64,000 nt of DNA from Paracoccus litorisediminis (GTDB lineage: Bacteria; Pseudomonadota; Alphaproteobacteria; Rhodobacterales; Rhodobacteraceae). How positions within the stretch are numbered: the stretch's first letter is position 1; every line of letters begins with the position of its first letter. The notes beneath the pieces are model-generated. The model made no database searches, was not told the DNA's origin, and saw nothing but the letters and a program-made list of their open reading frames with translations. The DNA is taken from contig NZ_WMIG01000008.1 in the NCBI RefSeq assembly GCF_009711205.1, positions 62,001 through 126,000 on the forward strand, written 5' to 3'. Made by a program: the position numbers and the translations under genes. Below are positions 1-64,000 of this stretch, piece by piece.

Positions 1-998
1 CCGGGCGTGGCACGGGTGCTGCCATCGGTGACCATGCAGATCTGGCCGCCGCCGGGGGCCACGCAATACAGTACCGTGCTGTTGCCCAGCCTTTCGACGA
101 CATCTACCCGGCATGGCAGGCCATCGGGATCGGGGCGCAGATCGTCGGGACGGATACCAAGGTTGAGCGCTGCACCATTGGCGACGTTGCCCTCGACCGG
201 GATCGTGACCCGAGGCCCGTTCTGGATCTGCAACGCGACGCCTTCGGGCGTGGTCCCAAGCCCGGTAGCGGGCAGAAAGTTCATGTTCGGATTGCCGATG
301 AAACCAGCGACAAAGCGGTTGACCGGGCGGTGGAACAACTCCAACGGGCTGCCGACCTGTTCGACCCGGCCCGCGTTCAGGACAACGATGCGGTCGGCCA
401 TGGTCATGGCCTCGATCTGGTCATGGGTGACGTAGATCATCGTATTCGCCAGCTTTGCGTGAAGACGCGAAAGTTCCACCCGCATTTCGCCCCGCAAAGC
501 CGCATCAAGGTTGGAAAGCGGTTCGTCGAACAGGAACACCGAAGGCTCGCGCACGATGGCGCGGCCGATGGCGACGCGCTGGCGCTGGCCGCCGGATAGC
601 TCTCCGGGCTTGTGTTGCAAGCGTTCGGTCAGCTTCAGCACCTCGGCGGCGGCGCCGACCTTCTGGCGGACCTCGGCCTCGGGGCGGCGATCGACGCGCA
701 AGGGAAAGGCAATATTTTCAAAGACATTGAGATGCGGGTATAGCGCGTAGCTTTGGAAGACCATGGCAATGCCGCGCTTGGATGGCGGCAGGTCATTGAC
801 CTTTTTGCCGTCGATTTCCAGCGTGCCCGAGGTGATGTCCTCCAGCCCCGCGATCATGCGCAGCATGGTAGATTTGCCGCAGCCCGAGGGTCCGACGAAA
901 ACGGTGAACTCACCGTCGCGGATCTGCAGGTCGGTCGGGTGGATGACGCGTGCGGTCCCGAAATCCTTGGTCACGCCGGTCAGTTTCAGATCGCCCAT
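1..998 (-). CDS. Sugar ABC transporter ATP-binding protein (MalK/UgpC type), partial
   Basis: Cytoplasmic ATPase of a carbohydrate importer. It starts at the ATG whose complement is 996-998 and runs off the left edge, so 332 codons are visible and the stop is missing; the family usually has 350-370 residues. Visible in order are Walker A (GPSGCGKST), the Q-loop (VFQSYALYP), the signature LSGGQRQR, Walker B (FLFDEPLSNLDA), the switch His (VTHDQ) and the start of a C-terminal TOBE/OB regulatory domain (LGIRPDDL). It is the last gene of a minus-strand operon with binding protein and two permeases, so it almost certainly powers that importer. Amino-sugar specificity is inferred from the divergent operon. 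Confidence 0.93.
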   Translation of the reverse strand, partial: MGDLKLTGVTKDFGTARVIHPTDLQIRDGEFTVFVGPSGCGKSTMLRMIAGLEDITSGTLEIDGKKVNDLPPSKRGIAMVFQSYALYPHLNVFENIAFPLRVDRRPEAEVRQKVGAAAEVLKLTERLQHKPGELSGGQRQRVAIGRAIVREPSVFLFDEPLSNLDAALRGEMRVELSRLHAKLANTMIYVTHDQIEAMTMADRIVVLNAGRVEQVGSPLELFHRPVNRFVAGFIGNPNMNFLPATGLGTTPEGVALQIQNGPRVTIPVEGNVANGAALNLGIRPDDLRPDPDGLPCRVDVVERLGNSTVLYCVAPGGGQICMVTDGSTRATP

Positions 999-1020
999 CG
1001 GCTGCTCCTGCAAGGGAAAG

Positions 1021-1041
1021 GGGGGCGGGTGCGCCGCCCCC
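1021..1041 (-). promoter_or_regulatory. Intercistronic GC hairpin after the binding-protein gene
   Basis: A perfect 8-bp inverted repeat, GGGGGCGG (1021-1028) and CCGCCCCC (1034-1041), has a 5-nt loop and lies between the binding-protein stop and the ATPase start. There is no T-run, so it is more likely an mRNA-stabilising or partial-termination structure that keeps binding-protein transcript in excess than a full terminator. A similar hairpin follows the other sugar-binding-protein gene at 15623-15645. Confidence 0.55.
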
Positions 1042-1051
1042 GGTAGGTTAA

Positions 1052-2260
1052 TCAGTTCAGCGCGGACAGGCCGTCATTGATCGATTTCGCGGCTTCCTCG
1101 GGGGTTTCCTCATCCGAGATCAGCGCCTGAATGCCCTCGATCGCGGCGTCCTGCATGGCGATATAGTCCTGCATCAGCGGCTCGGGGCCACCGGTCGGGA
1201 CGGCGTCGATGAAGGGCTTCCAGTTCGGGTCCTTGGCGACCAGCGCATCGGCACCCGCACCGGCGCGGATCGGGGTCCAGCCGCCAGCCTCGTCAAAGGC
1301 CGACTGACGCTCGGGCGCGGTCAGGAACTTGATCAGGTTCTGGGTCGCTTCCTCGACCTTGGTGCCCTTGAAGACGACAAGGCTGTCGGTGATCAGCAGC
1401 GTCGAATGCTTGCCCGAGGGACCGGCCGGGATCAGCGCCACGCCGAAATTCACGCCCTCGGCCTTGCCACGACCCCAGGCGCCCGAGGTATACATCGCGA
1501 CCTGACCTTCCTTGAACAGCGGCTCGATCTTGCCGCGATCATAGGCGACGGGGCCTTCCTGCGAATATTTCGCCAGTTCCTGGTAGAATTTCAGCGTCTC
1601 GACGTTGTTCTTGCTGTCGAAGGCGACCTTGCCATCCGCATCCACGACCTGACCGCCGTTGGAATACAGGAAGTTCAGGAATTCGTGGAAGGTGTTGTCC
1701 ATGTCGGCGGCGGGCATGCCGAAACCAGCGGCCTTGGTCTTTTCCTTGATCGCCTTGGCGGCGGTCAGCATCTCGTCGAAGGTCGTCGGGCCGTTCGGCA
1801 TGTCCAGACCCGCTTCCTTGAACAGGTCCTTGTTCCAATACAGCGCCTTGGTCGAGAAGGCGCGCGGAAGACCCCAGACCTGACCGTCGAACTGCACGGT
1901 CGAGATCACCGAGGGTTCATAGGTCTTCAGCTCGTCCTCGGTCAGGGTGATCGGCAGGATCTGATCGGCGGCGGAAAGCTGTTTCAGCACGCGCGAGCCC
2001 ATATAGGCGGCGGCGGGCGGGGTGCCTGCGGCGGCCAGCGTCAGGGTTTTTTCCTGACATTGCTCCCAGGGCAGGAACTCGACGCGGACGGTGTAATCGG
2101 GGTTGGCCTTGACCCATTCGTCGATATGGGTCTGCTGGACCGGAGCCTGCGGTTCGTTATCGGCGCCGCAGTTGATCAGGTAAAGCTCGGTCGCGGCATT
2201 GGCGGCGCTCGACAGGGCGAAAACCGCCGTGCTGGCCAGAATGATGGAACGGATATTCAA
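1052..2260 (-). CDS. Extracellular sugar-binding protein (family 1 SBP)
   Basis: Periplasmic substrate-binding lipid-free protein of 402 residues. The N-terminus has a clear Sec signal peptide (about residues 1-22, ending near SAANA|ATEL). The body has the family 1 pattern: an early conserved sequence for hinge and ligand cleft, YMGSRVLKQL near residue 86, KALYWNKDLFKEAGLD around 140-155 and a GAWGRG segment near 260. It sits between the permease genes (upstream in transcription) and the ATPase. The order permease-permease-SBP-ATPase is less common than SBP first. Ligand is not readable from sequence; the linked aga/nag operon suggests an N-acetylhexosamine or an oligosaccharide containing one. 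Confidence 0.92.
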   Translation of the reverse strand: MNIRSIILASTAVFALSSAANAATELYLINCGADNEPQAPVQQTHIDEWVKANPDYTVRVEFLPWEQCQEKTLTLAAAGTPPAAAYMGSRVLKQLSAADQILPITLTEDELKTYEPSVISTVQFDGQVWGLPRAFSTKALYWNKDLFKEAGLDMPNGPTTFDEMLTAAKAIKEKTKAAGFGMPAADMDNTFHEFLNFLYSNGGQVVDADGKVAFDSKNNVETLKFYQELAKYSQEGPVAYDRGKIEPLFKEGQVAMYTSGAWGRGKAEGVNFGVALIPAGPSGKHSTLLITDSLVVFKGTKVEEATQNLIKFLTAPERQSAFDEAGGWTPIRAGAGADALVAKDPNWKPFIDAVPTGGPEPLMQDYIAMQDAAIEGIQALISDEETPEEAAKSINDGLSALN

Positions 2261-2294
2261 TTTTTGACTCCCTGTTTATATGCGACCGTAGCCG

Positions 2295-3137
2295 TCATTC
2301 CTTCACCGCGCCGGCGGTCAGCCCGGCGACGATGTATCGTTGCAGGAAGACGTAGAGCACCAGCACCGGCAGCACGCCGACGATGCTGGCGGCCATCAGT
2401 TCGTTCCAGCGAACTTCCTGATGGCCAAAGAACTGGTAAAGCCCGACCGGCAGCGGGTTCAGGTGGTTCTTCGAGTTGAAGGTCAACGCGAACAGGAACT
2501 GCTGGGCATAGGCGGTGATGAAGGTGGTGATGGCGACGACGACCATGCCCGGCGCGGCAATCGGCAGGATCACCCGACGCATGGTGTAAAGGCGGCTTGC
2601 CCCGTCCACATAGGCCGCTTCCTCAAGCTCGGCCGGGATGCGCATGAAATAGCTGCGCATCAGGAAGATGCCGGTCGGCACGGTGAAGGCCGCGCCCGGA
2701 ATGATCATCGCGGCGTAGGTGTTCAAAAGCCCCAGCGCCAGCATCAGCTTGTAAAGCGGGATGATCAGCACCGCCGCACCGACCATGGACACGGCAAGGA
2801 ATAGCGACAGCAGCCCGTCGCGCAGCTTGAACTTGAAGCGGGCAAAGGCATAGGCGGCGGGGATCGAACACATCATCGACAGGATCGTGACCGCCACCGC
2901 GATGCCGAAGCTGTTGATGATCCAGCGCCCCAGCATCGGCTGCGAGATCCATATCTGGCGGTAATTGGCGAAACTCATCCCTTCGGCGAAGAAGCGATAG
3001 GGGATGCGAAACACCTCGGCCAAGGGGCGCAGCGAGACCATGAAGGCCTCGACAAAGGGGGCCAGCATGAAGGTCAGGAACAGCGCCATACCGGCATAGA
3101 TCAGGACGAGTTCCCACCAGCGATAGCGGTTGATCAT
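2295..3137 (-). CDS. Sugar ABC transporter permease (MalG type)
   Basis: Integral membrane permease of 280 residues with about six hydrophobic segments. I chose the ATG at 3137 (MINRYRWWEL) because it overlaps the stop of the upstream permease by 4 bp (ATGA) and the preceding reading frame has no sensible protein character. The EAA-type loop that contacts the ATPase is visible (ELEEAAYVDGAS, then P about 10 residues later). It partners the MalF-type permease and the binding protein of the same operon. Confidence 0.92.
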   Translation of the reverse strand: MINRYRWWELVLIYAGMALFLTFMLAPFVEAFMVSLRPLAEVFRIPYRFFAEGMSFANYRQIWISQPMLGRWIINSFGIAVAVTILSMMCSIPAAYAFARFKFKLRDGLLSLFLAVSMVGAAVLIIPLYKLMLALGLLNTYAAMIIPGAAFTVPTGIFLMRSYFMRIPAELEEAAYVDGASRLYTMRRVILPIAAPGMVVVAITTFITAYAQQFLFALTFNSKNHLNPLPVGLYQFFGHQEVRWNELMAASIVGVLPVLVLYVFLQRYIVAGLTAGAVKE

Positions 3138-4012
3138 TTTGCGCGCCCTTTCCGGGTCAGGCGGTTCAGAAGCGCCAGATAAATGGCCGACAGCACCATC
3201 AGGCAGATCAGGATCATCACCGCGCGGGCCGCGCCCTCGCCATAGCGGAAGCGGGAAATCGCGGTTTTGTAGGTGTCGATGATCATGGTCGTGGTCGAGC
3301 CGCGCGGCCCACCCTCGGTCAGGATCCAGATGATCTCGAAGCTGTTGAAGGTCCAGATCGTGGACAGCAGCGCCATGGTGGTGATCGAAGGCATCAGAAG
3401 CGGCAGCGTCACCCGGCGGAAGCGGTAGAAGCGCCCCGCGCCGTCGGTCCAAGCGGCCTCATACAGGTCCTTGGGGATCGTCTGCATTGCGGCCAGCAGG
3501 TAAAGCGAGACCAGCGGCGTGCCGATCCAGACATCGGTGACGACCGTCGCGATAAACGCTGCCTGCTTGTAGGCAAGGAACTCGAACGGTCCGGAAAACA
3601 CCCCGAAACGCTGGCCCAGCCCTGAGATCATCCCGAACTGGCCGTTATACATCCATGCCCACATGAAGCAGCCGACCGCGACCGGCACCACCCATGGCGG
3701 CATGATCAGGATGCGAAACAGCGCCCTTCCCGGCACGGCGGCGTTCAGCAGCACCGCGCCCAGCAGGCCCATGACCAGCTTCAGGCTGACCGACAGCGTG
3801 GTCCAGACCAGCGTGCGGCCAAGGATCGGCCAGAAGTCACGCTGGAAGAATTTCAGGTAATTCTCGAAGCCGACATAGCTTTGCGTCTGCTTCATCGAGG
3901 CGTCGGTGAAGGACAGCCGGAACGTCTCGACCAAGGGCCATGCGGCGATGACACCGACCAGCAGAAGTGCCGGGATCAGCAGCAGATAGGGAAAGGCGTC
4001 GGTCCGCTTCAT
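3134..4012 (-). CDS. Sugar ABC transporter permease (MalF type)
   Basis: Integral membrane permease, 292 residues, starting at the ATG at 4012 (MKRTDAFPYLLL), which overlaps the stop of the oxidoreductase gene by 4 bp. It has about six transmembrane segments and an EAA loop (DLYEAAWTDGAGRFY) followed by the usual LPLL motif. Together with the next permease it forms the heterodimeric channel of the importer. The tight overlaps with the oxidoreductase on one side and the second permease on the other show translational coupling. Confidence 0.92.
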   Translation of the reverse strand: MKRTDAFPYLLLIPALLLVGVIAAWPLVETFRLSFTDASMKQTQSYVGFENYLKFFQRDFWPILGRTLVWTTLSVSLKLVMGLLGAVLLNAAVPGRALFRILIMPPWVVPVAVGCFMWAWMYNGQFGMISGLGQRFGVFSGPFEFLAYKQAAFIATVVTDVWIGTPLVSLYLLAAMQTIPKDLYEAAWTDGAGRFYRFRRVTLPLLMPSITTMALLSTIWTFNSFEIIWILTEGGPRGSTTTMIIDTYKTAISRFRYGEGAARAVMILICLMVLSAIYLALLNRLTRKGRAK

Positions 4013-5172
4013 GCGACCGCCTTGGCCGAAAGGGCCGCGTCGAACTGCGCCCAGAAGGGGGCCAGATCTACCACGCGCCCCTCGCGCCGGGCTTGGTCCA
4101 GTGCTAGGGCGGTCACGCCTGCCTCCAGCGCATCGGTCACGGTCAGCGGCAATTCGGTCAGCTCGCCGCGCCAATGGGCGGCAAGATCGCGGCACATCGC
4201 CTCATCCGCGCCGTAATGATGGGTCATGTCGCCGGCCTTGCCGATGTTCGGGTCATCGATCAGCACGGCGCTGTCATGGGCGCGGGTCAGCTTGAAGTAA
4301 TTGCGGATGAAATCGCCCTCGGCCATCGCGTCGGTTCCGATCACGGCAAAGCGGCGGAACTCGTCGGGCGTGTTCATATTGGTATGAAAGGCCATGCTCG
4401 CGCCGTTCTGGTATTCGATCAGCGCGGTCTGGTAATCGATCAGGTCGCCCTGACCGGAATAAGCGTCGCGGGTCCCGCCCCAGCGCGGCGACATGACGTT
4501 CAGGTAGTCGGGGGCGTCCGAGGGGCGATGCGCGGGCAGGTACTTCTTGCGGCCACCAAAGCTCGCGACCCGAGCTGCCCGCGCCCCGACCGCGCCTTGG
4601 TAAAGGTCCAGATCGTGGCAGCATTTCTCCAGCATGAAGCCGCCCGACAGTGCTGAATCGCGCCGCCAGTCGCGCATGAAGAAGCTGCCGTGATAGGGGG
4701 CGATATGTTCCGAAGCCTCGATCGACATGACCTCACCGATCTGCGGCGCGGCGGCGCGCAGCGCGCGATACAGCGCCGAATAGCGCAGGACCATGCCGAC
4801 AGCGACGCGGTTCACGCCATCATGCGCGGCCAGCAGGCGTGCGAGTTCCAGCGTCTCGTCCAGCGAGATCACCACCGGCTTTTCGGCAAAGATATGGGGC
4901 GTGTCGCTGGCCAAAGCCTGCCGCAGGTGGTCCAGATGCAGGTGGTTGGGCGAGCCGATCAACAGCAGGTCGAAACGGTGGTGTCCCAGCATCTCGGCGG
5001 GGTCTGCATAGGTATGGGCGGGCGCTGCATCACGCAGACGCTCCTCATGCGCGGGGCCGGGATCGGCGACGGCGACAAGATCCAGATCCGGGCAGCTTTC
5101 GCGCAGAAAGGGCAGGATCGCGGCAATGCGGTTGCCGAGGCCGATGATGCCGGTCTTCATCCCGTTTTTCAT
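4009..5172 (-). CDS. Gfo/Idh/MocA family NAD(P)-dependent oxidoreductase
   Basis: Cytoplasmic dehydrogenase of 387 residues. The N-terminal Rossmann fold carries GIIGLGNRIA (near residues 8-17), and the family EKPV motif (AEKPVVIS) lies near residue 100, where Lys normally takes part in catalysis. The C-terminal half has the substrate-binding alpha/beta domain. The start at 5172 overlaps the CutC stop by 4 bp; an alternative ATG is four codons in (5160). Its operon with a sugar importer points to oxidation or epimerisation of an imported sugar or sugar derivative. The exact substrate cannot be read from sequence. Confidence 0.9.
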   Translation of the reverse strand: MKNGMKTGIIGLGNRIAAILPFLRESCPDLDLVAVADPGPAHEERLRDAAPAHTYADPAEMLGHHRFDLLLIGSPNHLHLDHLRQALASDTPHIFAEKPVVISLDETLELARLLAAHDGVNRVAVGMVLRYSALYRALRAAAPQIGEVMSIEASEHIAPYHGSFFMRDWRRDSALSGGFMLEKCCHDLDLYQGAVGARAARVASFGGRKKYLPAHRPSDAPDYLNVMSPRWGGTRDAYSGQGDLIDYQTALIEYQNGASMAFHTNMNTPDEFRRFAVIGTDAMAEGDFIRNYFKLTRAHDSAVLIDDPNIGKAGDMTHHYGADEAMCRDLAAHWRGELTELPLTVTDALEAGVTALALDQARREGRVVDLAPFWAQFDAALSAKAVA

Positions 5173-5912
5173 TGCGTCTGCTCCGTCGCCAGTTCCATCG
5201 CGTCGCGCAGGGCGCGGACATTTTTGGCCAGCGCCTGGGGGCGGCTGGCGGCGATATTGATGCGGGTCGCGGGATAGGGGTCCTCGACCATGCTGGTGCA
5301 AGAGGCGTGCAACTCATGCACCCCCGCCGCCAGCAAGCGCCCGGCATTTTCCGGCAACACGCCTCCGCCAGCCAGAATGGTGATGCGGTCCCCGGCTTGT
5401 GCTGCAAGGCGGGACAGCGTTTCGATGCCTTCAGGCGCGGCGCGGGTACCGCCTGCGGTCAGGATGCGGCAGACGCCCAGTTCAATGGCCTGTTCCAGCG
5501 ATTCCTCAAGGTCCGGGCCAAGGTCAAAGGCGCGGTGGATGACCAGTTCAAGCCCGTCCGCCGCATCGCGCAGGCGGGCCAGCGTGTCCAGATCCAGCCG
5601 CCCGTCCGGTAGGGTCGCGCCGGTCACGATGCCCGCAAGCCCCGCCGCCTTGACCGCCTTGATGTCATGGAAGGCCGCGTCGAGTTCCTCGGGCGAATAG
5701 ATGAAGCCGCCGGGCCGGGGCCGGATCATCGCGCAGACCGGGATGGGCGATTCCGCTGCTTGAGCGATCAGACCGGGCGCGGGGGTCAGCCCGCTGACGG
5801 CCAGCGCCGCGCAAAGTTCGATCCGATCCGCGCCCCCCGCGATGGCCGCGGCAAGCCCCGCAGGGTCGTCCACACAGACTTCAAGAAGCGGGCGAGTAGG
5901 GCGGGCAGGCAT
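5169..5912 (-). CDS. cutC: CutC family TIM-barrel protein
   Basis: 247 residues with the CutC signature throughout: LLEVCVDD at the start, GGADRIELCAAL near residue 28, MIRPRPGGFIYS near 65 and the TAGGTRAAPEGIE / ILAGGGVLPENAG segments near 170-195. CutC proteins were named for copper homeostasis in E. coli, but a direct copper role is disputed. Here it is the first gene of an operon with a sugar dehydrogenase and a sugar importer, which fits a metabolic TIM-barrel enzyme better than metal handling; that is inference. A strong GGAGG lies just upstream of the ATG at 5912. Confidence 0.88.
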   Translation of the reverse strand: MPARPTRPLLEVCVDDPAGLAAAIAGGADRIELCAALAVSGLTPAPGLIAQAAESPIPVCAMIRPRPGGFIYSPEELDAAFHDIKAVKAAGLAGIVTGATLPDGRLDLDTLARLRDAADGLELVIHRAFDLGPDLEESLEQAIELGVCRILTAGGTRAAPEGIETLSRLAAQAGDRITILAGGGVLPENAGRLLAAGVHELHASCTSMVEDPYPATRINIAASRPQALAKNVRALRDAMELATEQTQ

Positions 5913-5964
5913 CGGACCTCCGGGTCAGGTGATGAAACGAAGGCAACAACAAAACAAAACTTCT

Positions 5965-6060
5965 GTAAACATATTTTTCAGCACAGCTAACACATCGCTA
6001 TCTGGATTTTAGTTTGACAAACATTTCGTGCTGGAAAACATTGTGCAAAACACAGTTAGC
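5965..6060. promoter_or_regulatory. Divergent control region with nested inverted repeats
   Basis: The AT-richer gap between cutC and the regulator gene contains two interrupted inverted repeats. TTTTCAGCAC (5975-5984) faces GTGCTGGAAAA (6028-6038), and GCTAAC (5986-5991) faces GTTAGC (6055-6060). A TTGACA -35 candidate for the plus strand lies at 6014-6019; its -10 is poor (AACATT, 6037-6042) and falls at the edge of the right arm. This is where the regulator at 6063 would be expected to bind and control both operons, possibly by looping. Confidence 0.5.
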
Positions 6061-6062
6061 CA

Positions 6063-6971
6063 ATGGGACGCGGGATGCAGCAGGCGCCTGACGACAAGCC
6101 GCTTCACGGCGCAGCCCTATGGGCAGCGGTGCTTTCGGCCCGCGATTCCTTGCCCGCCAAGCTGCGTGCGATCGCGGCCTTCGTGGCCGAAGATCCGTCG
6201 GAATTCATCCGCATGACCTCGCGCGAGATCTGCGCCCGGCTGGGTACCTCCGAGCCGACGCTGATTCGCTTCTGCCGCAGTCTGGGCTTTGCGGGCTTGG
6301 CCGAATTCCGCATCGAACTGGCCTTGGCGCTGGCGGCGCAAAGCACAGGCGCGGCGGTTCATCCGCAGGCCGCCGACCGCCGGCTGGCCAATCCCGAGGC
6401 CAAACGCCGCATCGCCGCTGCCGCGATGGAGCTGCTGGCGGATGACCGGGCGGTGTTGATCGACAATGGCTCAACCGTCGAGCTGGTCGCCGAATCGCTG
6501 GGCCAAAGCGACGATCATCCGGCCATGACCATCATGACCTCGGGGCTGATGGTGGCGCAGCACGCGATGCGGAACGGCCGCCATCGGGTGATGCTGACCG
6601 GGGGCGTCATCCGTCCCTCGACCGGTTCACTGACCGGCAGGTTGGCGGAATCAAGCCTTGCGGGCATGAATTTCGACACCTTCGTCATGGGTGCGGACAG
6701 CATCGATCCGGAAGGGGGACTGTCCACCTATTCCGAGGATGAGGCCCATGTCACCCGCGCCATGGTCGATGCATCGTCCCGCGTGATCGTGCTGGCCGAC
6801 CACACCAAATTCCGCGCCTCGCGCCTGCATCGCATCTGCGGGCTGTCGCGCGTGGCGATTCTGATCACCGACCGCGATCCCACCCCCGAGATCCGCGCCG
6901 CGCTGGATGCGGCGACGGTCCGGCTGATCGTCGCGAAAGCCGCCGGAATCGAACCGAAGGACAAGGCATGA
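6063..6971 (+). CDS. Chimeric sugar regulator: RpiR-type HTH plus DeoR-type sensor
   Basis: Cytoplasmic transcription regulator of 302 residues. Residues about 27-90 match the RpiR/MurR N-terminal HTH (LPAKLRAIAAFV, EICARLGTSEPTLIRFCRSLGF). In RpiR proteins a SIS sugar-phosphate domain should follow. Instead residues about 115-275 match the DeoR C-terminal sensor: IDNGSTVELVAESL, MTSGLMVAQ, LTGGVIRPSTGS, FDTFVMGADSID, EDEAHVTRAMVDAS and VLADHTKF. The gene heads the catabolic operon (4-bp overlap with agaS) and is divergent from the importer operon, so it is the likely local repressor, sensing a phosphorylated sugar. Domain assignment is by motif; the chimera is unusual. Confidence 0.88.
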   Translation: MGRGMQQAPDDKPLHGAALWAAVLSARDSLPAKLRAIAAFVAEDPSEFIRMTSREICARLGTSEPTLIRFCRSLGFAGLAEFRIELALALAAQSTGAAVHPQAADRRLANPEAKRRIAAAAMELLADDRAVLIDNGSTVELVAESLGQSDDHPAMTIMTSGLMVAQHAMRNGRHRVMLTGGVIRPSTGSLTGRLAESSLAGMNFDTFVMGADSIDPEGGLSTYSEDEAHVTRAMVDASSRVIVLADHTKFRASRLHRICGLSRVAILITDRDPTPEIRAALDAATVRLIVAKAAGIEPKDKA

Positions 6972-8026
6972 CCACTTTCACCGCCGAGGAAATCAACGCG
7001 CAGCCCGCGATCTGGCGCGACTGGGCCGGGCCACTGGCCGAACAGGCCGCAATCATCCGCGACTGGATCGCGGCGCGTGCGCCGTCTGAAATCTGGCTGT
7101 CGGGTGCTGGAACTTCGGCCTATATCGGCGAGGTTCTGGCCCGCCAAATGGGCGGCAATCTGCGGCCATGGCCGACGACGGACCTGGTCTCGGTGCCGGG
7201 GTTGGCCTTTGGCGCAAAGGGTCCGGTCCTGTCGATCCAGTTCGGGCGCAGCGGCGACAGTTCGGAATCCGTGGGGCTGATGGACCTGCTGGACGCGCAT
7301 CGTCCCGATATCGACCGCTTGCAGATCACCTGTAACGCGGCAAGCGCGATGGGCACGCGTCAGGGTCCGGGGCCGGGCGAAACCCGCGCCCTGATCCTGC
7401 CCGCCGCCACGCATGATCGCGGCTTTGCCATGACTTCCAGCTTCACCACGATGTATCTGAGCGCGCTGGCCTGCCTTGATCCCAGTTTCGATGCGCCCGA
7501 GGTGCTGCCTCGCCTTGCCGATGCGGCGCAGGCGCTGTTGCCGCAGCTATGGAGCATCGAACGCGCCGTCCCACAGCGCGCGATCTTCCTTGGTTCCGGC
7601 GCGCTGACCGGGATCGCGCGGGAATCGGCGCTGAAGGTTCTGGAACTGACGGGCGGTCGAACAATCACGCAATGGGACAGCACGCTGGGCTTCCGTCACG
7701 GTCCCAAGGCGGCAGTAGATGTCATCGGCACCATGGTCTTTGTCATGATTTCGCCCGATCCGCAGGTGGCACGCTATGATCTGGATCTGGCGGCCGAAGT
7801 GCGTCGTCAGTTCGGGGCGAAAGCTGTCATGACCATTGGCAAGGGTTGCGACATCGACCTGACGCCGACCGGAACCCCCGCCGATCCGGCTCTTTACGTC
7901 CTGCCCGCGCAAATTCTGGCGCATCGCTGGTCCGAGGCTTTGTGCAAGAATGTCGATGATCCCTTCCATGGGATGAACCTGACCCGCGTGGTCTCGGGCG
8001 TGAAGCTTTACGGGTGGCAGCCTTGA
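6968..8026 (+). CDS. agaS: Galactosamine-6-phosphate isomerase/deaminase, SIS family
   Basis: 352 residues, two SIS domains, cytoplasmic. Many stretches match E. coli AgaS closely: LSGAGTSAYIGE near residue 42, FGRSGDSSESV near 93, THDRGFAMTSSFTTM near 148, GSGALTGIARESALKVLELT near 203 and GFRHGPKAAVD near 238. AgaS converts galactosamine 6-phosphate to tagatose 6-phosphate with loss of ammonia. It lies directly after the regulator with ATGA overlap and before a ROK kinase. This identity is the main reason to read the operon as N-acetylgalactosamine rather than only N-acetylglucosamine catabolism. Confidence 0.9.
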   Translation: MTTFTAEEINAQPAIWRDWAGPLAEQAAIIRDWIAARAPSEIWLSGAGTSAYIGEVLARQMGGNLRPWPTTDLVSVPGLAFGAKGPVLSIQFGRSGDSSESVGLMDLLDAHRPDIDRLQITCNAASAMGTRQGPGPGETRALILPAATHDRGFAMTSSFTTMYLSALACLDPSFDAPEVLPRLADAAQALLPQLWSIERAVPQRAIFLGSGALTGIARESALKVLELTGGRTITQWDSTLGFRHGPKAAVDVIGTMVFVMISPDPQVARYDLDLAAEVRRQFGAKAVMTIGKGCDIDLTPTGTPADPALYVLPAQILAHRWSEALCKNVDDPFHGMNLTRVVSGVKLYGWQP

Positions 8027-8934
8027 TCAGCGGCGCCATCGACCTCGGCGGGACCAAGATCGAGGCCCGGCTTTTCGACCATGCCGCTAATACGCAGGAC
8101 ATGCGCCGCGTGCCGACCCCGCGCGACAATTTCGACAGCTTCCTTGCCGCGCTGGTCGGCCAGATCCGCTGGCTCGAACAGGTGGCGGGTGATCCGTCGC
8201 TGCCGGTGGCGATTTCCATCGCAGGGCTGATCGACCCGAGGACAGGTATCGCCACGGCCTCGAATATCCCGGTCTCGGGACGCAATCTAAGCCGGGAACT
8301 GGGCGAGGCGCTGGGGCGTGACCTGCCGCTGATCAATGACTGCATGGCCTTCGCCTATTCCGAGGCGCATGGCGGCGCGGGCGAGGGGGCGGCCACGGTT
8401 CTGGGCCTGATCCTTGGCACCGGGGTTGGCGCGGGCTTCGTGATCCGGGGCGATTTGCCGCCGCGCCATGCGGGCCTTGCCGTGGAAATCGGCCATCTGG
8501 GGATGCCCGCCCGCGCGCTGGCCCGGCACGGCTTGCCGATCTGGCCCTGCGGCTGTGGGCGGGATGCCTGCAATGAAAACTACACCTCGGGTACAGGCCT
8601 GCGGCGCATCGCGGAATGGGCGGGGCTTTCGGATCCCGACCCGGTCCATGTGGCGGGCCGGGCGGCGACCGACCCGGAAGCCGCGCGGGTGATGGAGATC
8701 TGGGCCGACCTGACCGGAGAGATGCTTTACTCCGCGCAATTGATGCTGGACCCGCAGGTGATTGTCGTAGGCGGGGGACTGTCCAATATCCCCGGCCTGC
8801 CCGAGCGCCTGACCGGGGCGTTGAAGCGGCTGCGGCTGGGGCAGGTCAGCCTGCCCGACATTCGCATCGCCGCACATGGCGACAGTTCGGGCGCGCGTGG
8901 CGCAGCCCTGATGGCAAAGGCGGGCAAGGCATGA
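8014..8934 (+). CDS. ROK family sugar kinase (N-acetylhexosamine kinase candidate)
   Basis: 306 residues. The N-terminal phosphate-binding loop AIDLGGTKIEARL, the catalytic Asp region LINDCMAFAYSEA near residue 108, GLILGTGVGAGFV near 132, EIGHLG near 162 and the ROK zinc motif CGCGRDACNE near 180 are all present. The usual role is ATP-dependent phosphorylation of a free amino sugar, here probably GalNAc or GlcNAc released by the hexosaminidase and delivered by the ABC importer, since no PTS genes are seen. The GTG at 8014 overlaps agaS by 13 bp; a TTG at 8023 with a 4-bp overlap is an equally possible start. Confidence 0.88.
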   Translation: MAALISGAIDLGGTKIEARLFDHAANTQDMRRVPTPRDNFDSFLAALVGQIRWLEQVAGDPSLPVAISIAGLIDPRTGIATASNIPVSGRNLSRELGEALGRDLPLINDCMAFAYSEAHGGAGEGAATVLGLILGTGVGAGFVIRGDLPPRHAGLAVEIGHLGMPARALARHGLPIWPCGCGRDACNENYTSGTGLRRIAEWAGLSDPDPVHVAGRAATDPEAARVMEIWADLTGEMLYSAQLMLDPQVIVVGGGLSNIPGLPERLTGALKRLRLGQVSLPDIRIAAHGDSSGARGAALMAKAGKA

Positions 8935-10184
8935 GCGACCTTCTGACTCCGATCATCCGGGCCATGCGCAAGGGGATCGGTCCGGCCATCCCCTCGGTCT
9001 GCTCGGCCCATCCGGATGTGATTGCGGCGGGACTGCGGCAGGCACGTGAGCACAACATGCCCGCGCTGATCGAGGCGACCTCGAACCAGGTCAACCAGTT
9101 CGGCGGCTATACCGGCATGACGCCCGCCGACTTCATCACCTTTGTCCGCGACATCGCCACGTCGCATGGTCTGGGCGATGTGCCCGTGATCCTTGGCGGC
9201 GACCACCTTGGCCCGCAGGCATGGCGCAACCTTTCGTCCGATGCGGCGATGTCCCACGCCGAGGTGATGATTGCGGCCTATGTCCGTGCGGGCTTTACCA
9301 AGATCCATCTGGACTGCTCCGAAGGCTGTCAGGGCGAACCCGCGCAGGTCGGTGACGCCCTCGCCGCTGCCCGCGCGGCACGTCTTGCCGCTGTCGCCGA
9401 AGCTGCCGCCCCGGACCCCGAGGCACTGACCTATATCGTCGGGACCGAGGTTCCCCCGCCCGGTGGTGCGCGCCACGATGATGAGGGCATCCTGCCGACC
9501 CCTCCCGGAAATGCGCGCGCAACCCTTGCCGCGCATGAAGAGGCCTTTGCCGCCGCCGGTGCGTCTGCGGCATGGGCGCGCGTGCGGGGGCTGGTCGTCC
9601 AGCCGGGGCTGGAATTCGCCCCTGCATCCATCCACCGCTTTGACCTGTCGCAAGCCGATGCCCTCAGCCCGGTGCTGGGCGCGAATGACGTTCTGTGCTT
9701 CGAGGCGCATTCGACCGATTACCAATCCCCCGAGGTCTATGCCGATCTGACAAGGCGCAATTTCGGCATCCTCAAGGTCGGCCCGGCGCTGACCTTTGCC
9801 TGGCGCGAGGCTTTATACGCGCTGTCCCATGTCCGCGCTTGGATCGACGGCAGCCCGCATATCAGCGAGCGGATGGAGACGCTGATGCTGGAGCAGCCGA
9901 AATACTGGCAAGGCCATTATCACGGCGAGGGCGACAGCCTGCGGCTGATGCGGCATTTCGGCTATGCCGACCGTATCCGCTACTATTGGCCGCGTGCCGA
10001 GGCTGAGGTGCAGGGGCTATGTGCCGCGTTGGACGGGCCTCTGCCCGCGCCGCTGCTGCTGCAATACCTGCCGACCGCAACACTGGAGCGCGCGTCCCGG
10101 CTGGACCTGCCACCGGCCCGAGCCATCCTTCAGGCCCATGTCGAACAGACCCTTGCCGCCTATTACCCGGAGGAAACATGCTGA
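8931..10184 (+). CDS. agaZ: D-tagatose-1,6-bisphosphate aldolase subunit, GatZ/KbaZ family
   Basis: 417 residues, the usual length of the family. The start at 8931 overlaps the kinase stop by 4 bp. Diagnostic stretches are SVCSAHPDVIAAGLRQA, LIEATSNQVNQFGGYTGM, ILGGDHLGPQAW and HLDCSEGCQGEP. GatZ/KbaZ proteins act with a class II catalytic partner (GatY/KbaY) in enterobacteria; no such partner or tagatose-6-phosphate kinase is visible in this window, so either they lie elsewhere or this protein acts alone. It completes the tagatose branch started by AgaS. Confidence 0.88.
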   Translation: MSDLLTPIIRAMRKGIGPAIPSVCSAHPDVIAAGLRQAREHNMPALIEATSNQVNQFGGYTGMTPADFITFVRDIATSHGLGDVPVILGGDHLGPQAWRNLSSDAAMSHAEVMIAAYVRAGFTKIHLDCSEGCQGEPAQVGDALAAARAARLAAVAEAAAPDPEALTYIVGTEVPPPGGARHDDEGILPTPPGNARATLAAHEEAFAAAGASAAWARVRGLVVQPGLEFAPASIHRFDLSQADALSPVLGANDVLCFEAHSTDYQSPEVYADLTRRNFGILKVGPALTFAWREALYALSHVRAWIDGSPHISERMETLMLEQPKYWQGHYHGEGDSLRLMRHFGYADRIRYYWPRAEAEVQGLCAALDGPLPAPLLLQYLPTATLERASRLDLPPARAILQAHVEQTLAAYYPEETC

Positions 10185-11272
10185 TCGCCGCCGAACGGCT
10201 GTGGACCGAGGGCCGCTTGGCCGAGGGGCTGGCGGTCGAAGCCGATGCAGGCCGGATCGTGGCGCTGCGCCCTTTGGGCCCCGACACGCCCGACCTGACG
10301 GTGCCGCTGCTGATGCCCGGCTGCACGGATTTGCAGGTGAATGGCGGTGGCGGCGTGCTGTTCAACGCCGACCCCACGCCCGAGGGCATTGCCGCGATCG
10401 CCGCCGCGCATCACCGTCTGGGCACGGCGCAGATCCTGCCCACGGTCATCACCGATGCCCCCGAGGTCATGGAAGCCGCCGCCGAGGCCGTGATTGCCGC
10501 GATGGGGCAGTCCGGTGTCGCGGGCATCCATATCGAGGGGCCGCATATCTCGCCGCCGCGTCGGGGCACGCATGACCCGCGCTTCATCCGTCCGCTGGAC
10601 GAGCGCACGATGGCGGTCCTGCGCCGCTTGCGCAGCGCGCAGGTGCCGGTCCTGCTGACCCTTGCCCCGGAACTGGCCGATCCCGCGCTGCTGCGCGAGG
10701 CGGCGGGTTTGGGGGTGGTGCTTTCGGCGGGCCATACGATGGCCACGGCTGACCAGACACGTGCGGCAATGGCGGATGGTGTGGCGATGTTCACCCATCT
10801 TTTCAATGCCATGCCGCAGATGACCTCGCGCGCGCCGGGGGTGATTGCCGCCGCGATCCTGTCCGAAGGCTGGTGCGGGCTGATCGCGGATGGCATCCAT
10901 GTCTCGGCCGAAATGCTTTCCGTGGCGCTGGCCGCCCGGCCGCGCCCGGATCTCTGCTTCCTTGTCTCGGATGCCATGCCGACGGTGGGGGGGCCGGATC
11001 GCTTCTCGCTTTACGGGATGGAAATTCATGTCGAGAACGGTGCCTTGGTGAATGCGCAAGGCTCGCTGGCCGGGGCGCATATCGACATGCTGGAATCGCT
11101 GCGCAGGTTGATCGCGATGACCGGAATGCCGCAGGAACGCGCCATTGCCATGGCGACCGACCTGCCCCGGCAGGCCATGGGCCTGCCCGCGCTGAGCGTC
11201 GCGCCGGGGGTGCCGATGCGCGACCTGATCGCGCTGGACGGTGATCTGCATTTGCAGGACTTGCCCCGATGA
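10178..11272 (+). CDS. nagA: N-acetylhexosamine-6-phosphate deacetylase
   Basis: 364 residues, amidohydrolase family, cytoplasmic. The metal site and catalytic motifs are recognisable: DLQVNGGGGVLFN near residue 50, HIEGPH at 118-123 with the metal ligand Glu120, SAGHTMA and HLFNAMPQM for the two metal His, IADGIHVS, and LVSDAMP with the catalytic Asp. It removes acetate from N-acetylglucosamine or N-acetylgalactosamine 6-phosphate; in this context it may be the AgaA form. The ATG at 10178 has a good GGAGG and overlaps the agaZ stop by 7 bp (ATGCTGA), which fixes the start. Confidence 0.9.
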   Translation: MLIAAERLWTEGRLAEGLAVEADAGRIVALRPLGPDTPDLTVPLLMPGCTDLQVNGGGGVLFNADPTPEGIAAIAAAHHRLGTAQILPTVITDAPEVMEAAAEAVIAAMGQSGVAGIHIEGPHISPPRRGTHDPRFIRPLDERTMAVLRRLRSAQVPVLLTLAPELADPALLREAAGLGVVLSAGHTMATADQTRAAMADGVAMFTHLFNAMPQMTSRAPGVIAAAILSEGWCGLIADGIHVSAEMLSVALAARPRPDLCFLVSDAMPTVGGPDRFSLYGMEIHVENGALVNAQGSLAGAHIDMLESLRRLIAMTGMPQERAIAMATDLPRQAMGLPALSVAPGVPMRDLIALDGDLHLQDLPR

Positions 11273-13149
11273 CCCTGTGGCTTCAGCAATGCTGGTCGCC
11301 CGAGGGTGCGCCTGACAGCAAGGGCGGGATGTTCCGCCTGTCCATCCACAATCGCGGTGATGCGCCGGTCGCACCTGTGGCCCTGTGCATGTCGTCGATG
11401 ACCCGCATCGCGGGGCCGGCCCAGATCGAGGGTGCGGCGCTGGACCGGCGCTTTGGCAATTACCACCGCCTGATCGCGCCCGAGGGGTTACTGATCCCTC
11501 CGGGCGAGGCATGGCTGATCCGCATTTTGTCCCTGACCCATCCGCCAAAGAACCGCAGCCAAGGGGTCATGTCGGCATGGATCGAGGCGGATGGCGGGGA
11601 AATACCGCTGCTTCTGGGCGATCTTGAGCCACCGCCCGGCACGCCGCGAGGGCCGCTTGCACCGCTGCCCGAAGGGCGGCTGGACCTGCCCTTGGGCCTG
11701 CTGCCTTGGCCGCAGCACGTCGACATTGCGGAATGGGACGAGCCGGTCGGGCTGCTTCCCTCAGCTGAACTGACCGAGGTCGCGGCGCTGCATCAGCGGC
11801 TTTTCCCCTTTGCGCGCGGGATTTTGTCGCGCGACGGTCGCCCGGTTAGGTTCCAGCCCGCCGATATGCCTGCCGAGGGCTACCGGCTGGATTTCACCCC
11901 CGATGCCATCACCCTGTCCCATGCCGATCCGGATGGGCGGCGGCACGGGCTGGTTGCGTTGGCCCAGATCAGCCACGCGGCGCTAAGCGATCCGCGCTTC
12001 CGCGAGCCCCTTCGTGGCCATATCGAGGATCACCCGCGCTTTGCATGGCGCGGGATGCATATGGACGTGGCGCGCAATTTCCGCACCATCGAAGAGGTTC
12101 GCCGCGCCGGCGATATCCTGGCATGGCACAGGATGAACCGTCTGCACTGGCACCTGACCGATGACGAGGGCTGGCGGCTGGAGATCCCCTCGCTGCCGGA
12201 CCTGACCCGGATCGCGGCGCGGCGCGGCGCGGGCCTGCCGCTTTTGCCGCAATATGCCGATTTGCATTGGGGCCAAGCGGGCCATTACAGCGTGGCCGAG
12301 GCTCGGGATCTGGTCGCGAATGCAGCAAGTCTTGGAATCGAAGTTCTGCCCGAGATCGACAGCCCCGGGCATTTGACCTCGCTTCTGGCGGCAATCCCCG
12401 GCCTGACCGACACGGCTGAGGTTCCCGACAGCTATCGCTCGATTCAGGGCTATCCGAACAATGCGGTGAACCCGGCTGTGCCGGCGGTCTATGAGGTCTT
12501 GGGCAAGGTTCTGGACGCGGTATGCGAGATTTTCCCCTCGCATCTGATCCATCTGGGCGGTGACGAGGTCGATCCCCGCTCATGGCAGCAAAGCCCCGCC
12601 GCAATGGCCTTGGCCGAGGCCGAAGGCATCGCGGGCGAGGGCGTGACCCACCGCCTTCAGGCGCTGTTCATGCGCCGGATGCAGCAGATGTTGGCTGATC
12701 GCGGGCGGTCGCTGGCCGGTTGGGACGAATGCGCCGATGGCGGCGGGGTCAGCCCGCAGGACACGCTGCTTTTCGCATGGCGCTCGGTCGAGAAGACCGC
12801 CGAGCTGATGCAGGCGGGCTACGACGTGATCGCGACGCCGGGGCAGGCCTATTACCTCGACATGACGCAATCGGCGGATTGGGACGCGATCGGCCTGAGT
12901 TGGGGCGGCGCGGTCCCGCCCGAAAAGACCTATCATTTCGAGCCGACCGAGGGGTTGCCCACGGATGCCGCTGGCCGCATGATCGGCATACAGGCCGGGG
13001 TCTGGTCCGAAATGCTGTCCACCCGCCAGCGCTGGAACGCGATGGTGTTTCCGCGCCTGTCGGCGGTCGCGGAATCCGCTTGGACCCGTTCCGAAGCCAA
13101 GGATTGGCCGCGATTCTGCGCACTCTCCCGTCTCATGCCACAACTGTAA
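11269..13149 (+). CDS. Beta-N-acetylhexosaminidase, GH20
   Basis: 626 residues with the GH20 catalytic barrel in the C-terminal two thirds: WRGMHMDVARNF near residue 263, HWHLTDDEGWRLE near 298, EVLPEIDSPGH near 366 and the catalytic pair HLGGDEV with Asp432-Glu433. The N-terminal part resembles the GH20b-like accessory domain. There is no signal peptide or lipobox, so it should act in the cytoplasm, which implies import of intact hexosamine-containing di- or oligosaccharides. It overlaps the deacetylase gene by 4 bp and lies in the same operon as the kinase that would use its product. Confidence 0.9.
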   Translation: MTLWLQQCWSPEGAPDSKGGMFRLSIHNRGDAPVAPVALCMSSMTRIAGPAQIEGAALDRRFGNYHRLIAPEGLLIPPGEAWLIRILSLTHPPKNRSQGVMSAWIEADGGEIPLLLGDLEPPPGTPRGPLAPLPEGRLDLPLGLLPWPQHVDIAEWDEPVGLLPSAELTEVAALHQRLFPFARGILSRDGRPVRFQPADMPAEGYRLDFTPDAITLSHADPDGRRHGLVALAQISHAALSDPRFREPLRGHIEDHPRFAWRGMHMDVARNFRTIEEVRRAGDILAWHRMNRLHWHLTDDEGWRLEIPSLPDLTRIAARRGAGLPLLPQYADLHWGQAGHYSVAEARDLVANAASLGIEVLPEIDSPGHLTSLLAAIPGLTDTAEVPDSYRSIQGYPNNAVNPAVPAVYEVLGKVLDAVCEIFPSHLIHLGGDEVDPRSWQQSPAAMALAEAEGIAGEGVTHRLQALFMRRMQQMLADRGRSLAGWDECADGGGVSPQDTLLFAWRSVEKTAELMQAGYDVIATPGQAYYLDMTQSADWDAIGLSWGGAVPPEKTYHFEPTEGLPTDAAGRMIGIQAGVWSEMLSTRQRWNAMVFPRLSAVAESAWTRSEAKDWPRFCALSRLMPQL

Positions 13150-13157
13150 GGAAGCTC

Positions 13158-14537
13158 ATGCGCGTCGCCATCGGGGGCATTCATACCGAATGCTCGACTT
13201 ATTCGCCGTTGATGCAGGTTGCGGCTGATTTCACCCGCACCGAGGGACAGGCGCTGCTGGATATGGCCGGGGTCGGCCCGGATTGGCACGGGGTCGAAGC
13301 GGTGCCGATCTTTCATGACCGATCGATCCCCGGCGGGCCGGTTTCTCCCGATCTGTTCGCCGCGCAATGCGATGAGTTCTGCGACAGGCTGCGGGCGGCG
13401 CTACCCTTGGACGGGGTGCTGCTGATCATGCACGGCGCCTATTTCGTGCCGGGCTTCGACGATCCCGAAGGGCATTTCGTTCAGCGCGTGCGCGAGGTTG
13501 TGGGCGCACGCGCGGTGATTTCCTCGGCCTGGGATCTGCATGGCCAGATCACCGAAACGATTGTGAATACGGTTGATGCCTTCGCCGCCTTTCGCACCGC
13601 GCCTCATGTCGACCAGCCGCAGACGCGGGCGCGGGCGGCGCGAATGCTGCTGGATGCGCTGCGCGGTGGTCCGCGGCCCTGGGTGGTGCGGCGGGCCGTG
13701 CCGCTGCTGGTCTCGGGCGAGATGTCATCCACCTTTGTCGAACCCTGTCAGGCGCTTTACGCGGCGTTGCCGGACTATGACGCCAAGCCGGGTGTCTGCG
13801 ACGCGAACCTGATGATCGGCTATGTCTGGGCCGACAGCCCGCGCGCGACAGCGGCGGCCGTAGTCACCTGCACCGATCGTGCGGCCGGTCAGGCGGCAGC
13901 GGACGCGATCGCCCGCGCCTATTGGGATGTGCGCGAACAGCTTCTGCCTGACATGCATTCCGCGCCGCTGGAGTCGCTTCTGGATGGGCTGACCGGGCCA
14001 ACGGTCCTGGCCGATAGCGGCGACAACCCGACGGCGGGCGCGGTGGGGGATCGTGCGGACGTGCTGGCGGCATTGATCGCGCGCGGCTGGGGGGCGGATG
14101 CCTCACGCCGGGCGTTGATCGTGGGCATTGCCGCACCGGGGGCGGTGGCGGCCCTGCGCCGCGGTGATCCACAAATCCGCGTCGGCGGCGAGTTGGGCGG
14201 GAGCGGCCCACAGCTCGAACTGATCCCCGATGCGATCCGCCTGACCGAAGGCGGGGCCGTTGTCACTTGTGGCGGCATTGCCTGTGTTCTGACCGAAAGA
14301 CGCAGACCCTTTCACGATCTGGCCGACTTTGCCGCATTGGGACTGGACCCGATGCGTGCCGATCTGGTGGTGGTGAAATCCGGCTACCTGTCGCCCGACC
14401 TGCGTGAGCTGCCACTGGCTCAGGTCATGGCCCTGACCGATGGCGCGGTGTCGCAGGACGTGCTGGCGCTGCCCAACAATCACCGGCCGCGCCCGATATG
14501 GCCTTTCCAGCGCGACGGGTTTGCCCATTTCATCTGA
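13158..14537 (+). CDS. M81 family metallopeptidase, MlrC-like
   Basis: 459 residues, starting at the ATG at 13158 behind AAGGAAG. Family motifs include IGGIHTECSTYSP at the N-terminus, LIMHGAYFV near residue 92, SAWDLHGQIT with the Asp-x-His metal ligands near 120-130, and TAPHVDQPQTR near 147. MlrC is known from microcystin breakdown, but many relatives sit in unrelated catabolic operons. As the last gene of an amino-sugar operon, a hydrolase for an amide- or peptide-linked amino sugar is plausible but not shown. No signal peptide is visible. Confidence 0.83.
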   Translation: MRVAIGGIHTECSTYSPLMQVAADFTRTEGQALLDMAGVGPDWHGVEAVPIFHDRSIPGGPVSPDLFAAQCDEFCDRLRAALPLDGVLLIMHGAYFVPGFDDPEGHFVQRVREVVGARAVISSAWDLHGQITETIVNTVDAFAAFRTAPHVDQPQTRARAARMLLDALRGGPRPWVVRRAVPLLVSGEMSSTFVEPCQALYAALPDYDAKPGVCDANLMIGYVWADSPRATAAAVVTCTDRAAGQAAADAIARAYWDVREQLLPDMHSAPLESLLDGLTGPTVLADSGDNPTAGAVGDRADVLAALIARGWGADASRRALIVGIAAPGAVAALRRGDPQIRVGGELGGSGPQLELIPDAIRLTEGGAVVTCGGIACVLTERRRPFHDLADFAALGLDPMRADLVVVKSGYLSPDLRELPLAQVMALTDGAVSQDVLALPNNHRPRPIWPFQRDGFAHFI

Positions 14538-14581
14538 CTTTTGCGGCCAGAAGCCCGCGTAAAACTGTCCAAATGGTTTTG

Positions 14582-14610
14582 TTGACGGGTAATAAATCAT
14601 ACTTTATCCC
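14582..14610 (+). promoter_or_regulatory. Candidate promoter/operator upstream of ytfQ
   Basis: The 117-bp gap before ytfQ is AT-richer than its surroundings. TTGACG at 14582-14587 could be a -35; a matching -10 (TATCCC, 14605-14610) is poor. A short inverted repeat, ATAAA (14592-14596) and TTTAT (14603-14607), overlaps it and could be the site of the FadR-type regulator encoded at the end of the operon. This is pattern reading only. Confidence 0.3.
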
Positions 14611-14654
14611 TGATTCTTGAAGGTTGGAGGACCTTTGCAGGGAGAGTAAAAATC

Positions 14655-15614
14655 ATGAAACGCAAGCTTCTGGCGGCCAGTTCGGTCGCCTGTCTGATGC
14701 TGTCCGGCGCCGCCTTTGCGGCTGATCTGACCGTCGGTTTTTCGCAGATCGGCTCGGAATCGGGCTGGCGCGCTGCGGAAACCACCGTGACCCAGCAGCA
14801 GGCCAAGGAACGTGGGATCGACCTGAAATTCGCCGATGCCCAGCAAAAGCAGGAAAACCAGATCAAGGCCGTCCGCGGCTTCATCGCGCAGGGCGTCGAT
14901 GCGATCCTGATCGCTCCGGTCGTCGCCACCGGCTGGGATGAGGTTCTGGGCGAGGCCAAGGAAGCCGAGATCCCGGTCATCCTGCTGGATCGCCAGATCG
15001 ACGCGCCCGATGACCTGTATCTGACCGCCGTCACCTCGGATCAGGTCTTTGAAGGCAAGGTCGCCGGCGAATGGCTGGTCAAGGATGTGGGCGACAAGGC
15101 CTGCAAGGTGGTCGAGCTGCAAGGCACCACCGGCTCGTCGCCCGCGATCAACCGCAAGAAGGGCTTCGAGGAAGCCATTGCCGGCAAGTCGAACATCACC
15201 ATCGCCCGCAGCCAGACCGGGGACTTTACCCGGACCAAGGGCAAGGAAGTGATGGAGAGCTTCATCAAGGCCGAGAATGGCGGCAAGGACATCTGCGCCG
15301 TCTATGCCCATAACGACGACATGGCTGTCGGCGCGATCCAGGCCATCAAGGAAGCGGGTCTGAAGCCCGGCACCGACATCAAGGTTGTCTCGATCGATGC
15401 CGTGCCGGACATCTTCTTGGCGATGCAGGCAGGTGAGGCCAATGCCACGGTCGAGCTGACCCCGAATATGGCAGGCCCGGCCTTTGACGTGCTGGAGAAA
15501 TTCAAGGCGGATGGCACGCTTCCGCCGAAATGGATCCAGACGGAATCGAAGCTGTTCACTCAGGCGGATGACCCCAAAGGCGTCTACGAGTCCAAGAAAG
15601 ACCTTGGCTACTGA
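14655..15614 (+). CDS. ytfQ: Galactofuranose-type ABC sugar-binding protein
   Basis: 319-residue periplasmic protein with a Sec signal peptide (residues 1-22, AAFA|ADL). It matches E. coli YtfQ along its whole length, for example VGFSQIGSESGWRAAETTV, QQKQENQIKAVRGFIAQGVD, IAPVVATGWDEVL, GDFTRTKGKEVMESFIKAE and YAHNDDMAVGAIQAIKEAG. In E. coli this protein binds galactofuranose and galactopyranose. It is the first gene of a complete YtfQ-YtfR-YtfT-YjfF set. The position of the hairpin directly downstream suggests it is made in excess over the membrane parts. Confidence 0.93.
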   Translation: MKRKLLAASSVACLMLSGAAFAADLTVGFSQIGSESGWRAAETTVTQQQAKERGIDLKFADAQQKQENQIKAVRGFIAQGVDAILIAPVVATGWDEVLGEAKEAEIPVILLDRQIDAPDDLYLTAVTSDQVFEGKVAGEWLVKDVGDKACKVVELQGTTGSSPAINRKKGFEEAIAGKSNITIARSQTGDFTRTKGKEVMESFIKAENGGKDICAVYAHNDDMAVGAIQAIKEAGLKPGTDIKVVSIDAVPDIFLAMQAGEANATVELTPNMAGPAFDVLEKFKADGTLPPKWIQTESKLFTQADDPKGVYESKKDLGY

Positions 15615-15622
15615 GTGCTTGA

Positions 15623-15645
15623 GGGCGGGGGCCATAACCCCGCCC
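15623..15645 (+). promoter_or_regulatory. Intercistronic GC hairpin after ytfQ
   Basis: GGGCGGGG (15623-15630) and CCCCGCCC (15638-15645) form a perfect 8-bp stem with a 7-nt loop between ytfQ and ytfR. No T-run follows, and the transporter genes continue on the same strand, so a role in transcript stability or partial termination is more likely than full termination. Confidence 0.55.
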
Positions 15646-15669
15646 GACCTCCCTTTCGGGGAAAGACCG

Positions 15670-17181
15670 ATGACACATGATGCGCTGCTTTCGGCGCAGG
15701 GAATCGACAAGTCGTTCTTTGGCGTGAAAGTGCTGGACGGCGTCGACTTCTCCCTGCGTGGCGGAGAGATTCATGCCCTGCTGGGCGAAAATGGGGCGGG
15801 CAAGTCCACGCTGGTCAAGATCTTGACCGGGGCCTATCGGCGCGATGCCGGGGCGATGTGGCTGGACGGGCAGGAAGTCGAGCCGCGCTCGGTCGCCGAG
15901 GCGCAGGCTTTGGGCATCGGCACGGTCTACCAAGAGGTCAACCTGCTGGACAATCTGACCGTGGCCGAGAACCTGTATCTGGGCCGCCAGCCGCGCCGGA
16001 TGGGAATGATCGATCGCCGCCGGATGCGCGGGGATGCGGCCACGCTTCTGGCGCGCTATGGTGTCGGGGCCGACCCCGACGAAACCTTGGCCCATTACCC
16101 GGTCGCCGTGCGTCAGATCATCGCCATTGCCCGCGCCGTGGACCTGTCCGGCAAGGTGCTGTTTCTGGACGAGCCGACCGCCAGCCTTGACGCGCGCGAG
16201 GTGCAGGCCTTGTTCACCGTGCTGCGCCAATTGCGCGCGCAGGGTCTGGGCATCGTCATCATCACCCATTTTCTGGATCAGGTTTACCAGATCGCCGACC
16301 GCGTGACGGTCCTGCGCAATGGCCGCATGGTCGGCAGCCGCGCGATTGCCGAATTGCCGCGCCGCGATCTGGTCGCGATGATGCTGGGCCGCGAACTGGC
16401 CGAGGCCACCGCCCATCGCGGGTCCGGCGCGACCCAGCCCGACACGCCTGCGGCCTTCCTGTTCGAAGGCTATGGCAAGCGCGGCTCGATCGCGCCCTTC
16501 GATCTGGATATCCGCCCGGGTGAGGTCGTGGGCATTGCCGGGCTGCTTGGCTCGGGCCGGACGGAAACTGCGCGGCTGATGTTCGGCATTGACCGCCCGG
16601 ATAGCGGGCAGGCCGCGGTGGATGGTCAGCCGGTCACGCTGCATTCGCCGCAGGACGCCATCGGGCATGGCTTCGGCATGTGCCCCGAGGAACGCAAGAC
16701 CGACGGCATCGTCGGCGATCTGTCGGTGCGCCAGAACATCGTGCTGGCCCTGCAGGCCAGCCGCGGCTGGGCACGTCCCATTCCCCGGCGCGAGGCTGAT
16801 GCCTTGGCCGAACGCTACATCAAGGCGTTGGACATCCGCCCGCCGGACCCGAACCGCCCGATCAAGTTCCTATCCGGCGGCAACCAGCAAAAGGCGATCC
16901 TTGCCCGCTGGCTGGCCACCGATCCGCGCCTGCTGATCCTCGACGAGCCGACCCGCGGCATCGACATCGGCGCGCATGCCGAAATCATCAACCTGATCGA
17001 GAAACTGCGCGAGGACGGCATGGCGCTGGTGGTGATTTCCTCGGAAATCGAAGAGCTTGTGGCCTTCTCCACCCGCGTCATCGTCCTGTCCGACCGACAT
17101 CACGTCCGCGAGCTGCGCGGTGCCGAGATTACCGCCGAAGCCATTGTCGAAGCCATGGCCGTGCCCGGAGACGCCGCATGA
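15670..17181 (+). CDS. ytfR: Sugar ABC transporter ATPase with two nucleotide-binding domains
   Basis: 503 residues starting at the ATG at 15670. Two ABC domains in tandem: domain 1 with LLGENGAGKSTLVKIL near residue 36, Q-loop VYQEVNLL and FLDEPTASLD near 160; domain 2 with a degenerate Walker A (IAGLLGSGRTETARL), MCPEERKTDGIV, LSGGNQQKAILARWLA and LDEPTRGIDIGAH. A degenerate second Walker A is normal for RbsA/YtfR proteins. It energises the YtfT/YjfF permease pair. Confidence 0.93.
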   Translation: MTHDALLSAQGIDKSFFGVKVLDGVDFSLRGGEIHALLGENGAGKSTLVKILTGAYRRDAGAMWLDGQEVEPRSVAEAQALGIGTVYQEVNLLDNLTVAENLYLGRQPRRMGMIDRRRMRGDAATLLARYGVGADPDETLAHYPVAVRQIIAIARAVDLSGKVLFLDEPTASLDAREVQALFTVLRQLRAQGLGIVIITHFLDQVYQIADRVTVLRNGRMVGSRAIAELPRRDLVAMMLGRELAEATAHRGSGATQPDTPAAFLFEGYGKRGSIAPFDLDIRPGEVVGIAGLLGSGRTETARLMFGIDRPDSGQAAVDGQPVTLHSPQDAIGHGFGMCPEERKTDGIVGDLSVRQNIVLALQASRGWARPIPRREADALAERYIKALDIRPPDPNRPIKFLSGGNQQKAILARWLATDPRLLILDEPTRGIDIGAHAEIINLIEKLREDGMALVVISSEIEELVAFSTRVIVLSDRHHVRELRGAEITAEAIVEAMAVPGDAA

Positions 17182-18176
17182 CCAAGCTGAAACAACTTCG
17201 CCCGCAGCTTCTGGCGCTGGCCGTGGTGCTGGTGTTGATCGGACTGATTTCACCGGGATTTTTCTCGGTTACGGTGCAGAACGGGCGACTTTACGGCAGC
17301 CTGATCGATGTCGGCGTACGGGTCGCACCGGTGGCGCTGCTGGCGATCGGCATGACGCTGGTCATCGCGACCAAGGGGATAGACCTGTCGGTCGGCGCGG
17401 TCATGGCAATCACCGGGGCGGTCGCCGCAACGCTGGTGGCTGACGGCCATTCGGTGCCGGTGGTGCTGGCGGTGTCCCTGGCGCTGGGATTGGTCTGCGG
17501 CATCTGGAACGGCGTGCTGGTGGCGTTTCTGGATATCCAGCCGATCATCGCCACGCTGATCCTGATGGTGGCCGGACGCGGCATCGCGCAGTTGATCACC
17601 GGAGGCGTGATCCTGACCTTCAACGATCCGGCATTCTCCTTCATCGGCTCGGGTGCGGTGCTTGGCATTCCGATGCCGATCCTGATCTGGCTGGCGATGG
17701 GGCTGGCGGTCGGATTGCTGGTGCGGCGCTCGGCACTTGGTCTGCTGATCGAGGCCGTGGGAATCAACCGCCGCGCCTCGATGCTGGTGGGGGTCCGGGC
17801 GCGCTTCCTGATCCTCGCGACCTACGCGATCTCGGGCCTTTGCGCGGCCATGGCGGGGATGATCGTCACCGCCGATATCCATGGCGCGGATGCGAACAAT
17901 GCCGGGCTGTGGCTGGAGCTGGATGCCATTCTGGCCGTGGTCATTGGCGGCACCTCGCTGGCGGGCGGACGCTTTTCGATCACTGCCTCGCTGATCGGGG
18001 CGCTGATCATTCAGGCCCTGAACACCGGCATCCTGATGTCGGGCTGGCCGCCGGAATTCAACCTGATTGTCAAGGCCGTCGTCATCGTGGCCATCCTGAC
18101 GCTGCAATCTCCTGCCGTGGCTGACGAACTGTCGGTCCTGCGGGGCATGCTGCGCCGGAAAGGAGCCAAGTCATGA
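17178..18176 (+). CDS. ytfT: Sugar ABC transporter permease
   Basis: 332-residue integral membrane protein of the RbsC family, with about 8-10 hydrophobic segments and the family motif GIDLSVGAVMAI (residues near 70-81). Its ATG overlaps the ytfR stop by 4 bp. The family loop VGVRARFLILATYAISG and the GGTSLAGG segment near residue 257 are present. It pairs with YjfF to form the membrane channel. Confidence 0.92.
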   Translation: MTKLKQLRPQLLALAVVLVLIGLISPGFFSVTVQNGRLYGSLIDVGVRVAPVALLAIGMTLVIATKGIDLSVGAVMAITGAVAATLVADGHSVPVVLAVSLALGLVCGIWNGVLVAFLDIQPIIATLILMVAGRGIAQLITGGVILTFNDPAFSFIGSGAVLGIPMPILIWLAMGLAVGLLVRRSALGLLIEAVGINRRASMLVGVRARFLILATYAISGLCAAMAGMIVTADIHGADANNAGLWLELDAILAVVIGGTSLAGGRFSITASLIGALIIQALNTGILMSGWPPEFNLIVKAVVIVAILTLQSPAVADELSVLRGMLRRKGAKS

Positions 18177-19156
18177 TCCGCGCCCGCTATCTGCCTTTTG
18201 TCGCTACGGTGCTGATCTTTGTCGTGGCCTATGCGCTTTGCGCGCTGCAGTTCCCGAACATGCTGTCCTTCCGGGTGCTGGGGAACCTGCTGACCGACAA
18301 TGCCTTTCTGGGGATTGCAGCGGTGGGCATGACATTCGTCATCCTGTCGGGCGGGATCGACCTGTCTATGGGGTCGGTCATCGCCTTCACCTCGGTCTTT
18401 GTCGCGGTGCTGGTGCGGGCTGGGGTGCATCCGGCGCTGGCCTTTGCCTTGGCGCTGGCGGTGTCGACCAGCTTCGGCGCGCTGATGGGGTTGACCATCC
18501 ATGCGCTGAAGATGCCGGCATTCGTCGTCACGTTGGCCGGGATGTTTCTTGCGCGCGGCGCGGCCTTTCTGATCTCGACCGATTCCGTGCCGATCAGCCA
18601 TGATTTCCTGAAACAACTCAAGGGCATCTACATCCAGCTTCCGGATAAGGGGAAGCTCAGTTTTCTGGCCATCCTGATGCTGCTGGCTTTTGCCGTCGGC
18701 GTAATCCTGGCGCATCGCACCCGCTTTGGCGCGAATGTCTATGCGCTTGGCGGGTCCGAGCAATCGGCCGAGTTGATGGGTGTGCCCCTGCGCAAGACCA
18801 TGATCCAGCTCTACGCGTTCTCGGGCTTCATGGCGGGGCTCGCGGGGTTGGCCTATACGCTTTACACCTCGGCGGGCTATTCGCTGGCGACGGTGGGGGT
18901 GGAACTGGACGCCATCGCGGCCGTGGTCGTCGGCGGCACGCTGCTGACCGGCGGCTCGGGGCTGGTTCTGGGCACGCTGTTCGGGGTGCTGATCCAAGGT
19001 TTGATCCAGACCTATATCGTCTTTGACGGCACGCTGTCCTCATGGTGGACCAAGATCGTCATTGGGATGCTGCTGTTTGCCTTCATCGTGCTGCAACGCC
19101 TGATCCTGCTGGTGTCCGAGCGCCGCGCCGCGATCCGCGCATCCAGCGGGGGTTGA
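18173..19156 (+). CDS. yjfF: Sugar ABC transporter permease
   Basis: 327-residue RbsC-family membrane permease. GGIDLSMGSVIAF (near residue 60) is the same conserved motif as in the partner permease, followed by FVVTLAGMFLARG, GGSEQSAELMGVPL and VVGGTLLTGGSG. It overlaps ytfT by 4 bp (ATGA), as is usual for the ytfT-yjfF pair. The gene order ytfQ-ytfR-ytfT-yjfF is the same as in E. coli, which supports the galactofuranose-type assignment. Confidence 0.92.
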   Translation: MIRARYLPFVATVLIFVVAYALCALQFPNMLSFRVLGNLLTDNAFLGIAAVGMTFVILSGGIDLSMGSVIAFTSVFVAVLVRAGVHPALAFALALAVSTSFGALMGLTIHALKMPAFVVTLAGMFLARGAAFLISTDSVPISHDFLKQLKGIYIQLPDKGKLSFLAILMLLAFAVGVILAHRTRFGANVYALGGSEQSAELMGVPLRKTMIQLYAFSGFMAGLAGLAYTLYTSAGYSLATVGVELDAIAAVVVGGTLLTGGSGLVLGTLFGVLIQGLIQTYIVFDGTLSSWWTKIVIGMLLFAFIVLQRLILLVSERRAAIRASSGG

Positions 19157-19158
19157 TC

Positions 19159-19902
19159 ATGGGTGTCCTGCGTCAGCGCATGTTCGGCAGTCAGCCGCGC
19201 TCCAGTCACGCCCGTGTGGTGGAGGAACTGGGTTCGGCCATCGTCACCGGCGAATTCCCGCAAGGCTCGACCCTGCCCGGCGATCCGCAACTGCTGGAGC
19301 GTTTCGGCGTGTCGCGCAGCGTGCTGCGCGAGGCGATGAAGACCTTGGCCGCCAAGGGGTTGGTTCGCGCGAAATCTCGGGTCGGGACCAAGGTCAATCC
19401 CAGCGAGGGTTGGAATTTCGTCGATTCCGACGTGATCATATGGAAGATGCGGGCGGGCATGGACCCGGAATTCGTCGACCATCTGCGCGACATGCGGCTG
19501 GCATTCGAACCCGCCGCCGCCCGTCTGGCAGCGATGAACGCCACCGCCGAGGAAATCGTCAACCTGTTCAGCATCGCCGCGCGCATCGACAATCCCGAGC
19601 ACAGCCGGGAATCCGTCGCGCAAGAGGATCTGAACTTTCACCTCGCCGTGGCGACCATGTCGCGCAATCCTTTCATGCGGTCGGTCACGACCTTGATCGA
19701 GGCGGCTCTGGCCGTGTCCTTCCAGATCTCGTCGCCCGCGCTTAGCCCCGAGGGGATTTCGCGCTGTGCATCGCAGCATCTGCGCATCGCCAGCGCCATT
19801 GCCGCCCGCGATCCCGAGGCGGCGGCTGCCGCGATGCGCGAGGTCGTGCTGGAAGGCGCCGATCGTGCGCGCGAGGCGCTGGGGCCGGACGACACGCATT
19901 AG
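19159..19902 (+). CDS. FadR-type GntR family transcription regulator
   Basis: 247 residues, starting at the ATG at 19159 two bases after the yjfF stop. The N-terminal winged HTH is clear (SAIVTGEFPQGSTLPGDPQLLERFGVSRSVLREAMKTL region, residues about 20-65). The C-terminal half is the all-helical FCD ligand domain, with Asp/His metal-ligand candidates (RLAFEPAAARLA, EDLNFHLAVATM and HLRIASAIAARD). As the last gene of the transporter operon it probably represses that operon and responds to the sugar or a derivative such as a sugar acid. Ligand is unknown. Confidence 0.9.
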   Translation: MGVLRQRMFGSQPRSSHARVVEELGSAIVTGEFPQGSTLPGDPQLLERFGVSRSVLREAMKTLAAKGLVRAKSRVGTKVNPSEGWNFVDSDVIIWKMRAGMDPEFVDHLRDMRLAFEPAAARLAAMNATAEEIVNLFSIAARIDNPEHSRESVAQEDLNFHLAVATMSRNPFMRSVTTLIEAALAVSFQISSPALSPEGISRCASQHLRIASAIAARDPEAAAAAMREVVLEGADRAREALGPDDTH

Positions 19903-19958
19903 GGCTTTCGACCTGCATCGTGCCGCGCTAGGATTCCTGAAAACAATCGGGGGCAGCG

Positions 19959-21242
19959 ATGGGCATTTCACTGAAGAATACGGTCGGATTCGTGGCGCTG
20001 GCACTGGTGCTGGCGTCCTGCGGGGGTGGCAGCTATGGCCCCGGCGGGCGGGGTGTCACCCAGCAAAGCCAGGAAATCAAATGGGGCCGCAACCAGAACC
20101 CGCCAGCAGCCAAGGTCGCGGGCCTCAACAACTGGATCGAGGGTTTCAAGGGCCGCGCCCGCGCGCAAGGGATCAGCGATGCGACGCTGAACTACGCGTT
20201 CCGCGATGTGACCTATAACCCCGAGGTGGTGCGCCGCAGCCAGAACCAGGCCGAATTCAAGAAATCGCTGTGGGAATATCTGGAGAACGCGGTTTCCGAA
20301 AAGCGCCAGACCAATGGCCGGGCGGCCTTGGCACAGTATAACGGCGTCCTCAGCCGGGTCGAGGCGACCTATGGCGTCGACAAGGAAGTCGTCACCGCCG
20401 TCTGGGGCATGGAGTCGACCTATGGCGAGCGGCGCGGCGACCTGCCGCTGATCGAGTCGCTGGCGACCCTCAGCTATGAGGGCTATCGCGGCGGCTTCTT
20501 CCAGAGCCAGCTGATGGCGGCCCTGCGCATCCTGCAGGCTGGCGATATCGATCCGGGCCACATGACCGGAAGCTGGGCGGGCGCGATGGGGCATACCCAG
20601 TTCATCCCGACCACCTATCTGTCCTATGCCGCCGATATCACCGGCGATGGGCGGCGCGACATCTGGTCGAACGACCCCAGCGATTCACTGGCGTCGACCG
20701 CGAACTATCTGGCGAAATCCGGCTGGCAGCGCGGGTTGCCCGCAGCGGTCGAGGTGACGCTGCCCGCAGGTTTCAACACGGGCCTTGCCGGCAAGGGCAA
20801 GCGCCGCTCGGTCGCGGAATGGCAGTCGATGGGCATCCGTCAGGCAACATCGCGCCCGCTGCCCCCGGCCGGAACCTCGACCGAATTGCTGATCCCTGGC
20901 GGGCCGTCCGGCGCGGCCTTCCTGATCACCCGCAACTTCCATGCGATCCTGCGCTACAACAATGCCGATAGCTATGCGCTGGCCGTCGCGCTTTTGGCCG
21001 ACCGGCTCAAGGGCTATCCGGGGCTGGCCAATCCCTGGCCCGCGAACCATCCCGGCATGCGGCTTGAGCAGCGCAAGGAAATGCAGCGTCTGCTGACCGC
21101 GCGCGGTTTCGACACGCAGGGGGTCGACGGCAATGTCGGCTCGAACACCACCAACGCGATCCGCGCCTATCAGCAATCGCGCGGTCTGCCGGTCACTGGC
21201 GAACCCAGTGCGGCGCTGCTGGACCAGTTGCGGCGCGGCTGA
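19959..21242 (+). CDS. Lytic murein transglycosylase lipoprotein, MltB family
   Basis: 427 residues. A lipoprotein signal ends at LVLASC (Cys near residue 22), so it is anchored in a membrane and acts on peptidoglycan in the periplasm. The MltB-type domain has VTAVWGMESTYGERRGD with the catalytic Glu, ALRILQAGDIDPGHMTGSWAGAMGHTQFIP as a strongly conserved stretch, and a Ca-like/structural region TGDGRRDIW. The last 60 residues form a peptidoglycan-binding domain (LLTARGFDTQGVDGNVGSNT). It stands alone between the ytf operon and a terminator. Confidence 0.93.
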   Translation: MGISLKNTVGFVALALVLASCGGGSYGPGGRGVTQQSQEIKWGRNQNPPAAKVAGLNNWIEGFKGRARAQGISDATLNYAFRDVTYNPEVVRRSQNQAEFKKSLWEYLENAVSEKRQTNGRAALAQYNGVLSRVEATYGVDKEVVTAVWGMESTYGERRGDLPLIESLATLSYEGYRGGFFQSQLMAALRILQAGDIDPGHMTGSWAGAMGHTQFIPTTYLSYAADITGDGRRDIWSNDPSDSLASTANYLAKSGWQRGLPAAVEVTLPAGFNTGLAGKGKRRSVAEWQSMGIRQATSRPLPPAGTSTELLIPGGPSGAAFLITRNFHAILRYNNADSYALAVALLADRLKGYPGLANPWPANHPGMRLEQRKEMQRLLTARGFDTQGVDGNVGSNTTNAIRAYQQSRGLPVTGEPSAALLDQLRRG

Positions 21243-21254
21243 ATCTGACCCTTG

Positions 21255-21278
21255 ACGGGCGGGGCAATCCCCGCCCGT
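21255..21278 (+). terminator. Hairpin downstream of the transglycosylase gene
   Basis: ACGGGCGGGG (21255-21264) and CCCCGCCCGT (21269-21278) form a perfect 10-bp stem with a CAAT loop, 12 bases after the stop codon. No clear U-tract follows, so it is an imperfect intrinsic terminator. Confidence 0.65.
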
Positions 21279-21425
21279 TCGCAGGAAATATCTTCTCTGA
21301 CCGGCACGTTGCCAGCAAAGGCCTCCTCTTTAAGCAGGGGCATTTGGAATGGCTAAAGCCCTTGCTCGCGCGGGATACTTAACCCGTATGGCCGGAACAG
21401 CCGGCCCGAGCGAGGGACGAGGGAA

Positions 21426-23294
21426 TTGCTCAATCCAGACCTGATCAGCGCGACAGCGCCGGACGCCGACCTGCCATCCGTCGCGGATGTGGTGGTCTGC
21501 TCGTTTCACACGCCCGATGACTATTATGCGAGCGCCGCCACAAGGCTGCGCCAGTCTTTGGATGCACTGGGGATCGCCCATCATATCGTCGAGGTCGATA
21601 AGCAGCCGGATGAGGAGTGGCTGGAGATTTGCCGCAAGAAGGTTCCCTTCCTGCAATCCGTCTGCGAGGCCAACCCCGATTCCAAGGTCTTCTGGATCGA
21701 CGTCGATTGCGACGTCGATTATTTGCCTGATTTCGTAAGGAATTTCTCGGCAGACATCATCGGATTCCAGCGTGGCTTCGGCCATCCGCTGCGCATTGGC
21801 TATGCCAATAACTCGCGCTTCTGGGAGCCTTGCTTCTGGGGCATCAACACCACCGCTGCCGCCCGCGGCTTCATCGCCGATGCCAGTGCCGCCAGCGCCA
21901 CCATGACCATCCGCGCCACGGATGACTATTTCTTTGAGGAAGCCTGGCGCAAGAATGCCGACCGGCTGTCTTTCCAGGTGATCCCGTCGAACATGCTGGT
22001 AGGGCGCGCCGACGGGGCTGTCGCCGAGGCGAGGCCGTTTTTCTATTTCGGCTCCAGCGGGAATGTCGCGACCTATAAGGGGATCGCGCAGCAGCACAGC
22101 CGCAACAAAACGGGACAGACCGCGTCTGGCGCCCCGCAGGTCCGCTCACTGACCCTGCGGGCCGCGCGCCGCGTGCAAAGCGCCCTGCCACCGCGCCTTG
22201 CCGTGCCGCTGCGGCGGTTGTCGGACCGGGCAGGGCTGACCGATTTCCTGTCACCTACGCCGCCCGCCGCCCGCCAGCTTTCCGCGAACAGCATCTATCG
22301 CATCATCCATGACGCCCGCGAAGGCGATGCGGATGCCGTGCGCACGCGCATTGCCGATGTCACCAGCCGCCGCCTGATGCGCGGCGCTGACAAGGCGGTG
22401 GTGAATGTGGCCGAGGCGTTTCTGGACTATGCCGCCCCGGTTGAGGGCGCGCAGGGGGATGCCCTGCGGCTTTTGTGGTGGGACAAGCCCTATCCGGGGA
22501 ATTATGGCGACTGGCTGTCGCCGTTGATCATTTCGTCGGTGTCGCGCCGACCGATCATGTTCCAGCGCCATGACGAAATCGCGGCTCCGCCGCATCTGAT
22601 GTCGCTGGGCTCGATCGGGCGATTTGCGCAGGCCTCGTCCATTCTGGTCGGCACCGGCATCAGCCGTAGCGACGCCGGGATCGATCCGGGCGCGCGTTTC
22701 ATGTCGCTGCGCGGTCCCTATACTGCCGCGGCGTTGCGCGAGGCGGGCGGTCCATCGGTGGAGCGCTTCGGCGATCCTGCGATCCTGCTGCCGCGTCTGT
22801 TCCCGACGCTGCGCCCGGCCTCGACCAATGGCCGCATCGCGCTGGTGCGCCATTTTGCCCATCGCAATGTGGCGCTGCGACTGCCCGAGGGGGTGGACGA
22901 ATTTTCGGTCCTGCGTTCGGGGCGCGAGGATATCCTGTCGCTGATCCGGGAGCTGCATGGCTATGACGCGGTGCTGACCAGTGCGATGCATGTCCATATC
23001 ACCTGTCAGGCCTACGGCCTGCCGGTGGGTCTGGTGACATTCGAGGGTTTCGAGGATTCCGTCCATGGCGACGGCATCAAGTATCGTGACTATGCCGCCG
23101 GTGTCGACCTGCCTGAACGCATGCCGGTCAGCCTTGGTCATGACCTGCGCCGCCGTGATCTGTCGAATCTGATCGAGCAGGATCGGGTCGGACAGGCGGC
23201 GATGGATTCCGTGCACTCAGCGCTGATTGACGCGATCGAGGCACATGATCTTGCGCTGGCCGAACCCCGTCGACGTTTCGCGGTGGCGCGATGA
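21426..23294 (+). CDS. Glycosyltransferase fused to a polysaccharide pyruvyltransferase-like domain
   Basis: 622 residues, cytoplasmic. Residues about 20-215 look like a nucleotide-sugar transferase fold with an acidic metal motif (IDVDCDVDYL, 91-100). After a linker, residues about 347-600 match the CsaB/ExoV pyruvyltransferase family: WWDKPYPGNYGDWLSP, a central MSLGSIGRFA and VGTGISRSDAG, SLRGPYTAAALREAGG and ERFGDPAILLPRLFP. It should add a sugar and a pyruvyl ketal to the surface polysaccharide exported by the next genes. The start is a TTG at 21426 behind a GA-rich ribosome site. The kps-type gene that follows overlaps it by 4 bp. Confidence 0.82.
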   Translation: MLNPDLISATAPDADLPSVADVVVCSFHTPDDYYASAATRLRQSLDALGIAHHIVEVDKQPDEEWLEICRKKVPFLQSVCEANPDSKVFWIDVDCDVDYLPDFVRNFSADIIGFQRGFGHPLRIGYANNSRFWEPCFWGINTTAAARGFIADASAASATMTIRATDDYFFEEAWRKNADRLSFQVIPSNMLVGRADGAVAEARPFFYFGSSGNVATYKGIAQQHSRNKTGQTASGAPQVRSLTLRAARRVQSALPPRLAVPLRRLSDRAGLTDFLSPTPPAARQLSANSIYRIIHDAREGDADAVRTRIADVTSRRLMRGADKAVVNVAEAFLDYAAPVEGAQGDALRLLWWDKPYPGNYGDWLSPLIISSVSRRPIMFQRHDEIAAPPHLMSLGSIGRFAQASSILVGTGISRSDAGIDPGARFMSLRGPYTAAALREAGGPSVERFGDPAILLPRLFPTLRPASTNGRIALVRHFAHRNVALRLPEGVDEFSVLRSGREDILSLIRELHGYDAVLTSAMHVHITCQAYGLPVGLVTFEGFEDSVHGDGIKYRDYAAGVDLPERMPVSLGHDLRRRDLSNLIEQDRVGQAAMDSVHSALIDAIEAHDLALAEPRRRFAVAR

Positions 23295-24469
23295 AAGATC
23301 TCGACAAGATTCTCGAACTGCCGCGTCAGGTCAAATCGGCCAATCCGCGGATTCCGCCGACCGTCGGGCGTGCGGGTTGGGCAAAACGGCACACGGTTGT
23401 CGTGGCCAGCTTCCTGCTGGGGTTTCTGCTGCCCGCCGTCGTGGTGACCGGCTACATGTTCGGGGTGGCCCGCGACCAATACGTGTCCGAAGTGTCCTTC
23501 GTCGTGCGCGATGATGAAACCGCGCAGATGGGGCTGCTGGCGGGCTTCGGCCTGACATCGGCCGGGAACGCGACGACCGACGCCAAGATGCTGTACGAAT
23601 ACCTGCGCAGTCCGAATTTCGTGGCGGATGTGGATCGCGATATCGACTTGCGTGCAATGTTCCTGCGCGCCAGCGGCGATCCGATCTTTGCGCTGAAAAG
23701 TGATGCCACGCAGGAGGATCTGATCGCCTATTGGCGCAAGATGGTGACGATCAGCGTCGATTCCGCCACCGGCATGATCGGGATCGAGGCACGTGCCTTT
23801 GACCCGCGCGATGCGCAGACAATTACCCTTGCGATCCATGACGCCGCAGGGCGGCTGGTCAACAACGTCTCGGATTCGGCACGCGACAATACCGTGCGCT
23901 ATGCCGAACGCGACCTTGCCAAGACCGTGACCCGTCTGCATGACGCTCGCGTGGCGATGGCGCGGTTTCGCGATAGCAACCGGCTGATGGACCCGCAGGC
24001 GGCGGTGAACATCAACTCGACCGTCATTGCCGGACTGTCGCAGGAATTGACCGAGGCGATGGTCGCGCTGGAAACCCTGCGCGCGCATGGCACGGCAGAT
24101 GTGAAGCTGATTCAGGCTCAGACCCGTGTTGACGTGCTGAACCGCCGGATCGAGGAAGAGCAGCAGCGCTATGTCGGTCAGGACCGCGATGGGGTCAGTT
24201 TCAGTACGGTCATTGACGAATACACCAAGCTGGCGCTGGATCTGGAGCTTGCGGAAAAGGCCTATAGCCTTGCCTTGGCCGGGGTCGAGGCGGCGCGTTC
24301 GAAGGCCGAGCAGGACACCCGCTATCTGGCCACTTTCGTCGAACCGACACTGCCCCAGACCGCGACGCGCCCGCGCCGCATGATGATTTCGGCTCTGGCA
24401 GTGATCTTCATCTTTATCGGCTGGCTCAGCTTTGTGCTGATCGGGTCGAGCAATCGCGACCGCTTCTGA
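23291..24469 (+). CDS. Capsule polysaccharide export inner-membrane protein, KpsE/CtrB type
   Basis: 392 residues with the layout of polysaccharide co-polymerase family 3: an N-terminal transmembrane segment (VVVASFLLGFLLPAVVVTGYMF, about 37-58), a long periplasmic part with a predicted coiled coil (residues about 200-330) and a second transmembrane segment near the C-terminus (about 363-383). YVSEVSFVVRDDE follows the first segment as in KpsE/BexC. It would link the KpsMT ABC exporter to an outer-membrane channel. It overlaps both neighbours, so it belongs to the export operon. No outer-membrane KpsD/Wza gene is in the window. Confidence 0.87.
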   Translation: MKDLDKILELPRQVKSANPRIPPTVGRAGWAKRHTVVVASFLLGFLLPAVVVTGYMFGVARDQYVSEVSFVVRDDETAQMGLLAGFGLTSAGNATTDAKMLYEYLRSPNFVADVDRDIDLRAMFLRASGDPIFALKSDATQEDLIAYWRKMVTISVDSATGMIGIEARAFDPRDAQTITLAIHDAAGRLVNNVSDSARDNTVRYAERDLAKTVTRLHDARVAMARFRDSNRLMDPQAAVNINSTVIAGLSQELTEAMVALETLRAHGTADVKLIQAQTRVDVLNRRIEEEQQRYVGQDRDGVSFSTVIDEYTKLALDLELAEKAYSLALAGVEAARSKAEQDTRYLATFVEPTLPQTATRPRRMMISALAVIFIFIGWLSFVLIGSSNRDRF

Positions 24470-25149
24470 TGATCCATCTGGAAAACCTGTCGAAACGCTT
24501 CACCGTGAACGGACGCACCACGGTGGTTGCGCGCGACATCAACGTCACCTTCCCCAGCCACGAGGCCATCGGCCTGCTGGGCCATAACGGGGCGGGCAAA
24601 TCGACGCTGCTGCGAATGATCGCGGGCGTCGTCCGGCCCGATCGCGGCGGCGTGCATACCACCGGCACGGTGTCCTGGCCGGTGGGTTTTTCGGGCAGCT
24701 TTCACCCTGACCTGACCGGCGCGCAGAACACGCGCTTCATTGCGCGGGTCTATGACGCGGATGCGGATGGCTTGCTGCGCTTTGTCGAGGGCTTCGCCGA
24801 TCTGGGCCATCACTTTCATCTGCCGTTTCGCAACTATTCGTCTGGGATGCGGTCGCGGCTGGCCTTTGGTGTCTCGATGGGCATCCATTTCGACACCTAT
24901 CTGGTCGATGAGGTGACCTCGGTCGGAGACGGCTATTTCCGGGAAAAGAGCAAGGCCTATTTCCGCAACCGACTGCTGAACAGCGGCGCGATCCTCGTGT
25001 CGCATTCGATGAGCATGATCCGGTCGATTTGCAGTTCGGCCGCCGTCCTGCACGCTGGGAACCTGACCTATTATACCGATGTCGAGGAAGCGATCCGCGT
25101 CCATCAGGACAATATGGGCGGCGCAGTCGATGAGGATGACGATGGCTGA
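24469..25149 (+). CDS. Capsule polysaccharide ABC exporter ATPase, KpsT type
   Basis: 226 residues. Walker A is LLGHNGAGKSTLLRMI near residue 35, the short signature NYSSGMRSRLAFGVSMG near 122 and Walker B YLVDEVTSVGD near 144, all typical of KpsT/CtrD/RkpS. It powers export of a capsule-type polysaccharide through the KpsM-like permease. The start overlaps the preceding stop by one base (TGATG). Confidence 0.92.
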   Translation: MIHLENLSKRFTVNGRTTVVARDINVTFPSHEAIGLLGHNGAGKSTLLRMIAGVVRPDRGGVHTTGTVSWPVGFSGSFHPDLTGAQNTRFIARVYDADADGLLRFVEGFADLGHHFHLPFRNYSSGMRSRLAFGVSMGIHFDTYLVDEVTSVGDGYFREKSKAYFRNRLLNSGAILVSHSMSMIRSICSSAAVLHAGNLTYYTDVEEAIRVHQDNMGGAVDEDDDG

Positions 25150-25942
25150 ACCCATCCGCTTCCGCCGACACCCGCTTGGTCGCTGGCCGGGACTGCGCAC
25201 CCTGCGTGCGCTGATCCTGCGCGAGATGGCGACATCTTACGGGCGCTCTCCGGGCGGGTTCCTGTGGACGGTGCTTGAGCCGGTGGGTGGGATTGCGCTG
25301 CTGACGGTGATCTTTTCGCTGGCGGTGCGGGTGCCGCCGATGGGGACCAGTTTCGCCCTGTTCTATGCGACCGGCCTGCTGCCCTTCCTGATGTTTCTGG
25401 ACGTGAGCCGCAAGATCGCGCAGTCGCTGTCCTTTTCCAAACAGCTGCTGTTCTATCCCGGCGTGACCTTTACCGACGCGATCTTTGCCCGTCTGGTACT
25501 GGCTTGCGTGGTGCATGCGTTGGTCTTCACCATCGTGTTGTTCGGGATCGTGATTTACGATCAGGTCGATGTCATCCTTGACCTGCCCGCTGTGGTCACG
25601 GCCTTTGCGCTGGCCGCCACGCTGGGGTTGGGGACGGGCTGCATGAACTGCTTTCTGATGCGGCGCTTTCCGGTCTGGGCGAATGTCTGGTCGATCGCGA
25701 CGCGGCCGCTGTTTCTGTTGTCCTGCATCTTCATGCCCTTCGACAGCGTGCCGACCGGCTTTCGCGACGTGCTGTGGTACAATCCGATCATCCATATTGT
25801 CGGCATGAACCGTTCGGCTTTCTATCCGACCTATCGGGCCGACTATGTCGATCCGGTCTATGTCCTGCTGATCGCGGCGATCCTGTTCGCCTTGGGGCTG
25901 AGCCTGCTGTTCAAATGGCACCGCGATCTGGTGCTGAGATAG
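25142..25942 (+). CDS. Capsule polysaccharide ABC exporter permease, KpsM type
   Basis: 266 residues with about six membrane segments, ABC-2 family. The N-terminal TLRALILREMATSYGRSPGGFLWTVLEP is typical of KpsM/CtrC, as is LFYPGVTFTDAIFARL and the C-terminal WYNPIIHIVGMNRSAFYP. I picked the ATG at 25142 because GAGG lies six bases upstream; ATGs at 25130 and 25136 are possible. It overlaps the ATPase gene by 8 bp. Confidence 0.9.
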   Translation: MAEPIRFRRHPLGRWPGLRTLRALILREMATSYGRSPGGFLWTVLEPVGGIALLTVIFSLAVRVPPMGTSFALFYATGLLPFLMFLDVSRKIAQSLSFSKQLLFYPGVTFTDAIFARLVLACVVHALVFTIVLFGIVIYDQVDVILDLPAVVTAFALAATLGLGTGCMNCFLMRRFPVWANVWSIATRPLFLLSCIFMPFDSVPTGFRDVLWYNPIIHIVGMNRSAFYPTYRADYVDPVYVLLIAAILFALGLSLLFKWHRDLVLR

Positions 25943-25997
25943 CCGATCTCTGCACCCGGTTCGCCGTGGAAAATCAATGCCAAATTGGGGTGAATTT

Positions 25998-26022
25998 AAC
26001 ACGATAATATCTATCGTGTTTT
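25998..26022 (+). terminator. Intrinsic terminator after the capsule export genes
   Basis: AACACGATA (25998-26006) and TATCGTGTT (26012-26020) form a perfect 9-bp stem with a 5-nt loop, followed by two further T residues. It is AT-richer than most of the window and sits between the permease gene and the GT25-like gene. Confidence 0.72.
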
Positions 26023-26087
26023 AAAGGGGCCAGGAATAGACTTGCTGCAAGGCCCGGGAGGACGGGCAAAATAGCGGGGCAAGCAGC

Positions 26088-27320
26088 ATGTCGATCTCAC
26101 GGATATCGCAGATCTATGAGCATGAGGGCATTCTGGGCTTCTATTCACGGCTGCGCTTCCCAAAGGCGCGTCGCGAAGGGGCGCTGGTCGGGCCGATCAC
26201 GCAAGAGGTCCAGATTCTGTCCCCGGATGGTCAGCGCGCGGATGTGCTGGCGCAGCTGCTTGATCTGGCCTCGCGCGATGTGGTGCCTGCGGATCAATCG
26301 GGCCTGCACACGCGCTTTCATCTGGATCCCGACATCTATTCCGGCCATCGCTACGCACCCAACGATGTCCTGATCCTGACCGACCGGACCAGCTATCACG
26401 CCGGGCAGTTGAAAGTCGTGGCCGAGCAATGCCATGCGATCATCGAGACGTCCGAGGCGCGTTTCCGCACGATTTCCGAAATGCAGGTGGCGGGCGGGCG
26501 GCTGTTTCTGGCACGGGCCGATGATGAAGGCTTCCGGCAGGGGATCTATCGCTTCCTGCTGTCAAGCGGCGCGATCGATTGGGACACGGCGGATTGGCGG
26601 CAGTTGCTGTCCGACACGCGGTCGGATGAGGTGCAGAAATTCTGCCTGAGCCTGCCCGAGACGCTCAGCCGCCGGCAGTCTTTTCTGGCACAGGGCCTGT
26701 CCGACTTCCGCATCCTTGACGGCATCAGACTGGAACAGGGTTGGATCGGTGCGGCGCTTGGCTATCGCGCGCTGGCCGAGGCCTGCCTTGCCCGCGGCGT
26801 CCAGCAAGCCATTGTCTGCGAGGATGATGTCAGCGTTGCACCGGGTTTCCGTCAACGCCTCGATACGGTCAGGGAATATCTGGGTCGGGTCGAATGGGAT
26901 GTGTTTTCCGGCCTGTCCAGTCATGTTGGGCCGGACTACCGCGTCACCCGCGTCGAGCACTACAAGGGCGAGACCTTCGTGCATCTGGATCGGACGACCG
27001 GCATGGTCTTCAACATCTACAACCGCCGGGCCTTGGCGCATCTGGCGGGCTGGCGGGTGGCTGAACATGGCGCGCAGGGCATTACCATCGACCGCCATCT
27101 GGAAGCGATGCCGAACATGCGGGTGGTGACGACGCTGCCCTTCCTTGTCGATCACAGCGACCATCTGGCATCCGCCGCATGGAGTTTTGACAACCGTCGC
27201 TACCGCTCGCTGATCTCGGCGAGCCAGCACCGGTTGACCCAGATGCTGGCCGAATTCGACGCAGGACCCTCGCTGGCCGGGTCGGGGCTTACGCCCCCGG
27301 CGCCAGCGGGTACGAGATGA
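26088..27320 (+). CDS. GT25-like glycosyltransferase
   Basis: 410 residues. The central part has GWIGAALGYRALAEACLARG followed by AIVCEDDVSVAPGF near residue 245, the acidic EDD motif and spacing expected of glycosyltransferase family 25 (LPS/surface glycan). The following RTTGMVFNIYNRRAL region also fits. The first 190 residues are not recognised. Its position after the capsule export genes suggests a role in the same glycan. Its last 32 bases overlap the 3-prime end of the convergent cupin gene. Confidence 0.72.
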   Translation: MSISRISQIYEHEGILGFYSRLRFPKARREGALVGPITQEVQILSPDGQRADVLAQLLDLASRDVVPADQSGLHTRFHLDPDIYSGHRYAPNDVLILTDRTSYHAGQLKVVAEQCHAIIETSEARFRTISEMQVAGGRLFLARADDEGFRQGIYRFLLSSGAIDWDTADWRQLLSDTRSDEVQKFCLSLPETLSRRQSFLAQGLSDFRILDGIRLEQGWIGAALGYRALAEACLARGVQQAIVCEDDVSVAPGFRQRLDTVREYLGRVEWDVFSGLSSHVGPDYRVTRVEHYKGETFVHLDRTTGMVFNIYNRRALAHLAGWRVAEHGAQGITIDRHLEAMPNMRVVTTLPFLVDHSDHLASAAWSFDNRRYRSLISASQHRLTQMLAEFDAGPSLAGSGLTPPAPAGTR

Positions 27321-27636
27321 TCAGCACCAGTCCCTCGGCTCCGATCTGACGGATGCCGACGGTCTCGCCAGTGTAAAGATAGGCGGCCTGACCGGGGCCA
27401 AGGCGGCGGGTCTGGCCATCGGCAAAGACCTCGCCCTGACCGCTGAGGACGTAATAGACCTCATCATGCTCGATCGGATGGGCGCCAATCTCGGCTCCGG
27501 GATGCAGGATGCGCTTGCGGAACTCCATGCTGCGGTTCGGAACCTGATCGGCAATGCGATAGGCGGTACAGGTACCGATCTTGCCATGCGGGGTCGGCTC
27601 CTCGCGCATGACGTCGCGTTCATCGATGATGACCAT
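27289..27636 (-). CDS. Small cupin domain protein
   Basis: 115 residues, a single cupin barrel. Motif 1 is seen around PGAEIGAHPIEHDEVYYVLSGQGEV (residues about 46-70) with candidate metal ligands His53, His57 and Glu59, and motif 2 around LGPGQAAYLYTGE. A strong GGAGG lies upstream of the ATG at 27636. It is 60 bases downstream of the cyclase gene on the same strand and could be cotranscribed. Function unknown; such proteins may bind small molecules or act as isomerases. Confidence 0.8.
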   Translation of the reverse strand: MVIIDERDVMREEPTPHGKIGTCTAYRIADQVPNRSMEFRKRILHPGAEIGAHPIEHDEVYYVLSGQGEVFADGQTRRLGPGQAAYLYTGETVGIRQIGAEGLVLIISYPLAPGA

Positions 27637-27696
27637 CGAACTCCTCCTTTAACCTGCTGACGTGATTGGTCGAGCCGGGCGCGAAAGGCAAGCGGA

Positions 27697-29529
27697 TCAG
27701 TGCAGACCCGCCATGCGCAGCCCCTCGACATACAGATCCAGATCCTCGGTATGCTTCAGGGGCGGGACCTTGCGCCAATGCTCGATGGTGAAATTGGGAT
27801 GGACGCGCATCACTTCCTGCGCATGGCTGCGGGCCTGATCCATCTGGCCCAGCATGGCATGGCTGGCGGCCAGCAGGCGATGAGCCTCGCTTTGATCGCG
27901 CATCTTCATCAGCGTCTCGACCGTGCGCTGGTAATCGCCCTTGTGGAAATAGGCGTCGCCAAGGAACCAAAGATAGCTGTCGGGGTGATAGGGGTTCAGC
28001 CGAATGGCACGTTCCAGCAGATTGACCGCGCGTTCCCCCTGCCGGACATAGGCCAGACAATCGCCCATATAGGCCAGCAGATCCGCGTCATTGGGATTGA
28101 GCGACAGCGCATGTTCATAGGCGGCCAGCGCCTCATCATGCTGTTTCTTGTAAAGATGGGCGAGCCCCATTTCCGAGAAACCACGCGAATCCAGCCGGTC
28201 GCATTCGACCGCACGTTTGGCCAGTGTCAGCGCCTGATTGAGCGCGCCTTCCGGGTCCTTGGTCCAGTTGTAGCGCCATTCGACGTTGAAGGTGCGCGAC
28301 ATGGCGGCGTAGCTGCGCCCGTAACCGGGGTCCAGCTCGCGGGCCTGCTCGAACAGGCGGCGGGCATGCAGGTTCGAATCCGGCATGAAACGGAAGCCCA
28401 TATCCTGCCCGCGCAGCACCAGCCCATAGGCGTAAAGCGCTGGATGGGCCTGCTCGGTCAGGCGGCGGCGTTCAACCGCGTCGATATGGATCGCCACGCG
28501 CGAGGCGGTCATCGCCGCGACGTCATCCTGAAAATCGAAGATGTCGGCCATGACCCCGTCATAGCGCTCGGACCAGATGGTATTTTCGCTGGCGGCTTCG
28601 ATCAGGTCGACGGTAATGCGGATACGGTTGTCAGCCCGCCGGAAGCTCGCCGAGAGCAGATAGCGCACGCCCAGCCGCTGGGCGATCTCGCGCAGCGAAC
28701 CGGCATTGGCGGCGGCCACAAAGGCCGAATGCCGGGCAATCACCATCAGATTGCGGAAGCGGCACAGGCTGGTGATCAGATCGGCGACGATGCCCTGACA
28801 CAGATACAGATCGTCGGGCGCGCCCGAGATATTCTCCATCGGCAGGACCGCCAGCGAGGCATCGGGCAGGCTGTCGGCCGCAGCGAATTGATGCATGGGC
28901 AGGGCGATTTCGGCGGGGCGGGGCATGGGCTGCGGCTGATCGACGGAAAAGATCTCGATCGGGGCCGAGACATTCTTTAGCCGTTTCGTGCCCAGAGACC
29001 GCAGCTGCAATTCGGAATTGCCGCGCAGGATCTGATAGACCGCATCGGTGACGCAGATGCCACCCGGCTCGGCAAAGGTTTGGATGCGGGCGGCAAGGTT
29101 CACGCTATGGCCGTAAACCCCGTCCCGCCCGGCAAAGATATCCCCGACCGAGATCCCGACCCGGAACTGGATCGGTGCCAGACCTTCGGACCACATCGCC
29201 TCTCGCGACAGTTCGCGCTGCATCTCAAGCCCGAAATGCAGTGCCTTCTGGACGCTTTCAAAAACCGCGACCAGCCCGTCGCCGGCGGTGTTCACCACCT
29301 CTCCGCCGTAATCGCTGACAAGGTTGCGGATCAGCGTCAGCGAACGGGTCAGCCGGGCGACAGTCCCGGCCTCGTCCAGTTCCAGCAGGCGGGTGTAGCC
29401 GTGGACGTCGGCATAAAGCACCGTGAGAAGCCGGGGACCGGCCAACTCAATATGCGGGCTTGTGGTAATGACGTCGTCCTCTCGTAGGGGCGGGGCCGGT
29501 TCTCCGGTCTCGTCACCGCCCGGTTGCAC
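27697..29529 (-). CDS. Class III nucleotide cyclase with TPR domain
   Basis: 610 residues, no membrane segments. Residues about 31-200 form the class III cyclase domain: metal ligands Asp41 (YADVHGYTRL) and Asp84 (NTAGDGLVAVF), transition-state residues Asn144 and Arg148 (HSVNLAARI). The positions that normally select adenine (Lys and Asp) appear to be Asn80 and His141, so the nucleotide made is uncertain. The middle (about 220-350) resembles the TolB/FlgO-like segment of CyaA proteins in Rhizobiales; residues about 390-590 are TPR repeats. The start is a GTG at 29529 without a strong ribosome site. A Crp-type receptor is encoded at 34845. Confidence 0.88.
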   Translation of the reverse strand: MQPGGDETGEPAPPLREDDVITTSPHIELAGPRLLTVLYADVHGYTRLLELDEAGTVARLTRSLTLIRNLVSDYGGEVVNTAGDGLVAVFESVQKALHFGLEMQRELSREAMWSEGLAPIQFRVGISVGDIFAGRDGVYGHSVNLAARIQTFAEPGGICVTDAVYQILRGNSELQLRSLGTKRLKNVSAPIEIFSVDQPQPMPRPAEIALPMHQFAAADSLPDASLAVLPMENISGAPDDLYLCQGIVADLITSLCRFRNLMVIARHSAFVAAANAGSLREIAQRLGVRYLLSASFRRADNRIRITVDLIEAASENTIWSERYDGVMADIFDFQDDVAAMTASRVAIHIDAVERRRLTEQAHPALYAYGLVLRGQDMGFRFMPDSNLHARRLFEQARELDPGYGRSYAAMSRTFNVEWRYNWTKDPEGALNQALTLAKRAVECDRLDSRGFSEMGLAHLYKKQHDEALAAYEHALSLNPNDADLLAYMGDCLAYVRQGERAVNLLERAIRLNPYHPDSYLWFLGDAYFHKGDYQRTVETLMKMRDQSEAHRLLAASHAMLGQMDQARSHAQEVMRVHPNFTIEHWRKVPPLKHTEDLDLYVEGLRMAGLH

Positions 29530-29691
29530 CCGGTAGCGCAGCCGTAGCTAAACGCCGCGGGTTGCGATTCTGTCAAGGCCACAGCCTTGCAGTTGTTCAG
29601 TTTCATCATGATTTCGTGAGAAAAAATGGGCAATCCCGAAAAGCATAGTGAGCAACGGTGACAGAAGCATATTTGCCCATATACTGCCGGC

Positions 29692-30156
29692 ATGAAGCAA
29701 TGCCCCCCATTCGTTCTGCGACCCGCATTACCCCAGGAATTTGCATTTGCCGAAGAGATTTACATCAATGCCATGAGACCGCTCATGCTGCAGCTGGACA
29801 ACTGGGACGAGCCGATGCGCCGTGCCGCGATCCGGCGTTCTTTCAAAGCCGCCGACTCGCGTATCATCGTGCTGGAGGGCCGAGATATCGGCTGGACGCA
29901 GGTGACCGAGCGGGACGCCGATTACAACCTGGCCCAGATCCAGATTCTGGATGAATTTTGCGGGCTTGGCATCGGTTCTGCGATCATCCGCGACCTGCTG
30001 CGCCACGCCGCGCATGAGGGCAAGACCGTTTCGCTTTCGGCGGTCCGCACCAATCGCGCGATCGAGCTTTACAAGCGTTTGGGCTTTGTCGTGATCGACC
30101 CGGACGCCACGCCGATCATCGACATGGTCTGGACGCCGCCGTCCCGGCAATCCTGA
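29692..30156 (+). CDS. GNAT family N-acetyltransferase
   Basis: 154 residues covering one GNAT fold. The acetyl-CoA pyrophosphate loop is visible as CGLGIGSAIIRDLL (residues about 96-109), preceded by the beta-4 strand AQIQILDEF and followed by NRAIELYKRLGF, a standard GNAT C-terminal motif. It lies 57 bp upstream of the YcaO gene on the same strand, so it may acetylate a product or precursor of that pathway, or be a resistance/immunity factor. Substrate unknown. Confidence 0.88.
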   Translation: MKQCPPFVLRPALPQEFAFAEEIYINAMRPLMLQLDNWDEPMRRAAIRRSFKAADSRIIVLEGRDIGWTQVTERDADYNLAQIQILDEFCGLGIGSAIIRDLLRHAAHEGKTVSLSAVRTNRAIELYKRLGFVVIDPDATPIIDMVWTPPSRQS

Positions 30157-30213
30157 CTTCCCACGCGCGGGCCGCGCCCCTAACATCGTGCCAATTGGCA
30201 CGGTGGGGGACGG

Positions 30214-31452
30214 ATGAGCTTGGACGAGTTGGGCAGCGGCTTGGGTCGCGGGGCCAAGGGACATCTGCGTGGCACCCATCGCGGGATCAGCCCGGCTGAA
30301 ACCGTGGCCCGCGTCACGCCATTGATGGCGCAGATGGGCATTACCCGGATCGCGAATGTCACCGGGCTTGATCGGATCGGCGTGCCGGTGGTCATGGTCT
30401 GCCGACCCAATGCCCGCTCGCTGGCGGTGTCGCAGGGCAAGGGCTGTGATCTGGACGCGGCGACCGCCTCGGGGTTGATGGAGGCCGCCGAGCTGTACCA
30501 CGCCGAGCATATCGAACTACCGCTGAAGCTGGGCAGCATGGCCGAGCTGGCCCATTCCCATGCCTTTGTCGATGTTTCCCGACTGCCACGGATTTCGAAC
30601 CGGTTTCACCGCGATCTGGTGATGCTCTGGGTCGAGGGGCAGGACTTGATCTCGGGTCAGGGGCGCTGGTTGCCCTTTGAAAGCGTGCGGACGAATTTCA
30701 CCCTGCCGCCGCCGCCCGGAAGCGGCTGTTTCGATTGCAGCAGCAACGGGCTGGCTTCGGGCAACAGTCAGATCGAGGCGACCTGTCATGCGATCTGCGA
30801 GATCGTCGAACGCGACGCGACCTCGCTTTGGCATGCGAAGAGCGAACAGGCGCGGGGTGAAGCCGGGCTGGATCTGACCAGCATTGATGACCCTGCCTGT
30901 CGCGAGGTGCTGGCCCAGCTGGAGGCTGCGGATTTCGACGTGCATGTCTGGGAAACCACCACCGATGCCGGGATCGCGTGCTTCTATTGCCTGATCTCGG
31001 ATCGGCGCGATCCAATGCAGCATCATGGCATCGGCGCGGGCTGCCATCCCACCCGCGCCATCGCGTTGTTGCGCGCCCTGACCGAGGCGGTTCAGGTTCG
31101 CACCACCTATATCTCGGGCGCCCGAGACGACCTGATGCCCGAGGAATATTCGGCCCGGGAACGCGCCAATAAAGCCCGGATTGCGGCCCGGATGCGTGCC
31201 ATGCACCGCCCCTTGCGCCGCTTCGCGGATGCACCCGATCAAGCCACGCCAAGTTTCGATCAGGATCTGAACTGGTTGCTGGCGCGGTTGCAGGCCATCG
31301 GCATTACCGAGGCGATTGCCGTCGATCTGGCCAAGCCCGCTTTGGGGCTGGGGGTTGTGCGGGTGGTGATTCCGGGGCTTGAGGGACCGCATGATCACCC
31401 GGCCTATCTGCCCGGCCCGCGCGCCCGCCAGATCGCAGGGGTGGCGGGATGA
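30214..31452 (+). CDS. YcaO domain protein (thioamidation/cyclodehydration type)
   Basis: 412 residues, cytoplasmic. YcaO proteins use ATP to activate peptide-backbone amides. Conserved ATP-site stretches are present: SSNGLASGNSQIEA near residue 178, AICEIVERDATSLW near 195, and GIGAGCHPTRAIALLRALTEAVQVR near 270. The C-terminus lacks the PxPxP tail typical of azoline-forming YcaOs. With a TfuA gene overlapping by 4 bp, the pair matches the enzymes known to install thioamides, as in methyl-CoM reductase and thioviridamide-type peptides. The likely substrate here is encoded 151 bp after tfuA. Confidence 0.9.
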   Translation: MSLDELGSGLGRGAKGHLRGTHRGISPAETVARVTPLMAQMGITRIANVTGLDRIGVPVVMVCRPNARSLAVSQGKGCDLDAATASGLMEAAELYHAEHIELPLKLGSMAELAHSHAFVDVSRLPRISNRFHRDLVMLWVEGQDLISGQGRWLPFESVRTNFTLPPPPGSGCFDCSSNGLASGNSQIEATCHAICEIVERDATSLWHAKSEQARGEAGLDLTSIDDPACREVLAQLEAADFDVHVWETTTDAGIACFYCLISDRRDPMQHHGIGAGCHPTRAIALLRALTEAVQVRTTYISGARDDLMPEEYSARERANKARIAARMRAMHRPLRRFADAPDQATPSFDQDLNWLLARLQAIGITEAIAVDLAKPALGLGVVRVVIPGLEGPHDHPAYLPGPRARQIAGVAG

Positions 31453-32741
31453 GCGTGATCGTCTTTGCGGGACCCTCGATCAGTGCAGCCGATCGGGCTG
31501 CATTTCCCGAATTCCGCTTTCTTCCCCCTGTCCGACAGGGTGAACTTTACGCCGCCGCCCGCAGCGCTCCCAAGGCCATTGGCATTATCGATGGCTATTT
31601 CGACGGCGTTCCGGCGGTCTGGCACAAGGAGGTGCTTTGGGCGCTGTCGGAAGGCATCGCGGTCTTTGGCGCGGCCAGTATGGGGGCACTGCGGGCGGCC
31701 GAACTGCATCCTTTCGGAATGACCGGGATCGGTCGCATCTTTGAGGATTTCCGGGACGGACGGCTGACCGATGACGACGAGGTCGCCTTGCAGCACGGAC
31801 CCGCCGAGGCAGGCTATCTGGCCCTGAGTGAGCCGATGGTGAATGTCCGCGCCACACTAACGCGTGCCGTGACAGATGGCGTGCTGGATGCTGACAGCGC
31901 CGAAAATCTGGCTCGGATAGCCAAGTCGCAATTCTATCAGCAACGCAACTGGCCCGGCATTCTGGCCAAGGCGGATCTGCCGCCACCACAGGGTGACGCG
32001 TTCAGGGCTTGGCTGCGTCAGGGCAAGGTCGATCAGAAGCGCGAAGATGCACGGGCGCTGTTGCAGGCAATGACCGATCACCTGCAACAGGGCGCGCCAC
32101 GAGCCATCGCGAATTTCGCCTTTGAGCGGACCGAGGCCTGGCTGAACGCGCCTTGGCACGCGCAGCACGGGGGAACTGCCGATCCGGACGACGCCCTGAT
32201 CCTTGACGAATTGCGGCTTGACGGAGACGCCTATCTGCGGACCCGCCGCGCCGCGTTGCTGCAATCGCTGGCCAGCCAGACCGCGCAGGTCATGGGGCTG
32301 GAGCCGCAACCCGACGAGATTGCCGCCTCGGTAGCGTCCTTCAGGCGAGGCCGGGGGCTGTTTCGGCAGCAACAGGTCGAAAACTGGGCCACCGAGAATG
32401 GTCTGGAGGGGAGCGAGGTCCGACGGCTGGCAACCGGACATGCAGCCTCGGGGAAACTGGCACGGCATCAGGACGAGGCCCTGCAGGGTGCAATCCTTGA
32501 CGTGCTGCGTTTGGATGGTCGTTATCCCGTCCTGCGCGACCGGGCACGGGTAAGGGCGGGACTGACCAAGTCCGGCACGCCGCCATTGCCGCTGCTGGTC
32601 GCATGGTATTTCGAATCCCGGCTGGGCAGACCGGTTCCCGAGGATATTGACGCCTATGCCCGCGAGTTGGGTTTTTCCGGACAGGCGCGGCTGCTGGACC
32701 TTCTTACGGGCGAATTCGCACTGGCGGCGCGCACGGATTAA
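31449..32741 (+). CDS. tfuA: TfuA-like protein
   Basis: 430 residues. The N-terminal third is the TfuA core: VFAGPSISAADRAAF, a GELYAAARSAPKAIGIIDGYF stretch near residue 37, VWHKEVLWALSEGIAVFGAASMGALRAAEL near 57 and GMTGIGRIFEDF near 92. TfuA was named for trifolitoxin production in Rhizobium and is known as the YcaO partner that helps deliver sulfur for thioamide formation. The C-terminal 250 residues are less conserved and probably helical. It overlaps ycaO by 4 bp, so the two are translationally coupled. Confidence 0.9.
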   Translation: MSVIVFAGPSISAADRAAFPEFRFLPPVRQGELYAAARSAPKAIGIIDGYFDGVPAVWHKEVLWALSEGIAVFGAASMGALRAAELHPFGMTGIGRIFEDFRDGRLTDDDEVALQHGPAEAGYLALSEPMVNVRATLTRAVTDGVLDADSAENLARIAKSQFYQQRNWPGILAKADLPPPQGDAFRAWLRQGKVDQKREDARALLQAMTDHLQQGAPRAIANFAFERTEAWLNAPWHAQHGGTADPDDALILDELRLDGDAYLRTRRAALLQSLASQTAQVMGLEPQPDEIAASVASFRRGRGLFRQQQVENWATENGLEGSEVRRLATGHAASGKLARHQDEALQGAILDVLRLDGRYPVLRDRARVRAGLTKSGTPPLPLLVAWYFESRLGRPVPEDIDAYARELGFSGQARLLDLLTGEFALAARTD

Positions 32742-32762
32742 GGCAATTTGACTGATATTTCG

Positions 32763-32788
32763 CTGTCCACACAACGAGTTGTCGACAG
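32763..32788 (+). promoter_or_regulatory. Inverted repeat between tfuA and the GMS-repeat gene
   Basis: CTGTC (32763-32767) and GACAG (32784-32788) bracket an inner ACAAC (32771-32775) / GTTGT (32778-32782) pair. It could be an operator or a weak terminator or processing site in the 151-bp gap. A strong GGAGG precedes the next ATG. Confidence 0.45.
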
Positions 32789-32892
32789 CCTGATTCCGGT
32801 AAGCTAGCCTCTGGCACGGAATGCTCCCGGTGGGTCAGGACATGGCCCGCCGCGTTGTTTGACGGTTTTTCCTATTTTCTGGAGGTTCAAGA

Positions 32893-33567
32893 ATGTCCGA
32901 GTCCTTGCTCAATCCCTCCGTTGTCCAGCTTTTCGGTCGTGTGATCGGGGATATTCAGATCAAATCCCCGGAACCGGAAGGGGCGGTTGCCGGCTATCTG
33001 GATCAGCAGTTGCACGCTCCGGATGCGAGTTTCGCGCGGATCTACGGTTTCGGCTATGAAGGGCATTATTACATCCTGCCCGGAACCGCGCTTTATCTGG
33101 TGCATGGTCCGGGCCAGCCTGCTGCCGAGGCACTGGGAAAATTGCATCTGCACACGGATGATCCGGGCGCGGCAACTGGAACGTCCGCACTGAGTCTGCC
33201 GAAAGACCTGGTGCTGTGGACCTATGACAAGGCAGATTTCACCATCCGTCTGGACATGCTGTCGGGCCAGTTCGACCAGCTTCTGGTTTGCCCCTCGGGC
33301 CCGGTGGTCGGCATGAGCTTCCACGGCATGAGTGTGCCCGGCATGAGCGCACAAGGGATGAGCGTCGGCGGCATGAGTGTGCCGGGGATGAGCGCGCAGG
33401 GCATGAGTGTCGGTGGCATGAGCGTGCCGGGCATGAATGCCCAAGGCATGAGCGTTGGCGGGATGAGCGTGCAGGCCGTCAGCCTGTCGGGGATGAGCGC
33501 CCCCGGCATGAGTGCGCGGGGTATGAGCGCACAAGCACGGGGCGACAAGAAGGAAGACGAGGTCTGA
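32893..33567 (+). CDS. GMSxx-repeat protein, candidate substrate of YcaO-TfuA
   Basis: 224 residues with no signal peptide. Residues 1-139 form a compact acidic domain that I do not recognise (starts MSESLLNPSVVQLFGR, contains ARIYGFGYEGHYYILPGTALYLVHG-like hydrophobic strands). Residues 140-214 are fifteen tandem pentapeptides, GMS followed by two variable residues, and residues 215-224 are a charged tail (ARGDKKEDEV). The layout resembles a leader/recognition domain plus a repeated core. It follows GNAT-ycaO-tfuA on the same strand and is closed by a strong terminator. Repeats lack Cys; Ser and the Gly/Met backbone amides are the possible modification sites. A beta-helical pentapeptide-repeat or Met-rich metal-binding protein is an alternative. 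Confidence 0.8.
   Translation: MSESLLNPSVVQLFGRVIGDIQIKSPEPEGAVAGYLDQQLHAPDASFARIYGFGYEGHYYILPGTALYLVHGPGQPAAEALGKLHLHTDDPGAATGTSALSLPKDLVLWTYDKADFTIRLDMLSGQFDQLLVCPSGPVVGMSFHGMSVPGMSAQGMSVGGMSVPGMSAQGMSVGGMSVPGMNAQGMSVGGMSVQAVSLSGMSAPGMSARGMSAQARGDKKEDEV
33310..33534 (+). repeat. In-frame tandem repeat, 15 units of 15 bp (GMSxx)
   Basis: Fifteen consecutive 15-base units, 14 of them encoding Gly-Met-Ser (once Gly-Met-Asn) plus two residues; unit 12 is AVSLS. A higher-order 45-base period is visible: GMSVP-GMSAQ-GMSVG occurs about three times in units 2-10. Gly, Ser, Val, Ala, Gln and Pro codons vary between units (for example ggc/ggg/ggt, agc/agt, gtg/gtc/gtt), so the repeats are old and held by selection on the protein. 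Confidence 0.95.
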
Positions 33568-33574
33568 ATCGGAA

Positions 33575-33599
33575 GGGGCCGCCCGGTTAGGGCGGCCCC
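33575..33599. terminator. Strong bidirectional hairpin
   Basis: GGGGCCGCCC (33575-33584) and GGGCGGCCCC (33590-33599) form a perfect 10-bp stem with a GGTTA loop between the convergent GMS-repeat gene and the gene of unknown function. It can end transcription from both sides. Confidence 0.75.
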
Positions 33600-33605
33600 C
33601 TTGGG

Positions 33606-34682
33606 TCAGGCCCGGAGGGAGGAGGAAAGGCCCGGCCGCTTGCGCGGCGGCGTCCGAAGTTGGACCGAGGGATCGGGGCCGCCTTGGCTCAGCGACAGCG
33701 GTTCGCGAAGGGCCTGCATGGCCGCCCGCCAATCCCGTGCATCGCTGGCAATCCGGTTCAACGCTTGCTGTCTGCCGGTCGGGCGTGCCGACTTGCGGGC
33801 CAGTTTGCGGTATTCGCTTGCCATCACGCTGAACTGGCCGTCCAGCTCACGGAAGACATCCTCAAGCCGGCTGGTCATCACCGATTGCGCGCTGGCTTCG
33901 GTGGCAATCAACATGGCCTTGTCGAGTTCGGGCGACATCGCCCCAAGCGAACGGCGCTCATCCGTGAGATTCTCGATGATGCCGCGAATTTCGCCCATGC
34001 CATTGCAGAGGAAGTTGATCAGATCGACCCGCTCGGCATCCGAAATCTTTTTGCTGCCATCTTCCGAGGTGACGCGGATCAGGATGTCGCAAAGACGATT
34101 GCGGGTCTGCAGGGGCAGGTCACTCGTCCCCTCCATCAGCGCATCCAGCGCCACGGCCAATTCGAATGCCAGCGACTCGATGCGGGCGCAACCGCGCATC
34201 ATCGGGCCTTCGGTTCCCTCGATGCGGTGCAGCTCGGCTGCCAGCACGCCCCACAGGCGCTGCTCGCTCATCCGGATCATGCCGGTGACGCGCAGCGAGG
34301 AACGGGCATGACCGCGCAGGATGATGCCGCAACGGTCAAGCTCGGCTGCGATCGCGCCCAACTCGGCCGACAGATCGGGTTCCGGATCGGCCGCCAGAGC
34401 GTCGATGGCCTCGGCGACCGTTTCCGCCTGAATCATCAGGCTGTGAATGCGCGGCACAAGCTGCTGCATGCAGTAGCGCGACATGGCGACCAAATTGCTG
34501 TGCAGGTCATTGCCTGCCCGCGCAATCGCGCCTTGCTGCTGAACAGCGGGGCCTTCCTGCGGCGCATGCATTTTCGCACGCGCTTGCAGGTGCAGTGAGG
34601 TGATGCCGACCCGGTGCAGGGCCTCTCCGACAGGAGAGAGAGAGGTCGTCGCAGCAGGGACACAAACCAATGAACTCGTCAT
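33606..34682 (-). CDS. Protein of unknown function, mostly helical
   Basis: 358 residues, start taken at the ATG at 34682 (MTSSLVCVPAA). I do not recognise a family. There is no signal peptide or membrane segment. Long amphipathic helices dominate (for example AELGAIAAELDRCGIIL, MGEIRGIIENLTDERRSLG, SRLEDVFRELDGQF), which would suit a coiled-coil or four-helix sensor or scaffold. The C-terminus is basic and low-complexity. It is convergent with the GMS-repeat gene and divergent from a Crp-type regulator, so it may be controlled by that regulator. Confidence 0.75.
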   Translation of the reverse strand: MTSSLVCVPAATTSLSPVGEALHRVGITSLHLQARAKMHAPQEGPAVQQQGAIARAGNDLHSNLVAMSRYCMQQLVPRIHSLMIQAETVAEAIDALAADPEPDLSAELGAIAAELDRCGIILRGHARSSLRVTGMIRMSEQRLWGVLAAELHRIEGTEGPMMRGCARIESLAFELAVALDALMEGTSDLPLQTRNRLCDILIRVTSEDGSKKISDAERVDLINFLCNGMGEIRGIIENLTDERRSLGAMSPELDKAMLIATEASAQSVMTSRLEDVFRELDGQFSVMASEYRKLARKSARPTGRQQALNRIASDARDWRAAMQALREPLSLSQGGPDPSVQLRTPPRKRPGLSSSLRA

Positions 34683-34844
34683 TTTTCGGGCTCTTCCGGT
34701 TATGGAGGTCACGAGGAATTCACAGCCATATACTTGCCTATTGGGGCAGGTCTGGTCTGTGTCCGAGCGCACAAAGCTATTAACATTTCCGTCCGTCTGG
34801 CCCAGAAATGTTTTGATATCTAAGGACGTGCAGGAAAACGAAGC

Positions 34845-35516
34845 ATGATCGGCCTCAAGGACCTGGTATGGTTCACCGGACTTTCGCCCTCAGAAGTGGA
34901 ACGTATCGAATCGCTCGCGACGCGGCGGCTGTACGAGCAAGGCCAGCGCATCATCGAGCGCGGCGATCCGGGCGACACGGTGCTGTTCGTGCTGTCGGGT
35001 CAGGTTCTGGCGGTACAATGGACCGAGACCGGGCGTGAAATCGTCTATAGCGATATCGGCCCCGGCAGCGCCTTTGGCGAATTGTCGGTGATTTCGGGCA
35101 GCCCGCGGTCGCTGTCGCTTTATGCCCGCACCAACTGCACCTTGCTGGAGATGCCGGGCGGGTTGCTGCTGGACCTGATCGACACCCATCCGCAGGTTCG
35201 GCGCGCGATCATGCGCGGGCTGGTCCGCCGTGTTCACGACCTGACCGAGCGGGTGCATGACCTGACTTCGCTGGGGGTTGAGGACCGGCTGCGAGCCTAT
35301 TTGCTGCGGCTCGCGATCGAGCAGGGCGGGCTGGAGCCGGGGCGGACGCTGACCAATCTGCCGACCCACGCCGAGATCGCCAATATCGTCGGCGCCAATC
35401 GCGAGGCGGTCAGCCGCAACTTCGCCACGCTGAACCGCAAGGGGATCATCGAATCCAGCCGCAAGTTCCTGCGCATCCTGCAGCCCGACGCGCTGATGCC
35501 CGACGCCCCGCAGTAA
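34845..35516 (+). CDS. Crp/Fnr family regulator with cAMP-type pocket
   Basis: 223 residues. The N-terminal cyclic-nucleotide domain keeps the phosphate-binding cassette, GPGSAFGELSVISGSPRSLSLYA region, with Gly78-Glu79 and Arg88-Ser89, the residues that hold the cyclic phosphate in Crp. A long dimer helix follows, and the C-terminal HTH is THAEIANIVGANREAVSRNFATL (about 176-198). There is no Fnr-type N-terminal Cys cluster. It is therefore a candidate receptor for a cyclic nucleotide; a class III cyclase is encoded about 5 kb away. Targets are unknown. Confidence 0.9.
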   Translation: MIGLKDLVWFTGLSPSEVERIESLATRRLYEQGQRIIERGDPGDTVLFVLSGQVLAVQWTETGREIVYSDIGPGSAFGELSVISGSPRSLSLYARTNCTLLEMPGGLLLDLIDTHPQVRRAIMRGLVRRVHDLTERVHDLTSLGVEDRLRAYLLRLAIEQGGLEPGRTLTNLPTHAEIANIVGANREAVSRNFATLNRKGIIESSRKFLRILQPDALMPDAPQ

Positions 35517-35531
35517 CGAGGCAGAAACCAA

Positions 35532-35560
35532 ACCGGGGCCAGCACATGGCAGGCCCCGGT
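35532..35560. terminator. Bidirectional hairpin between the Crp-type gene and cysNC
   Basis: ACCGGGGCC (35532-35540) and GGCCCCGGT (35552-35560) form a perfect 9-bp stem with an 11-nt loop between two convergent genes. Confidence 0.65.
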
Positions 35561-35570
35561 GGCAAGCGGT

Positions 35571-37478
35571 TTACGGGATCAGGCGCGCGATGATCAGGTC
35601 GGCAGCCTGTTCCGGGGTGATCTCGGTCGTGTCGATGCGGATTTCCGGCGCTTCCGGCGCTTCATAGGGCGAATCGATCCCGGTGAAGTTCTTCAGCTGG
35701 CCAGCGCGCGCCTTGGCATAAAGCCCCTTCACGTCGCGCCCTTCGGCCACCGAAAGCGGCGTGTCGACAAAGACTTCGACGAATTCGCCCGGCTGCATCA
35801 TGCCGCGCACCATGTCGCGTTCGGACCGGAACGGAGAGATGAAGGCGGTGATTACGATCAGCCCCGCATCGGTCATCAGCTTGGCGACCTCGCCGACGCG
35901 GCGGATGTTTTCGATCCGGTCGGCCTCGGTAAAGCCCAGATCCTTGTTCAGCCCGTGACGCACGTTGTCGCCGTCCAGCAGGAAGGTGTGGCGGTTCATC
36001 CGCGCCAGCTTCTTCTCGACGATATTGGCGATGGTCGATTTGCCCGAGCCGGACAGACCGGTCAGCCACAGCACGGCGGGCTTCTGGTGTTTCATGCCCG
36101 CGTGATGCTCGCGCCCGATATCGGTCGCCTGCCAGTGGATGTTCTGGGCGCGGCGCAGGGCGAAATGGATCATCCCGGCGGCAACGGTATGGTTCGTGAT
36201 CTTGTCGATCAGAATGAAGCCGCCCAGATCGCGGTTGTCGTCATAGGGCGCGAAGGGGATTTCGCGGTCGGTGGTGATGTTGGCGACGCCGATCGCGTTC
36301 AGATCCAGCGTCTTGGTCGCCAGATGTTCCTGCGTGTTGACGTTCACCTCGTATTTCGGGGCGTGGACCGTGGCCGAGACGGTCTGCGTGCCGATCTTCA
36401 GCCAATAGGCGCGGCCGGGGACCAACTCGTGCTCATCCATCCAGACAAGGGTGGATTCGAACTGGTCGGCCACTTCCAGCGGCGATTGCGCGGCGACGAT
36501 GACCTGACCGCGCGAGCAGTCGATCTCATCGGCAAAGGTCAGCGTGACCGATTCACCGGCCACGGCCAGATCGCGGTCGCCGTCAAGGCTGACAACACGC
36601 GCGATGGTCGAGGTCTTGCCCGAGGGCAGCACGCGGATCGCATCGCCGGGACGAACGGTGCCGCTGGCGACCAGACCGGCAAAGCCGCGGAAGTCCAGGT
36701 TCGGACGGTTCACCCATTGCACCGGCATGCGGAAAGGCTTGGCCTGATCCGCAGTCGTGTCCAGTTCCACCGTTTCCAGATGCGGCAGCAGCGCCGTGCC
36801 GTGATACCACGGGGTGTTTTCGCTGGGACCGGTGATATTGTCGCCCTTGAAGCCCGAAATCGGGATCGCGGTGAAAGCATCGATACCGATGCTGCGGGCG
36901 AATTCGCCGTATTCCTCGACGATCTTGTCGAAGATCGCCTGATCATAGCCGACCAGATCCATCTTGTTCACCGCCAGCACGACATGGCGGATGCCCAGCA
37001 GGTTCACCAGATAGCTGTGGCGGCGGGTCTGGGTCAGCACGCCCTTGCGTGCGTCGATCAGGATCACCGCCACATCGGCGGTCGAGGCGCCGGTGACCAT
37101 GTTGCGGGTATATTGTTCGTGGCCGGGGGTGTCGGCGACGATGAATTTGCGCTTTTCGGTGGCGAAGAAACGATAGGCGACATCGATGGTGATGCCCTGT
37201 TCGCGCTCGGCGGCAAGGCCGTCGACCAGCAGGGCAAAGTCGATTTCCTGCCCTTGGGTACCGACGCGCTTGCTGTCGGCTTCCAGTGCGGCCAATTGGT
37301 CTTCGAAGATCATCTTGCTGTCGTAAAGCAGCCGCCCGATCAGGGTGGATTTGCCATCATCGACCGAGCCGCAGGTGATGAAGCGCAGCATGGTCTTGTG
37401 CTGGTGCGCCTCAAGATAGGCGTCGATGTTTTCGGCGATCAGGGCGTCGGTCTTGTAGATCGGATCTTGGGTCGTCAT
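35571..37478 (-). CDS. cysNC: Sulfate adenylyltransferase large subunit/APS kinase fusion
   Basis: 635 residues. The N-terminal two thirds are the CysN GTPase ([18 protein letters not shown] near residue 30, [14 protein letters not shown] near 108, NKMDL near 168). The C-terminal third is an APS kinase ([20 protein letters not shown] near residue 460 and [21 protein letters not shown]). It forms, with CysD, ATP sulfurylase and then phosphorylates APS to PAPS. I chose the ATG at 37478 ([10 protein letters not shown]) because an AGGTGA lies just upstream and the longer frame adds a non-conserved tail. No cysH or sulfite reductase genes are in the window. Confidence 0.94.
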
Positions 37479-37526
37479 GGGGTCACCTGTTTCGGTGGAA
37501 TGGGCTGGGAGAGGCGGCAAAAGGGC

Positions 37527-38432
37527 TTAGAAATAGCCTTCCTGCTTCTTCTTCTCCATCGAGGCGGCCTGGTCATGGTCGATCGCGCGGCCCTGACGTT
37601 CCGAGGTCGTGGTCAGCAACATTTCCTGAATGACCTCGGGCAGGGTGCGGGCCTCGGACTCAACAGCGCCGGTCAGCGGGTAGCAGCCCAGCGTCCGGAA
37701 GCGGACCGAACGCATCTGCGGGGTCTCGCCATCGCGCAGCGGGAAGCGCTCATCATCGACCATCAGGATCAGCCCGTCGCGCTGAACCGTCGGACGCGGG
37801 GCCGAGAAATACAGCGGCACGATCTCGATGCCTTCAAGATGGATGTATTGCCAGATGTCCAGCTCGGTCCAGTTCGAGATCGGGAAGACCCGGACGCTTT
37901 CGCCCTTGGCCTTGCGGGCATTATACAGCCGCCACAATTCGGGGCGCTGGCTTTTCGGGTCCCAGCGATGATTGGCCGAGCGGAACGAGAAGACCCGTTC
38001 CTTGGCGCGGGATTTTTCCTCGTCGCGGCGGGCGCCGCCGAAGGCCACGTCAAAGCCGTATTTGTCCAGCGCCTGTTTCAGGCCCTCGGTCTTCCACATG
38101 TCGGTATGCAGCGACCCGTGATCGAAGGGGTTGATGCCGCGGGCGACGGCCTCGGGGTTTTGATAGACCAGCAGCTCCATGCCCGCATCCTTGGCGGCCT
38201 TGTCGCGCAGCGCGTACATGTCGCGGAACTTCCACGTCGTGTCGACATGCAGCAGCGGGAAGGGCGGCGGGGCCGGGTAGAAGGCCTTTTTCGCCAAGTG
38301 CAGCATCACGGCGCTGTCCTTGCCGACGCTATACAGCATCACCGGGTTTTCGGCCTCGGCGACGACTTCGCGCATGATGTGGATGCTTTCAGCTTCAAGG
38401 CGCTGAAGATGGGTCAGGGATTTCTGGTTCAT
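37527..38432 (-). CDS. cysD: Sulfate adenylyltransferase small subunit
   Basis: 301 residues, PP-loop family. [15 protein letters not shown] near residue 34 is the ATP PP-loop; [27 protein letters not shown] and [14 protein letters not shown] are strongly conserved in CysD. It catalyses sulfate adenylation together with CysN and is cotranscribed with cysNC (48-bp gap). The ATG at 38432 ([13 protein letters not shown]) fits family N-termini. The divergent gene is a LuxR-type regulator. Confidence 0.95.
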
Positions 38433-38493
38433 GCGAATTACTCTGTGAAAACCACGTTGACCCGGATGTAGCAAGGCGATTAGCTGAGTTAAC

Positions 38494-38507
38494 CCCCCAT
38501 ATGGGGG
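38494..38507. promoter_or_regulatory. Perfect 14-bp palindrome between cysD and a LuxR-type gene
   Basis: CCCCCATATGGGGG is a perfect palindrome in the short divergent gap, 61 bp upstream of the cysD start codon. It has the size and symmetry of a dimeric activator or repressor site. The adjacent LuxR-type regulator is the first candidate to bind it. Confidence 0.55.
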
Positions 38508-38651
38508 TAATGTGCAATTTGGGGGAAATCCGTCATTCCGGCCGAGACCGAAATTCTGCGCGCGCTGGTCGCGACCGCCACCGGTGCGGGTGAGCTGTGG
38601 CCGGATTTTCTTGCGCTGCTATCCGGTCGGCTGCGGGCCGATGCCGCGCAT

Positions 38652-39527
38652 TTGCATCTGCAACTGGATGGCGGGCGCAGCCATGTCTGGCAGCACGGCC
38701 AGATCGTTCCCCCCGATGCCGCGCTGATGCCACAAATGCGTTTCGACAGGGTCTATTCCCAAAGCGACCTGCCGGGGCTGGAAAACCGCAGGTTGCCGCT
38801 AAGGGCGCTGAAATGTGACGCGGGACCAGCGGGTTACGCGGTGCTGGCCGTGCAGCGTGCCGGAAAGGAATTTCGCGCCGTCGACGGATTGCAACTGTCC
38901 GATCTGTCCCCGCATCTGGGGCAGGCTCTGTCCGTCTGGCGGGACCTGATGCGGGAACGCGCGCAAGCGACGCTGGATCGTCAGATCGCCTCGGATCTGG
39001 GCGGAGGCTGGGTGATCCTTGGACTTGCCGGCAATGTGCAGGACATGGCCCCGCAGGTCGCCATATTGCTGGCGGAATTGCCCGGCGTGACGCTGGGTCC
39101 GAATGGCTGGATTGAATTCGCCGACCCCGGCATTGCGCTGGATTTTCGACATGCGGTGACAATGGCACAAGAAGGTCGGGAGCCGCCCGTTCCGGTGACG
39201 CTGTCACGCGATCCTTCGGCCGAGATGATCCTGTCCTCGCGCATTTTGGCGGAAGAACAGGTGCTTGTCGGGCTGATCCGCCATCTGCGGCAGGGGCGCA
39301 GCCTGTCGGTCGAGCGTGTGGCCGCGCATTTCGACATCAGCCGCAGCGAGGCGCGGCTGGCAATCCTGCTTTGCGACGGTTTGTCGCTGCAGGATGCCGC
39401 CGCCGAACTGGGCTGGACGATTGAGACCGCGCGCAGCGGCTCAAAACGGATCTTCGCGCGCATGGGGATCAGCGGCCAACCCGCGATCCTGCGCCGCGTG
39501 CTGACCAGCGCGGTCTGGCTGGGCTAA
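38652..39527 (+). CDS. LuxR-type HTH regulator, 5-prime end uncertain
   Basis: At least 291 residues. The C-terminal LuxR/GerE HTH is visible (ISRSEARLAILLCDGLSLQDAAAELGWTIETARSGSKRIFARMG region, last 60 residues). The rest is not recognised and may be a sensor domain. The first usual start in frame is a TTG at 38652, yet the frame is open with protein-like sequence back to a stop at 38508 ([22 protein letters not shown]). The true start may therefore be an unusual codon, for example ATT at 38535 nine bases after GGGGG. It is divergent from cysD, with a palindrome between. Confidence 0.72.
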   Translation: MHLQLDGGRSHVWQHGQIVPPDAALMPQMRFDRVYSQSDLPGLENRRLPLRALKCDAGPAGYAVLAVQRAGKEFRAVDGLQLSDLSPHLGQALSVWRDLMRERAQATLDRQIASDLGGGWVILGLAGNVQDMAPQVAILLAELPGVTLGPNGWIEFADPGIALDFRHAVTMAQEGREPPVPVTLSRDPSAEMILSSRILAEEQVLVGLIRHLRQGRSLSVERVAAHFDISRSEARLAILLCDGLSLQDAAAELGWTIETARSGSKRIFARMGISGQPAILRRVLTSAVWLG

Positions 39528-39529
39528 GG

Positions 39530-40381
39530 CTACTCGAAATTGACGCTGACCACGGGATCGCCGGGCAGGCCCAGATAGCTGACCTTGGCGCTTTGCCCCG
39601 GCTGCGGCACCAGCAGCGGTCCGAACGATCCGACGCTGACCCAGTCACCGGCCTTGAAGCTGACGCCGTTGTCGCGCAGCCACAGCACTGAATTCAGCGG
39701 ATTTCCCAGAACCGCTGCCCCCGGCGCATGCGCCAATTCCTTGCCGCTGGCATCAGTGACCACCACCTGCATCGCGGCAAGCGCAGCCAGGAATTCCTCA
39801 TCCCGCCGGACAGGGATCGCCTTGCCCAACACGCCCTGCCGCGCGCCGACATTGATCGCGGTAATTGTGGCGGGGGTCAGGGTCTTGGGATCGGCGACCA
39901 CCAGATCGGGCAGCTCGATAAAGGGGTGGATCGCGGACAGATGCGCCAGAACCTCGGCGGGCGTCTTGGCCTGATTGATCGCGGCATCGGCGACGACAAG
40001 GATCAGGTCGGCCTCGAACCGGGGCAGGGCGGCGAATTTCGCGGGCAGGCTGGCCCCGTTGGACAGCATCATGTCCTTGTAAAGCACACCGCGCACCGGC
40101 CCGCTGGCCTTGAAGGCCTCCTGCGCGGGTTTGCTGGTCAGGCCGGCCTTATATCCGGCGGGCGCCCCCCATTCCTTGCCCAGCAGCGCCACCAGCTTGT
40201 CCTGCGCGCACAGTGCATCCGTCATGTCGATGACCGCAGGCGGGGCCGCCGGCGTCCGGGACAGGATGTCAGCGGCCAATGCGGCCATGGCGGCGTCGGA
40301 GGGACATTCGGCGGCGTCGGCCTGCGCGGCAAAGGTCAGGATCAGGGTTGCAATCAGGGCGGTGTCCGGCTTGCGCATCAT
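39530..40381 (-). CDS. Exported hydratase-like protein (fumarylacetoacetase/2-oxopentenoate hydratase fold)
   Basis: 283 residues. A signal peptide is present (MMRKPDTALIATLILTFAAQADA|AE), so it should be periplasmic. The body matches the 2-oxopent-4-enoate hydratase family in part: GYKAGLTSKPAQEAF near residue 78, RFEADLILVVADAAIN near 120, IHPFIELPDLVV near 148 and NPLNSVLWLRDNGVSFKAGDWVSVGSFG near 225. Relatives in aromatic meta-cleavage are cytoplasmic, so export is odd. The ATG at 40381 has GAGGGAA upstream and follows the lipoprotein gene by 10 bp. Confidence 0.78.
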   Translation of the reverse strand: MMRKPDTALIATLILTFAAQADAAECPSDAAMAALAADILSRTPAAPPAVIDMTDALCAQDKLVALLGKEWGAPAGYKAGLTSKPAQEAFKASGPVRGVLYKDMMLSNGASLPAKFAALPRFEADLILVVADAAINQAKTPAEVLAHLSAIHPFIELPDLVVADPKTLTPATITAINVGARQGVLGKAIPVRRDEEFLAALAAMQVVVTDASGKELAHAPGAAVLGNPLNSVLWLRDNGVSFKAGDWVSVGSFGPLLVPQPGQSAKVSYLGLPGDPVVSVNFE

Positions 40382-40391
40382 GTTGCTTCCC

Positions 40392-41504
40392 TCACTGGGT
40401 GATGATGATCGGGACGTTCTCAAGCAGCCGGTCGAAGGCCGGAGTCCGGCCGCGTTCCAACCCGCCCGAACGGTTCAGGCCAAGGCCGATCATCCGCACG
40501 ACCTCGGGCGAGCCGGCGAACTTGGAATGGCTTCCGGAACTGGAATCGTTGATCGTGGAGAGGTCGATCACCGTCACGCCCATCCCCTCCAACTCGGCCG
40601 TATTTGCCGCACCGACGCGCGGCACCCCGCCCGCAAGCCGGCGCGATGCCAGCAGGGCCCGATCATCGCGGGATACCAGCAGGAAGATCTTCGAGCGGAT
40701 CTCGGGCGGCAATTGCCGGATCTGGGTGCGAAACAGGTCGATGTCGATATCGGGCGAGGCGAGGACGATGTTGTTGATGGCGGTCCGATGGCCCAGCGTC
40801 CCGGCCTTCTGGGCATCGACCAGCCCTTCCATGGTCAGGAGCGTTCCCATCGAATGAGCGAAGATGTCCACGCTGTCGACATCCGTCCTGTGCAGGAGCG
40901 ACGAGATTTCCTTCAGCTTGCCGCGCGCGATCAGGGCGCTGTTCAGGTCATAGACATAGCGCACCGGATTGGCGGCCGAGGCCCATGTCATCAGCATCGG
41001 CACGCCCGGATAATTGGTGTCCTCGACGAATTGCGCCAGCCGCAGCGCGGCCTCGCTGAAATTGTTGTTGTAGCCATGCACGAATAGCATCATCCGGCGC
41101 GATCCGGCCGGTTGCCTGTCCAGTTCGCTGTCGATCGCCGAGATGAAGGATTGCTCGGAGCGATAGACCGTCGGCTCGATGACGGTGAACTCTGTGCGCG
41201 GGTCCGGGGGCAGCTTTTCCGGGCGCTCAAGCTCTCCGACCTTGTGGTTCGGCGGGACCGTCGCCACGACCGAGGCAAGCCCAAGCTCGGCCGCGCGCCC
41301 CGAGGAAAACAGCACCCCGGCCTCACCCGAATGGGTGCGGGTGGCGGCGACGAACATCTTGTGCTTGCGCAGCTCGGGCACCGCTGCGGTCGGGACGGCG
41401 GGGTTCACGACGCCGACGATCTCGGGTGCGCGGCCACAGGCGACGATCAGGAAAGCGGTGACAAAAGTGGCGATTCTCAAGGGCGTAATGCGCGAAGGGC
41501 TCAT
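40392..41504 (-). CDS. Alpha/beta hydrolase lipoprotein (DUF900-like)
   Basis: 370 residues starting at 41504 (MSPSRITPLRIATFVTAFLIVAC), which gives a lipobox ending in Cys at residue 23. The hydrolase fold is shown by MMLFVHGYNNNFSEAALR (oxyanion region), the nucleophile elbow FAHSMGTLL (Ser) and a late Asp/His region. This pattern is that of the DUF900 family of esterase-like proteins. It is expected on a membrane facing the periplasm and is cotranscribed with the exported hydratase-like gene. Substrate unknown. Confidence 0.83.
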   Translation of the reverse strand: MSPSRITPLRIATFVTAFLIVACGRAPEIVGVVNPAVPTAAVPELRKHKMFVAATRTHSGEAGVLFSSGRAAELGLASVVATVPPNHKVGELERPEKLPPDPRTEFTVIEPTVYRSEQSFISAIDSELDRQPAGSRRMMLFVHGYNNNFSEAALRLAQFVEDTNYPGVPMLMTWASAANPVRYVYDLNSALIARGKLKEISSLLHRTDVDSVDIFAHSMGTLLTMEGLVDAQKAGTLGHRTAINNIVLASPDIDIDLFRTQIRQLPPEIRSKIFLLVSRDDRALLASRRLAGGVPRVGAANTAELEGMGVTVIDLSTINDSSSGSHSKFAGSPEVVRMIGLGLNRSGGLERGRTPAFDRLLENVPIIITQ

Positions 41505-41731
41505 TCCGGGCTCTGCCTGCATGACTGCGTCAGGCAGAGCATGGCAATGCCGCACCGCTCCCGCAAGGGACTTGTTGCGGCTTGCAAATTCGGCGCGAGG
41601 CGTTGTGGTGTCGCGGTGACAATCGGGGCGTCGCGGGACAATTTGCCACGGTGGCTGAGGCAGCTTTGCCTTTGCCTGCGGTCACGCATCGCGCGTAACC
41701 TTGCGCCATAGAAATGCAGCACGAGGCGATC

Positions 41732-42943
41732 ATGGCAGGCACGGCCGAGCGGATGAGAGACTATCGCGGCCCCGCAATCTTCAGCCACGGATTCCGATCT
41801 TTCTTTCTGCTTTCCGCAATCTGGGCGGCGGGGGCGATGATCCTGTGGATCTTGATGCTGACCGGGACCGAGCCTCTGGCCAGCGCCTTTGATCCCTTCA
41901 GCTGGCACGCGCATGAGTTCCTGTTCGGATATCTGGCGGCGGTCATCGGCGGCTTTGTCCTGACCGCCGTTCCGAACTGGACCGGTCGGCTGCCGGTCAT
42001 GGGTTGGCCCTTGGTCGGGTTGGTCGGACTGTGGCTGGCCGGGCGGCTGGCCGTGGCCTGTTCATCCCATCTGCCGTGGCAGATGACCGCGCTGATCGAC
42101 CTGTCGCTATACGTGGCGCTGGTGGGCTTCCTCTCGCGTGAGATCATCCGGGGCAAGAACTGGCGCAACCTGCCGGTGGTTGGGCTGATCGCGCTTTATG
42201 GCGTGGCCAACCTCATCTTCCATATCGAGGCTGCACGAGACGGCACCGCCTTCGAGGGGCTGGGCATGCGCCTTGGGCTGGGCACGACGTTGATGCTGAT
42301 CGCGCTGATCGGCGGGCGAATCATTCCCAGCTTTACCCGCAACTGGCTGGCCTCCCGTGGCAGCGCCCAGCTGCCGCAACCTTTTGGCCGCGCGGATGCC
42401 ATAGTCCTTGGCCTGACCGCACTGGTGCTGCTGGGCTTTGTCGGCTTTCCCGATGCCGCGGTGACGCGCTGGCTGATGCTGGTCGCGGGCGCGGCGCATC
42501 TGTGGCGGATGTCGCGCTGGTGCAGCGGTCAGATCCGGTCCGAGCCGCTGCTGTGGGTGCTGCATCTGGCCTATGCGCTTCTGGCGCTGGGTTTCGTGGC
42601 CGAAGGTGCGGCGGGCTTTGACCTGTTGCCGCTGCCCGCTGCGCGCCATGTCTGGCTGGCCGGAGCTATCGGGCTGATGACTTTGGGGGTGATGACCCGC
42701 GCCACTTTGGGCCATACCGGACGAGTGCTGCATGCGGGGCCTGCAACTGTCGCAATCTATCTGGCGCTGTTCGGATCGGTGGTGATGCGGCTGCTGGCAG
42801 GGATATTCGGCAACCCGACCGGGCTTTTGCACCTGTCGGGCGGGCTGTGGATTATGGCTTTTGCCGGATATGCGCTGGTCTATGGCCCGATGCTGCTGCA
42901 GCCGAGGCTGGCCAAGAAGCCCGTCTCGGGCGCCAAGACCTGA
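41732..42943 (+). CDS. nnrS: NnrS family membrane protein
   Basis: 403 residues with about twelve hydrophobic segments. The NnrS N-terminus is clear (FSHGFRSFFLLSAIWA, WHAHEFLFGYLAAVIGGFVLTAVPNWTG, with conserved His residues thought to bind heme). GGRIIPSFTRNWL and MTLGVMTRATLGHTGR are further family motifs. NnrS proteins are linked to nitric oxide stress and denitrification. I chose the ATG at 41732 because a GAGG precedes it; 41714 is an alternative. Its position beside the nitrate reductase operon fits that role. Confidence 0.9.
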   Translation: MAGTAERMRDYRGPAIFSHGFRSFFLLSAIWAAGAMILWILMLTGTEPLASAFDPFSWHAHEFLFGYLAAVIGGFVLTAVPNWTGRLPVMGWPLVGLVGLWLAGRLAVACSSHLPWQMTALIDLSLYVALVGFLSREIIRGKNWRNLPVVGLIALYGVANLIFHIEAARDGTAFEGLGMRLGLGTTLMLIALIGGRIIPSFTRNWLASRGSAQLPQPFGRADAIVLGLTALVLLGFVGFPDAAVTRWLMLVAGAAHLWRMSRWCSGQIRSEPLLWVLHLAYALLALGFVAEGAAGFDLLPLPAARHVWLAGAIGLMTLGVMTRATLGHTGRVLHAGPATVAIYLALFGSVVMRLLAGIFGNPTGLLHLSGGLWIMAFAGYALVYGPMLLQPRLAKKPVSGAKT

Positions 42944-42961
42944 TCGCGTCGCGCAATCAGG
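42939..42961. terminator. Bidirectional hairpin overlapping two stop codons
   Basis: CCTGAT (42939-42944) and ATCAGG (42956-42961), extended by GCG/CGC with one mismatch, form a hairpin that spans the 13-bp gap between the convergent nnrS and DUF2478-like genes. No T-run is present. Confidence 0.5.
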
Positions 42962-43469
42962 CGGCGGCGCGGGTGCAATGGGTCAGGCACCAGCCAAGAA
43001 CGGCATCTTCCTCGGCGGGCAGGGCGGCAGCAAGGCCGCCCGCGAATTCCTCGAACGAGGGCAGGTTCAGGCCGTTGACGCCCAGCAGCACGGGTATGCC
43101 GCGTTCCAGCGCATCGGCGATGATCGGGGCAAGACCCCGGCCCTCGGCTTCTTGCTTGCCGTATTTGTTGACGATCAACAGGTCGGCACCGGGCAATGAG
43201 CGGGTGACGCCCAGCACGGCAGCCTCGAGTGCGCCGGCGTCAAGACGACAGCCGCGCGCCAGATCGCCGCGATCCTCGCTGATGCGCAGGATCGGGCCAT
43301 CGGGCAGGACAAGGATGTCCATGTCGCAGCGCGCCCGGTCGGCGCGCTCGACATTGCTTTGCACCGTGCCGGACAGCCTGACCCCCTTGGACTGAAGGCG
43401 TTCGGCGATCACGGCCAGAAAACGGTCATTCGCGCCGCGACCGGGCAGGCTGACATAGGCAAGGTGCAT
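42957..43469 (-). CDS. DUF2478-like protein at the end of the nar operon
   Basis: 170 residues, start at the ATG at 43469 (MHLAYVSLPGRGANDRF) behind GAGGAAT. The layout fits the DUF2478 family found near molybdenum-enzyme and transport genes: a nucleotide-binding-like N-terminus, CDMDILVLPDG near residue 48, and DLLIVNKYGKQEAEGRGLAP near 96. The biochemical role is not known. It is the last gene on the nar strand, 11 bp after the PPIase gene, which suggests a part in nitrate reductase or molybdenum cofactor supply. Confidence 0.72.
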   Translation of the reverse strand: MHLAYVSLPGRGANDRFLAVIAERLQSKGVRLSGTVQSNVERADRARCDMDILVLPDGPILRISEDRGDLARGCRLDAGALEAAVLGVTRSLPGADLLIVNKYGKQEAEGRGLAPIIADALERGIPVLLGVNGLNLPSFEEFAGGLAAALPAEEDAVLGWCLTHCTRAAA

Positions 43470-43480
43470 GGCATTCCTCC

Positions 43481-44272
43481 TCAGGATTTCAGGTCGATCC
43501 CGTCGATCTCGGCCTTGCCGACCAGCCCGTCGACATAGGCGCGGCTTGCCCGCAACCATGCGGCCTTTTCATGGGCCTCGACAAGCTGGGGCATGACGGC
43601 CTCGAAGGGCAGGACCGCACCATCGGCGCGCGCATCAAGGCGGATCACATGGATGCCGTAGCGCGATTTGCAGATCGCGAACTCGCCCTCTTTCATCGAG
43701 GCCATCATGGCTTCGAATTCGGGGACGGTATCGCCCGAGGTCAACTGCCCCAGCACGCCTCCATTGGCTTTCGACGAGCAGGCGCTGTTCTGGACGGCAA
43801 GCTCGGCAAAGCGCCGGGGTTCGGCTTGCACGGTCTGGAGCAGCCCTTCGGCCGCCTGAAGCGCCATGGCACGGGCCACGGGGTCTTCGGGCGCGGCGGC
43901 CAGAAGGATATGGGCGGCCTCGAACAGGGACGGGGCGCGGAAGCGTTCGGGATGCGTGTCATAGATGGTGCGCAGCCGGGCTTCGTCGGCGGGTTCGGGC
44001 ACGACCTCCTGATCCAGCACTTGCCGGATCAGGGCCTCTTCCTCGGTTTCCCATTGGCCGGGGGCGGTTTCGGTCGGGTCTGCCGCGATCCCGACCGTTT
44101 TCCCCCGCTGCAGAAGCAGTTCGCGGATGGCCAGGGCGCGGGCGGCAGATTTCCATGCGTGACCCGGCTTGCCCTTGGGGGCGGGGTGGTTCTGGGCCTC
44201 GTCCGCAATGCGGCCGGGGTCCAGGGTTACGCCATTCACCGTGACCGGAGGCAGGAGCGGTTTGACTTCCAT
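43481..44272 (-). CDS. Parvulin-type peptidyl-prolyl isomerase of the nar operon
   Basis: 263 residues. The rotamase domain is in the C-terminal half: FEAAHILLAAAPEDP (residues about 118-132), FAELAVQNSACSSKANGGVLGQLTSGDTVPEFE and GIHVIRLDAR. The N-terminal half is a helical SurA/NifM-like chaperone region. No signal peptide is seen, so it acts in the cytoplasm, probably on NarG/NarH assembly. It follows narI by 6 bp. A PPIase in this place is known from denitrifier nar operons. Confidence 0.85.
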   Translation of the reverse strand: MEVKPLLPPVTVNGVTLDPGRIADEAQNHPAPKGKPGHAWKSAARALAIRELLLQRGKTVGIAADPTETAPGQWETEEEALIRQVLDQEVVPEPADEARLRTIYDTHPERFRAPSLFEAAHILLAAAPEDPVARAMALQAAEGLLQTVQAEPRRFAELAVQNSACSSKANGGVLGQLTSGDTVPEFEAMMASMKEGEFAICKSRYGIHVIRLDARADGAVLPFEAVMPQLVEAHEKAAWLRASRAYVDGLVGKAEIDGIDLKS

Positions 44273-44278
44273 TATGCT

Positions 44279-44965
44279 TTACTCCGCCGGGTTCCGTTTG
44301 GTGCGCACGATCTGGTAGCCGGGACGCCACAGGTAGCGCACCGGGGCCGAGATCATGTGGACCAGACGGGTGAAGGGGAACAGCAGGAAGATCGTCAGCC
44401 CAAGGAAGATGTGCAGCTTGAACAGGATGTTCACATCGGCCATGTGCTCGGCCGCGCCAGCTTTCAGATAGACGATGCTTTGCGCCCAGTTCATCAGCTT
44501 GGTCATTTCATGCCCGTCCAGATGCTGCATCGAGACGATGATGGTCAGCAGCCCAAGCACCAGTTGGACCAGCAGCAGGATCAGGATGCCGGTATCGGCG
44601 ACGGTCGAATTGGCGCGGATGCGCGGATCGGTCAGCCGGCGATGCAGCAGGATCGCACCGCCCGCCAGCGCCATCAGACCGGCGATGCCGCCTGCGGTCA
44701 TGGCCAGCACCTGTTTCGCCGAGTGGCTGACGCCAAGCGCGTCAAAGACCGCGATCGGGGTCAGAAGGCCGACGAAATGGCCCATCAGGATGAAAAGCAC
44801 GCCGACATGGAACAGGACCGAGCCGATGACGAACTGTTTCTTACGCAGGATCTGGCTGGATTTCGACTTCCAGGTAAAGGGATCGCGCTCGTATCGGGCA
44901 ATGGACCCCAGGATCATCACGGTGATGGCAATATAGGGGTAGATGCCGAAAAGCAGATTGTTCAT
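44279..44965 (-). CDS. narI: Respiratory nitrate reductase gamma subunit
   Basis: 228 residues, five membrane segments. The heme b ligands are visible as His53 and His63 (VLFHVGVLFILMGH) and His185 and His203 (KLHIFLGL and RLVH), matching the E. coli pattern. It anchors NarGH to the inner membrane and takes electrons from quinol. The start at 44965 (MNNLLFGIYPY) lies 13 bp after the narJ stop, behind AGGAGG. Confidence 0.96.
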   Translation of the reverse strand: MNNLLFGIYPYIAITVMILGSIARYERDPFTWKSKSSQILRKKQFVIGSVLFHVGVLFILMGHFVGLLTPIAVFDALGVSHSAKQVLAMTAGGIAGLMALAGGAILLHRRLTDPRIRANSTVADTGILILLLVQLVLGLLTIIVSMQHLDGHEMTKLMNWAQSIVYLKAGAAEHMADVNILFKLHIFLGLTIFLLFPFTRLVHMISAPVRYLWRPGYQIVRTKRNPAE

Positions 44966-44978
44966 CTGAACCTCCTGT

Positions 44979-45668
44979 TCATTCTGCCGGATGGGCCGCG
45001 CCGGCGCGCGGATCCATCTTGGCAAGGATGTCGCGGCTGACGGGGCAGCCGGCATTGGGATCGGGGCCGAAGGTCACCTGGGATTCCTCCCAGACGGCAT
45101 CAAGCGCCGCCAGATCCTCGGGGTCCTCGTCGGGAACGTCGGCCAGCTCGGCAGGGATATCGCCATCGACCTCGGCCAGATGCACCAGCGTCGACATGAC
45201 TGCCGCATAGGACGAGCCGCGTTTCATCAGCCGGTCGGCCAGTGCCGCGATGATATGCCCGGCATCGGCCAGCATGCTGCGCGCCTCATCCAGCGGCAGG
45301 GTCGAGACATATTCCAGAACCACCGGCAGATGGTCGGGAAGCTCGCTTCCAGCCAGATCGAAGCCGCCCGCGCGGTAGGTTTCCAGCAGGTCGACCATGG
45401 CGCCGCCACGGTCGCGGCTCTCGCCATGGACATGCTCGAACAGGTTCAGCGACAAGGTGCGCGAGCGGTCGAACAGCAGGACATAGCGTTCCTGCAGGTC
45501 GTAAAGGTCGCCCGTTTCCAGTTCATGCAGCAAGGGTGCCAGATCGCGGTGACGCTGGGGGCCAAGCAGGCCCTCATCGTGCAGGAGCTGCTTGATGTCG
45601 GGGATCGCGGCGATCAGCTCGGCCGAAGGATAGCTGAGCAGCGCGGAAAGTGCCTTGAAGGTTTTCAT
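44979..45668 (-). CDS. narJ: Nitrate reductase assembly chaperone
   Basis: 229 residues, all helical, NarJ/TorD family. LSALLSYPSAELIAAI at the N-terminus, LFEHVHGESRDRGGAMVDLLETY near residue 77 and LPDHLPVVLEYVSTLP near 106 are conserved in NarJ. It guides insertion of the molybdenum cofactor into NarG and is not part of the final enzyme. It overlaps narH by 4 bp. Confidence 0.95.
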   Translation of the reverse strand: MKTFKALSALLSYPSAELIAAIPDIKQLLHDEGLLGPQRHRDLAPLLHELETGDLYDLQERYVLLFDRSRTLSLNLFEHVHGESRDRGGAMVDLLETYRAGGFDLAGSELPDHLPVVLEYVSTLPLDEARSMLADAGHIIAALADRLMKRGSSYAAVMSTLVHLAEVDGDIPAELADVPDEDPEDLAALDAVWEESQVTFGPDPNAGCPVSRDILAKMDPRAGAAHPAE

Positions 45669-47188
45669 GGTTGAATGAACTCCTGCGGGCTGCGGAACTT
45701 CTTGCCACCGAACAGCGAGCCCTTGTTGCTACCCGACGAGCAGCCGTTGCCGTCGGTGAAGCCGCAGCCGCCGCGCAGGTCATAGGCATCCTCGACCAGC
45801 TCGCGATGCGTCGTCGGGATGACGAAGCGATCCTCGTAATTGGCGATGGCCAGCAGCTGATACATCTCGTCGATTTGCAGCGGCGTCATGCCGACGCGCT
45901 TGGCAACGCCCAGATTGACCACGCCGTCGATGGATTTCGACCGCATGTAGCTGCGCATGGCCAGCATCCGTTCCAGCGCCAGCGCCACCGGGGCCTCGTC
46001 GCCCGCGGTCAGCATATTGGCAAGGTAACGCAGCGGGATGCGCAGGCTTTTCACATCCGGCATGTCGTCCTGAGCCGAGATCTTGCCAGCTTCGGCGGCG
46101 TTCTGGATCGGCGACAGCGGCGGCACATACCAGACCATCGGCAGGGTGCGATATTCCGGGTGCAGCGGGAAGGCGATCTTCCATTCCATCGCCAGCTTCC
46201 AGATCGGCGAGTTCTGCGCGCCGCGGATCCAGTCCTCGGGGACGCCCTCGGCACGAGCGGCCGCGATCACCTCGGGGTCGTTCGGGTCAAGGAAGACGCC
46301 CAGTTGCGCGTCGTACAGATCCTGCTCGCTTTCGGTCGCTGCCGCTTCCGAGATCTTGTCGGCGTCATACAGCATCACGCCCAGATAGCGGATGCGGCCG
46401 ACGCAGGTTTCCGAGCAGACCGTGGGCTGGCCGGATTCCAGACGCGGATAGCAGAACACGCATTTCTCGGATTTGCCGGTCGACCAGTTGTAATAGATCT
46501 TCTTGTAGGGGCAGCCCGAGACGCACATCCGCCAGCCGCGGCACTTCTCTTGGTCGATCAGGACGACGCCGTCATCCTCGCGCTTGTAGATCGCGCCCGA
46601 GGGGCAGGATGCGACACAGGCCGGGTTAAGGCAGTGTTCGCACAGGCGCGGCAGATACATCATGAAGGTGTTTTCGTATTCACCGTAGATTTCTTTCTGC
46701 ACGCCCTCGAAGTTGTAGTCCTTGGAGCGCTTCTCGAATTCGCCGCCCAGGATTTCCTCCCAGTTCGGACCCCATTCGATCTTTTCCATCCGCTCGCCCG
46801 AGATCAGCGAACGCGGACGCGCGGTCGGGAAGGCCTGCGATTCCGGCGCGGATTTCAGATGGTCGTAGTCGAAGGTGAACGGCTCATAAAAGTCGTCGAT
46901 CTCGGGCAGATCCGGGTTGGCAAAGATATTCGCCAGGATCCGCCACTTGCCGCCCTGTTTGGGGCGCAGGTGGCCAGCCTTGGTCCGGGTCCAGCCGCCA
47001 TTCCAGCGCTTCTGGTTTTCCCAGTCCTTGGGATAACCGATGCCGGGCTTGGTTTCGACGTTGTTGAACCATGCATATTCAACGCCCTCGCGCGAGGTCC
47101 AGACGTTCTTGCAGGTGACCGAGCAAGTGTGACACCCGATACATTTATCGAGGTTCAGCACCATGCCGATTTGCGCACGTACTTTCAT
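45665..47188 (-). CDS. narH: Respiratory nitrate reductase beta subunit
   Basis: 507 residues, electron-transfer subunit with four FeS clusters. Cys groups are visible in LDKCIGCHTCSVTCKNVW near residue 16, LCEHCLNPACVASCPSGAIY near 183, DQEKCRGWRMCVSGCPYKK near 213 (Trp replaces one Cys, giving the usual 3Fe-4S site) and KCVFCYPRLESGQPTVCSETCVGR near 242. It passes electrons from NarI to NarG. It overlaps narG and narJ by 4 bp each. Confidence 0.97.
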   Translation of the reverse strand: MKVRAQIGMVLNLDKCIGCHTCSVTCKNVWTSREGVEYAWFNNVETKPGIGYPKDWENQKRWNGGWTRTKAGHLRPKQGGKWRILANIFANPDLPEIDDFYEPFTFDYDHLKSAPESQAFPTARPRSLISGERMEKIEWGPNWEEILGGEFEKRSKDYNFEGVQKEIYGEYENTFMMYLPRLCEHCLNPACVASCPSGAIYKREDDGVVLIDQEKCRGWRMCVSGCPYKKIYYNWSTGKSEKCVFCYPRLESGQPTVCSETCVGRIRYLGVMLYDADKISEAAATESEQDLYDAQLGVFLDPNDPEVIAAARAEGVPEDWIRGAQNSPIWKLAMEWKIAFPLHPEYRTLPMVWYVPPLSPIQNAAEAGKISAQDDMPDVKSLRIPLRYLANMLTAGDEAPVALALERMLAMRSYMRSKSIDGVVNLGVAKRVGMTPLQIDEMYQLLAIANYEDRFVIPTTHRELVEDAYDLRGGCGFTDGNGCSSGSNKGSLFGGKKFRSPQEFIQP

Positions 47189-50100
47189 TCCGCTGCCTCC
47201 GGAGCTTGGGTTGCGGTCTCGTTCAGCGGACCTTCCAGCCAGTCCACCTTGTTCATCTTGCGCACGATGACGAATTCGTCGCGGTTCGAACCAACCGTGC
47301 CGTAGTAGTTGAAGCCGTAGGACAGCTGCGCATAGCCGCCGATCATGTGAGTTGGCTTCAGCACGACCCGGGTGACCGAGTTGTGGATGCCGCCGCGCAG
47401 ATTGGTGATCTGGCTGCCGGGCGTGTTCACGATTTTTTCCTGAGCGTGATACATGAAGGCCGTGCCTTCCTTCATCCGCTGGCTGACCACCGCGCGGGCG
47501 GTGATGACGCCGTTGGTATTGAAGACCTCGATCCAGTCATTGTCGACCAGCCCGGCTTTCCGCGCGTCCACTTCCGAAATCCACACCACCGGGCCGCCAC
47601 GGTTCAGCGTCAGCATGTGCAGGTTGTCGGAATAGGTCGAGTGGATGCCCCATTTCTGGTGCGGGGTGATGAAGTTCAGCGTCACGTGCTTTTCGCTGGA
47701 ACCCAGCGATTTGCGCGCCTGCGCCCCCACGGTCTTCAGGTCCACCGGCGGACGCCATGTCACGAAGCCCTCGCCAAAGGCGCGCATCCATTCATGGTCC
47801 TGATAGATCGACTGACGGCCGGTCAGGGTGCGCCACGGGATCAGCTCATGGACGTTGGTCCAGCCGGCGTTGTAGCAGACCTCCTCGCTTTCGATGCCCG
47901 ACCAGGTCGGGCTGGAGATGATCTTGCGCGGCTGGGCGGCGATGTCGCGGAAGCGGATCTTTTCGTCTTCCTTGACCTCGGCCAGATGCTTGTGGCTGAT
48001 GCCGGTGAAGTTGCTTAGCGCGTCCCAAGCCTTGACGGCGACTTCGCCGTTGGTTTCCGGGGCCAGCATCAGCACGACCTCGGCGGCGTCGATCGCAGTC
48101 TCGATCTTGGCCATGCCTTTGGTCACGCCTTCGTCGGTGACGGTGCCGTTCAGCGCCTTCAGGTGATGCACCTCGGTCTTGGTGTCCCAGCTGATGCCCT
48201 TGCCGCCATTGCCGATCTTTTCAAGCAGCGGACCGACAGCGGTGAAGCGCTTGTAAAGGTTCGGATAATCGCGCGTCACCTCGATATAGTCGGGCGCGGT
48301 TTCGCCGGGGATCAGGTCACAGCCATCCTGTTTCCAATCGCGCACGAAGGGCTGGGCGATCTCGCTGGCCGTATCGTGTTGCAGCGGATGCTGGATGATG
48401 TCGGTTTCCTCGCCCAGCACCTCGGGGGCCACTTCCGAGAATTTCTTGGCGATCGACTTGAAGATTTCCCAATCCGACTTCGACTCATACGCCGGGTCAA
48501 CCGCCGCCTGCAGCGGGTGGATGAACGGGTGCATGTCCGAAGTGTTCATGTCGTCCTTTTCGTACCAGGACGCGGTCGGCAGAACGATGTCGGAATAGAC
48601 GGCAGTGGTCGACATCCGGAAGTCCAGCGTGACCAGCAGGTCCAGCTTTCCTTCGGGGGCGTCGTCATGCCATGCGGCCTCGATCGGTTTCTGACGGCCT
48701 TCCTCACCCAGATCCTTGCCCAGCACGCCGTGATCGGTGCCCAGCAGGTGCTTGAGGAAGTATTCATGCCCCTTGCCCGAGGAACCCAGCAGGTTTGAAC
48801 GCCAGACGAACAGGTTGCGCGGCCAGTTTTCCGGCGCGTCCGGATCTTCGCAGGACATCTGCAATTCGCCCGATTTCAGGCGTTCCGCGACATAGTCCTT
48901 GACCGGGATGCCAGCCTTTTTCGCGGCGCGACCAACCTCCAGCGGGTTCTGTTTCAGCTGCGGGGCCGAAGGCAGCCAGCCCATCCGCTCGGCGCGGATG
49001 TTGTAGTCGATCAGGCTGAGCTTGTCCCAATCGCCTTTCGGCGCGGTGGGCGAGAGCAGTTCGGTCGAGCTGACGGTTTCATAGCGCCATTGGTCGGTAT
49101 GGGCATACCATGCGCTGGTCGCGTTCATGTGGCGCGGCGGGCGCTGCCAGTCCAAGGCAAAGGCCAAAGCCGTCCAGCCGGTCTGCGGGCGCAGTTTTTC
49201 CTGACCCACATAGTGCGACCAGCCGCCGCCGGACTGACCGATGCAGCCGCACATGATCAGCATATTGATCGCGGCGCGATAGTTCATGTCCATGTGGAAC
49301 CAATGGTTCATTGCCGCGCCGATGATGATCATCGAACGGCCATTGGTCTTTTCGGCATTGTTGGCGAATTCGCGGGCGACCTGAATGATCTTGTCGCGAC
49401 GCACGCCGGTGATGCGCTCGGCCCAAGCGGGGGTGAAGGGCACATCGGCGTCATAGTCATTGGCGACATGCTCGCCGCCCAGACCGCGATCAAGGCTGTA
49501 ATTGGCGCACATCAGGTCGAAGACCGTGGCGACCAGCGCCTCGGAGCCATCGGCCAAGGTCAGTTTCTTGACCGGTACATTGCGGGTCAGCACATCGCCG
49601 CGGCTATCGACCTCGAACCCGTTCGAGGCCATGGCCCCGAAGAAGGGAAAATCGACGGCGGCGACATCGTCATGATCCTCGTCAAGAACCAGGCTCATCT
49701 TCAGGCGGACATCGGCATCGCCCGCCTTTTCCTCAAGGTTCCAACTGCCCTTTTCATCAGCCCAGCGGAAGCCGACCGAGCCGTTTGGCACGACCAGTTC
49801 ATCGGCATTCTCGTCGATGGCGACCGTTTTCCATTCGGCATTGGCCTTTTGGCCCAGCCCGTCCGCCAGATCCGAGGCGCGCAGCTGCCGACCCGGAACC
49901 AGACGACCTTCCTGCTGATCAAGACGGACCAGCATGGGCATGTCGCTGTAGCGGCGGCAGTAGTCCTCGAAATAGGGCACCTGACGGTTCAGGTGGAACT
50001 CGCGCAGGATGACGTGGCCAAAGGCCATGCCAAGCGCCGCGTCGGTGCCTTGCTTCACGTTCAGCCAGATGTCGCCGAATTTCGCGGCCTCGGAATAGTC

Positions 50101-50949
50101 CGGGCAGATGACGGCGGATTTGGTGCCCTTGTAGCGGGCCTCGGTGTAGAAGTGCGCGTCGGGCGTCCGGGTCTGCGGCACGTTCGAGCCCCACAGCATC
50201 AGGTAGCCCGCATTGTACCAGTCGGCCGATTCCGGCACGTCGGTCTGTTCGCCCCAGACCTGCGGCGAGGCCGGCGGAAGGTCGCAATACCAGTCATAGA
50301 AGGACATGCAGGTGCCGCCCAGCAGCGACAGGTAGCGCGTGCCCGCGGCATAGGAAATCATCGACATGGCCGGGATCGGCGAGAAGCCAAAGACCCGGTC
50401 GGGGCCGTATTTCTTGGCGGTATAGGCATTGGCGGCAGCGACCATCTCGGTCACTTCGTCCCAGTTGGCACGCACGAAGCCGCCCTTGCCGCGGATGCGG
50501 GTGTAGCTTTCGCGGGCGGCGGGATCGGTCTGGATCGCCTCCCATGCGGCGACCGGGGTCAGGGTGGCGCGTTTCTCGCGCCATAGTTTCATCAGGCGTC
50601 CGCGGATCAGCGGGTTCTTCACGCGGTTGGCGCTATACAGGTACCAGCTGTAGCTGGCGCCACGGGCGCAGCCGCGCGGCTCGTGGTTGGGCAGGTCGGG
50701 CCGGGTGCGGGGATAGTCGGTCTGCTGGGTTTCCCAGGTCACGATCCCCGATTTCACATAGATCTTCCACGAACAGGACCCGGTGCAGTTCACACCATGG
50801 GTCGAGCGGACGATCTTGTCGTGCCGCCAGCGCGAACGATAGGTATCCTCCCAATCGCGGTTTTCAGTCGTGGTCTGCCCATGGCCTTCCGAAAAAGTGT
50901 CCTTGCGGTTGCTTTTCAGGAAGTTCAGGCGGTCCAGAAGATGGCTCAT
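47185..50949 (-). CDS. narG: Respiratory nitrate reductase alpha subunit
   Basis: 1254 residues, molybdenum bis-MGD catalytic subunit. The FS0 cluster ligands are His51, Cys55, Cys59 (HGVNCTGSC) and Cys94 (RGCARG). The molybdenum ligand Asp223 lies in DWYCDLPPASPQ. The N-terminal vestigial twin-arginine-like region (FLKSNRKDTF) is as in other NarG proteins that stay on the cytoplasmic side. It reduces nitrate to nitrite. Length and motifs are complete. It starts 20 bp downstream of narK. Confidence 0.98.
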   Translation of the reverse strand: MSHLLDRLNFLKSNRKDTFSEGHGQTTTENRDWEDTYRSRWRHDKIVRSTHGVNCTGSCSWKIYVKSGIVTWETQQTDYPRTRPDLPNHEPRGCARGASYSWYLYSANRVKNPLIRGRLMKLWREKRATLTPVAAWEAIQTDPAARESYTRIRGKGGFVRANWDEVTEMVAAANAYTAKKYGPDRVFGFSPIPAMSMISYAAGTRYLSLLGGTCMSFYDWYCDLPPASPQVWGEQTDVPESADWYNAGYLMLWGSNVPQTRTPDAHFYTEARYKGTKSAVICPDYSEAAKFGDIWLNVKQGTDAALGMAFGHVILREFHLNRQVPYFEDYCRRYSDMPMLVRLDQQEGRLVPGRQLRASDLADGLGQKANAEWKTVAIDENADELVVPNGSVGFRWADEKGSWNLEEKAGDADVRLKMSLVLDEDHDDVAAVDFPFFGAMASNGFEVDSRGDVLTRNVPVKKLTLADGSEALVATVFDLMCANYSLDRGLGGEHVANDYDADVPFTPAWAERITGVRRDKIIQVAREFANNAEKTNGRSMIIIGAAMNHWFHMDMNYRAAINMLIMCGCIGQSGGGWSHYVGQEKLRPQTGWTALAFALDWQRPPRHMNATSAWYAHTDQWRYETVSSTELLSPTAPKGDWDKLSLIDYNIRAERMGWLPSAPQLKQNPLEVGRAAKKAGIPVKDYVAERLKSGELQMSCEDPDAPENWPRNLFVWRSNLLGSSGKGHEYFLKHLLGTDHGVLGKDLGEEGRQKPIEAAWHDDAPEGKLDLLVTLDFRMSTTAVYSDIVLPTASWYEKDDMNTSDMHPFIHPLQAAVDPAYESKSDWEIFKSIAKKFSEVAPEVLGEETDIIQHPLQHDTASEIAQPFVRDWKQDGCDLIPGETAPDYIEVTRDYPNLYKRFTAVGPLLEKIGNGGKGISWDTKTEVHHLKALNGTVTDEGVTKGMAKIETAIDAAEVVLMLAPETNGEVAVKAWDALSNFTGISHKHLAEVKEDEKIRFRDIAAQPRKIISSPTWSGIESEEVCYNAGWTNVHELIPWRTLTGRQSIYQDHEWMRAFGEGFVTWRPPVDLKTVGAQARKSLGSSEKHVTLNFITPHQKWGIHSTYSDNLHMLTLNRGGPVVWISEVDARKAGLVDNDWIEVFNTNGVITARAVVSQRMKEGTAFMYHAQEKIVNTPGSQITNLRGGIHNSVTRVVLKPTHMIGGYAQLSYGFNYYGTVGSNRDEFVIVRKMNKVDWLEGPLNETATQAPEAAE

Positions 50950-50969
50950 GTCGCTTTCTCCTTTGAATT

Positions 50970-53687
50970 TCAGGCGGTTTTCGGCGCGGAAAGCGGCGCA
51001 CGACCGCGTTCGATGTCATGCAGCAGACCACCGGGGCGGGTGTAGAACACCCAGGTGACGATCAGGCACAGCACGTAGAAGCCCATAAAGGCCCACAGCG
51101 CGCCGACGGCGGAACCCGTCATGCTGATCGAGCTGCCATAGGCTTTCGGGATGAAGAACCCGCCATAGGCCCCGATCGCGCTGGTAAAGGCGATGATGGC
51201 GGCGGATTCGCGGTCGGACTGGCGACGGCGCTCATCCGCGTCCAGACCGGGTTCGAGGCGGGGGATTTCCTTGCCCATGATCACGGGGATCATCTGGTTG
51301 GTCGAGGCATTGCCGACGCCGGTGAAGAAGAACAGCAGCATGAAGCCCGCAAAGAAGCCCCAGAAGGACAGCCCTTTCAGCGAGAAGATCACCACAAGGA
51401 CACTAAGGATCATGCCGATAAACACCCAGAAGGTGACGCGCCCGCCGCCGACACGGTCGGACAGCCAGCCCGTGCCCGCGCGGCTCAGCGCACCGACCAG
51501 CGGGCCAAGGAACACGAATTGCAGCGCGTTGACCTCGGGGAAGGACAGTTTCGACAGCAGCGGAAAGCCCGCCGAGAAGCCGATGAAGCTGCCGAAGGTG
51601 CCGACATAAAGCACGCACATCAGCCAGTTGTGCTTGCGGGTAAAGATCACCGCCTGCTCGCGGAAGCTGGATTTGGCGTCGGCGATGTCATTCATGCCAA
51701 GCCATGCGGCGATGGTCGCCATGACGATGAAGGGAACCCAGACAAAGCCCGCATTCTGCATCCACAGCTTGCCGCCGTCCGTCAGTTCCTGCGGAGCGCC
51801 ACCCAGCGCGCCAAAGACGCCTGCGGTGATGACCATCGGCACCAGGAACTGCATGACCGAGACGCCAAGGTTGCCTAGGCCAGCATTCAGCGCCAGCGCA
51901 TTGCCCTTTTCCGCCTTGGGAAAGAAGAAGCTGATATTGGCCATGGACGAAGCGAAGTTGCCGCCGCCCAGCCCGCACAGCAGCGCCAGCACCACAAAGA
52001 TGATGTAGGGGGTTTGCGGGTTCTGCACCGCATAGCCGATGCCCATGGCCGGGATCAGCAGCGAGGCGGTCGACAGCGTGGTCCACAGGCGACCACCAAA
52101 GATCGGCACCATGAAGCTGTAGAAGATGCGCAATGTCGCGCCCGACAGGGCGGGCAGTGCCGCCAGCCAGAACAGCTGGTCCTGACTGAAGTTGAAGCCG
52201 ATCGAGGGCAGGCGCGCGATCACCACCGACCAGACCATCCAGATCGCAAAGGCCAGCAGCAAAGCCGGGATCGAGATCCACAGGTTGCGGCGGGCGACCT
52301 TGCGGCCCTTTTCGGCCCAGAAGGTCGGGTCTTCGGGATGCCAGTCGTCCAGCAGGCGCGGCATGACGGTTTGGTCGGGGTCGTGGACCTCGGCCAGTTC
52401 GGGGAAGCTTGGCAGACGGCCAAGGGCGGTGCCCTGCGCCTGCTGCTCCATCCGGCGGATCGACATGTGCATCCATGCGGCCGAAACGATCACGACCAGA
52501 AGCAGCAGCGCGAAGCACGAGGTATAGATGCCGGTCAGGTCCAGCAGCAAGCCAAAGACGATGGGCAGGATGAAGCCGCCAAGACCGCCGATCATGCCCA
52601 CAAGCCCGCCGACAGCGCCGACATGGTTGGGGTAATAGACCGGGATATGTTTGAAGACGGCCGCCTTGCCGAGGCTCATGAAGAAGCCAAGCGCGAACAG
52701 CGTGGCCACGAAGGGCACCAGATCCATATCGGTCGAGAACGCGATCGGGCCGTTCTTGCCCTGAATGACGTAATCGGTCGGCGGATAGGCCAGCATGAAC
52801 AGCAGGATCGCCGAAAATCCGAACACCCAATACATCACCGAACGCGCGCCGAAACGGTCCGACAGCATGCCACCATAGGCGCGGAAGACGCTGGCCGACA
52901 GGCTGAAGGCCGCGGCGCAAAGGCCGGCGACGCGCAGGTCGACGCCATAGACCTCGGTCAGGTAATGTGGCAGCCAAAGGGCCAGCGCGACAAAACCGCC
53001 GAAGACAAAGAAGTAATACAGGGCGAAGCGCCAGACCTGCAGTTTTTTCAGGGGCGCGAATTGCTCGGCCAGCGTGGGGGATTTGATGCCCTGCTGCTTG
53101 CGAGCGATGAAATCGGGATCGTCACGCGCGATCAGGAAAAAGGCCACGCCCATGATGATCATGGCGGCGGCCCAGATATGGGCGACGGCCTCCCAGCCCC
53201 AGGCGACCATGACGAAGGGTGCAAGGAACTTGGTCACCGCGGCGCCGACATTGCCCATGCCGAAGAAGCCAAGCGCAGTCCCCTGACGCGAGGCCGGGAA
53301 CCATTTCGACACATAGGCCACGCCGATGATGAACGATCCACCGGCAAGCCCGATCCCCAATGCGGCCAGCAGGAAGGTCGGATAGCTGTCAGCCCAGGTC
53401 AGGACCCAGGTCGCAAGCCCGGTCAGGATCATTTGCAGCGAAAAAACCAACCGACCGCCGAAGCGTTCTGTCCAGACGCCCAGGATCAACCGGGTCAGCG
53501 ATCCACTAAGGATCGGGGTCGCGATCAGCAGACCATACTGGAATTCGGACAGGCCCAGCTGATCCTTGATCGCAAGGCCAATGATGGAAAAAATCGTCCA
53601 TACGGCGAAACAAAGCGTGAAGGCGAAGGTGCTAAGCCACAGCGCCTTTTTCTGTTCAGTCGCGGACGCCACTATGTTTGGTGACAC
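50970..53687 (-). CDS. narK: Fused nitrate/nitrite transporter NarK1-NarK2
   Basis: 905 residues, about 24 membrane segments in two MFS halves. The first half (about 1-420) has the NarK1 type GMGNVGAAVTKF-like motif and a second signature GGLVGMIGGLGGF; the second half (about 460-905) has GGGNFASSMANISFFFPKAEKGNALALNAGLGNLGV and GFSAGFPLL. NarK1 is a proton-linked nitrate importer and NarK2 a nitrate/nitrite exchanger; their fusion is typical of Paracoccus. The start is a GTG at 53687. It is the first gene of the nar operon, with an FNR-type box about 72-85 bp upstream of the start. Confidence 0.95.
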   Translation of the reverse strand: MSPNIVASATEQKKALWLSTFAFTLCFAVWTIFSIIGLAIKDQLGLSEFQYGLLIATPILSGSLTRLILGVWTERFGGRLVFSLQMILTGLATWVLTWADSYPTFLLAALGIGLAGGSFIIGVAYVSKWFPASRQGTALGFFGMGNVGAAVTKFLAPFVMVAWGWEAVAHIWAAAMIIMGVAFFLIARDDPDFIARKQQGIKSPTLAEQFAPLKKLQVWRFALYYFFVFGGFVALALWLPHYLTEVYGVDLRVAGLCAAAFSLSASVFRAYGGMLSDRFGARSVMYWVFGFSAILLFMLAYPPTDYVIQGKNGPIAFSTDMDLVPFVATLFALGFFMSLGKAAVFKHIPVYYPNHVGAVGGLVGMIGGLGGFILPIVFGLLLDLTGIYTSCFALLLLVVIVSAAWMHMSIRRMEQQAQGTALGRLPSFPELAEVHDPDQTVMPRLLDDWHPEDPTFWAEKGRKVARRNLWISIPALLLAFAIWMVWSVVIARLPSIGFNFSQDQLFWLAALPALSGATLRIFYSFMVPIFGGRLWTTLSTASLLIPAMGIGYAVQNPQTPYIIFVVLALLCGLGGGNFASSMANISFFFPKAEKGNALALNAGLGNLGVSVMQFLVPMVITAGVFGALGGAPQELTDGGKLWMQNAGFVWVPFIVMATIAAWLGMNDIADAKSSFREQAVIFTRKHNWLMCVLYVGTFGSFIGFSAGFPLLSKLSFPEVNALQFVFLGPLVGALSRAGTGWLSDRVGGGRVTFWVFIGMILSVLVVIFSLKGLSFWGFFAGFMLLFFFTGVGNASTNQMIPVIMGKEIPRLEPGLDADERRRQSDRESAAIIAFTSAIGAYGGFFIPKAYGSSISMTGSAVGALWAFMGFYVLCLIVTWVFYTRPGGLLHDIERGRAPLSAPKTA

Positions 53688-53758
53688 GTTGGCTGCTCCA
53701 ATTGCCCTGCATTGGCAAGGCTTCGAGGGGATACCAACATGACGGGGAGTTGCCCGGT

Positions 53759-53772
53759 TTGATCTGCGTCAA
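53759..53772. promoter_or_regulatory. FNR/NarR-type box upstream of narK
   Basis: TTGAT-CTGC-GTCAA differs from the consensus TTGAT-N4-ATCAA at one base. Its centre is about 78 bases upstream of the narK start codon, in range for activation of narKGHJI under low oxygen. Confidence 0.7.
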
Positions 53773-53883
53773 GAAATCGACCGGTTTTACGGACCAACGC
53801 CAATCTCTGGGAAAGCCTTGTTTTTTCTGGGGTCAGCGTAGAATAGATGTGGTGCATCGACTTGACCTGATGATATGCGTGTC

Positions 53884-53897
53884 TTGACAAATATCAA
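53884..53897. promoter_or_regulatory. FNR-type box upstream of narR
   Basis: TTGAC-AAAT-ATCAA has one mismatch to TTGAT-N4-ATCAA. It lies about 76 bases upstream of the narR start codon and about 200 bases upstream of narK, so it most likely serves narR, or both divergent genes. Confidence 0.68.
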
Positions 53898-53966
53898 TTT
53901 TAGTCAGTGCTGGCGTGACACCATCAGACAGCATTTATTTAAAATGTCCAGATTCGGTGAATCACA

Positions 53967-54641
53967 ATGCGCGACCAAGACTTGAACGATATCCAGCGCC
54001 TGCCGCTATTCAGTGGAATGGCCACCGAACATTTCAGTCAGATGTTGCGGGCGGCCTATGCGCAGGATTTTCCGGCCCAGTTGCAGCTGTTTCGGCAGGA
54101 CGATCGCGCCGATTTTCTGCATGTCCTGATGGAAGGCACCGTCGCGCTTTTCGCGCAGTCCGGGGGGCGCGAGGCGACGATGGCGATCATTCGGCCGGTC
54201 AGCAGCTTCATTCTGGCCGCCTGCATGCTGGATCAGCCGTTGCTGATGTCGGCGCGCACGATGTCTCGCAGCCGAATCGTCCTGATTCCGGCGACAGATG
54301 TGCGCAAGGCCTTCCGCGCCGATCCGGAATTCGCGGTGGCCGCGAACCGCCAGCTCGCCATGGGTTTTCGCGATATGGTCGGACAGGCCAAAAGCCTCAA
54401 GCTGCGCAAATCGAATGAACGGTTGGTGGACTACCTGCTGACCGAACTTGAGGTGCAGGGGACGGCGGGTCGCGTTCTGATCAGCGCCGAGAAGCGCGTC
54501 CTTGCGTCCTTTCTGGGCATGACCCCCGAAAGCCTGTCGCGCGCCTTCAAGTCGCTGGAAGCGGCGGGGGTCCGGGTCTCCGGCTCTCAGGTTGCCATTC
54601 CAGATCCACAGCGGCTGCGTGCGCTGCTGGATGACGCCTAG
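53967..54641 (+). CDS. narR: Crp/Fnr family nitrate-response regulator
   Basis: 224 residues. It has the Crp/Fnr cyclic-nucleotide-like fold (residues about 10-130) and a C-terminal HTH (SFLGMTPESLSRAFKSLEAAGV, about 170-195). The four-Cys FeS cluster of Fnr is missing: no Cys occurs in the first 80 residues. This, and its divergence from a narK fusion gene, is the arrangement of NarR, which in Paracoccus activates narKGHJI in response to nitrate or nitrite. The gene is set by position and type; the ligand is not readable. Confidence 0.88.
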   Translation: MRDQDLNDIQRLPLFSGMATEHFSQMLRAAYAQDFPAQLQLFRQDDRADFLHVLMEGTVALFAQSGGREATMAIIRPVSSFILAACMLDQPLLMSARTMSRSRIVLIPATDVRKAFRADPEFAVAANRQLAMGFRDMVGQAKSLKLRKSNERLVDYLLTELEVQGTAGRVLISAEKRVLASFLGMTPESLSRAFKSLEAAGVRVSGSQVAIPDPQRLRALLDDA

Positions 54642-55183
54642 CCTCTTGGCGGCCACATCCCGGGCCAGACCGAATCCTTGCGGATCAGCGCATGATGCAG
54701 GGTCGCCGCGACATGCAAGGTCAGCAGGGCGATCAGACACATTGCGCCCGCGTAATGCAGCCCCTGCGCCATCTTGGCCAGCGTTTCGGACTTGCCGATC
54801 CATGGGCCAAAGCCCAGCCAGTCCAGCAGCTCGATCGGGAAGCCTCCGGCGCGGACACGGGTAAAGCCGCTAAGCGGCATCAGGATCAGCAGGGTATAAA
54901 GCAGCACATGCGAAAGGCGCGCGATCCGCTTTTGCCAGTCGGGCATGCTGTCGGGCAAGGGTGGCGGCGGATGGGTCAGCCGGTAAGCCAGCCGGGCAAG
55001 GATGAACGGGAACAGCAGCACACCCAGATTCTTGTGAAAGATGAACAGCGTGTCCTGAAGCGGGCGGCTTAGCCCTTCGCGCGTCATGGTCAACCCGGCC
55101 GGGATCATCAGCAGCACCGCAAGCGCGATGCCCCAGTGAAACATCCGGGCGGGAACTCGGTAACCCTGTGGCCGGTCGGGCAT
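54638..55183 (-). CDS. Cytochrome b561
   Basis: 181 residues, four membrane segments with heme b ligands expected at His16 (MFHWGIAL), His50 region (FIFHKNLG), HVLLYTLL and LHYAGAMCLIALLTLHVA. It should pass electrons between the quinone pool and a periplasmic or membrane partner. A GGAGGGTGA lies upstream of the ATG at 55183. Its 3-prime end overlaps narR by 4 bp. Not obviously part of the nar system. Confidence 0.9.
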   Translation of the reverse strand: MPDRPQGYRVPARMFHWGIALAVLLMIPAGLTMTREGLSRPLQDTLFIFHKNLGVLLFPFILARLAYRLTHPPPPLPDSMPDWQKRIARLSHVLLYTLLILMPLSGFTRVRAGGFPIELLDWLGFGPWIGKSETLAKMAQGLHYAGAMCLIALLTLHVAATLHHALIRKDSVWPGMWPPRG

Positions 55184-55287
55184 GATGTCACCCTCCTGCC
55201 GGTCAGATTATGCCTGTTCAGGACTTCTGCCTAGCATCTGTCGCAGCGGGGCTTGACGTAGGGCCGGGGCGGCATAGCCTAAAGCCG

Positions 55288-56028
55288 ATGCGCGACACCG
55301 AGTCCGCCCCTTTGCCCCCATCCCATGCCCGCTTCGGCGAGGGCATCCCGTTGCGATTTGCCTTGGCGGTCCTGTCGGGCTTGGTCCTGATCCATGCGTT
55401 AAGGCTTGGCCTGCTTGCGGGACCAGAGCGGGCATGGCTTGCGGTCTCGGGGCTGTTCCTGCTGACCAGTCTGGCGGTGGCGAGGCTGATGCGACGGGCC
55501 TATCCCCATGCCCGGCTGGGCGGCTGCAATGTGGTCACGCTGATGCGGGTCGCGATGACCTGCGCGCTGGTGGCGCCGCTGCTGATCGGCAAGGCCGGCG
55601 GAGCCTATGTCGCCCTGATTGCCGGGGTGGCGCTGGCGCTTGACGGGGTCGATGGTTGGCTGGCGCGGCGCAGCGGGCTGGTCTCAAACTTTGGCGCGCG
55701 CTTCGATATCGAGACCGACGCCGCCTTGGCGCTGGTCCTGTCGCTGCACGTCCTTGTCGCTGAGACAGTAGGGCCGATGGTCCTGCTGCTGGGGCTGATG
55801 CGTTATGCATTCGTCGTCGCCGGTCTGTTCTGGGGTTGGCTGACTGCCCCGCTGCCGCCCAGCCTGCGACGCAAGGCGGTCTGTGTCCTGCAGATCGCGG
55901 CGCTGATCCTGCTGCAATTGCCGTTCCTGCCCGGCACGATGCCCCAGTTGCTGGCATGGGGCGCGGTGCTGGCGCTGTTCTGGTCCTTTGCGACCGACAT
56001 CCTGTGGCTGTCGAGGGCGCGAAAATGA
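55288..56028 (+). CDS. CDP-alcohol phosphatidyltransferase family membrane protein
   Basis: 246 residues, about six membrane segments, start at the ATG at 55288 (MRDTESAPLPP). The catalytic motif DGx2ARx8Gx3Dx3D is intact: DGWLARRSG, then GARFDIETD. Enzymes of this family move a phospho-alcohol group from a CDP-linked donor to an acceptor alcohol, making phospholipids or phosphoglycans. It overlaps the LtaS-like gene by 4 bp and is the first gene of a six-gene operon. Donor and acceptor are unknown. Confidence 0.9.
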   Translation: MRDTESAPLPPSHARFGEGIPLRFALAVLSGLVLIHALRLGLLAGPERAWLAVSGLFLLTSLAVARLMRRAYPHARLGGCNVVTLMRVAMTCALVAPLLIGKAGGAYVALIAGVALALDGVDGWLARRSGLVSNFGARFDIETDAALALVLSLHVLVAETVGPMVLLLGLMRYAFVVAGLFWGWLTAPLPPSLRRKAVCVLQIAALILLQLPFLPGTMPQLLAWGAVLALFWSFATDILWLSRARK

Positions 56029-57608
56029 CCCGCTGGTATGGCCTGCCACTGGCCGCCCTGCTGATCCTGCTGGTGCTGATCCTGCCAGCGGACCTCAGCC
56101 AAACGCGACTTTTCCTGCTGGCCGCACCGCTTGAGCTTGCGTTGGTGTTGGCGTTGCTTTGCCTTGGCGGAAGGGTGGCAAGATGGGTGCTGGCGGCGGT
56201 CCTGTCGCTGCTGGGAATGCTGAAGCTGGCCGATCTGGCGATGATTTCGGCGCTAGGCAGGCCGTTCAACCCTTTGGCCGATCTGACGCTGATCGATGCG
56301 GCGTTCCGCCTGCTTTCGGGCAGTTTCGGAACTGGCACGGCCTTCGGTGCGGGGCTGGCAGCGGTGCTTCTGGCCGTGGGGATTGTAGTGGCGATGGTCT
56401 GGGCGACAGGGGTCTGGGCAAGGGGGCCGTGGCAGCACCGACCTGCCGCCGTCGCGGTCGTGCTGCTGGCGGTTCTGCCTGCGGCCTTTGCGGACGATAC
56501 CACGGGCGGTAGCGGGCGCTATCTGATGGCGCGGTTTGAACTGGTCTGGCGCACCGGGGTCGAGTTGCGGGATTTGCGCGCGGCAGCGACCCGTGACCCG
56601 TTTCTGGGCCAAGCCGGGATGCTGGCGGCCATCGATCGCGACGTGCTGGTGATTTTTGTCGAAAGCTATGGCCGCAGCAGTTTCGTCAGCCCCTATTACG
56701 CCGAACGCCATCTGGCCACCTTGCGTCGTGCGCAGGTGGATCTGGCCGCCAAGGGTCTGGCGATGCGATCGGGCTTCCTGAACTCTCCGACACAGGGCGG
56801 GCAAAGCTGGCTTGCCCATGCCAGTGTCGCGAATGGGCTGCGGATCGGCGATCAGGCAGCCTATCAGGCCGTTCTGGCCAGCGGGCGTCAAAGCCTATTC
56901 CACCATGCGCGGCGCATGGGCTTTGCAACGGCGGCGGTCATGCCCGGCATCACCCGCCCCTGGCCCGAGGCCACGCATATGGGCTTTGACCGGGTGCTGG
57001 GGGCGGCGGATCTGGGTTATCACGGTCAGCCATTCGATTGGGTCACCATGCCCGACCAGTTCACCCTTGCTGCCATGGACCGGCTTTTGCTGGCGCGGTC
57101 GCCCCGGCCCCGGATGATGGTGCAGGTCGCGCTGCTGTCGTCCCATGCGCCATGGACCCCGCTGGCCCGGATGCTGCCATGGGACCAGATCGGCGACGGC
57201 ACCGAGTTCGACGTTATGGCCCGATCCGGAGAGCGCCCCGAGGTCATCTGGCGCGACCCGGAACGCGTCCGCGCCAGCTACCGCGAGGCTCTGGATTATT
57301 CGCTGCAGGCCGTGACCTCCTATGCGGCCCGCCATTCCGGGGATGCGCCGCTGATCCTGATTCTGGGCGACCATCAGGCCGCACCCGGCATCGCCCTGGA
57401 CGGCGGAACCGATGTGCCGCTGCATGTCATCGGTCCACCAGAACTGATCGAGCGCACGGCGGCCTGGGGGTTGCAGCCGGGCCTGATCCCGTCCTCCGAT
57501 CTCAAAGCCCTGCCGATGGAGGGTTTGCGTGACCTGATCCTTGGCGGTTTCGATGCCGGGGCGGTGCCTTGCCGTGCCGCGGACCCGACTTCTCAGGAAA
57601 GATGTTGA
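56025..57608 (+). CDS. LtaS/OpgB-like sulfatase-fold membrane protein
   Basis: 527 residues. The N-terminal 170 residues hold four or five membrane segments; residues about 205-510 form a periplasmic sulfatase-fold domain (VLVIFVESYGRSSF with the metal-binding Glu, NSPTQGGQSWLAHASV with the likely Thr nucleophile, and LILGDHQ with Asp-His near the C-terminus). Such proteins transfer phosphoglycerol or phosphoethanolamine groups to glycans or lipids. It starts at 56025, overlapping the CDP-alcohol transferase gene, so a shared glycolipid pathway is likely. Confidence 0.85.
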   Translation: MTRWYGLPLAALLILLVLILPADLSQTRLFLLAAPLELALVLALLCLGGRVARWVLAAVLSLLGMLKLADLAMISALGRPFNPLADLTLIDAAFRLLSGSFGTGTAFGAGLAAVLLAVGIVVAMVWATGVWARGPWQHRPAAVAVVLLAVLPAAFADDTTGGSGRYLMARFELVWRTGVELRDLRAAATRDPFLGQAGMLAAIDRDVLVIFVESYGRSSFVSPYYAERHLATLRRAQVDLAAKGLAMRSGFLNSPTQGGQSWLAHASVANGLRIGDQAAYQAVLASGRQSLFHHARRMGFATAAVMPGITRPWPEATHMGFDRVLGAADLGYHGQPFDWVTMPDQFTLAAMDRLLLARSPRPRMMVQVALLSSHAPWTPLARMLPWDQIGDGTEFDVMARSGERPEVIWRDPERVRASYREALDYSLQAVTSYAARHSGDAPLILILGDHQAAPGIALDGGTDVPLHVIGPPELIERTAAWGLQPGLIPSSDLKALPMEGLRDLILGGFDAGAVPCRAADPTSQERC

Positions 57609-57653
57609 TTTCATGGCCTCGGTTGCCCGAGGCTGCGCGCAGGAGGATCGGTG

Positions 57654-58646
57654 ATGACAGCAGGCATGACGCGACGCGGCTTAGTGGCGGGGGGCATGGC
57701 GGGTCTGGCGATGGGTGGGTTGGGCCTGCCGCGCCGTGCTGTGGCCAATACGCCAGTCGGTTTCCAACTGTCATGGCTGCATTCGGTGCAATTCGCCGGC
57801 AGCTATATTGCACTGGACAAGGGTTGGTGGCGCGAGGCGGGGCTGGACGTCACCCTGATGCAGGGCGGGCCGAATGCGCCGGTCGAACCGCCGGTGGTGG
57901 CGGGAACGGCGCTGGTCGGGATCTCGGCTGCCGATTACACCGCCAGCGCCGTGGCTCAGGGGGCGAAGTTCAAGATCATTGGCGTCGCGATGCAGAAGAA
58001 CCCCTTCGTCATCGCCTCGCTGCCCGATAACCCGGTCAAGACGCCCGCCGATCTGCCCGGCAAGCGCATCGGCATGGCCATTGCCAATACGCCGGTGCTG
58101 CGGGCGCTGTGCAGCCTGAACAATGTCGATTTCGACGCGATCACCATCGTGCCGACGCAATATTCCGCCCAACCCCTGATCGCGCATGAGGTCGATTGCC
58201 TGCTGTGCTGGGAAACCGACCTGCCGGTGGCGATGGCGGTGAACGGGATCGAATCCGTGACCATGCTGATGGCAGATCACGGCTATTCGGTGCATTCCCA
58301 GACCTATATCGCGACCGAGGACAGTCTTGCCTCGCGTCGCAAGGAACTGGTTGGACTGATGTCGGGCGAGGTTCGCGGCTGGCAGGACTATCGCGCCGAT
58401 ACTGCCGCCGCGACCGATCTGACCCTGCGCATGTTCCCCGATGCAGGGCTGGACCGAAAGACCCAGCTTTTGCAGGCCGAACGGCAGGTGCCCTTGATGT
58501 TCTCGACCCTGACCGATGCGCATGGCTTCGGCTGGTGGGATGAGGAAAGCGTCTCTGCCAATATCGAAACGCTGGCGCTGTTGGGCTACAAGGTCACGCC
58601 CGACCTGTGGGACCGCTCGATCCTAGACGAGATCCATGCCGGATAG
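57654..58646 (+). CDS. ABC substrate-binding protein, THI5/NMT1-like
   Basis: 330 residues. A twin-arginine signal is present (MTRRGLVAGGMAGLAMGG; cleavage near residue 32). The body matches the NMT1/THI5-like fold: VGFQLSWLHSVQFAGSYIALDKGWWREAGLDVTLM near residues 38-72, with the usual aromatic and Asp residues, and GISAADYTASAVAQG near 95. Family members bind thiamine precursors, riboflavin, nitrate, sulfonates or similar small molecules; ligand here is unknown. The ATG at 57654 has AGGAGG upstream. Confidence 0.87.
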   Translation: MTAGMTRRGLVAGGMAGLAMGGLGLPRRAVANTPVGFQLSWLHSVQFAGSYIALDKGWWREAGLDVTLMQGGPNAPVEPPVVAGTALVGISAADYTASAVAQGAKFKIIGVAMQKNPFVIASLPDNPVKTPADLPGKRIGMAIANTPVLRALCSLNNVDFDAITIVPTQYSAQPLIAHEVDCLLCWETDLPVAMAVNGIESVTMLMADHGYSVHSQTYIATEDSLASRRKELVGLMSGEVRGWQDYRADTAAATDLTLRMFPDAGLDRKTQLLQAERQVPLMFSTLTDAHGFGWWDEESVSANIETLALLGYKVTPDLWDRSILDEIHAG

Positions 58647-59403
58647 CATCGGGTCCGAGGCGATCATCTGCACCGGCCTTGCCAAGACCCATCCCGGCGG
58701 GATCGAGGCGGTCGCCCCGATTGACCTGCGACTGATGGCCGGGCAGACGACGGCGCTGATCGGCCCCTCGGGATGCGGAAAATCGACGCTGCTGCGGCTG
58801 ATCGCGGGGTTGGATCAGCCGGATGCGGGGCAGGTCATCATCCTTGGAATGACGCCTGAAAAGGCACGGCGGCGGGCTGCAATCTCGGTCGCATTTCAGG
58901 ACCCGTCGCTGCTGCCTTGGCTGACGGTGCGTGGCAATTTGGGATTGGCCCGCCGGTTGGCGCGGCAACGCCCCGACCCGGTCCGGACCCTGCGGTTGAT
59001 CGAGCTGGTCGGGCTGGCAGGCTTTGCGGACACCCGTCCGGCTGCGCTGTCGGGCGGCATGCGCCAACGTGCCGCCATCGCGCGGGCCTTGGTGACCCAG
59101 CCACAGGTGCTGCTGCTGGACGAGCCGTTCGGCGCGGTGGACGAACTGACACGCAGGCAGCTTGCCCGCGACCTGCCGCCCTTGTGGCAGGAGGCGGGGA
59201 CGACAACCCTGCTGGTCACCCATTCCATCGCCGAGGCGGTGACGCTGTCTGACCGCATTATCGTCCTGTCCTCGCGCCCGGCCCGGATTGTTGCGGATAT
59301 CGACGTGCCCTTGCCCCGGCCCCGGCCCGCCGATCTGGCCGAGGATGCGGGTTTCCGCGCCATTGCCGCCAAGGCCCTTGCGGCGCTCAGCGCGCTGACA
59401 TGA
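58636..59403 (+). CDS. ABC transporter ATPase (SsuB/TauB type)
   Basis: 255 residues. Walker A LIGPSGCGKSTLLRLIAGLD, Q-loop VAFQDPSLLPWLTVRGN, signature LSGGMRQRAAIARALVT, Walker B LLLDEPFGAVDELTR and switch VTHSIAEAV are all intact. The type is that of nitrate/sulfonate/riboflavin-precursor importers. It overlaps the binding-protein gene by 11 bp and the permease gene by 4 bp. Confidence 0.93.
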   Translation: MPDSIGSEAIICTGLAKTHPGGIEAVAPIDLRLMAGQTTALIGPSGCGKSTLLRLIAGLDQPDAGQVIILGMTPEKARRRAAISVAFQDPSLLPWLTVRGNLGLARRLARQRPDPVRTLRLIELVGLAGFADTRPAALSGGMRQRAAIARALVTQPQVLLLDEPFGAVDELTRRQLARDLPPLWQEAGTTTLLVTHSIAEAVTLSDRIIVLSSRPARIVADIDVPLPRPRPADLAEDAGFRAIAAKALAALSALT

Positions 59404-60950
59404 GGCAGGGTGCGCGGGTGGCCGGGGGGATGCTGGGCGTCGCCATCCTGCTGATCGGCTGGCAGATGCTGGCGCAGGCGCTGTATCAAGGGCGGCTGAT
59501 CGCTGGCCCGGTCGGGATTGTCGAATGGCTGGGTCGCGATCCGGGGCTTGCCTTGCGGGCACTGGCGCGGACCTTGGGCAATGCGGCTGCGGGTTTTGCG
59601 CTAGGCAATCTGGCCGCAATCCTGCTGGCCGGGATCGCCTTTCTTTGGCCGCGTCTGCAGGATCTGGTTACGGGCCTTGCGCTGGTGGCCTTCTGTCTGC
59701 CGCTGATCGCCACAGGCCCGATCCTGCGCGTGCTGATGGGTCCGGGTGAGGGGCCGCAGATCGTCCTTGCCGCGTTGGCGGTCCAATATACCACGCTGAT
59801 CCCGCTGCTGACCGGGCTGCGCGCCGTCCCGGCGGCGTGGTTGGACCTGATCCACAGCTATGGCCGTGGCCGCTGGGTCGAGTTGGCCCATATCCGGGCA
59901 CGCGCCGCGCTGCCCTATCTGTTCGCGGGGCTGCAGATCGGGGCTCCGGCAGCGGTTCTGGGCGCGATGGTGGGTGAGTTCACCGGGGCCGAGCGTGGTC
60001 TGGGCGTACTGACCATCCGCTACATGCGCGATCTGGACGTGCCGGCGCTGTGGGGTGTGGCGCTTCTTGCGGCTGGCGCCTCGCTGGCGGCCTATTGGGC
60101 CATCGGAGGGCTGGCGCGGCTGGTTCTGGATACGCGTCCGCCGGTCCTGCTGGCCCCGCCAATGCGGCAGCTCAGGACGGGCAGGGTGGTCGGAGGCCTG
60201 ACGCTGGCCCTTGCGGTATTGCTGCTCTGGTGGGGTGGTCTCTGGCTGACGGGGTTGAACCCGTTCCTTGCCAAGGGGCCGTGGGATGTGCTGGCCGCTC
60301 TGGTCTGGGCACCCGACGCCACGCAGATGCGTGCGGCGCTGTTCGGGGCACTGCGCGAAAGCGCCGGGCTGGCCGTGCCCGGCTATCTGGCCGGTCTTGC
60401 GGCAGGGGCGGGGCTGGCGATCCTGCTGACATTGCTGCCGGGGGCGGGGCCGCTGGTCATGCCTGTTGCGGTGGCTTTGCGCGCCATCCCGATCGTGACC
60501 ACCGGGCCGCTGATCGTGCTGTTTCTGGGGCGAGGGGCGCTTGGGACGATCACTTTGGTTGCGGTGATGGTGTTTTTCCCGACGCTGGTCGCCTGCCTGC
60601 ACGGGTTGCGTCAGGCGCCGGGCCATATCCTTGACCTGTTGCGGGTCCATGCAGCCGGGCCGCTGTCGCAGATGATCCATGTCCGCATCCCCGCGATGCT
60701 GCCCGCGCTGTTTGCCGCCGCAAGGATTAGCGTACCCACAGCGATCCTTGCCGTGACGGTGGTCGAGTGGCTGGCCACCGGGCGCGGTCTGGGCAGCCTG
60801 ATGGCGTTGGCGGCCTCGACCTCGGACTTCAGGATGCTGTGGTCGGCAGTCGCGCTGATCACCCTGCTTGCGGTCCTTTGCCATGCGGTAGTGGCGGGGC
60901 TGGAACGGCGGGTGCTGGCCCGCTACGCACCCGAGCAGTTGCGCCAATGA
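59400..60950 (+). CDS. ABC transporter permease with two fused permease modules
   Basis: 516 residues, about twelve membrane segments in two halves. Each half is a full BPD_transp_1 module: residues about 1-250 (ATPase-contact loop near SYGRGRWVELAHIRARAALP) and about 265-516 (loop near RVHAAGPLSQMIHVRIPAMLPALF). Importers of this type normally have two copies of a single 250-residue permease. The fusion thus supplies both halves in one chain. Start at 59400 overlaps the ATPase stop by 4 bp. Confidence 0.9.
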   Translation: MRQGARVAGGMLGVAILLIGWQMLAQALYQGRLIAGPVGIVEWLGRDPGLALRALARTLGNAAAGFALGNLAAILLAGIAFLWPRLQDLVTGLALVAFCLPLIATGPILRVLMGPGEGPQIVLAALAVQYTTLIPLLTGLRAVPAAWLDLIHSYGRGRWVELAHIRARAALPYLFAGLQIGAPAAVLGAMVGEFTGAERGLGVLTIRYMRDLDVPALWGVALLAAGASLAAYWAIGGLARLVLDTRPPVLLAPPMRQLRTGRVVGGLTLALAVLLLWWGGLWLTGLNPFLAKGPWDVLAALVWAPDATQMRAALFGALRESAGLAVPGYLAGLAAGAGLAILLTLLPGAGPLVMPVAVALRAIPIVTTGPLIVLFLGRGALGTITLVAVMVFFPTLVACLHGLRQAPGHILDLLRVHAAGPLSQMIHVRIPAMLPALFAAARISVPTAILAVTVVEWLATGRGLGSLMALAASTSDFRMLWSAVALITLLAVLCHAVVAGLERRVLARYAPEQLRQ

Positions 60951-61996
60951 CCCCGCGCCCCGCCGCCTTCGCCATTCCCGGCGACATCGCCACGCTGACC
61001 GGCGGCTATATCTATGAGCGGCGTCTGCTGGAGGGTCTGCGAGGCCTTGGCCATAACATGCAGCACCTGATCCTGCCCGCCAGCTTTCCCGACCCCACGT
61101 CTGATGAAATGGGACAGGCGGTCGCGGCGCTTGAGGCCGTCGATCCTGCCCGGCCGCTGATCCTTGACGGGCTGGTCTTTGGCGCGATCCGGACCGAGGG
61201 GCTGGCCCGCGTTCGCGCCCCGATCATCGCGATGATCCATCACCCTCTGGCGCTGGAAAGCGGCCTGTCCGCGCCCCGACGTGCGTATCTGTTTCAGACC
61301 GAGTGGGACAATCTGCGCCTTGCCCGTCATGTGCTTGTTCCCAGCCCGCATACGAAGGCCATCCTGACCGGACGCTATGACGTGCCCGACGACCGGATCA
61401 CCATCGCGACTCCGGGTGTTGATCCGCCCGGTCCTGCCCGCGAAAGGGCTGCACCGCCGCTGATCCTCTCGGTCGGTATCCTGCATCCGCGCAAGGGCCA
61501 TGACATCCTGATTGATGCCCTTGCCCAGCTTGCGGATCTGGACTGGCAGGCGGTGATCGTCGGCAATCCTTGGGACGCGACGCATGCGGCGGCGCTGGCC
61601 GGGCAGATTGACCGATCACCGGTCGGGGCGCGGGTCCGGCTGGCCGGACGCGTCCCGACCTGCGAACTCGAACGGCTTTATGCGCAGGCCAGCATCTTTG
61701 CACTGGCCACCCGCTATGAGGGTTATGGCATCGTCTTCGGCGAGGCGCTGGTGCGGGGGCTGCCCATTGTCAGCTGCCGGGTCGGCGCCGTTCCCGACAC
61801 CGTGCCACCGGGCGCGGGACTGCTGGTCCCACCCGAGGATGCCGGGGCCTTCGCCGACGGTTTGCGCAAGCTGCTGATCGATCCCACGATGCGCGAAGGC
61901 ATGGCCTTGGCCGCGCTGGCCGCTGGCCGCCACCTGCCCGATTGGACCGGCACAGCGCTGATTGCCAGTCGTGTCATCGACGGGTTGCAAGGTTAA
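60947..61996 (+). CDS. Glycosyltransferase family 4 protein
   Basis: 349 residues, GT-B fold. The donor-binding C-terminal half has SVGILHPRKGHDILIDAL near residue 174, VIVGNPWD, RVRLAGRVPTCELERLYAQASIF near 230 and FALATRYEGYGIVFGEALVRGLPIV near 248 with the conserved Glu pair. It should add a sugar to a lipid or glycan on the cytoplasmic side. The start at 60947 overlaps the permease stop by 4 bp, so it is the last gene of the six-gene operon. Its end overlaps the convergent MFS gene by 4 bp. Confidence 0.9.
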   Translation: MTPRPAAFAIPGDIATLTGGYIYERRLLEGLRGLGHNMQHLILPASFPDPTSDEMGQAVAALEAVDPARPLILDGLVFGAIRTEGLARVRAPIIAMIHHPLALESGLSAPRRAYLFQTEWDNLRLARHVLVPSPHTKAILTGRYDVPDDRITIATPGVDPPGPARERAAPPLILSVGILHPRKGHDILIDALAQLADLDWQAVIVGNPWDATHAAALAGQIDRSPVGARVRLAGRVPTCELERLYAQASIFALATRYEGYGIVFGEALVRGLPIVSCRVGAVPDTVPPGAGLLVPPEDAGAFADGLRKLLIDPTMREGMALAALAAGRHLPDWTGTALIASRVIDGLQG

Positions 61997-63522
61997 GCGG
62001 GTTTGGCCTCGGCCGCAGCAGGGGGCGGGGTTTGCGGCTGCAGCAGCACCGGGCGCAGCAACGCCGCCGCCAGACAGCCTGTCGCGGCAAAGATCACCGC
62101 GGCCAGATAAACCCAATCGAAGGCCCCGCGATAAGCGGCAGCCACCGATTCCTGCGCGGCGGCGGGTAGGGCGGCCATCCGGTCGGGCGTCATCTGGGCA
62201 ATCGGCCCGGCCCCTTCGATCACCGCATGCATTAGCCGGTCGGTCAGAATCGCGCCATAGACCGAGATCGCCAGTGCCGCACCGCCCATGCGTGCCAGCG
62301 TCACCGCTCCGGTCGCCGCGCCGATATCGCGTGCAGGGGCGGCGATCTGCGCGCCAATCACCGGGCTTTGCTGGCCAAGGCCGATGGCGACGCCCATCGC
62401 CAACAGCAGCCCGCCGACCGCCCAGAAGGGCGCATGCAGCGGAAGCAGCGCCAGCCCCGAGAGGCACAGCACCGCCAGCGACTGGCCCATGACCAGCCAT
62501 GGCTTGTAACGCCCCGTGCGAGAGATCAGCCGCCCTGCCGTTAGCGACCCCATGGTGATGCCGCCGGTGATCGCGATGAAGAACAGCCCGGCATGGGCTG
62601 GTGACAGCCCCGTGGTCATCTGCAGGAACAGCGCGTGGTAATTGACCATGCCGATACCGATGCCGCCGCTGACGACCGCCACGATCAGCAGCAGTGAAAA
62701 GTTGCGGTCCTTGAACAGGGTCAGGGGGATGATCGGCTCGGGCGCGCGGCGCTCGATCAGGGTCCACAGGGCCAACGCGGCGACTGCGATCACCGGCAAG
62801 GCCAGCGCCGGAGCAGACCAAGCCGAGCCGAACAGCGACTGGCTGTCCGCCCACAGCACCACACATGCCACCGCGATGGCCAGCGTAATCGCGCCCAGAT
62901 AATCCACCTTGGGTTGCCGCTCGGGGCGGCGATAGGGCAGCAGAAGCATCAGGGCGACCAGTGCCACCAGCCCGATCGGCAGGTTAATCAGAAAGATCGA
63001 GCGCCAGCCCAGATATTGGCTCATCGTGCCGCCCAGCGTCGGTCCGATCGACCCCGAGGCCATCAGCACAAGGCTGGAAAAGCTTTGGTAGCGGGCGCGT
63101 TCGCGCGGCTCGAACAGATCGGCATTGATCGAGAATATCGTGACCATGATCCCACCCGCCCCTAGACCCTGAAAGGCCCGCGCCGCGATCAGGCTGTCCA
63201 TCGACCATGCCAACCCACACAGGACCGAGCCCAGCGTGAACAGCGCCACCGCAAAGATCATCACGTATTTGCGCCCGAACAGGTCGCCCAGCTTGCCATA
63301 GACCGGCATGATCGCGCTTTGCGCCAGCAGATAGGCCGAGCCGATCCAGCCGAAACGCTCTATCGCGCCGAATTCACCGATGATGGTGGGCAGGGCGGTC
63401 GAGACGACCTGATTGTCCAGCGTCGCCATGAACATGGCCAGCATCAGGAAACAGAAGATCACCTTGCGGCGACGATGGGTCAGGCCGGACGGGCCGGCGA
63501 AAGGCGGCAATTCTTGGGACAT
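61993..63522 (-). CDS. MFS drug exporter, DHA2 (14-segment) family
   Basis: 509 residues, about fourteen membrane segments. MFMATLDNQVVSTALPTI and the motif GKLGDLFGRKYVM are typical of EmrB/QacA-type proton-driven exporters; RAFQGLGAGGIM and SGSIGPTLGG are further family motifs. It is divergent from a MarR-type regulator with an operator-like region between, the usual layout of a MarR-controlled efflux gene. Confidence 0.92.
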   Translation of the reverse strand: MSQELPPFAGPSGLTHRRRKVIFCFLMLAMFMATLDNQVVSTALPTIIGEFGAIERFGWIGSAYLLAQSAIMPVYGKLGDLFGRKYVMIFAVALFTLGSVLCGLAWSMDSLIAARAFQGLGAGGIMVTIFSINADLFEPRERARYQSFSSLVLMASGSIGPTLGGTMSQYLGWRSIFLINLPIGLVALVALMLLLPYRRPERQPKVDYLGAITLAIAVACVVLWADSQSLFGSAWSAPALALPVIAVAALALWTLIERRAPEPIIPLTLFKDRNFSLLLIVAVVSGGIGIGMVNYHALFLQMTTGLSPAHAGLFFIAITGGITMGSLTAGRLISRTGRYKPWLVMGQSLAVLCLSGLALLPLHAPFWAVGGLLLAMGVAIGLGQQSPVIGAQIAAPARDIGAATGAVTLARMGGAALAISVYGAILTDRLMHAVIEGAGPIAQMTPDRMAALPAAAQESVAAAYRGAFDWVYLAAVIFAATGCLAAALLRPVLLQPQTPPPAAAEAKPA

Positions 63523-63576
63523 CGGTGGGGGAACCCGTTATCAGCAGGGTGATTGCAGGACGGCATCTTTCGCCAT

Positions 63577-63615
63577 ATATGTGCTAATGGCATATATATG
63601 TCAATCGCACACATA
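63577..63615. promoter_or_regulatory. Operator-like inverted repeats between the MFS and MarR genes
   Basis: ATATGTGC (63577-63584) faces GCATATAT (63590-63597) with one mismatch, and TATGT (63597-63601) faces ACATA (63611-63615). The AT-rich repeats stand out in this GC-rich DNA and are where a MarR dimer would be expected to bind to control both genes. Confidence 0.55.
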
Positions 63616-63630
63616 AGGGGAATTACAGCA

Positions 63631-64000
63631 ATGGCCGGTTCAGACAGGCAAGCCGGGATCGATCGGATCTCGTCGGCGATGGGGCGCTTTCGGGTGCTGA
63701 TCGGGCGACGGGTGATCAGCCGGATGGCGCTGTCGAATGTCGCCCCAGCGCTGGATCTGTCGGACCTTGACGTGTTGGTTCTGGTTCCTGCGGCTGAGGC
63801 GGGCGAGGGCGTATCGGTTGGCGACATCGCCCGGCAATTGCGTATCGATCCCTCGCGCGCCAGCCGTCTGGTGGCGGGGCTGGTCGAACAGGGCTTCCTG
63901 ATCCGGGCCGTCGCGCAAAGCGATGCCCGCCGCGCCGTCCTGCTGCGCAGCGCTACGGGCGACCGCATCTTTGCCGAGATCCGCCGCGTCAAGAACGAGT
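63631..64000 (+). CDS. MarR family regulator, 3-prime end missing
   Basis: The first 123 codons are visible from the ATG at 63631 (MAGSDRQAGIDRI), behind AAGGGG; the window ends before the stop. The winged HTH is seen around VGDIARQLRIDPSRASRLVAGLVEQGFLIRAV (residues about 70-100), followed by the wing with Asp-Ala-Arg-Arg (QSDARRAVLL), both typical of MarR. It most likely represses the divergent exporter gene and is released by a small aromatic or lipophilic ligand. Confidence 0.88.
   Translation, partial: MAGSDRQAGIDRISSAMGRFRVLIGRRVISRMALSNVAPALDLSDLDVLVLVPAAEAGEGVSVGDIARQLRIDPSRASRLVAGLVEQGFLIRAVAQSDARRAVLLRSATGDRIFAEIRRVKNE

Follow-up and report, generated by a model that had tools for sequence, protein, structure and literature searches.

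A 64,000-nucleotide stretch of the Paracoccus litorisediminis genome (hereafter, the window) encodes a YcaO protein and a TfuA protein beside a 224-residue protein, which we call PRE, whose tail consists of fifteen pentapeptide units. This arrangement raises the question of whether the repeated tail is what the enzyme pair modifies. Our best reading, which we favor with moderate confidence, is that the cassette belongs to a new RiPP-like class of YcaO-TfuA systems, in which one precursor carries many cores, as in the thiovarsolins, and Gly is the likeliest site of thioamidation.

Layout of the cassette and its repeat protein

Four genes of the cassette lie on the plus strand, encoding a GNAT acetyltransferase (29692..30156; Pfam PF13508, 1.8e-9), YcaO (30214..31452; PF02624, 1.5e-80), TfuA (31449..32741; PF07812, 4.2e-48), and PRE (32893..33567), which has no Pfam match over cut-off. 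The adjacent ycaO and tfuA genes overlap by 4 bp, and PF02624 and PF07812 both score over cut-off. A preliminary description of this DNA had reported these coordinates, the one-strand gene order, and the overlap, all correctly. Absent from it was a divergent gene that is part of the cassette, CYC (27697..29529, minus strand), encoding a class III nucleotide cyclase with C-terminal TPR repeats (PF00211, 2e-16; TPR families). CYC orthologs occur in 13 of 125 genomes of the genus, comprising the 12 cassette genomes and one other (G058); their alignments begin at residue 16–29, and the actual start codon may accordingly be downstream of the GTG at 29529. PADLOC placed only cyclase models on CYC (PycC best, 1.5e-11) and none on the other five proteins scanned, a match that we read as a shared cyclase domain, and a role for CYC in Pycsar defense was rejected.

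The non-coding elements of the locus are of uneven weight. Directly 5' of the GNAT start is a promoter-like site (29658..29685, plus strand; 10/12 consensus matches), from which a transcript would be near-leaderless; we regard this call as weak because one such site was found against 0.9 expected in shuffles. We considered the palindrome GTGCCAATTGGCAC (30188-30201), in the gap between the GNAT gene and ycaO, as an operator and dropped this reading because no exact copy was found at the loci compared from other genomes. The strong terminator earlier described as closing the PRE gene is borne out as a hairpin (33575..33599, plus strand; 10-bp GC stem, −34.3 kcal/mol over 51 nt, z −4.1) that likely marks the transcription end, but it lacks a T-run and is therefore missing from the list of a simple terminator scan.

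PRE itself divides into an N-terminal domain (residues 1–139; 32893..33309), a candidate leader or recognition domain with conserved residues; a repeat tract (residues 140–214; 33310..33534), the candidate modified core; and a charged C-terminal end with the stop codon (33535..33567), reading ARGDKKEDEV, with Asp the last residue in most aligned relatives. The fifteen units stand in phase, as first reported for GMSxx pentapeptides, but only 13 are exactly GMS, one being GMN and one AVS; Gly, Met, and Ser each occur in 14 of the 15. Identities at period 5 number 41 of 80 positions in the tail, compared with a maximum of 23 in 20,000 shuffles, and the repeat DNA has a 45-base period (TRF score 214). 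Both Gly (GGC 9, GGG 4, GGT 1) and Ser (AGC 10, AGT 4) are encoded by mixed codons; the units therefore differ silently while their residues are kept.

We aligned the window PRE with relatives from 24 of 32 named loci, omitting five near-identical Mesorhizobium rows and L062, L073, and L087. Among the residues invariant in these 25 sequences are L13, G15, A48, R49, Y51, G57, V70, H71, G72, G74, W109, Y111, D112, D115, and G125. The structure model of the N-terminal domain is confident in parts only (residues 11–20 and 41–80; block pLDDT 85–91), and the repeat tract is modeled without confidence, like a disordered tail (block pLDDT 36–55). The pentapeptide-repeat family PF00805 is not listed for the window PRE and scores 12 against a relative (L066), below its gathering cut-off of 20.2; PF25296 (Decapeptide region) scores 18 against the window PRE, below its cut-off of 45. 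A viral origin was rejected, as PRE has no confirmed relative among viral contigs and the window protein matches no PHROGs profile.

PRE is linked to YcaO-TfuA, a cyclase, and a putative protease

Of 125 genomes of the genus, 12 carry PRE, and exactly these 12 also have the cassette-type TfuA. PRE relatives, found in other alphaproteobacteria and in gammaproteobacterial MAGs, conserve the N-terminal domain and change the tail by lineage; those with other cores adjoin YcaO-TfuA in many other genera, and the linkage persists through several gene orders. That the repeat protein belongs with YcaO-TfuA is thus upheld, and the proposed N-terminal leader and repeat core agree with what is seen, a conserved domain ahead of a repeated tail that varies. 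One candidate relative (G067; E 0.001, 28% identity) matched in its repeats only and was set aside as low-complexity.

These observations bear on another explanation, in which the tail is unmodified low-complexity or metal-binding sequence, Met-rich in Paracoccus, and its linkage to YcaO-TfuA merely operonic. Such a tail would accord with the Met-rich GMS units and with the absence of confident structure in the model, but many Met-less cores (GAKVS, GGRVS, GASVR) still keep both the array and its Gly, and the linkage survives rearrangement of the genes; we consider this explanation quite unlikely.

We counted neighbors across 78 loci: the window, 11 loci from Paracoccus, 25 from outside Paracoccus, 12 further loci, and 29 from a Rhizobium whole-genome test. 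Seven Paracoccus loci with apparent duplicate records were counted once, and L114 (a second locus of G009, PRE-like by eye), a PRE start in L134, and the plasmid records L141–L145 were excluded; L197 has TfuA but nothing that matches PRE. Adjacent and near denote a tblastn match (E 1e-3; 1e-4 in the Rhizobium test) within the analyzed flanks, usually several kb on each side and shorter at contig ends. By this measure TfuA is adjacent to PRE in 48 of 78 loci and the cyclase is near it in 72 of 78, while an unannotated putative protease, protein X, adjoins PRE in 63 of the 66 loci outside the Paracoccus cassette. At those loci, the protease and cyclase are thus more constant companions of PRE than YcaO-TfuA is. 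A GNAT gene accompanies 11 of the 12 Paracoccus-group loci (the exception, where none was found, is G057/L033); counted over 49 loci, only 26 have it near PRE, which counts against our best reading.

The predicted model of protein X has a thermolysin-like M4/M36 gluzincin fold with HExxH and a downstream Glu, consistent with an M4/M36-like zinc protease. None of the three members scanned reaches the cut-off of a Pfam or NCBIfam family, and the alignment of protein X draws on 16 of its 23 named loci. Inspection by eye reveals no evident signal peptide, and the protein is probably cytosolic. The protease is found at none of the 12 Paracoccus cassette loci and has no match in the window's own genome, which counts against our best reading as regards cleavage there.

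A Rhizobium branch (24 loci and L075) has the order cyclase-protease-PRE, RSGG-type repeats, and no adjacent YcaO-TfuA. In the whole-genome test 24 of 25 strong matches were examined, the 25th being L075, and among plasmid records the arrangement was examined in 4 of 49 (L142–L145; L145 by sequence). All 25 genomes of the branch carry TfuA elsewhere, but TfuA is present in 142 of the 148 genomes that represent the genus, and the distant copy is therefore uninformative. Among the loci lacking YcaO-TfuA and not cut by a contig end, 25 of 27 come from one genus, as does the remnant L196; L081 is the only such locus outside it, and its MAG gave matches to neither YcaO nor TfuA. At L124, YcaO lies on another contig and not beside TfuA. 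The Rhizobium branch, L081, and L124 all stand against our best reading, the first of them being the main result against it. The preliminary description had held that GMSxx-repeat homologs widespread without ycaO-tfuA neighbors would tell against the assignment. This applies in part, since PRE relatives lacking such neighbors exist in Rhizobium with RSGG-type repeats; for GMS-type cores, YcaO-TfuA is adjacent in 12 of 12 Paracoccus-group and 7 of 7 Mesorhizobium loci.

An alternative that builds on the steadier partners is that PRE primarily serves the M4/M36-like protease and the cyclase, as their substrate, inhibitor, or adaptor in a proteolytic signaling module. YcaO-TfuA would then be a non-essential accessory of certain lineages, or would have a different target. 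The protease and cyclase counts set against that for TfuA, together with the Rhizobium branch, are what this alternative would lead one to expect; however, Paracoccus retains YcaO-TfuA and PRE, not the protease, and the loci without the pair come mostly from a single genus. We judge this alternative unlikely, although it is the most plausible of the three that we weigh here.

Lineage-specific repeats keep Gly

The tails read GMSAR, GASVR, GAKVS, GGRVS, GGKAYS, and others according to lineage. Of the 196 units in 33 arrays, 195 retain Gly and 182 have V or A three residues after it; the period ranges from 4 to 8, and within the Paracoccus group the repeat number ranges from 2 to 15. The original emphasis on GMS is thereby corrected, as this motif does not define the core. 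These counts take the best-scoring stretch of each tail, such that irregular units (e.g., in L056) may fall outside, and omit L057, L058, L063, and L076 (array score <8), the frameshifted L062, L087, L122, Paracoccus L028, L031, L035, and L036, and the Rhizobium and non-repeat branches. A PRE branch with YcaO-TfuA but without repeats also exists, and it too stands against our best reading.

Ser is almost as common as Gly, being present in 181 of 196 units, a further observation against a Gly-centered reading. YcaO proteins can make azolines, and the repeat Ser residues could be cyclized by YcaO to oxazolines, a chemistry that had been put forward for Ser alongside thioamidation. The abundance of Ser, here and in 14 of the 15 window units, is as this would require. 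Its offset from Gly, however, varies (1, 2, 4, 5, or 6), single units replace it with Ala, Gly, Asn, Asp, or Arg, and the L124 core, GMNV, contains no Ser, Thr, or Cys at all, albeit at a locus where YcaO is not among the neighbors. The enzymes also point away from cyclization: YcaO scores 136.1 bits against the SagD cyclodehydratase family TIGR03604 (cut-off 219.25), TfuA is present, and no dehydrogenase or ThiF-like gene was recognized among the eight proteins scanned. Azolines at Ser are accordingly the less likely chemistry, and we consider them improbable.

The best-scoring NCBI families are instead those for McrA-glycine thioamidation, TIGR03266 for YcaO (208.4 bits; equivalog cut-off 365) and NF033432 for TfuA (211.2; equivalog cut-off 235.2), so that YcaO scores nearer this family than SagD; both scores fall under cut-off, which weighs against our best reading. 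The nearest PDB entry to YcaO is the archaeal YcaO MJ1094 (6pe3, 2.4e-30), with a matching EAxxHAxxEIxERDA stretch. TfuA matches 6xp8 (4e-35) over residues 3–209 only and extends some 220 residues beyond the TfuA domain at its C terminus.

Returning to thioamidation, we infer that YcaO and TfuA act on PRE as follows. PRE would be the precursor, its N-terminal domain of about 130 residues recognized by the pair, which would exchange backbone C=O for C=S along the repeats, with the Gly of nearly every unit as the likeliest position. Outside the Paracoccus cassette, the M4/M36-like protease may then remove the leader or cut between units; at some loci GNAT could acetylate the released product, and the cyclase-TPR protein may serve as a regulatory or sensing partner. 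A more specific version, which we advance tentatively, is a thioglycine ladder, one thioglycine per short repeat, carried on the ~130-residue domain, released by a protease of a family that had not been linked to pathways of this kind and controlled by a dedicated cyclic-nucleotide cyclase. Because lineages freely swap the residues around Gly and the repeat length, the backbone sulfur pattern, and not the side chains, would carry the function, which might be, for example, soft-metal binding or protease-resistant signaling. Because repeat number, repeat length (4 to 8), and residues all vary naturally, the rule for the thioamidation site can be tested by comparing natural cores, including the 3-unit core of Paracoccus denitrificans, a laboratory organism.

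Relation to known peptide modification systems

We found no published description of the PRE family in a search of mostly open-access literature; the supplement of PMC8120280 (613 cluster families) may include some of these loci. According to the portion of that 2021 survey drawn on here, Proteobacteria are rich in YcaO-TfuA pairs (70% of the 2,326 clusters left after filtering), and the thioamidated RiPPs of such pairs known by then all came from Actinobacteria (PMC8120280). A defined precursor family now goes with one branch of the proteobacterial pairs and, if our reading is confirmed, represents a new class of modified peptide with a Gly-based repeat tail, common to the Paracoccus group and its relatives.

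The accessory proteins have partial counterparts. NCBI ties two families to peptide modification that match CYC, TIGR04510 (peptide modification system cyclase; residues 256–575) and TIGR03903 (TOMM kinase/cyclase; residues 64–183); CYC is a member of neither (62.2 bits where the cut-off is 400, and 30 bits where it is 706). Protein X differs from M4 thermolysin and M36 fungalysin in that the three members scanned fall under all Pfam and NCBIfam cut-offs, and it is not encoded in the window. The main text of a review of RiPP proteases contains the words thermolysin and gluzincin 0 times, and the fold is not listed in the excerpts used here (PMC10885120); protein X brings a candidate maturation protease with an M4/M36 fold into a RiPP context.

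For the enzyme pair, Gly is the residue modified by YcaO-TfuA in methyl-coenzyme M reductase of M. acetivorans, as given in the part of the report used here (PMC5589413), and the best-scoring families of both our enzymes are those of this modification; in that system, however, the target is one Gly of a large enzyme, and our enzymes score below both cut-offs. Characterized YcaO-TfuA RiPPs comprise thioviridamide-like thioamitides, thioamidated thiopeptides, and chimeric lanthipeptides, with std (Asn) as the new addition (PMC13174530); as far as the excerpted text of that paper goes, none is described with a Gly-repeat core, an M4/M36-like protease, or a cyclase-TPR gene.

Thiovarsolins, from the var cluster of Streptomyces varsoviensis, share with the present cassette a YcaO and a TfuA beside a repeated-core precursor. 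In the sections of the thiovarsolin report used here, the precursor family runs from non-repeating members to five repeats, the products are N-acetylated thioamide tripeptides, and, the cluster having no specific protease, endogenous peptidases and an N-acetyltransferase are presumed (PMC6511847). Their core is APR or GPR; the window core contains neither, although the P. limosus units GMSAPGPR (L067) contain GPR. Whereas those sections mention no cyclase-TPR gene, the systems described here combine Gly-based units and a long N-terminal domain with a cyclase, an encoded protease outside the Paracoccus cassette, and a GNAT in part of the loci.

The repeat core and its variants

In the window, which belongs to a Paracoccus-group genome, genes for a GNAT (29692–30156), YcaO (30214–31452), TfuA (31449–32741) and a 224-residue repeat protein, the candidate precursor PRE (32893–33567), were called on the + strand; a divergently oriented gene (27697–29529) encodes a class III cyclase carrying TPR repeats, as identified by domain match, and belongs with this cassette. 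The PRE tail comprises fifteen in-phase five-residue units (13 GMS, 1 GMN and 1 AVS), among which silent codon differences occur at Gly and Ser. Its period-5 identities number 41 of 80, against a maximum of 23 in 20,000 shuffles, and thus the repeat protein that the preliminary description placed beside GNAT-YcaO-TfuA is real and not a product of chance. A perfect palindrome, GTGCCAATTGGCAC, separates GNAT from ycaO (30188–30201); no exact copy was seen in the loci of other genomes.

Core sequences vary by lineage, with units of five (GMSxx, GMSAR, GASVR, GAKVS, GARVS, GGRVS, GSKVS, GAxxS), six (GGKAYS, GRSDLV), seven (GQRVRxS, GMMARSS), eight (GMSAPGPR, in P. limosus) or four residues (GMNV). 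Across 33 arrays phased on Gly, this residue is retained in 195 of 196 units, V or A occupies the fourth place in 182, and Ser is present somewhere in 181, at an offset of 1, 2, 4, 5 or 6 from Gly. Gly is therefore the best-placed constant, yet Ser is common too. Unit number in Paracoccus-group tails ranges from two (L033) to fifteen; the L087 tail holds only two units, and no clear array was found in the PRE tails of L076 and L122. In a YcaO tree of 48 chosen rows, loci with the same core mostly cluster (L060 is the exception), a pattern that would also follow from linkage alone.

Distribution and gene neighborhood of PRE

A PRE profile built from eleven sequences and run against genome contigs recovered 32 named loci: 7 in Paracoccus, 7 in Mesorhizobium, and the rest in Afifella, Tepidamorphaceae, Ruegeria (MAG), Aurantimonas, Aminobacter, Roseibium, Rhodospirillales, Kiloniellales and gammaproteobacterial MAGs. 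One of the last, L066, is placed with Afifella in the YcaO tree (support 100/100), and its assignment may be a binning error. Further matches came from the family (8/394 genomes), class (5/385) and phylum sample (4/398); because each figure counts the window's own genome and G218 occurs in all three, 12 are new. At L061, L064, L065, L068, L070–L072, L077–L079 and L083, PRE is longer by about 100 residues, inserted after residue 26; some of these insertions include a VLVKDQTDxxENGVYxV-like stretch that we take to be reminiscent of phage tail proteins.

Over 49 distinct loci (the window and 48 others), TfuA is adjacent in 44, YcaO in 43, a cyclase is near in 44 and GNAT in 26. Three loci without adjacent TfuA (L078, L084, L086) are cut off by the end of their contig, with TfuA encoded on a different one. 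L124 has TfuA, but its YcaO is on another contig; at L075 and L081 TfuA is absent from the neighborhood though the contig continues.

Of the 125 genomes of the genus, 12 encode a cassette-type TfuA (at least 49% identity), and exactly these 12 contain PRE; since these share one locus, they are not independent events. G133 and G134 encode distant TfuA only and gave no PRE match; in G107 and G009, a distant TfuA accompanies the one in the cassette. A cyclase orthologue is found in the 12 cassette genomes and in G058, where GNAT, YcaO, TfuA and PRE are jointly absent and the cyclase and next gene are kept about 300 bases apart. That locus (L055, 8585–11605), lacking the four-gene block, is a natural gap strain for comparison. 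In P. mutanolyticus (L037/L062), TfuA, cyclase and PRE all appear frameshifted, so the cassette is either decaying there or affected by sequence errors. At L125, L126 and L197, three YcaO-TfuA loci of this genus that gave no PRE match, a cyclase gene likewise lies nearby, and the cyclase may therefore accompany YcaO-TfuA more generally.

PRE loci without repeats or without adjacent YcaO-TfuA

Ten loci (L119–L121, L132, L133, L192–L195, L114) encode YcaO, TfuA, X (a protein modelled with an M4/M36 protease fold) and a PRE relative whose tail lacks repeats (SYSAHMQMAHRGGKLS, SPLAYAQTQALAPQRGPMGG, SPSSYAITASLAHRDGRLNRE). In the YcaO tree, which covered all of these but L193, their nine YcaOs form one supported group (100/99).

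A plasmid search with the P. denitrificans PRE returned 51 records, 49 of them from Rhizobium. The four Rhizobium records inspected encode the cyclase, X and a PRE with a SGGMSRSGGALSRSGGVMSRSGGF-type core; YcaO-TfuA was sought in these stretches and none was found. A small protein follows in the three of these that are annotated. Proteins of about 110 residues lie downstream of PRE at L142 (7600–7932), L143 (7591–7917), L144 (7617–7958) and L075 (8591–8917), and the L142 copy had no Pfam match. In the genus of L075, 25 of 148 genomes gave a strong PRE match, and all 25 loci (24 fetched and L075) are cyclase-X-PRE without adjacent YcaO-TfuA. Five weak matches comprise four cyclase-YcaO-TfuA-X-PRE loci with non-repeat tails and one lone remnant, L196. 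TfuA is encoded somewhere in 142 of the 148 genomes, including all 25, which would allow PRE to be modified in trans.

Over 78 loci, TfuA is adjacent to PRE in 48, a cyclase is near it in 72, and X is adjacent in 63 of the 66 outside the Paracoccus cassette; PRE is thus no exclusive partner of YcaO-TfuA. Outside Paracoccus, the cyclase and predicted protease X are its steadier companions, although the Rhizobium loci represent a single, deeply sampled lineage. Paracoccus is the mirror image, with the protease missing and YcaO-TfuA retained. The 25 Rhizobium-type loci lacking the adjacent pair count against the proposed tie between the repeat protein and ycaO-tfuA.

Proposed pathway and known systems

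The nearest PDB relatives are MJ1094 for YcaO and 6xp8 for TfuA. The solved 6xp8 relative covers half the length of the window TfuA, whose second half (residues about 210–430) is unmatched in Pfam and could serve to bind the leader. At L077, L117 and L118, the TfuA match is confined to roughly the first 230 residues.

Thioglycine in M. acetivorans McrA needs YcaO and TfuA (PMC5589413), and in thiovarsolin biosynthesis YcaO-TfuA acts on a repeated core to give acetylated thioamide tripeptides (PMC6511847). Thioamidation of the PRE repeats by YcaO-TfuA joins these precedents and is the simplest reading; by analogy, it is probable. The modified site would most likely be Gly, the best-kept residue, a guess backed by its conservation. 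We infer that X would then free the units, which GNAT may cap, with timing probably set by the cyclase. Thiovarsolins C and D derive from the tripeptide GPR, which also lies within the eight-residue GMSAPGPR units of P. limosus PRE (L067, 8001–8522); this is probably coincidence.

Genome mining in PMC8120280 yielded 613 cluster families, with more than half of detected clusters proteobacterial; no description of the PRE family was found in its main text, and its supplement may include some PRE loci. The YcaO-TfuA enzyme pair is already known. For the PRE precursor family, protease X and the cyclase partnership, we found no description in the searchable literature, and they are new so far as searched. 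Among the characterised YcaO-TfuA RiPP classes named in passages of PMC13174530, none is described there with a Gly-repeat core.
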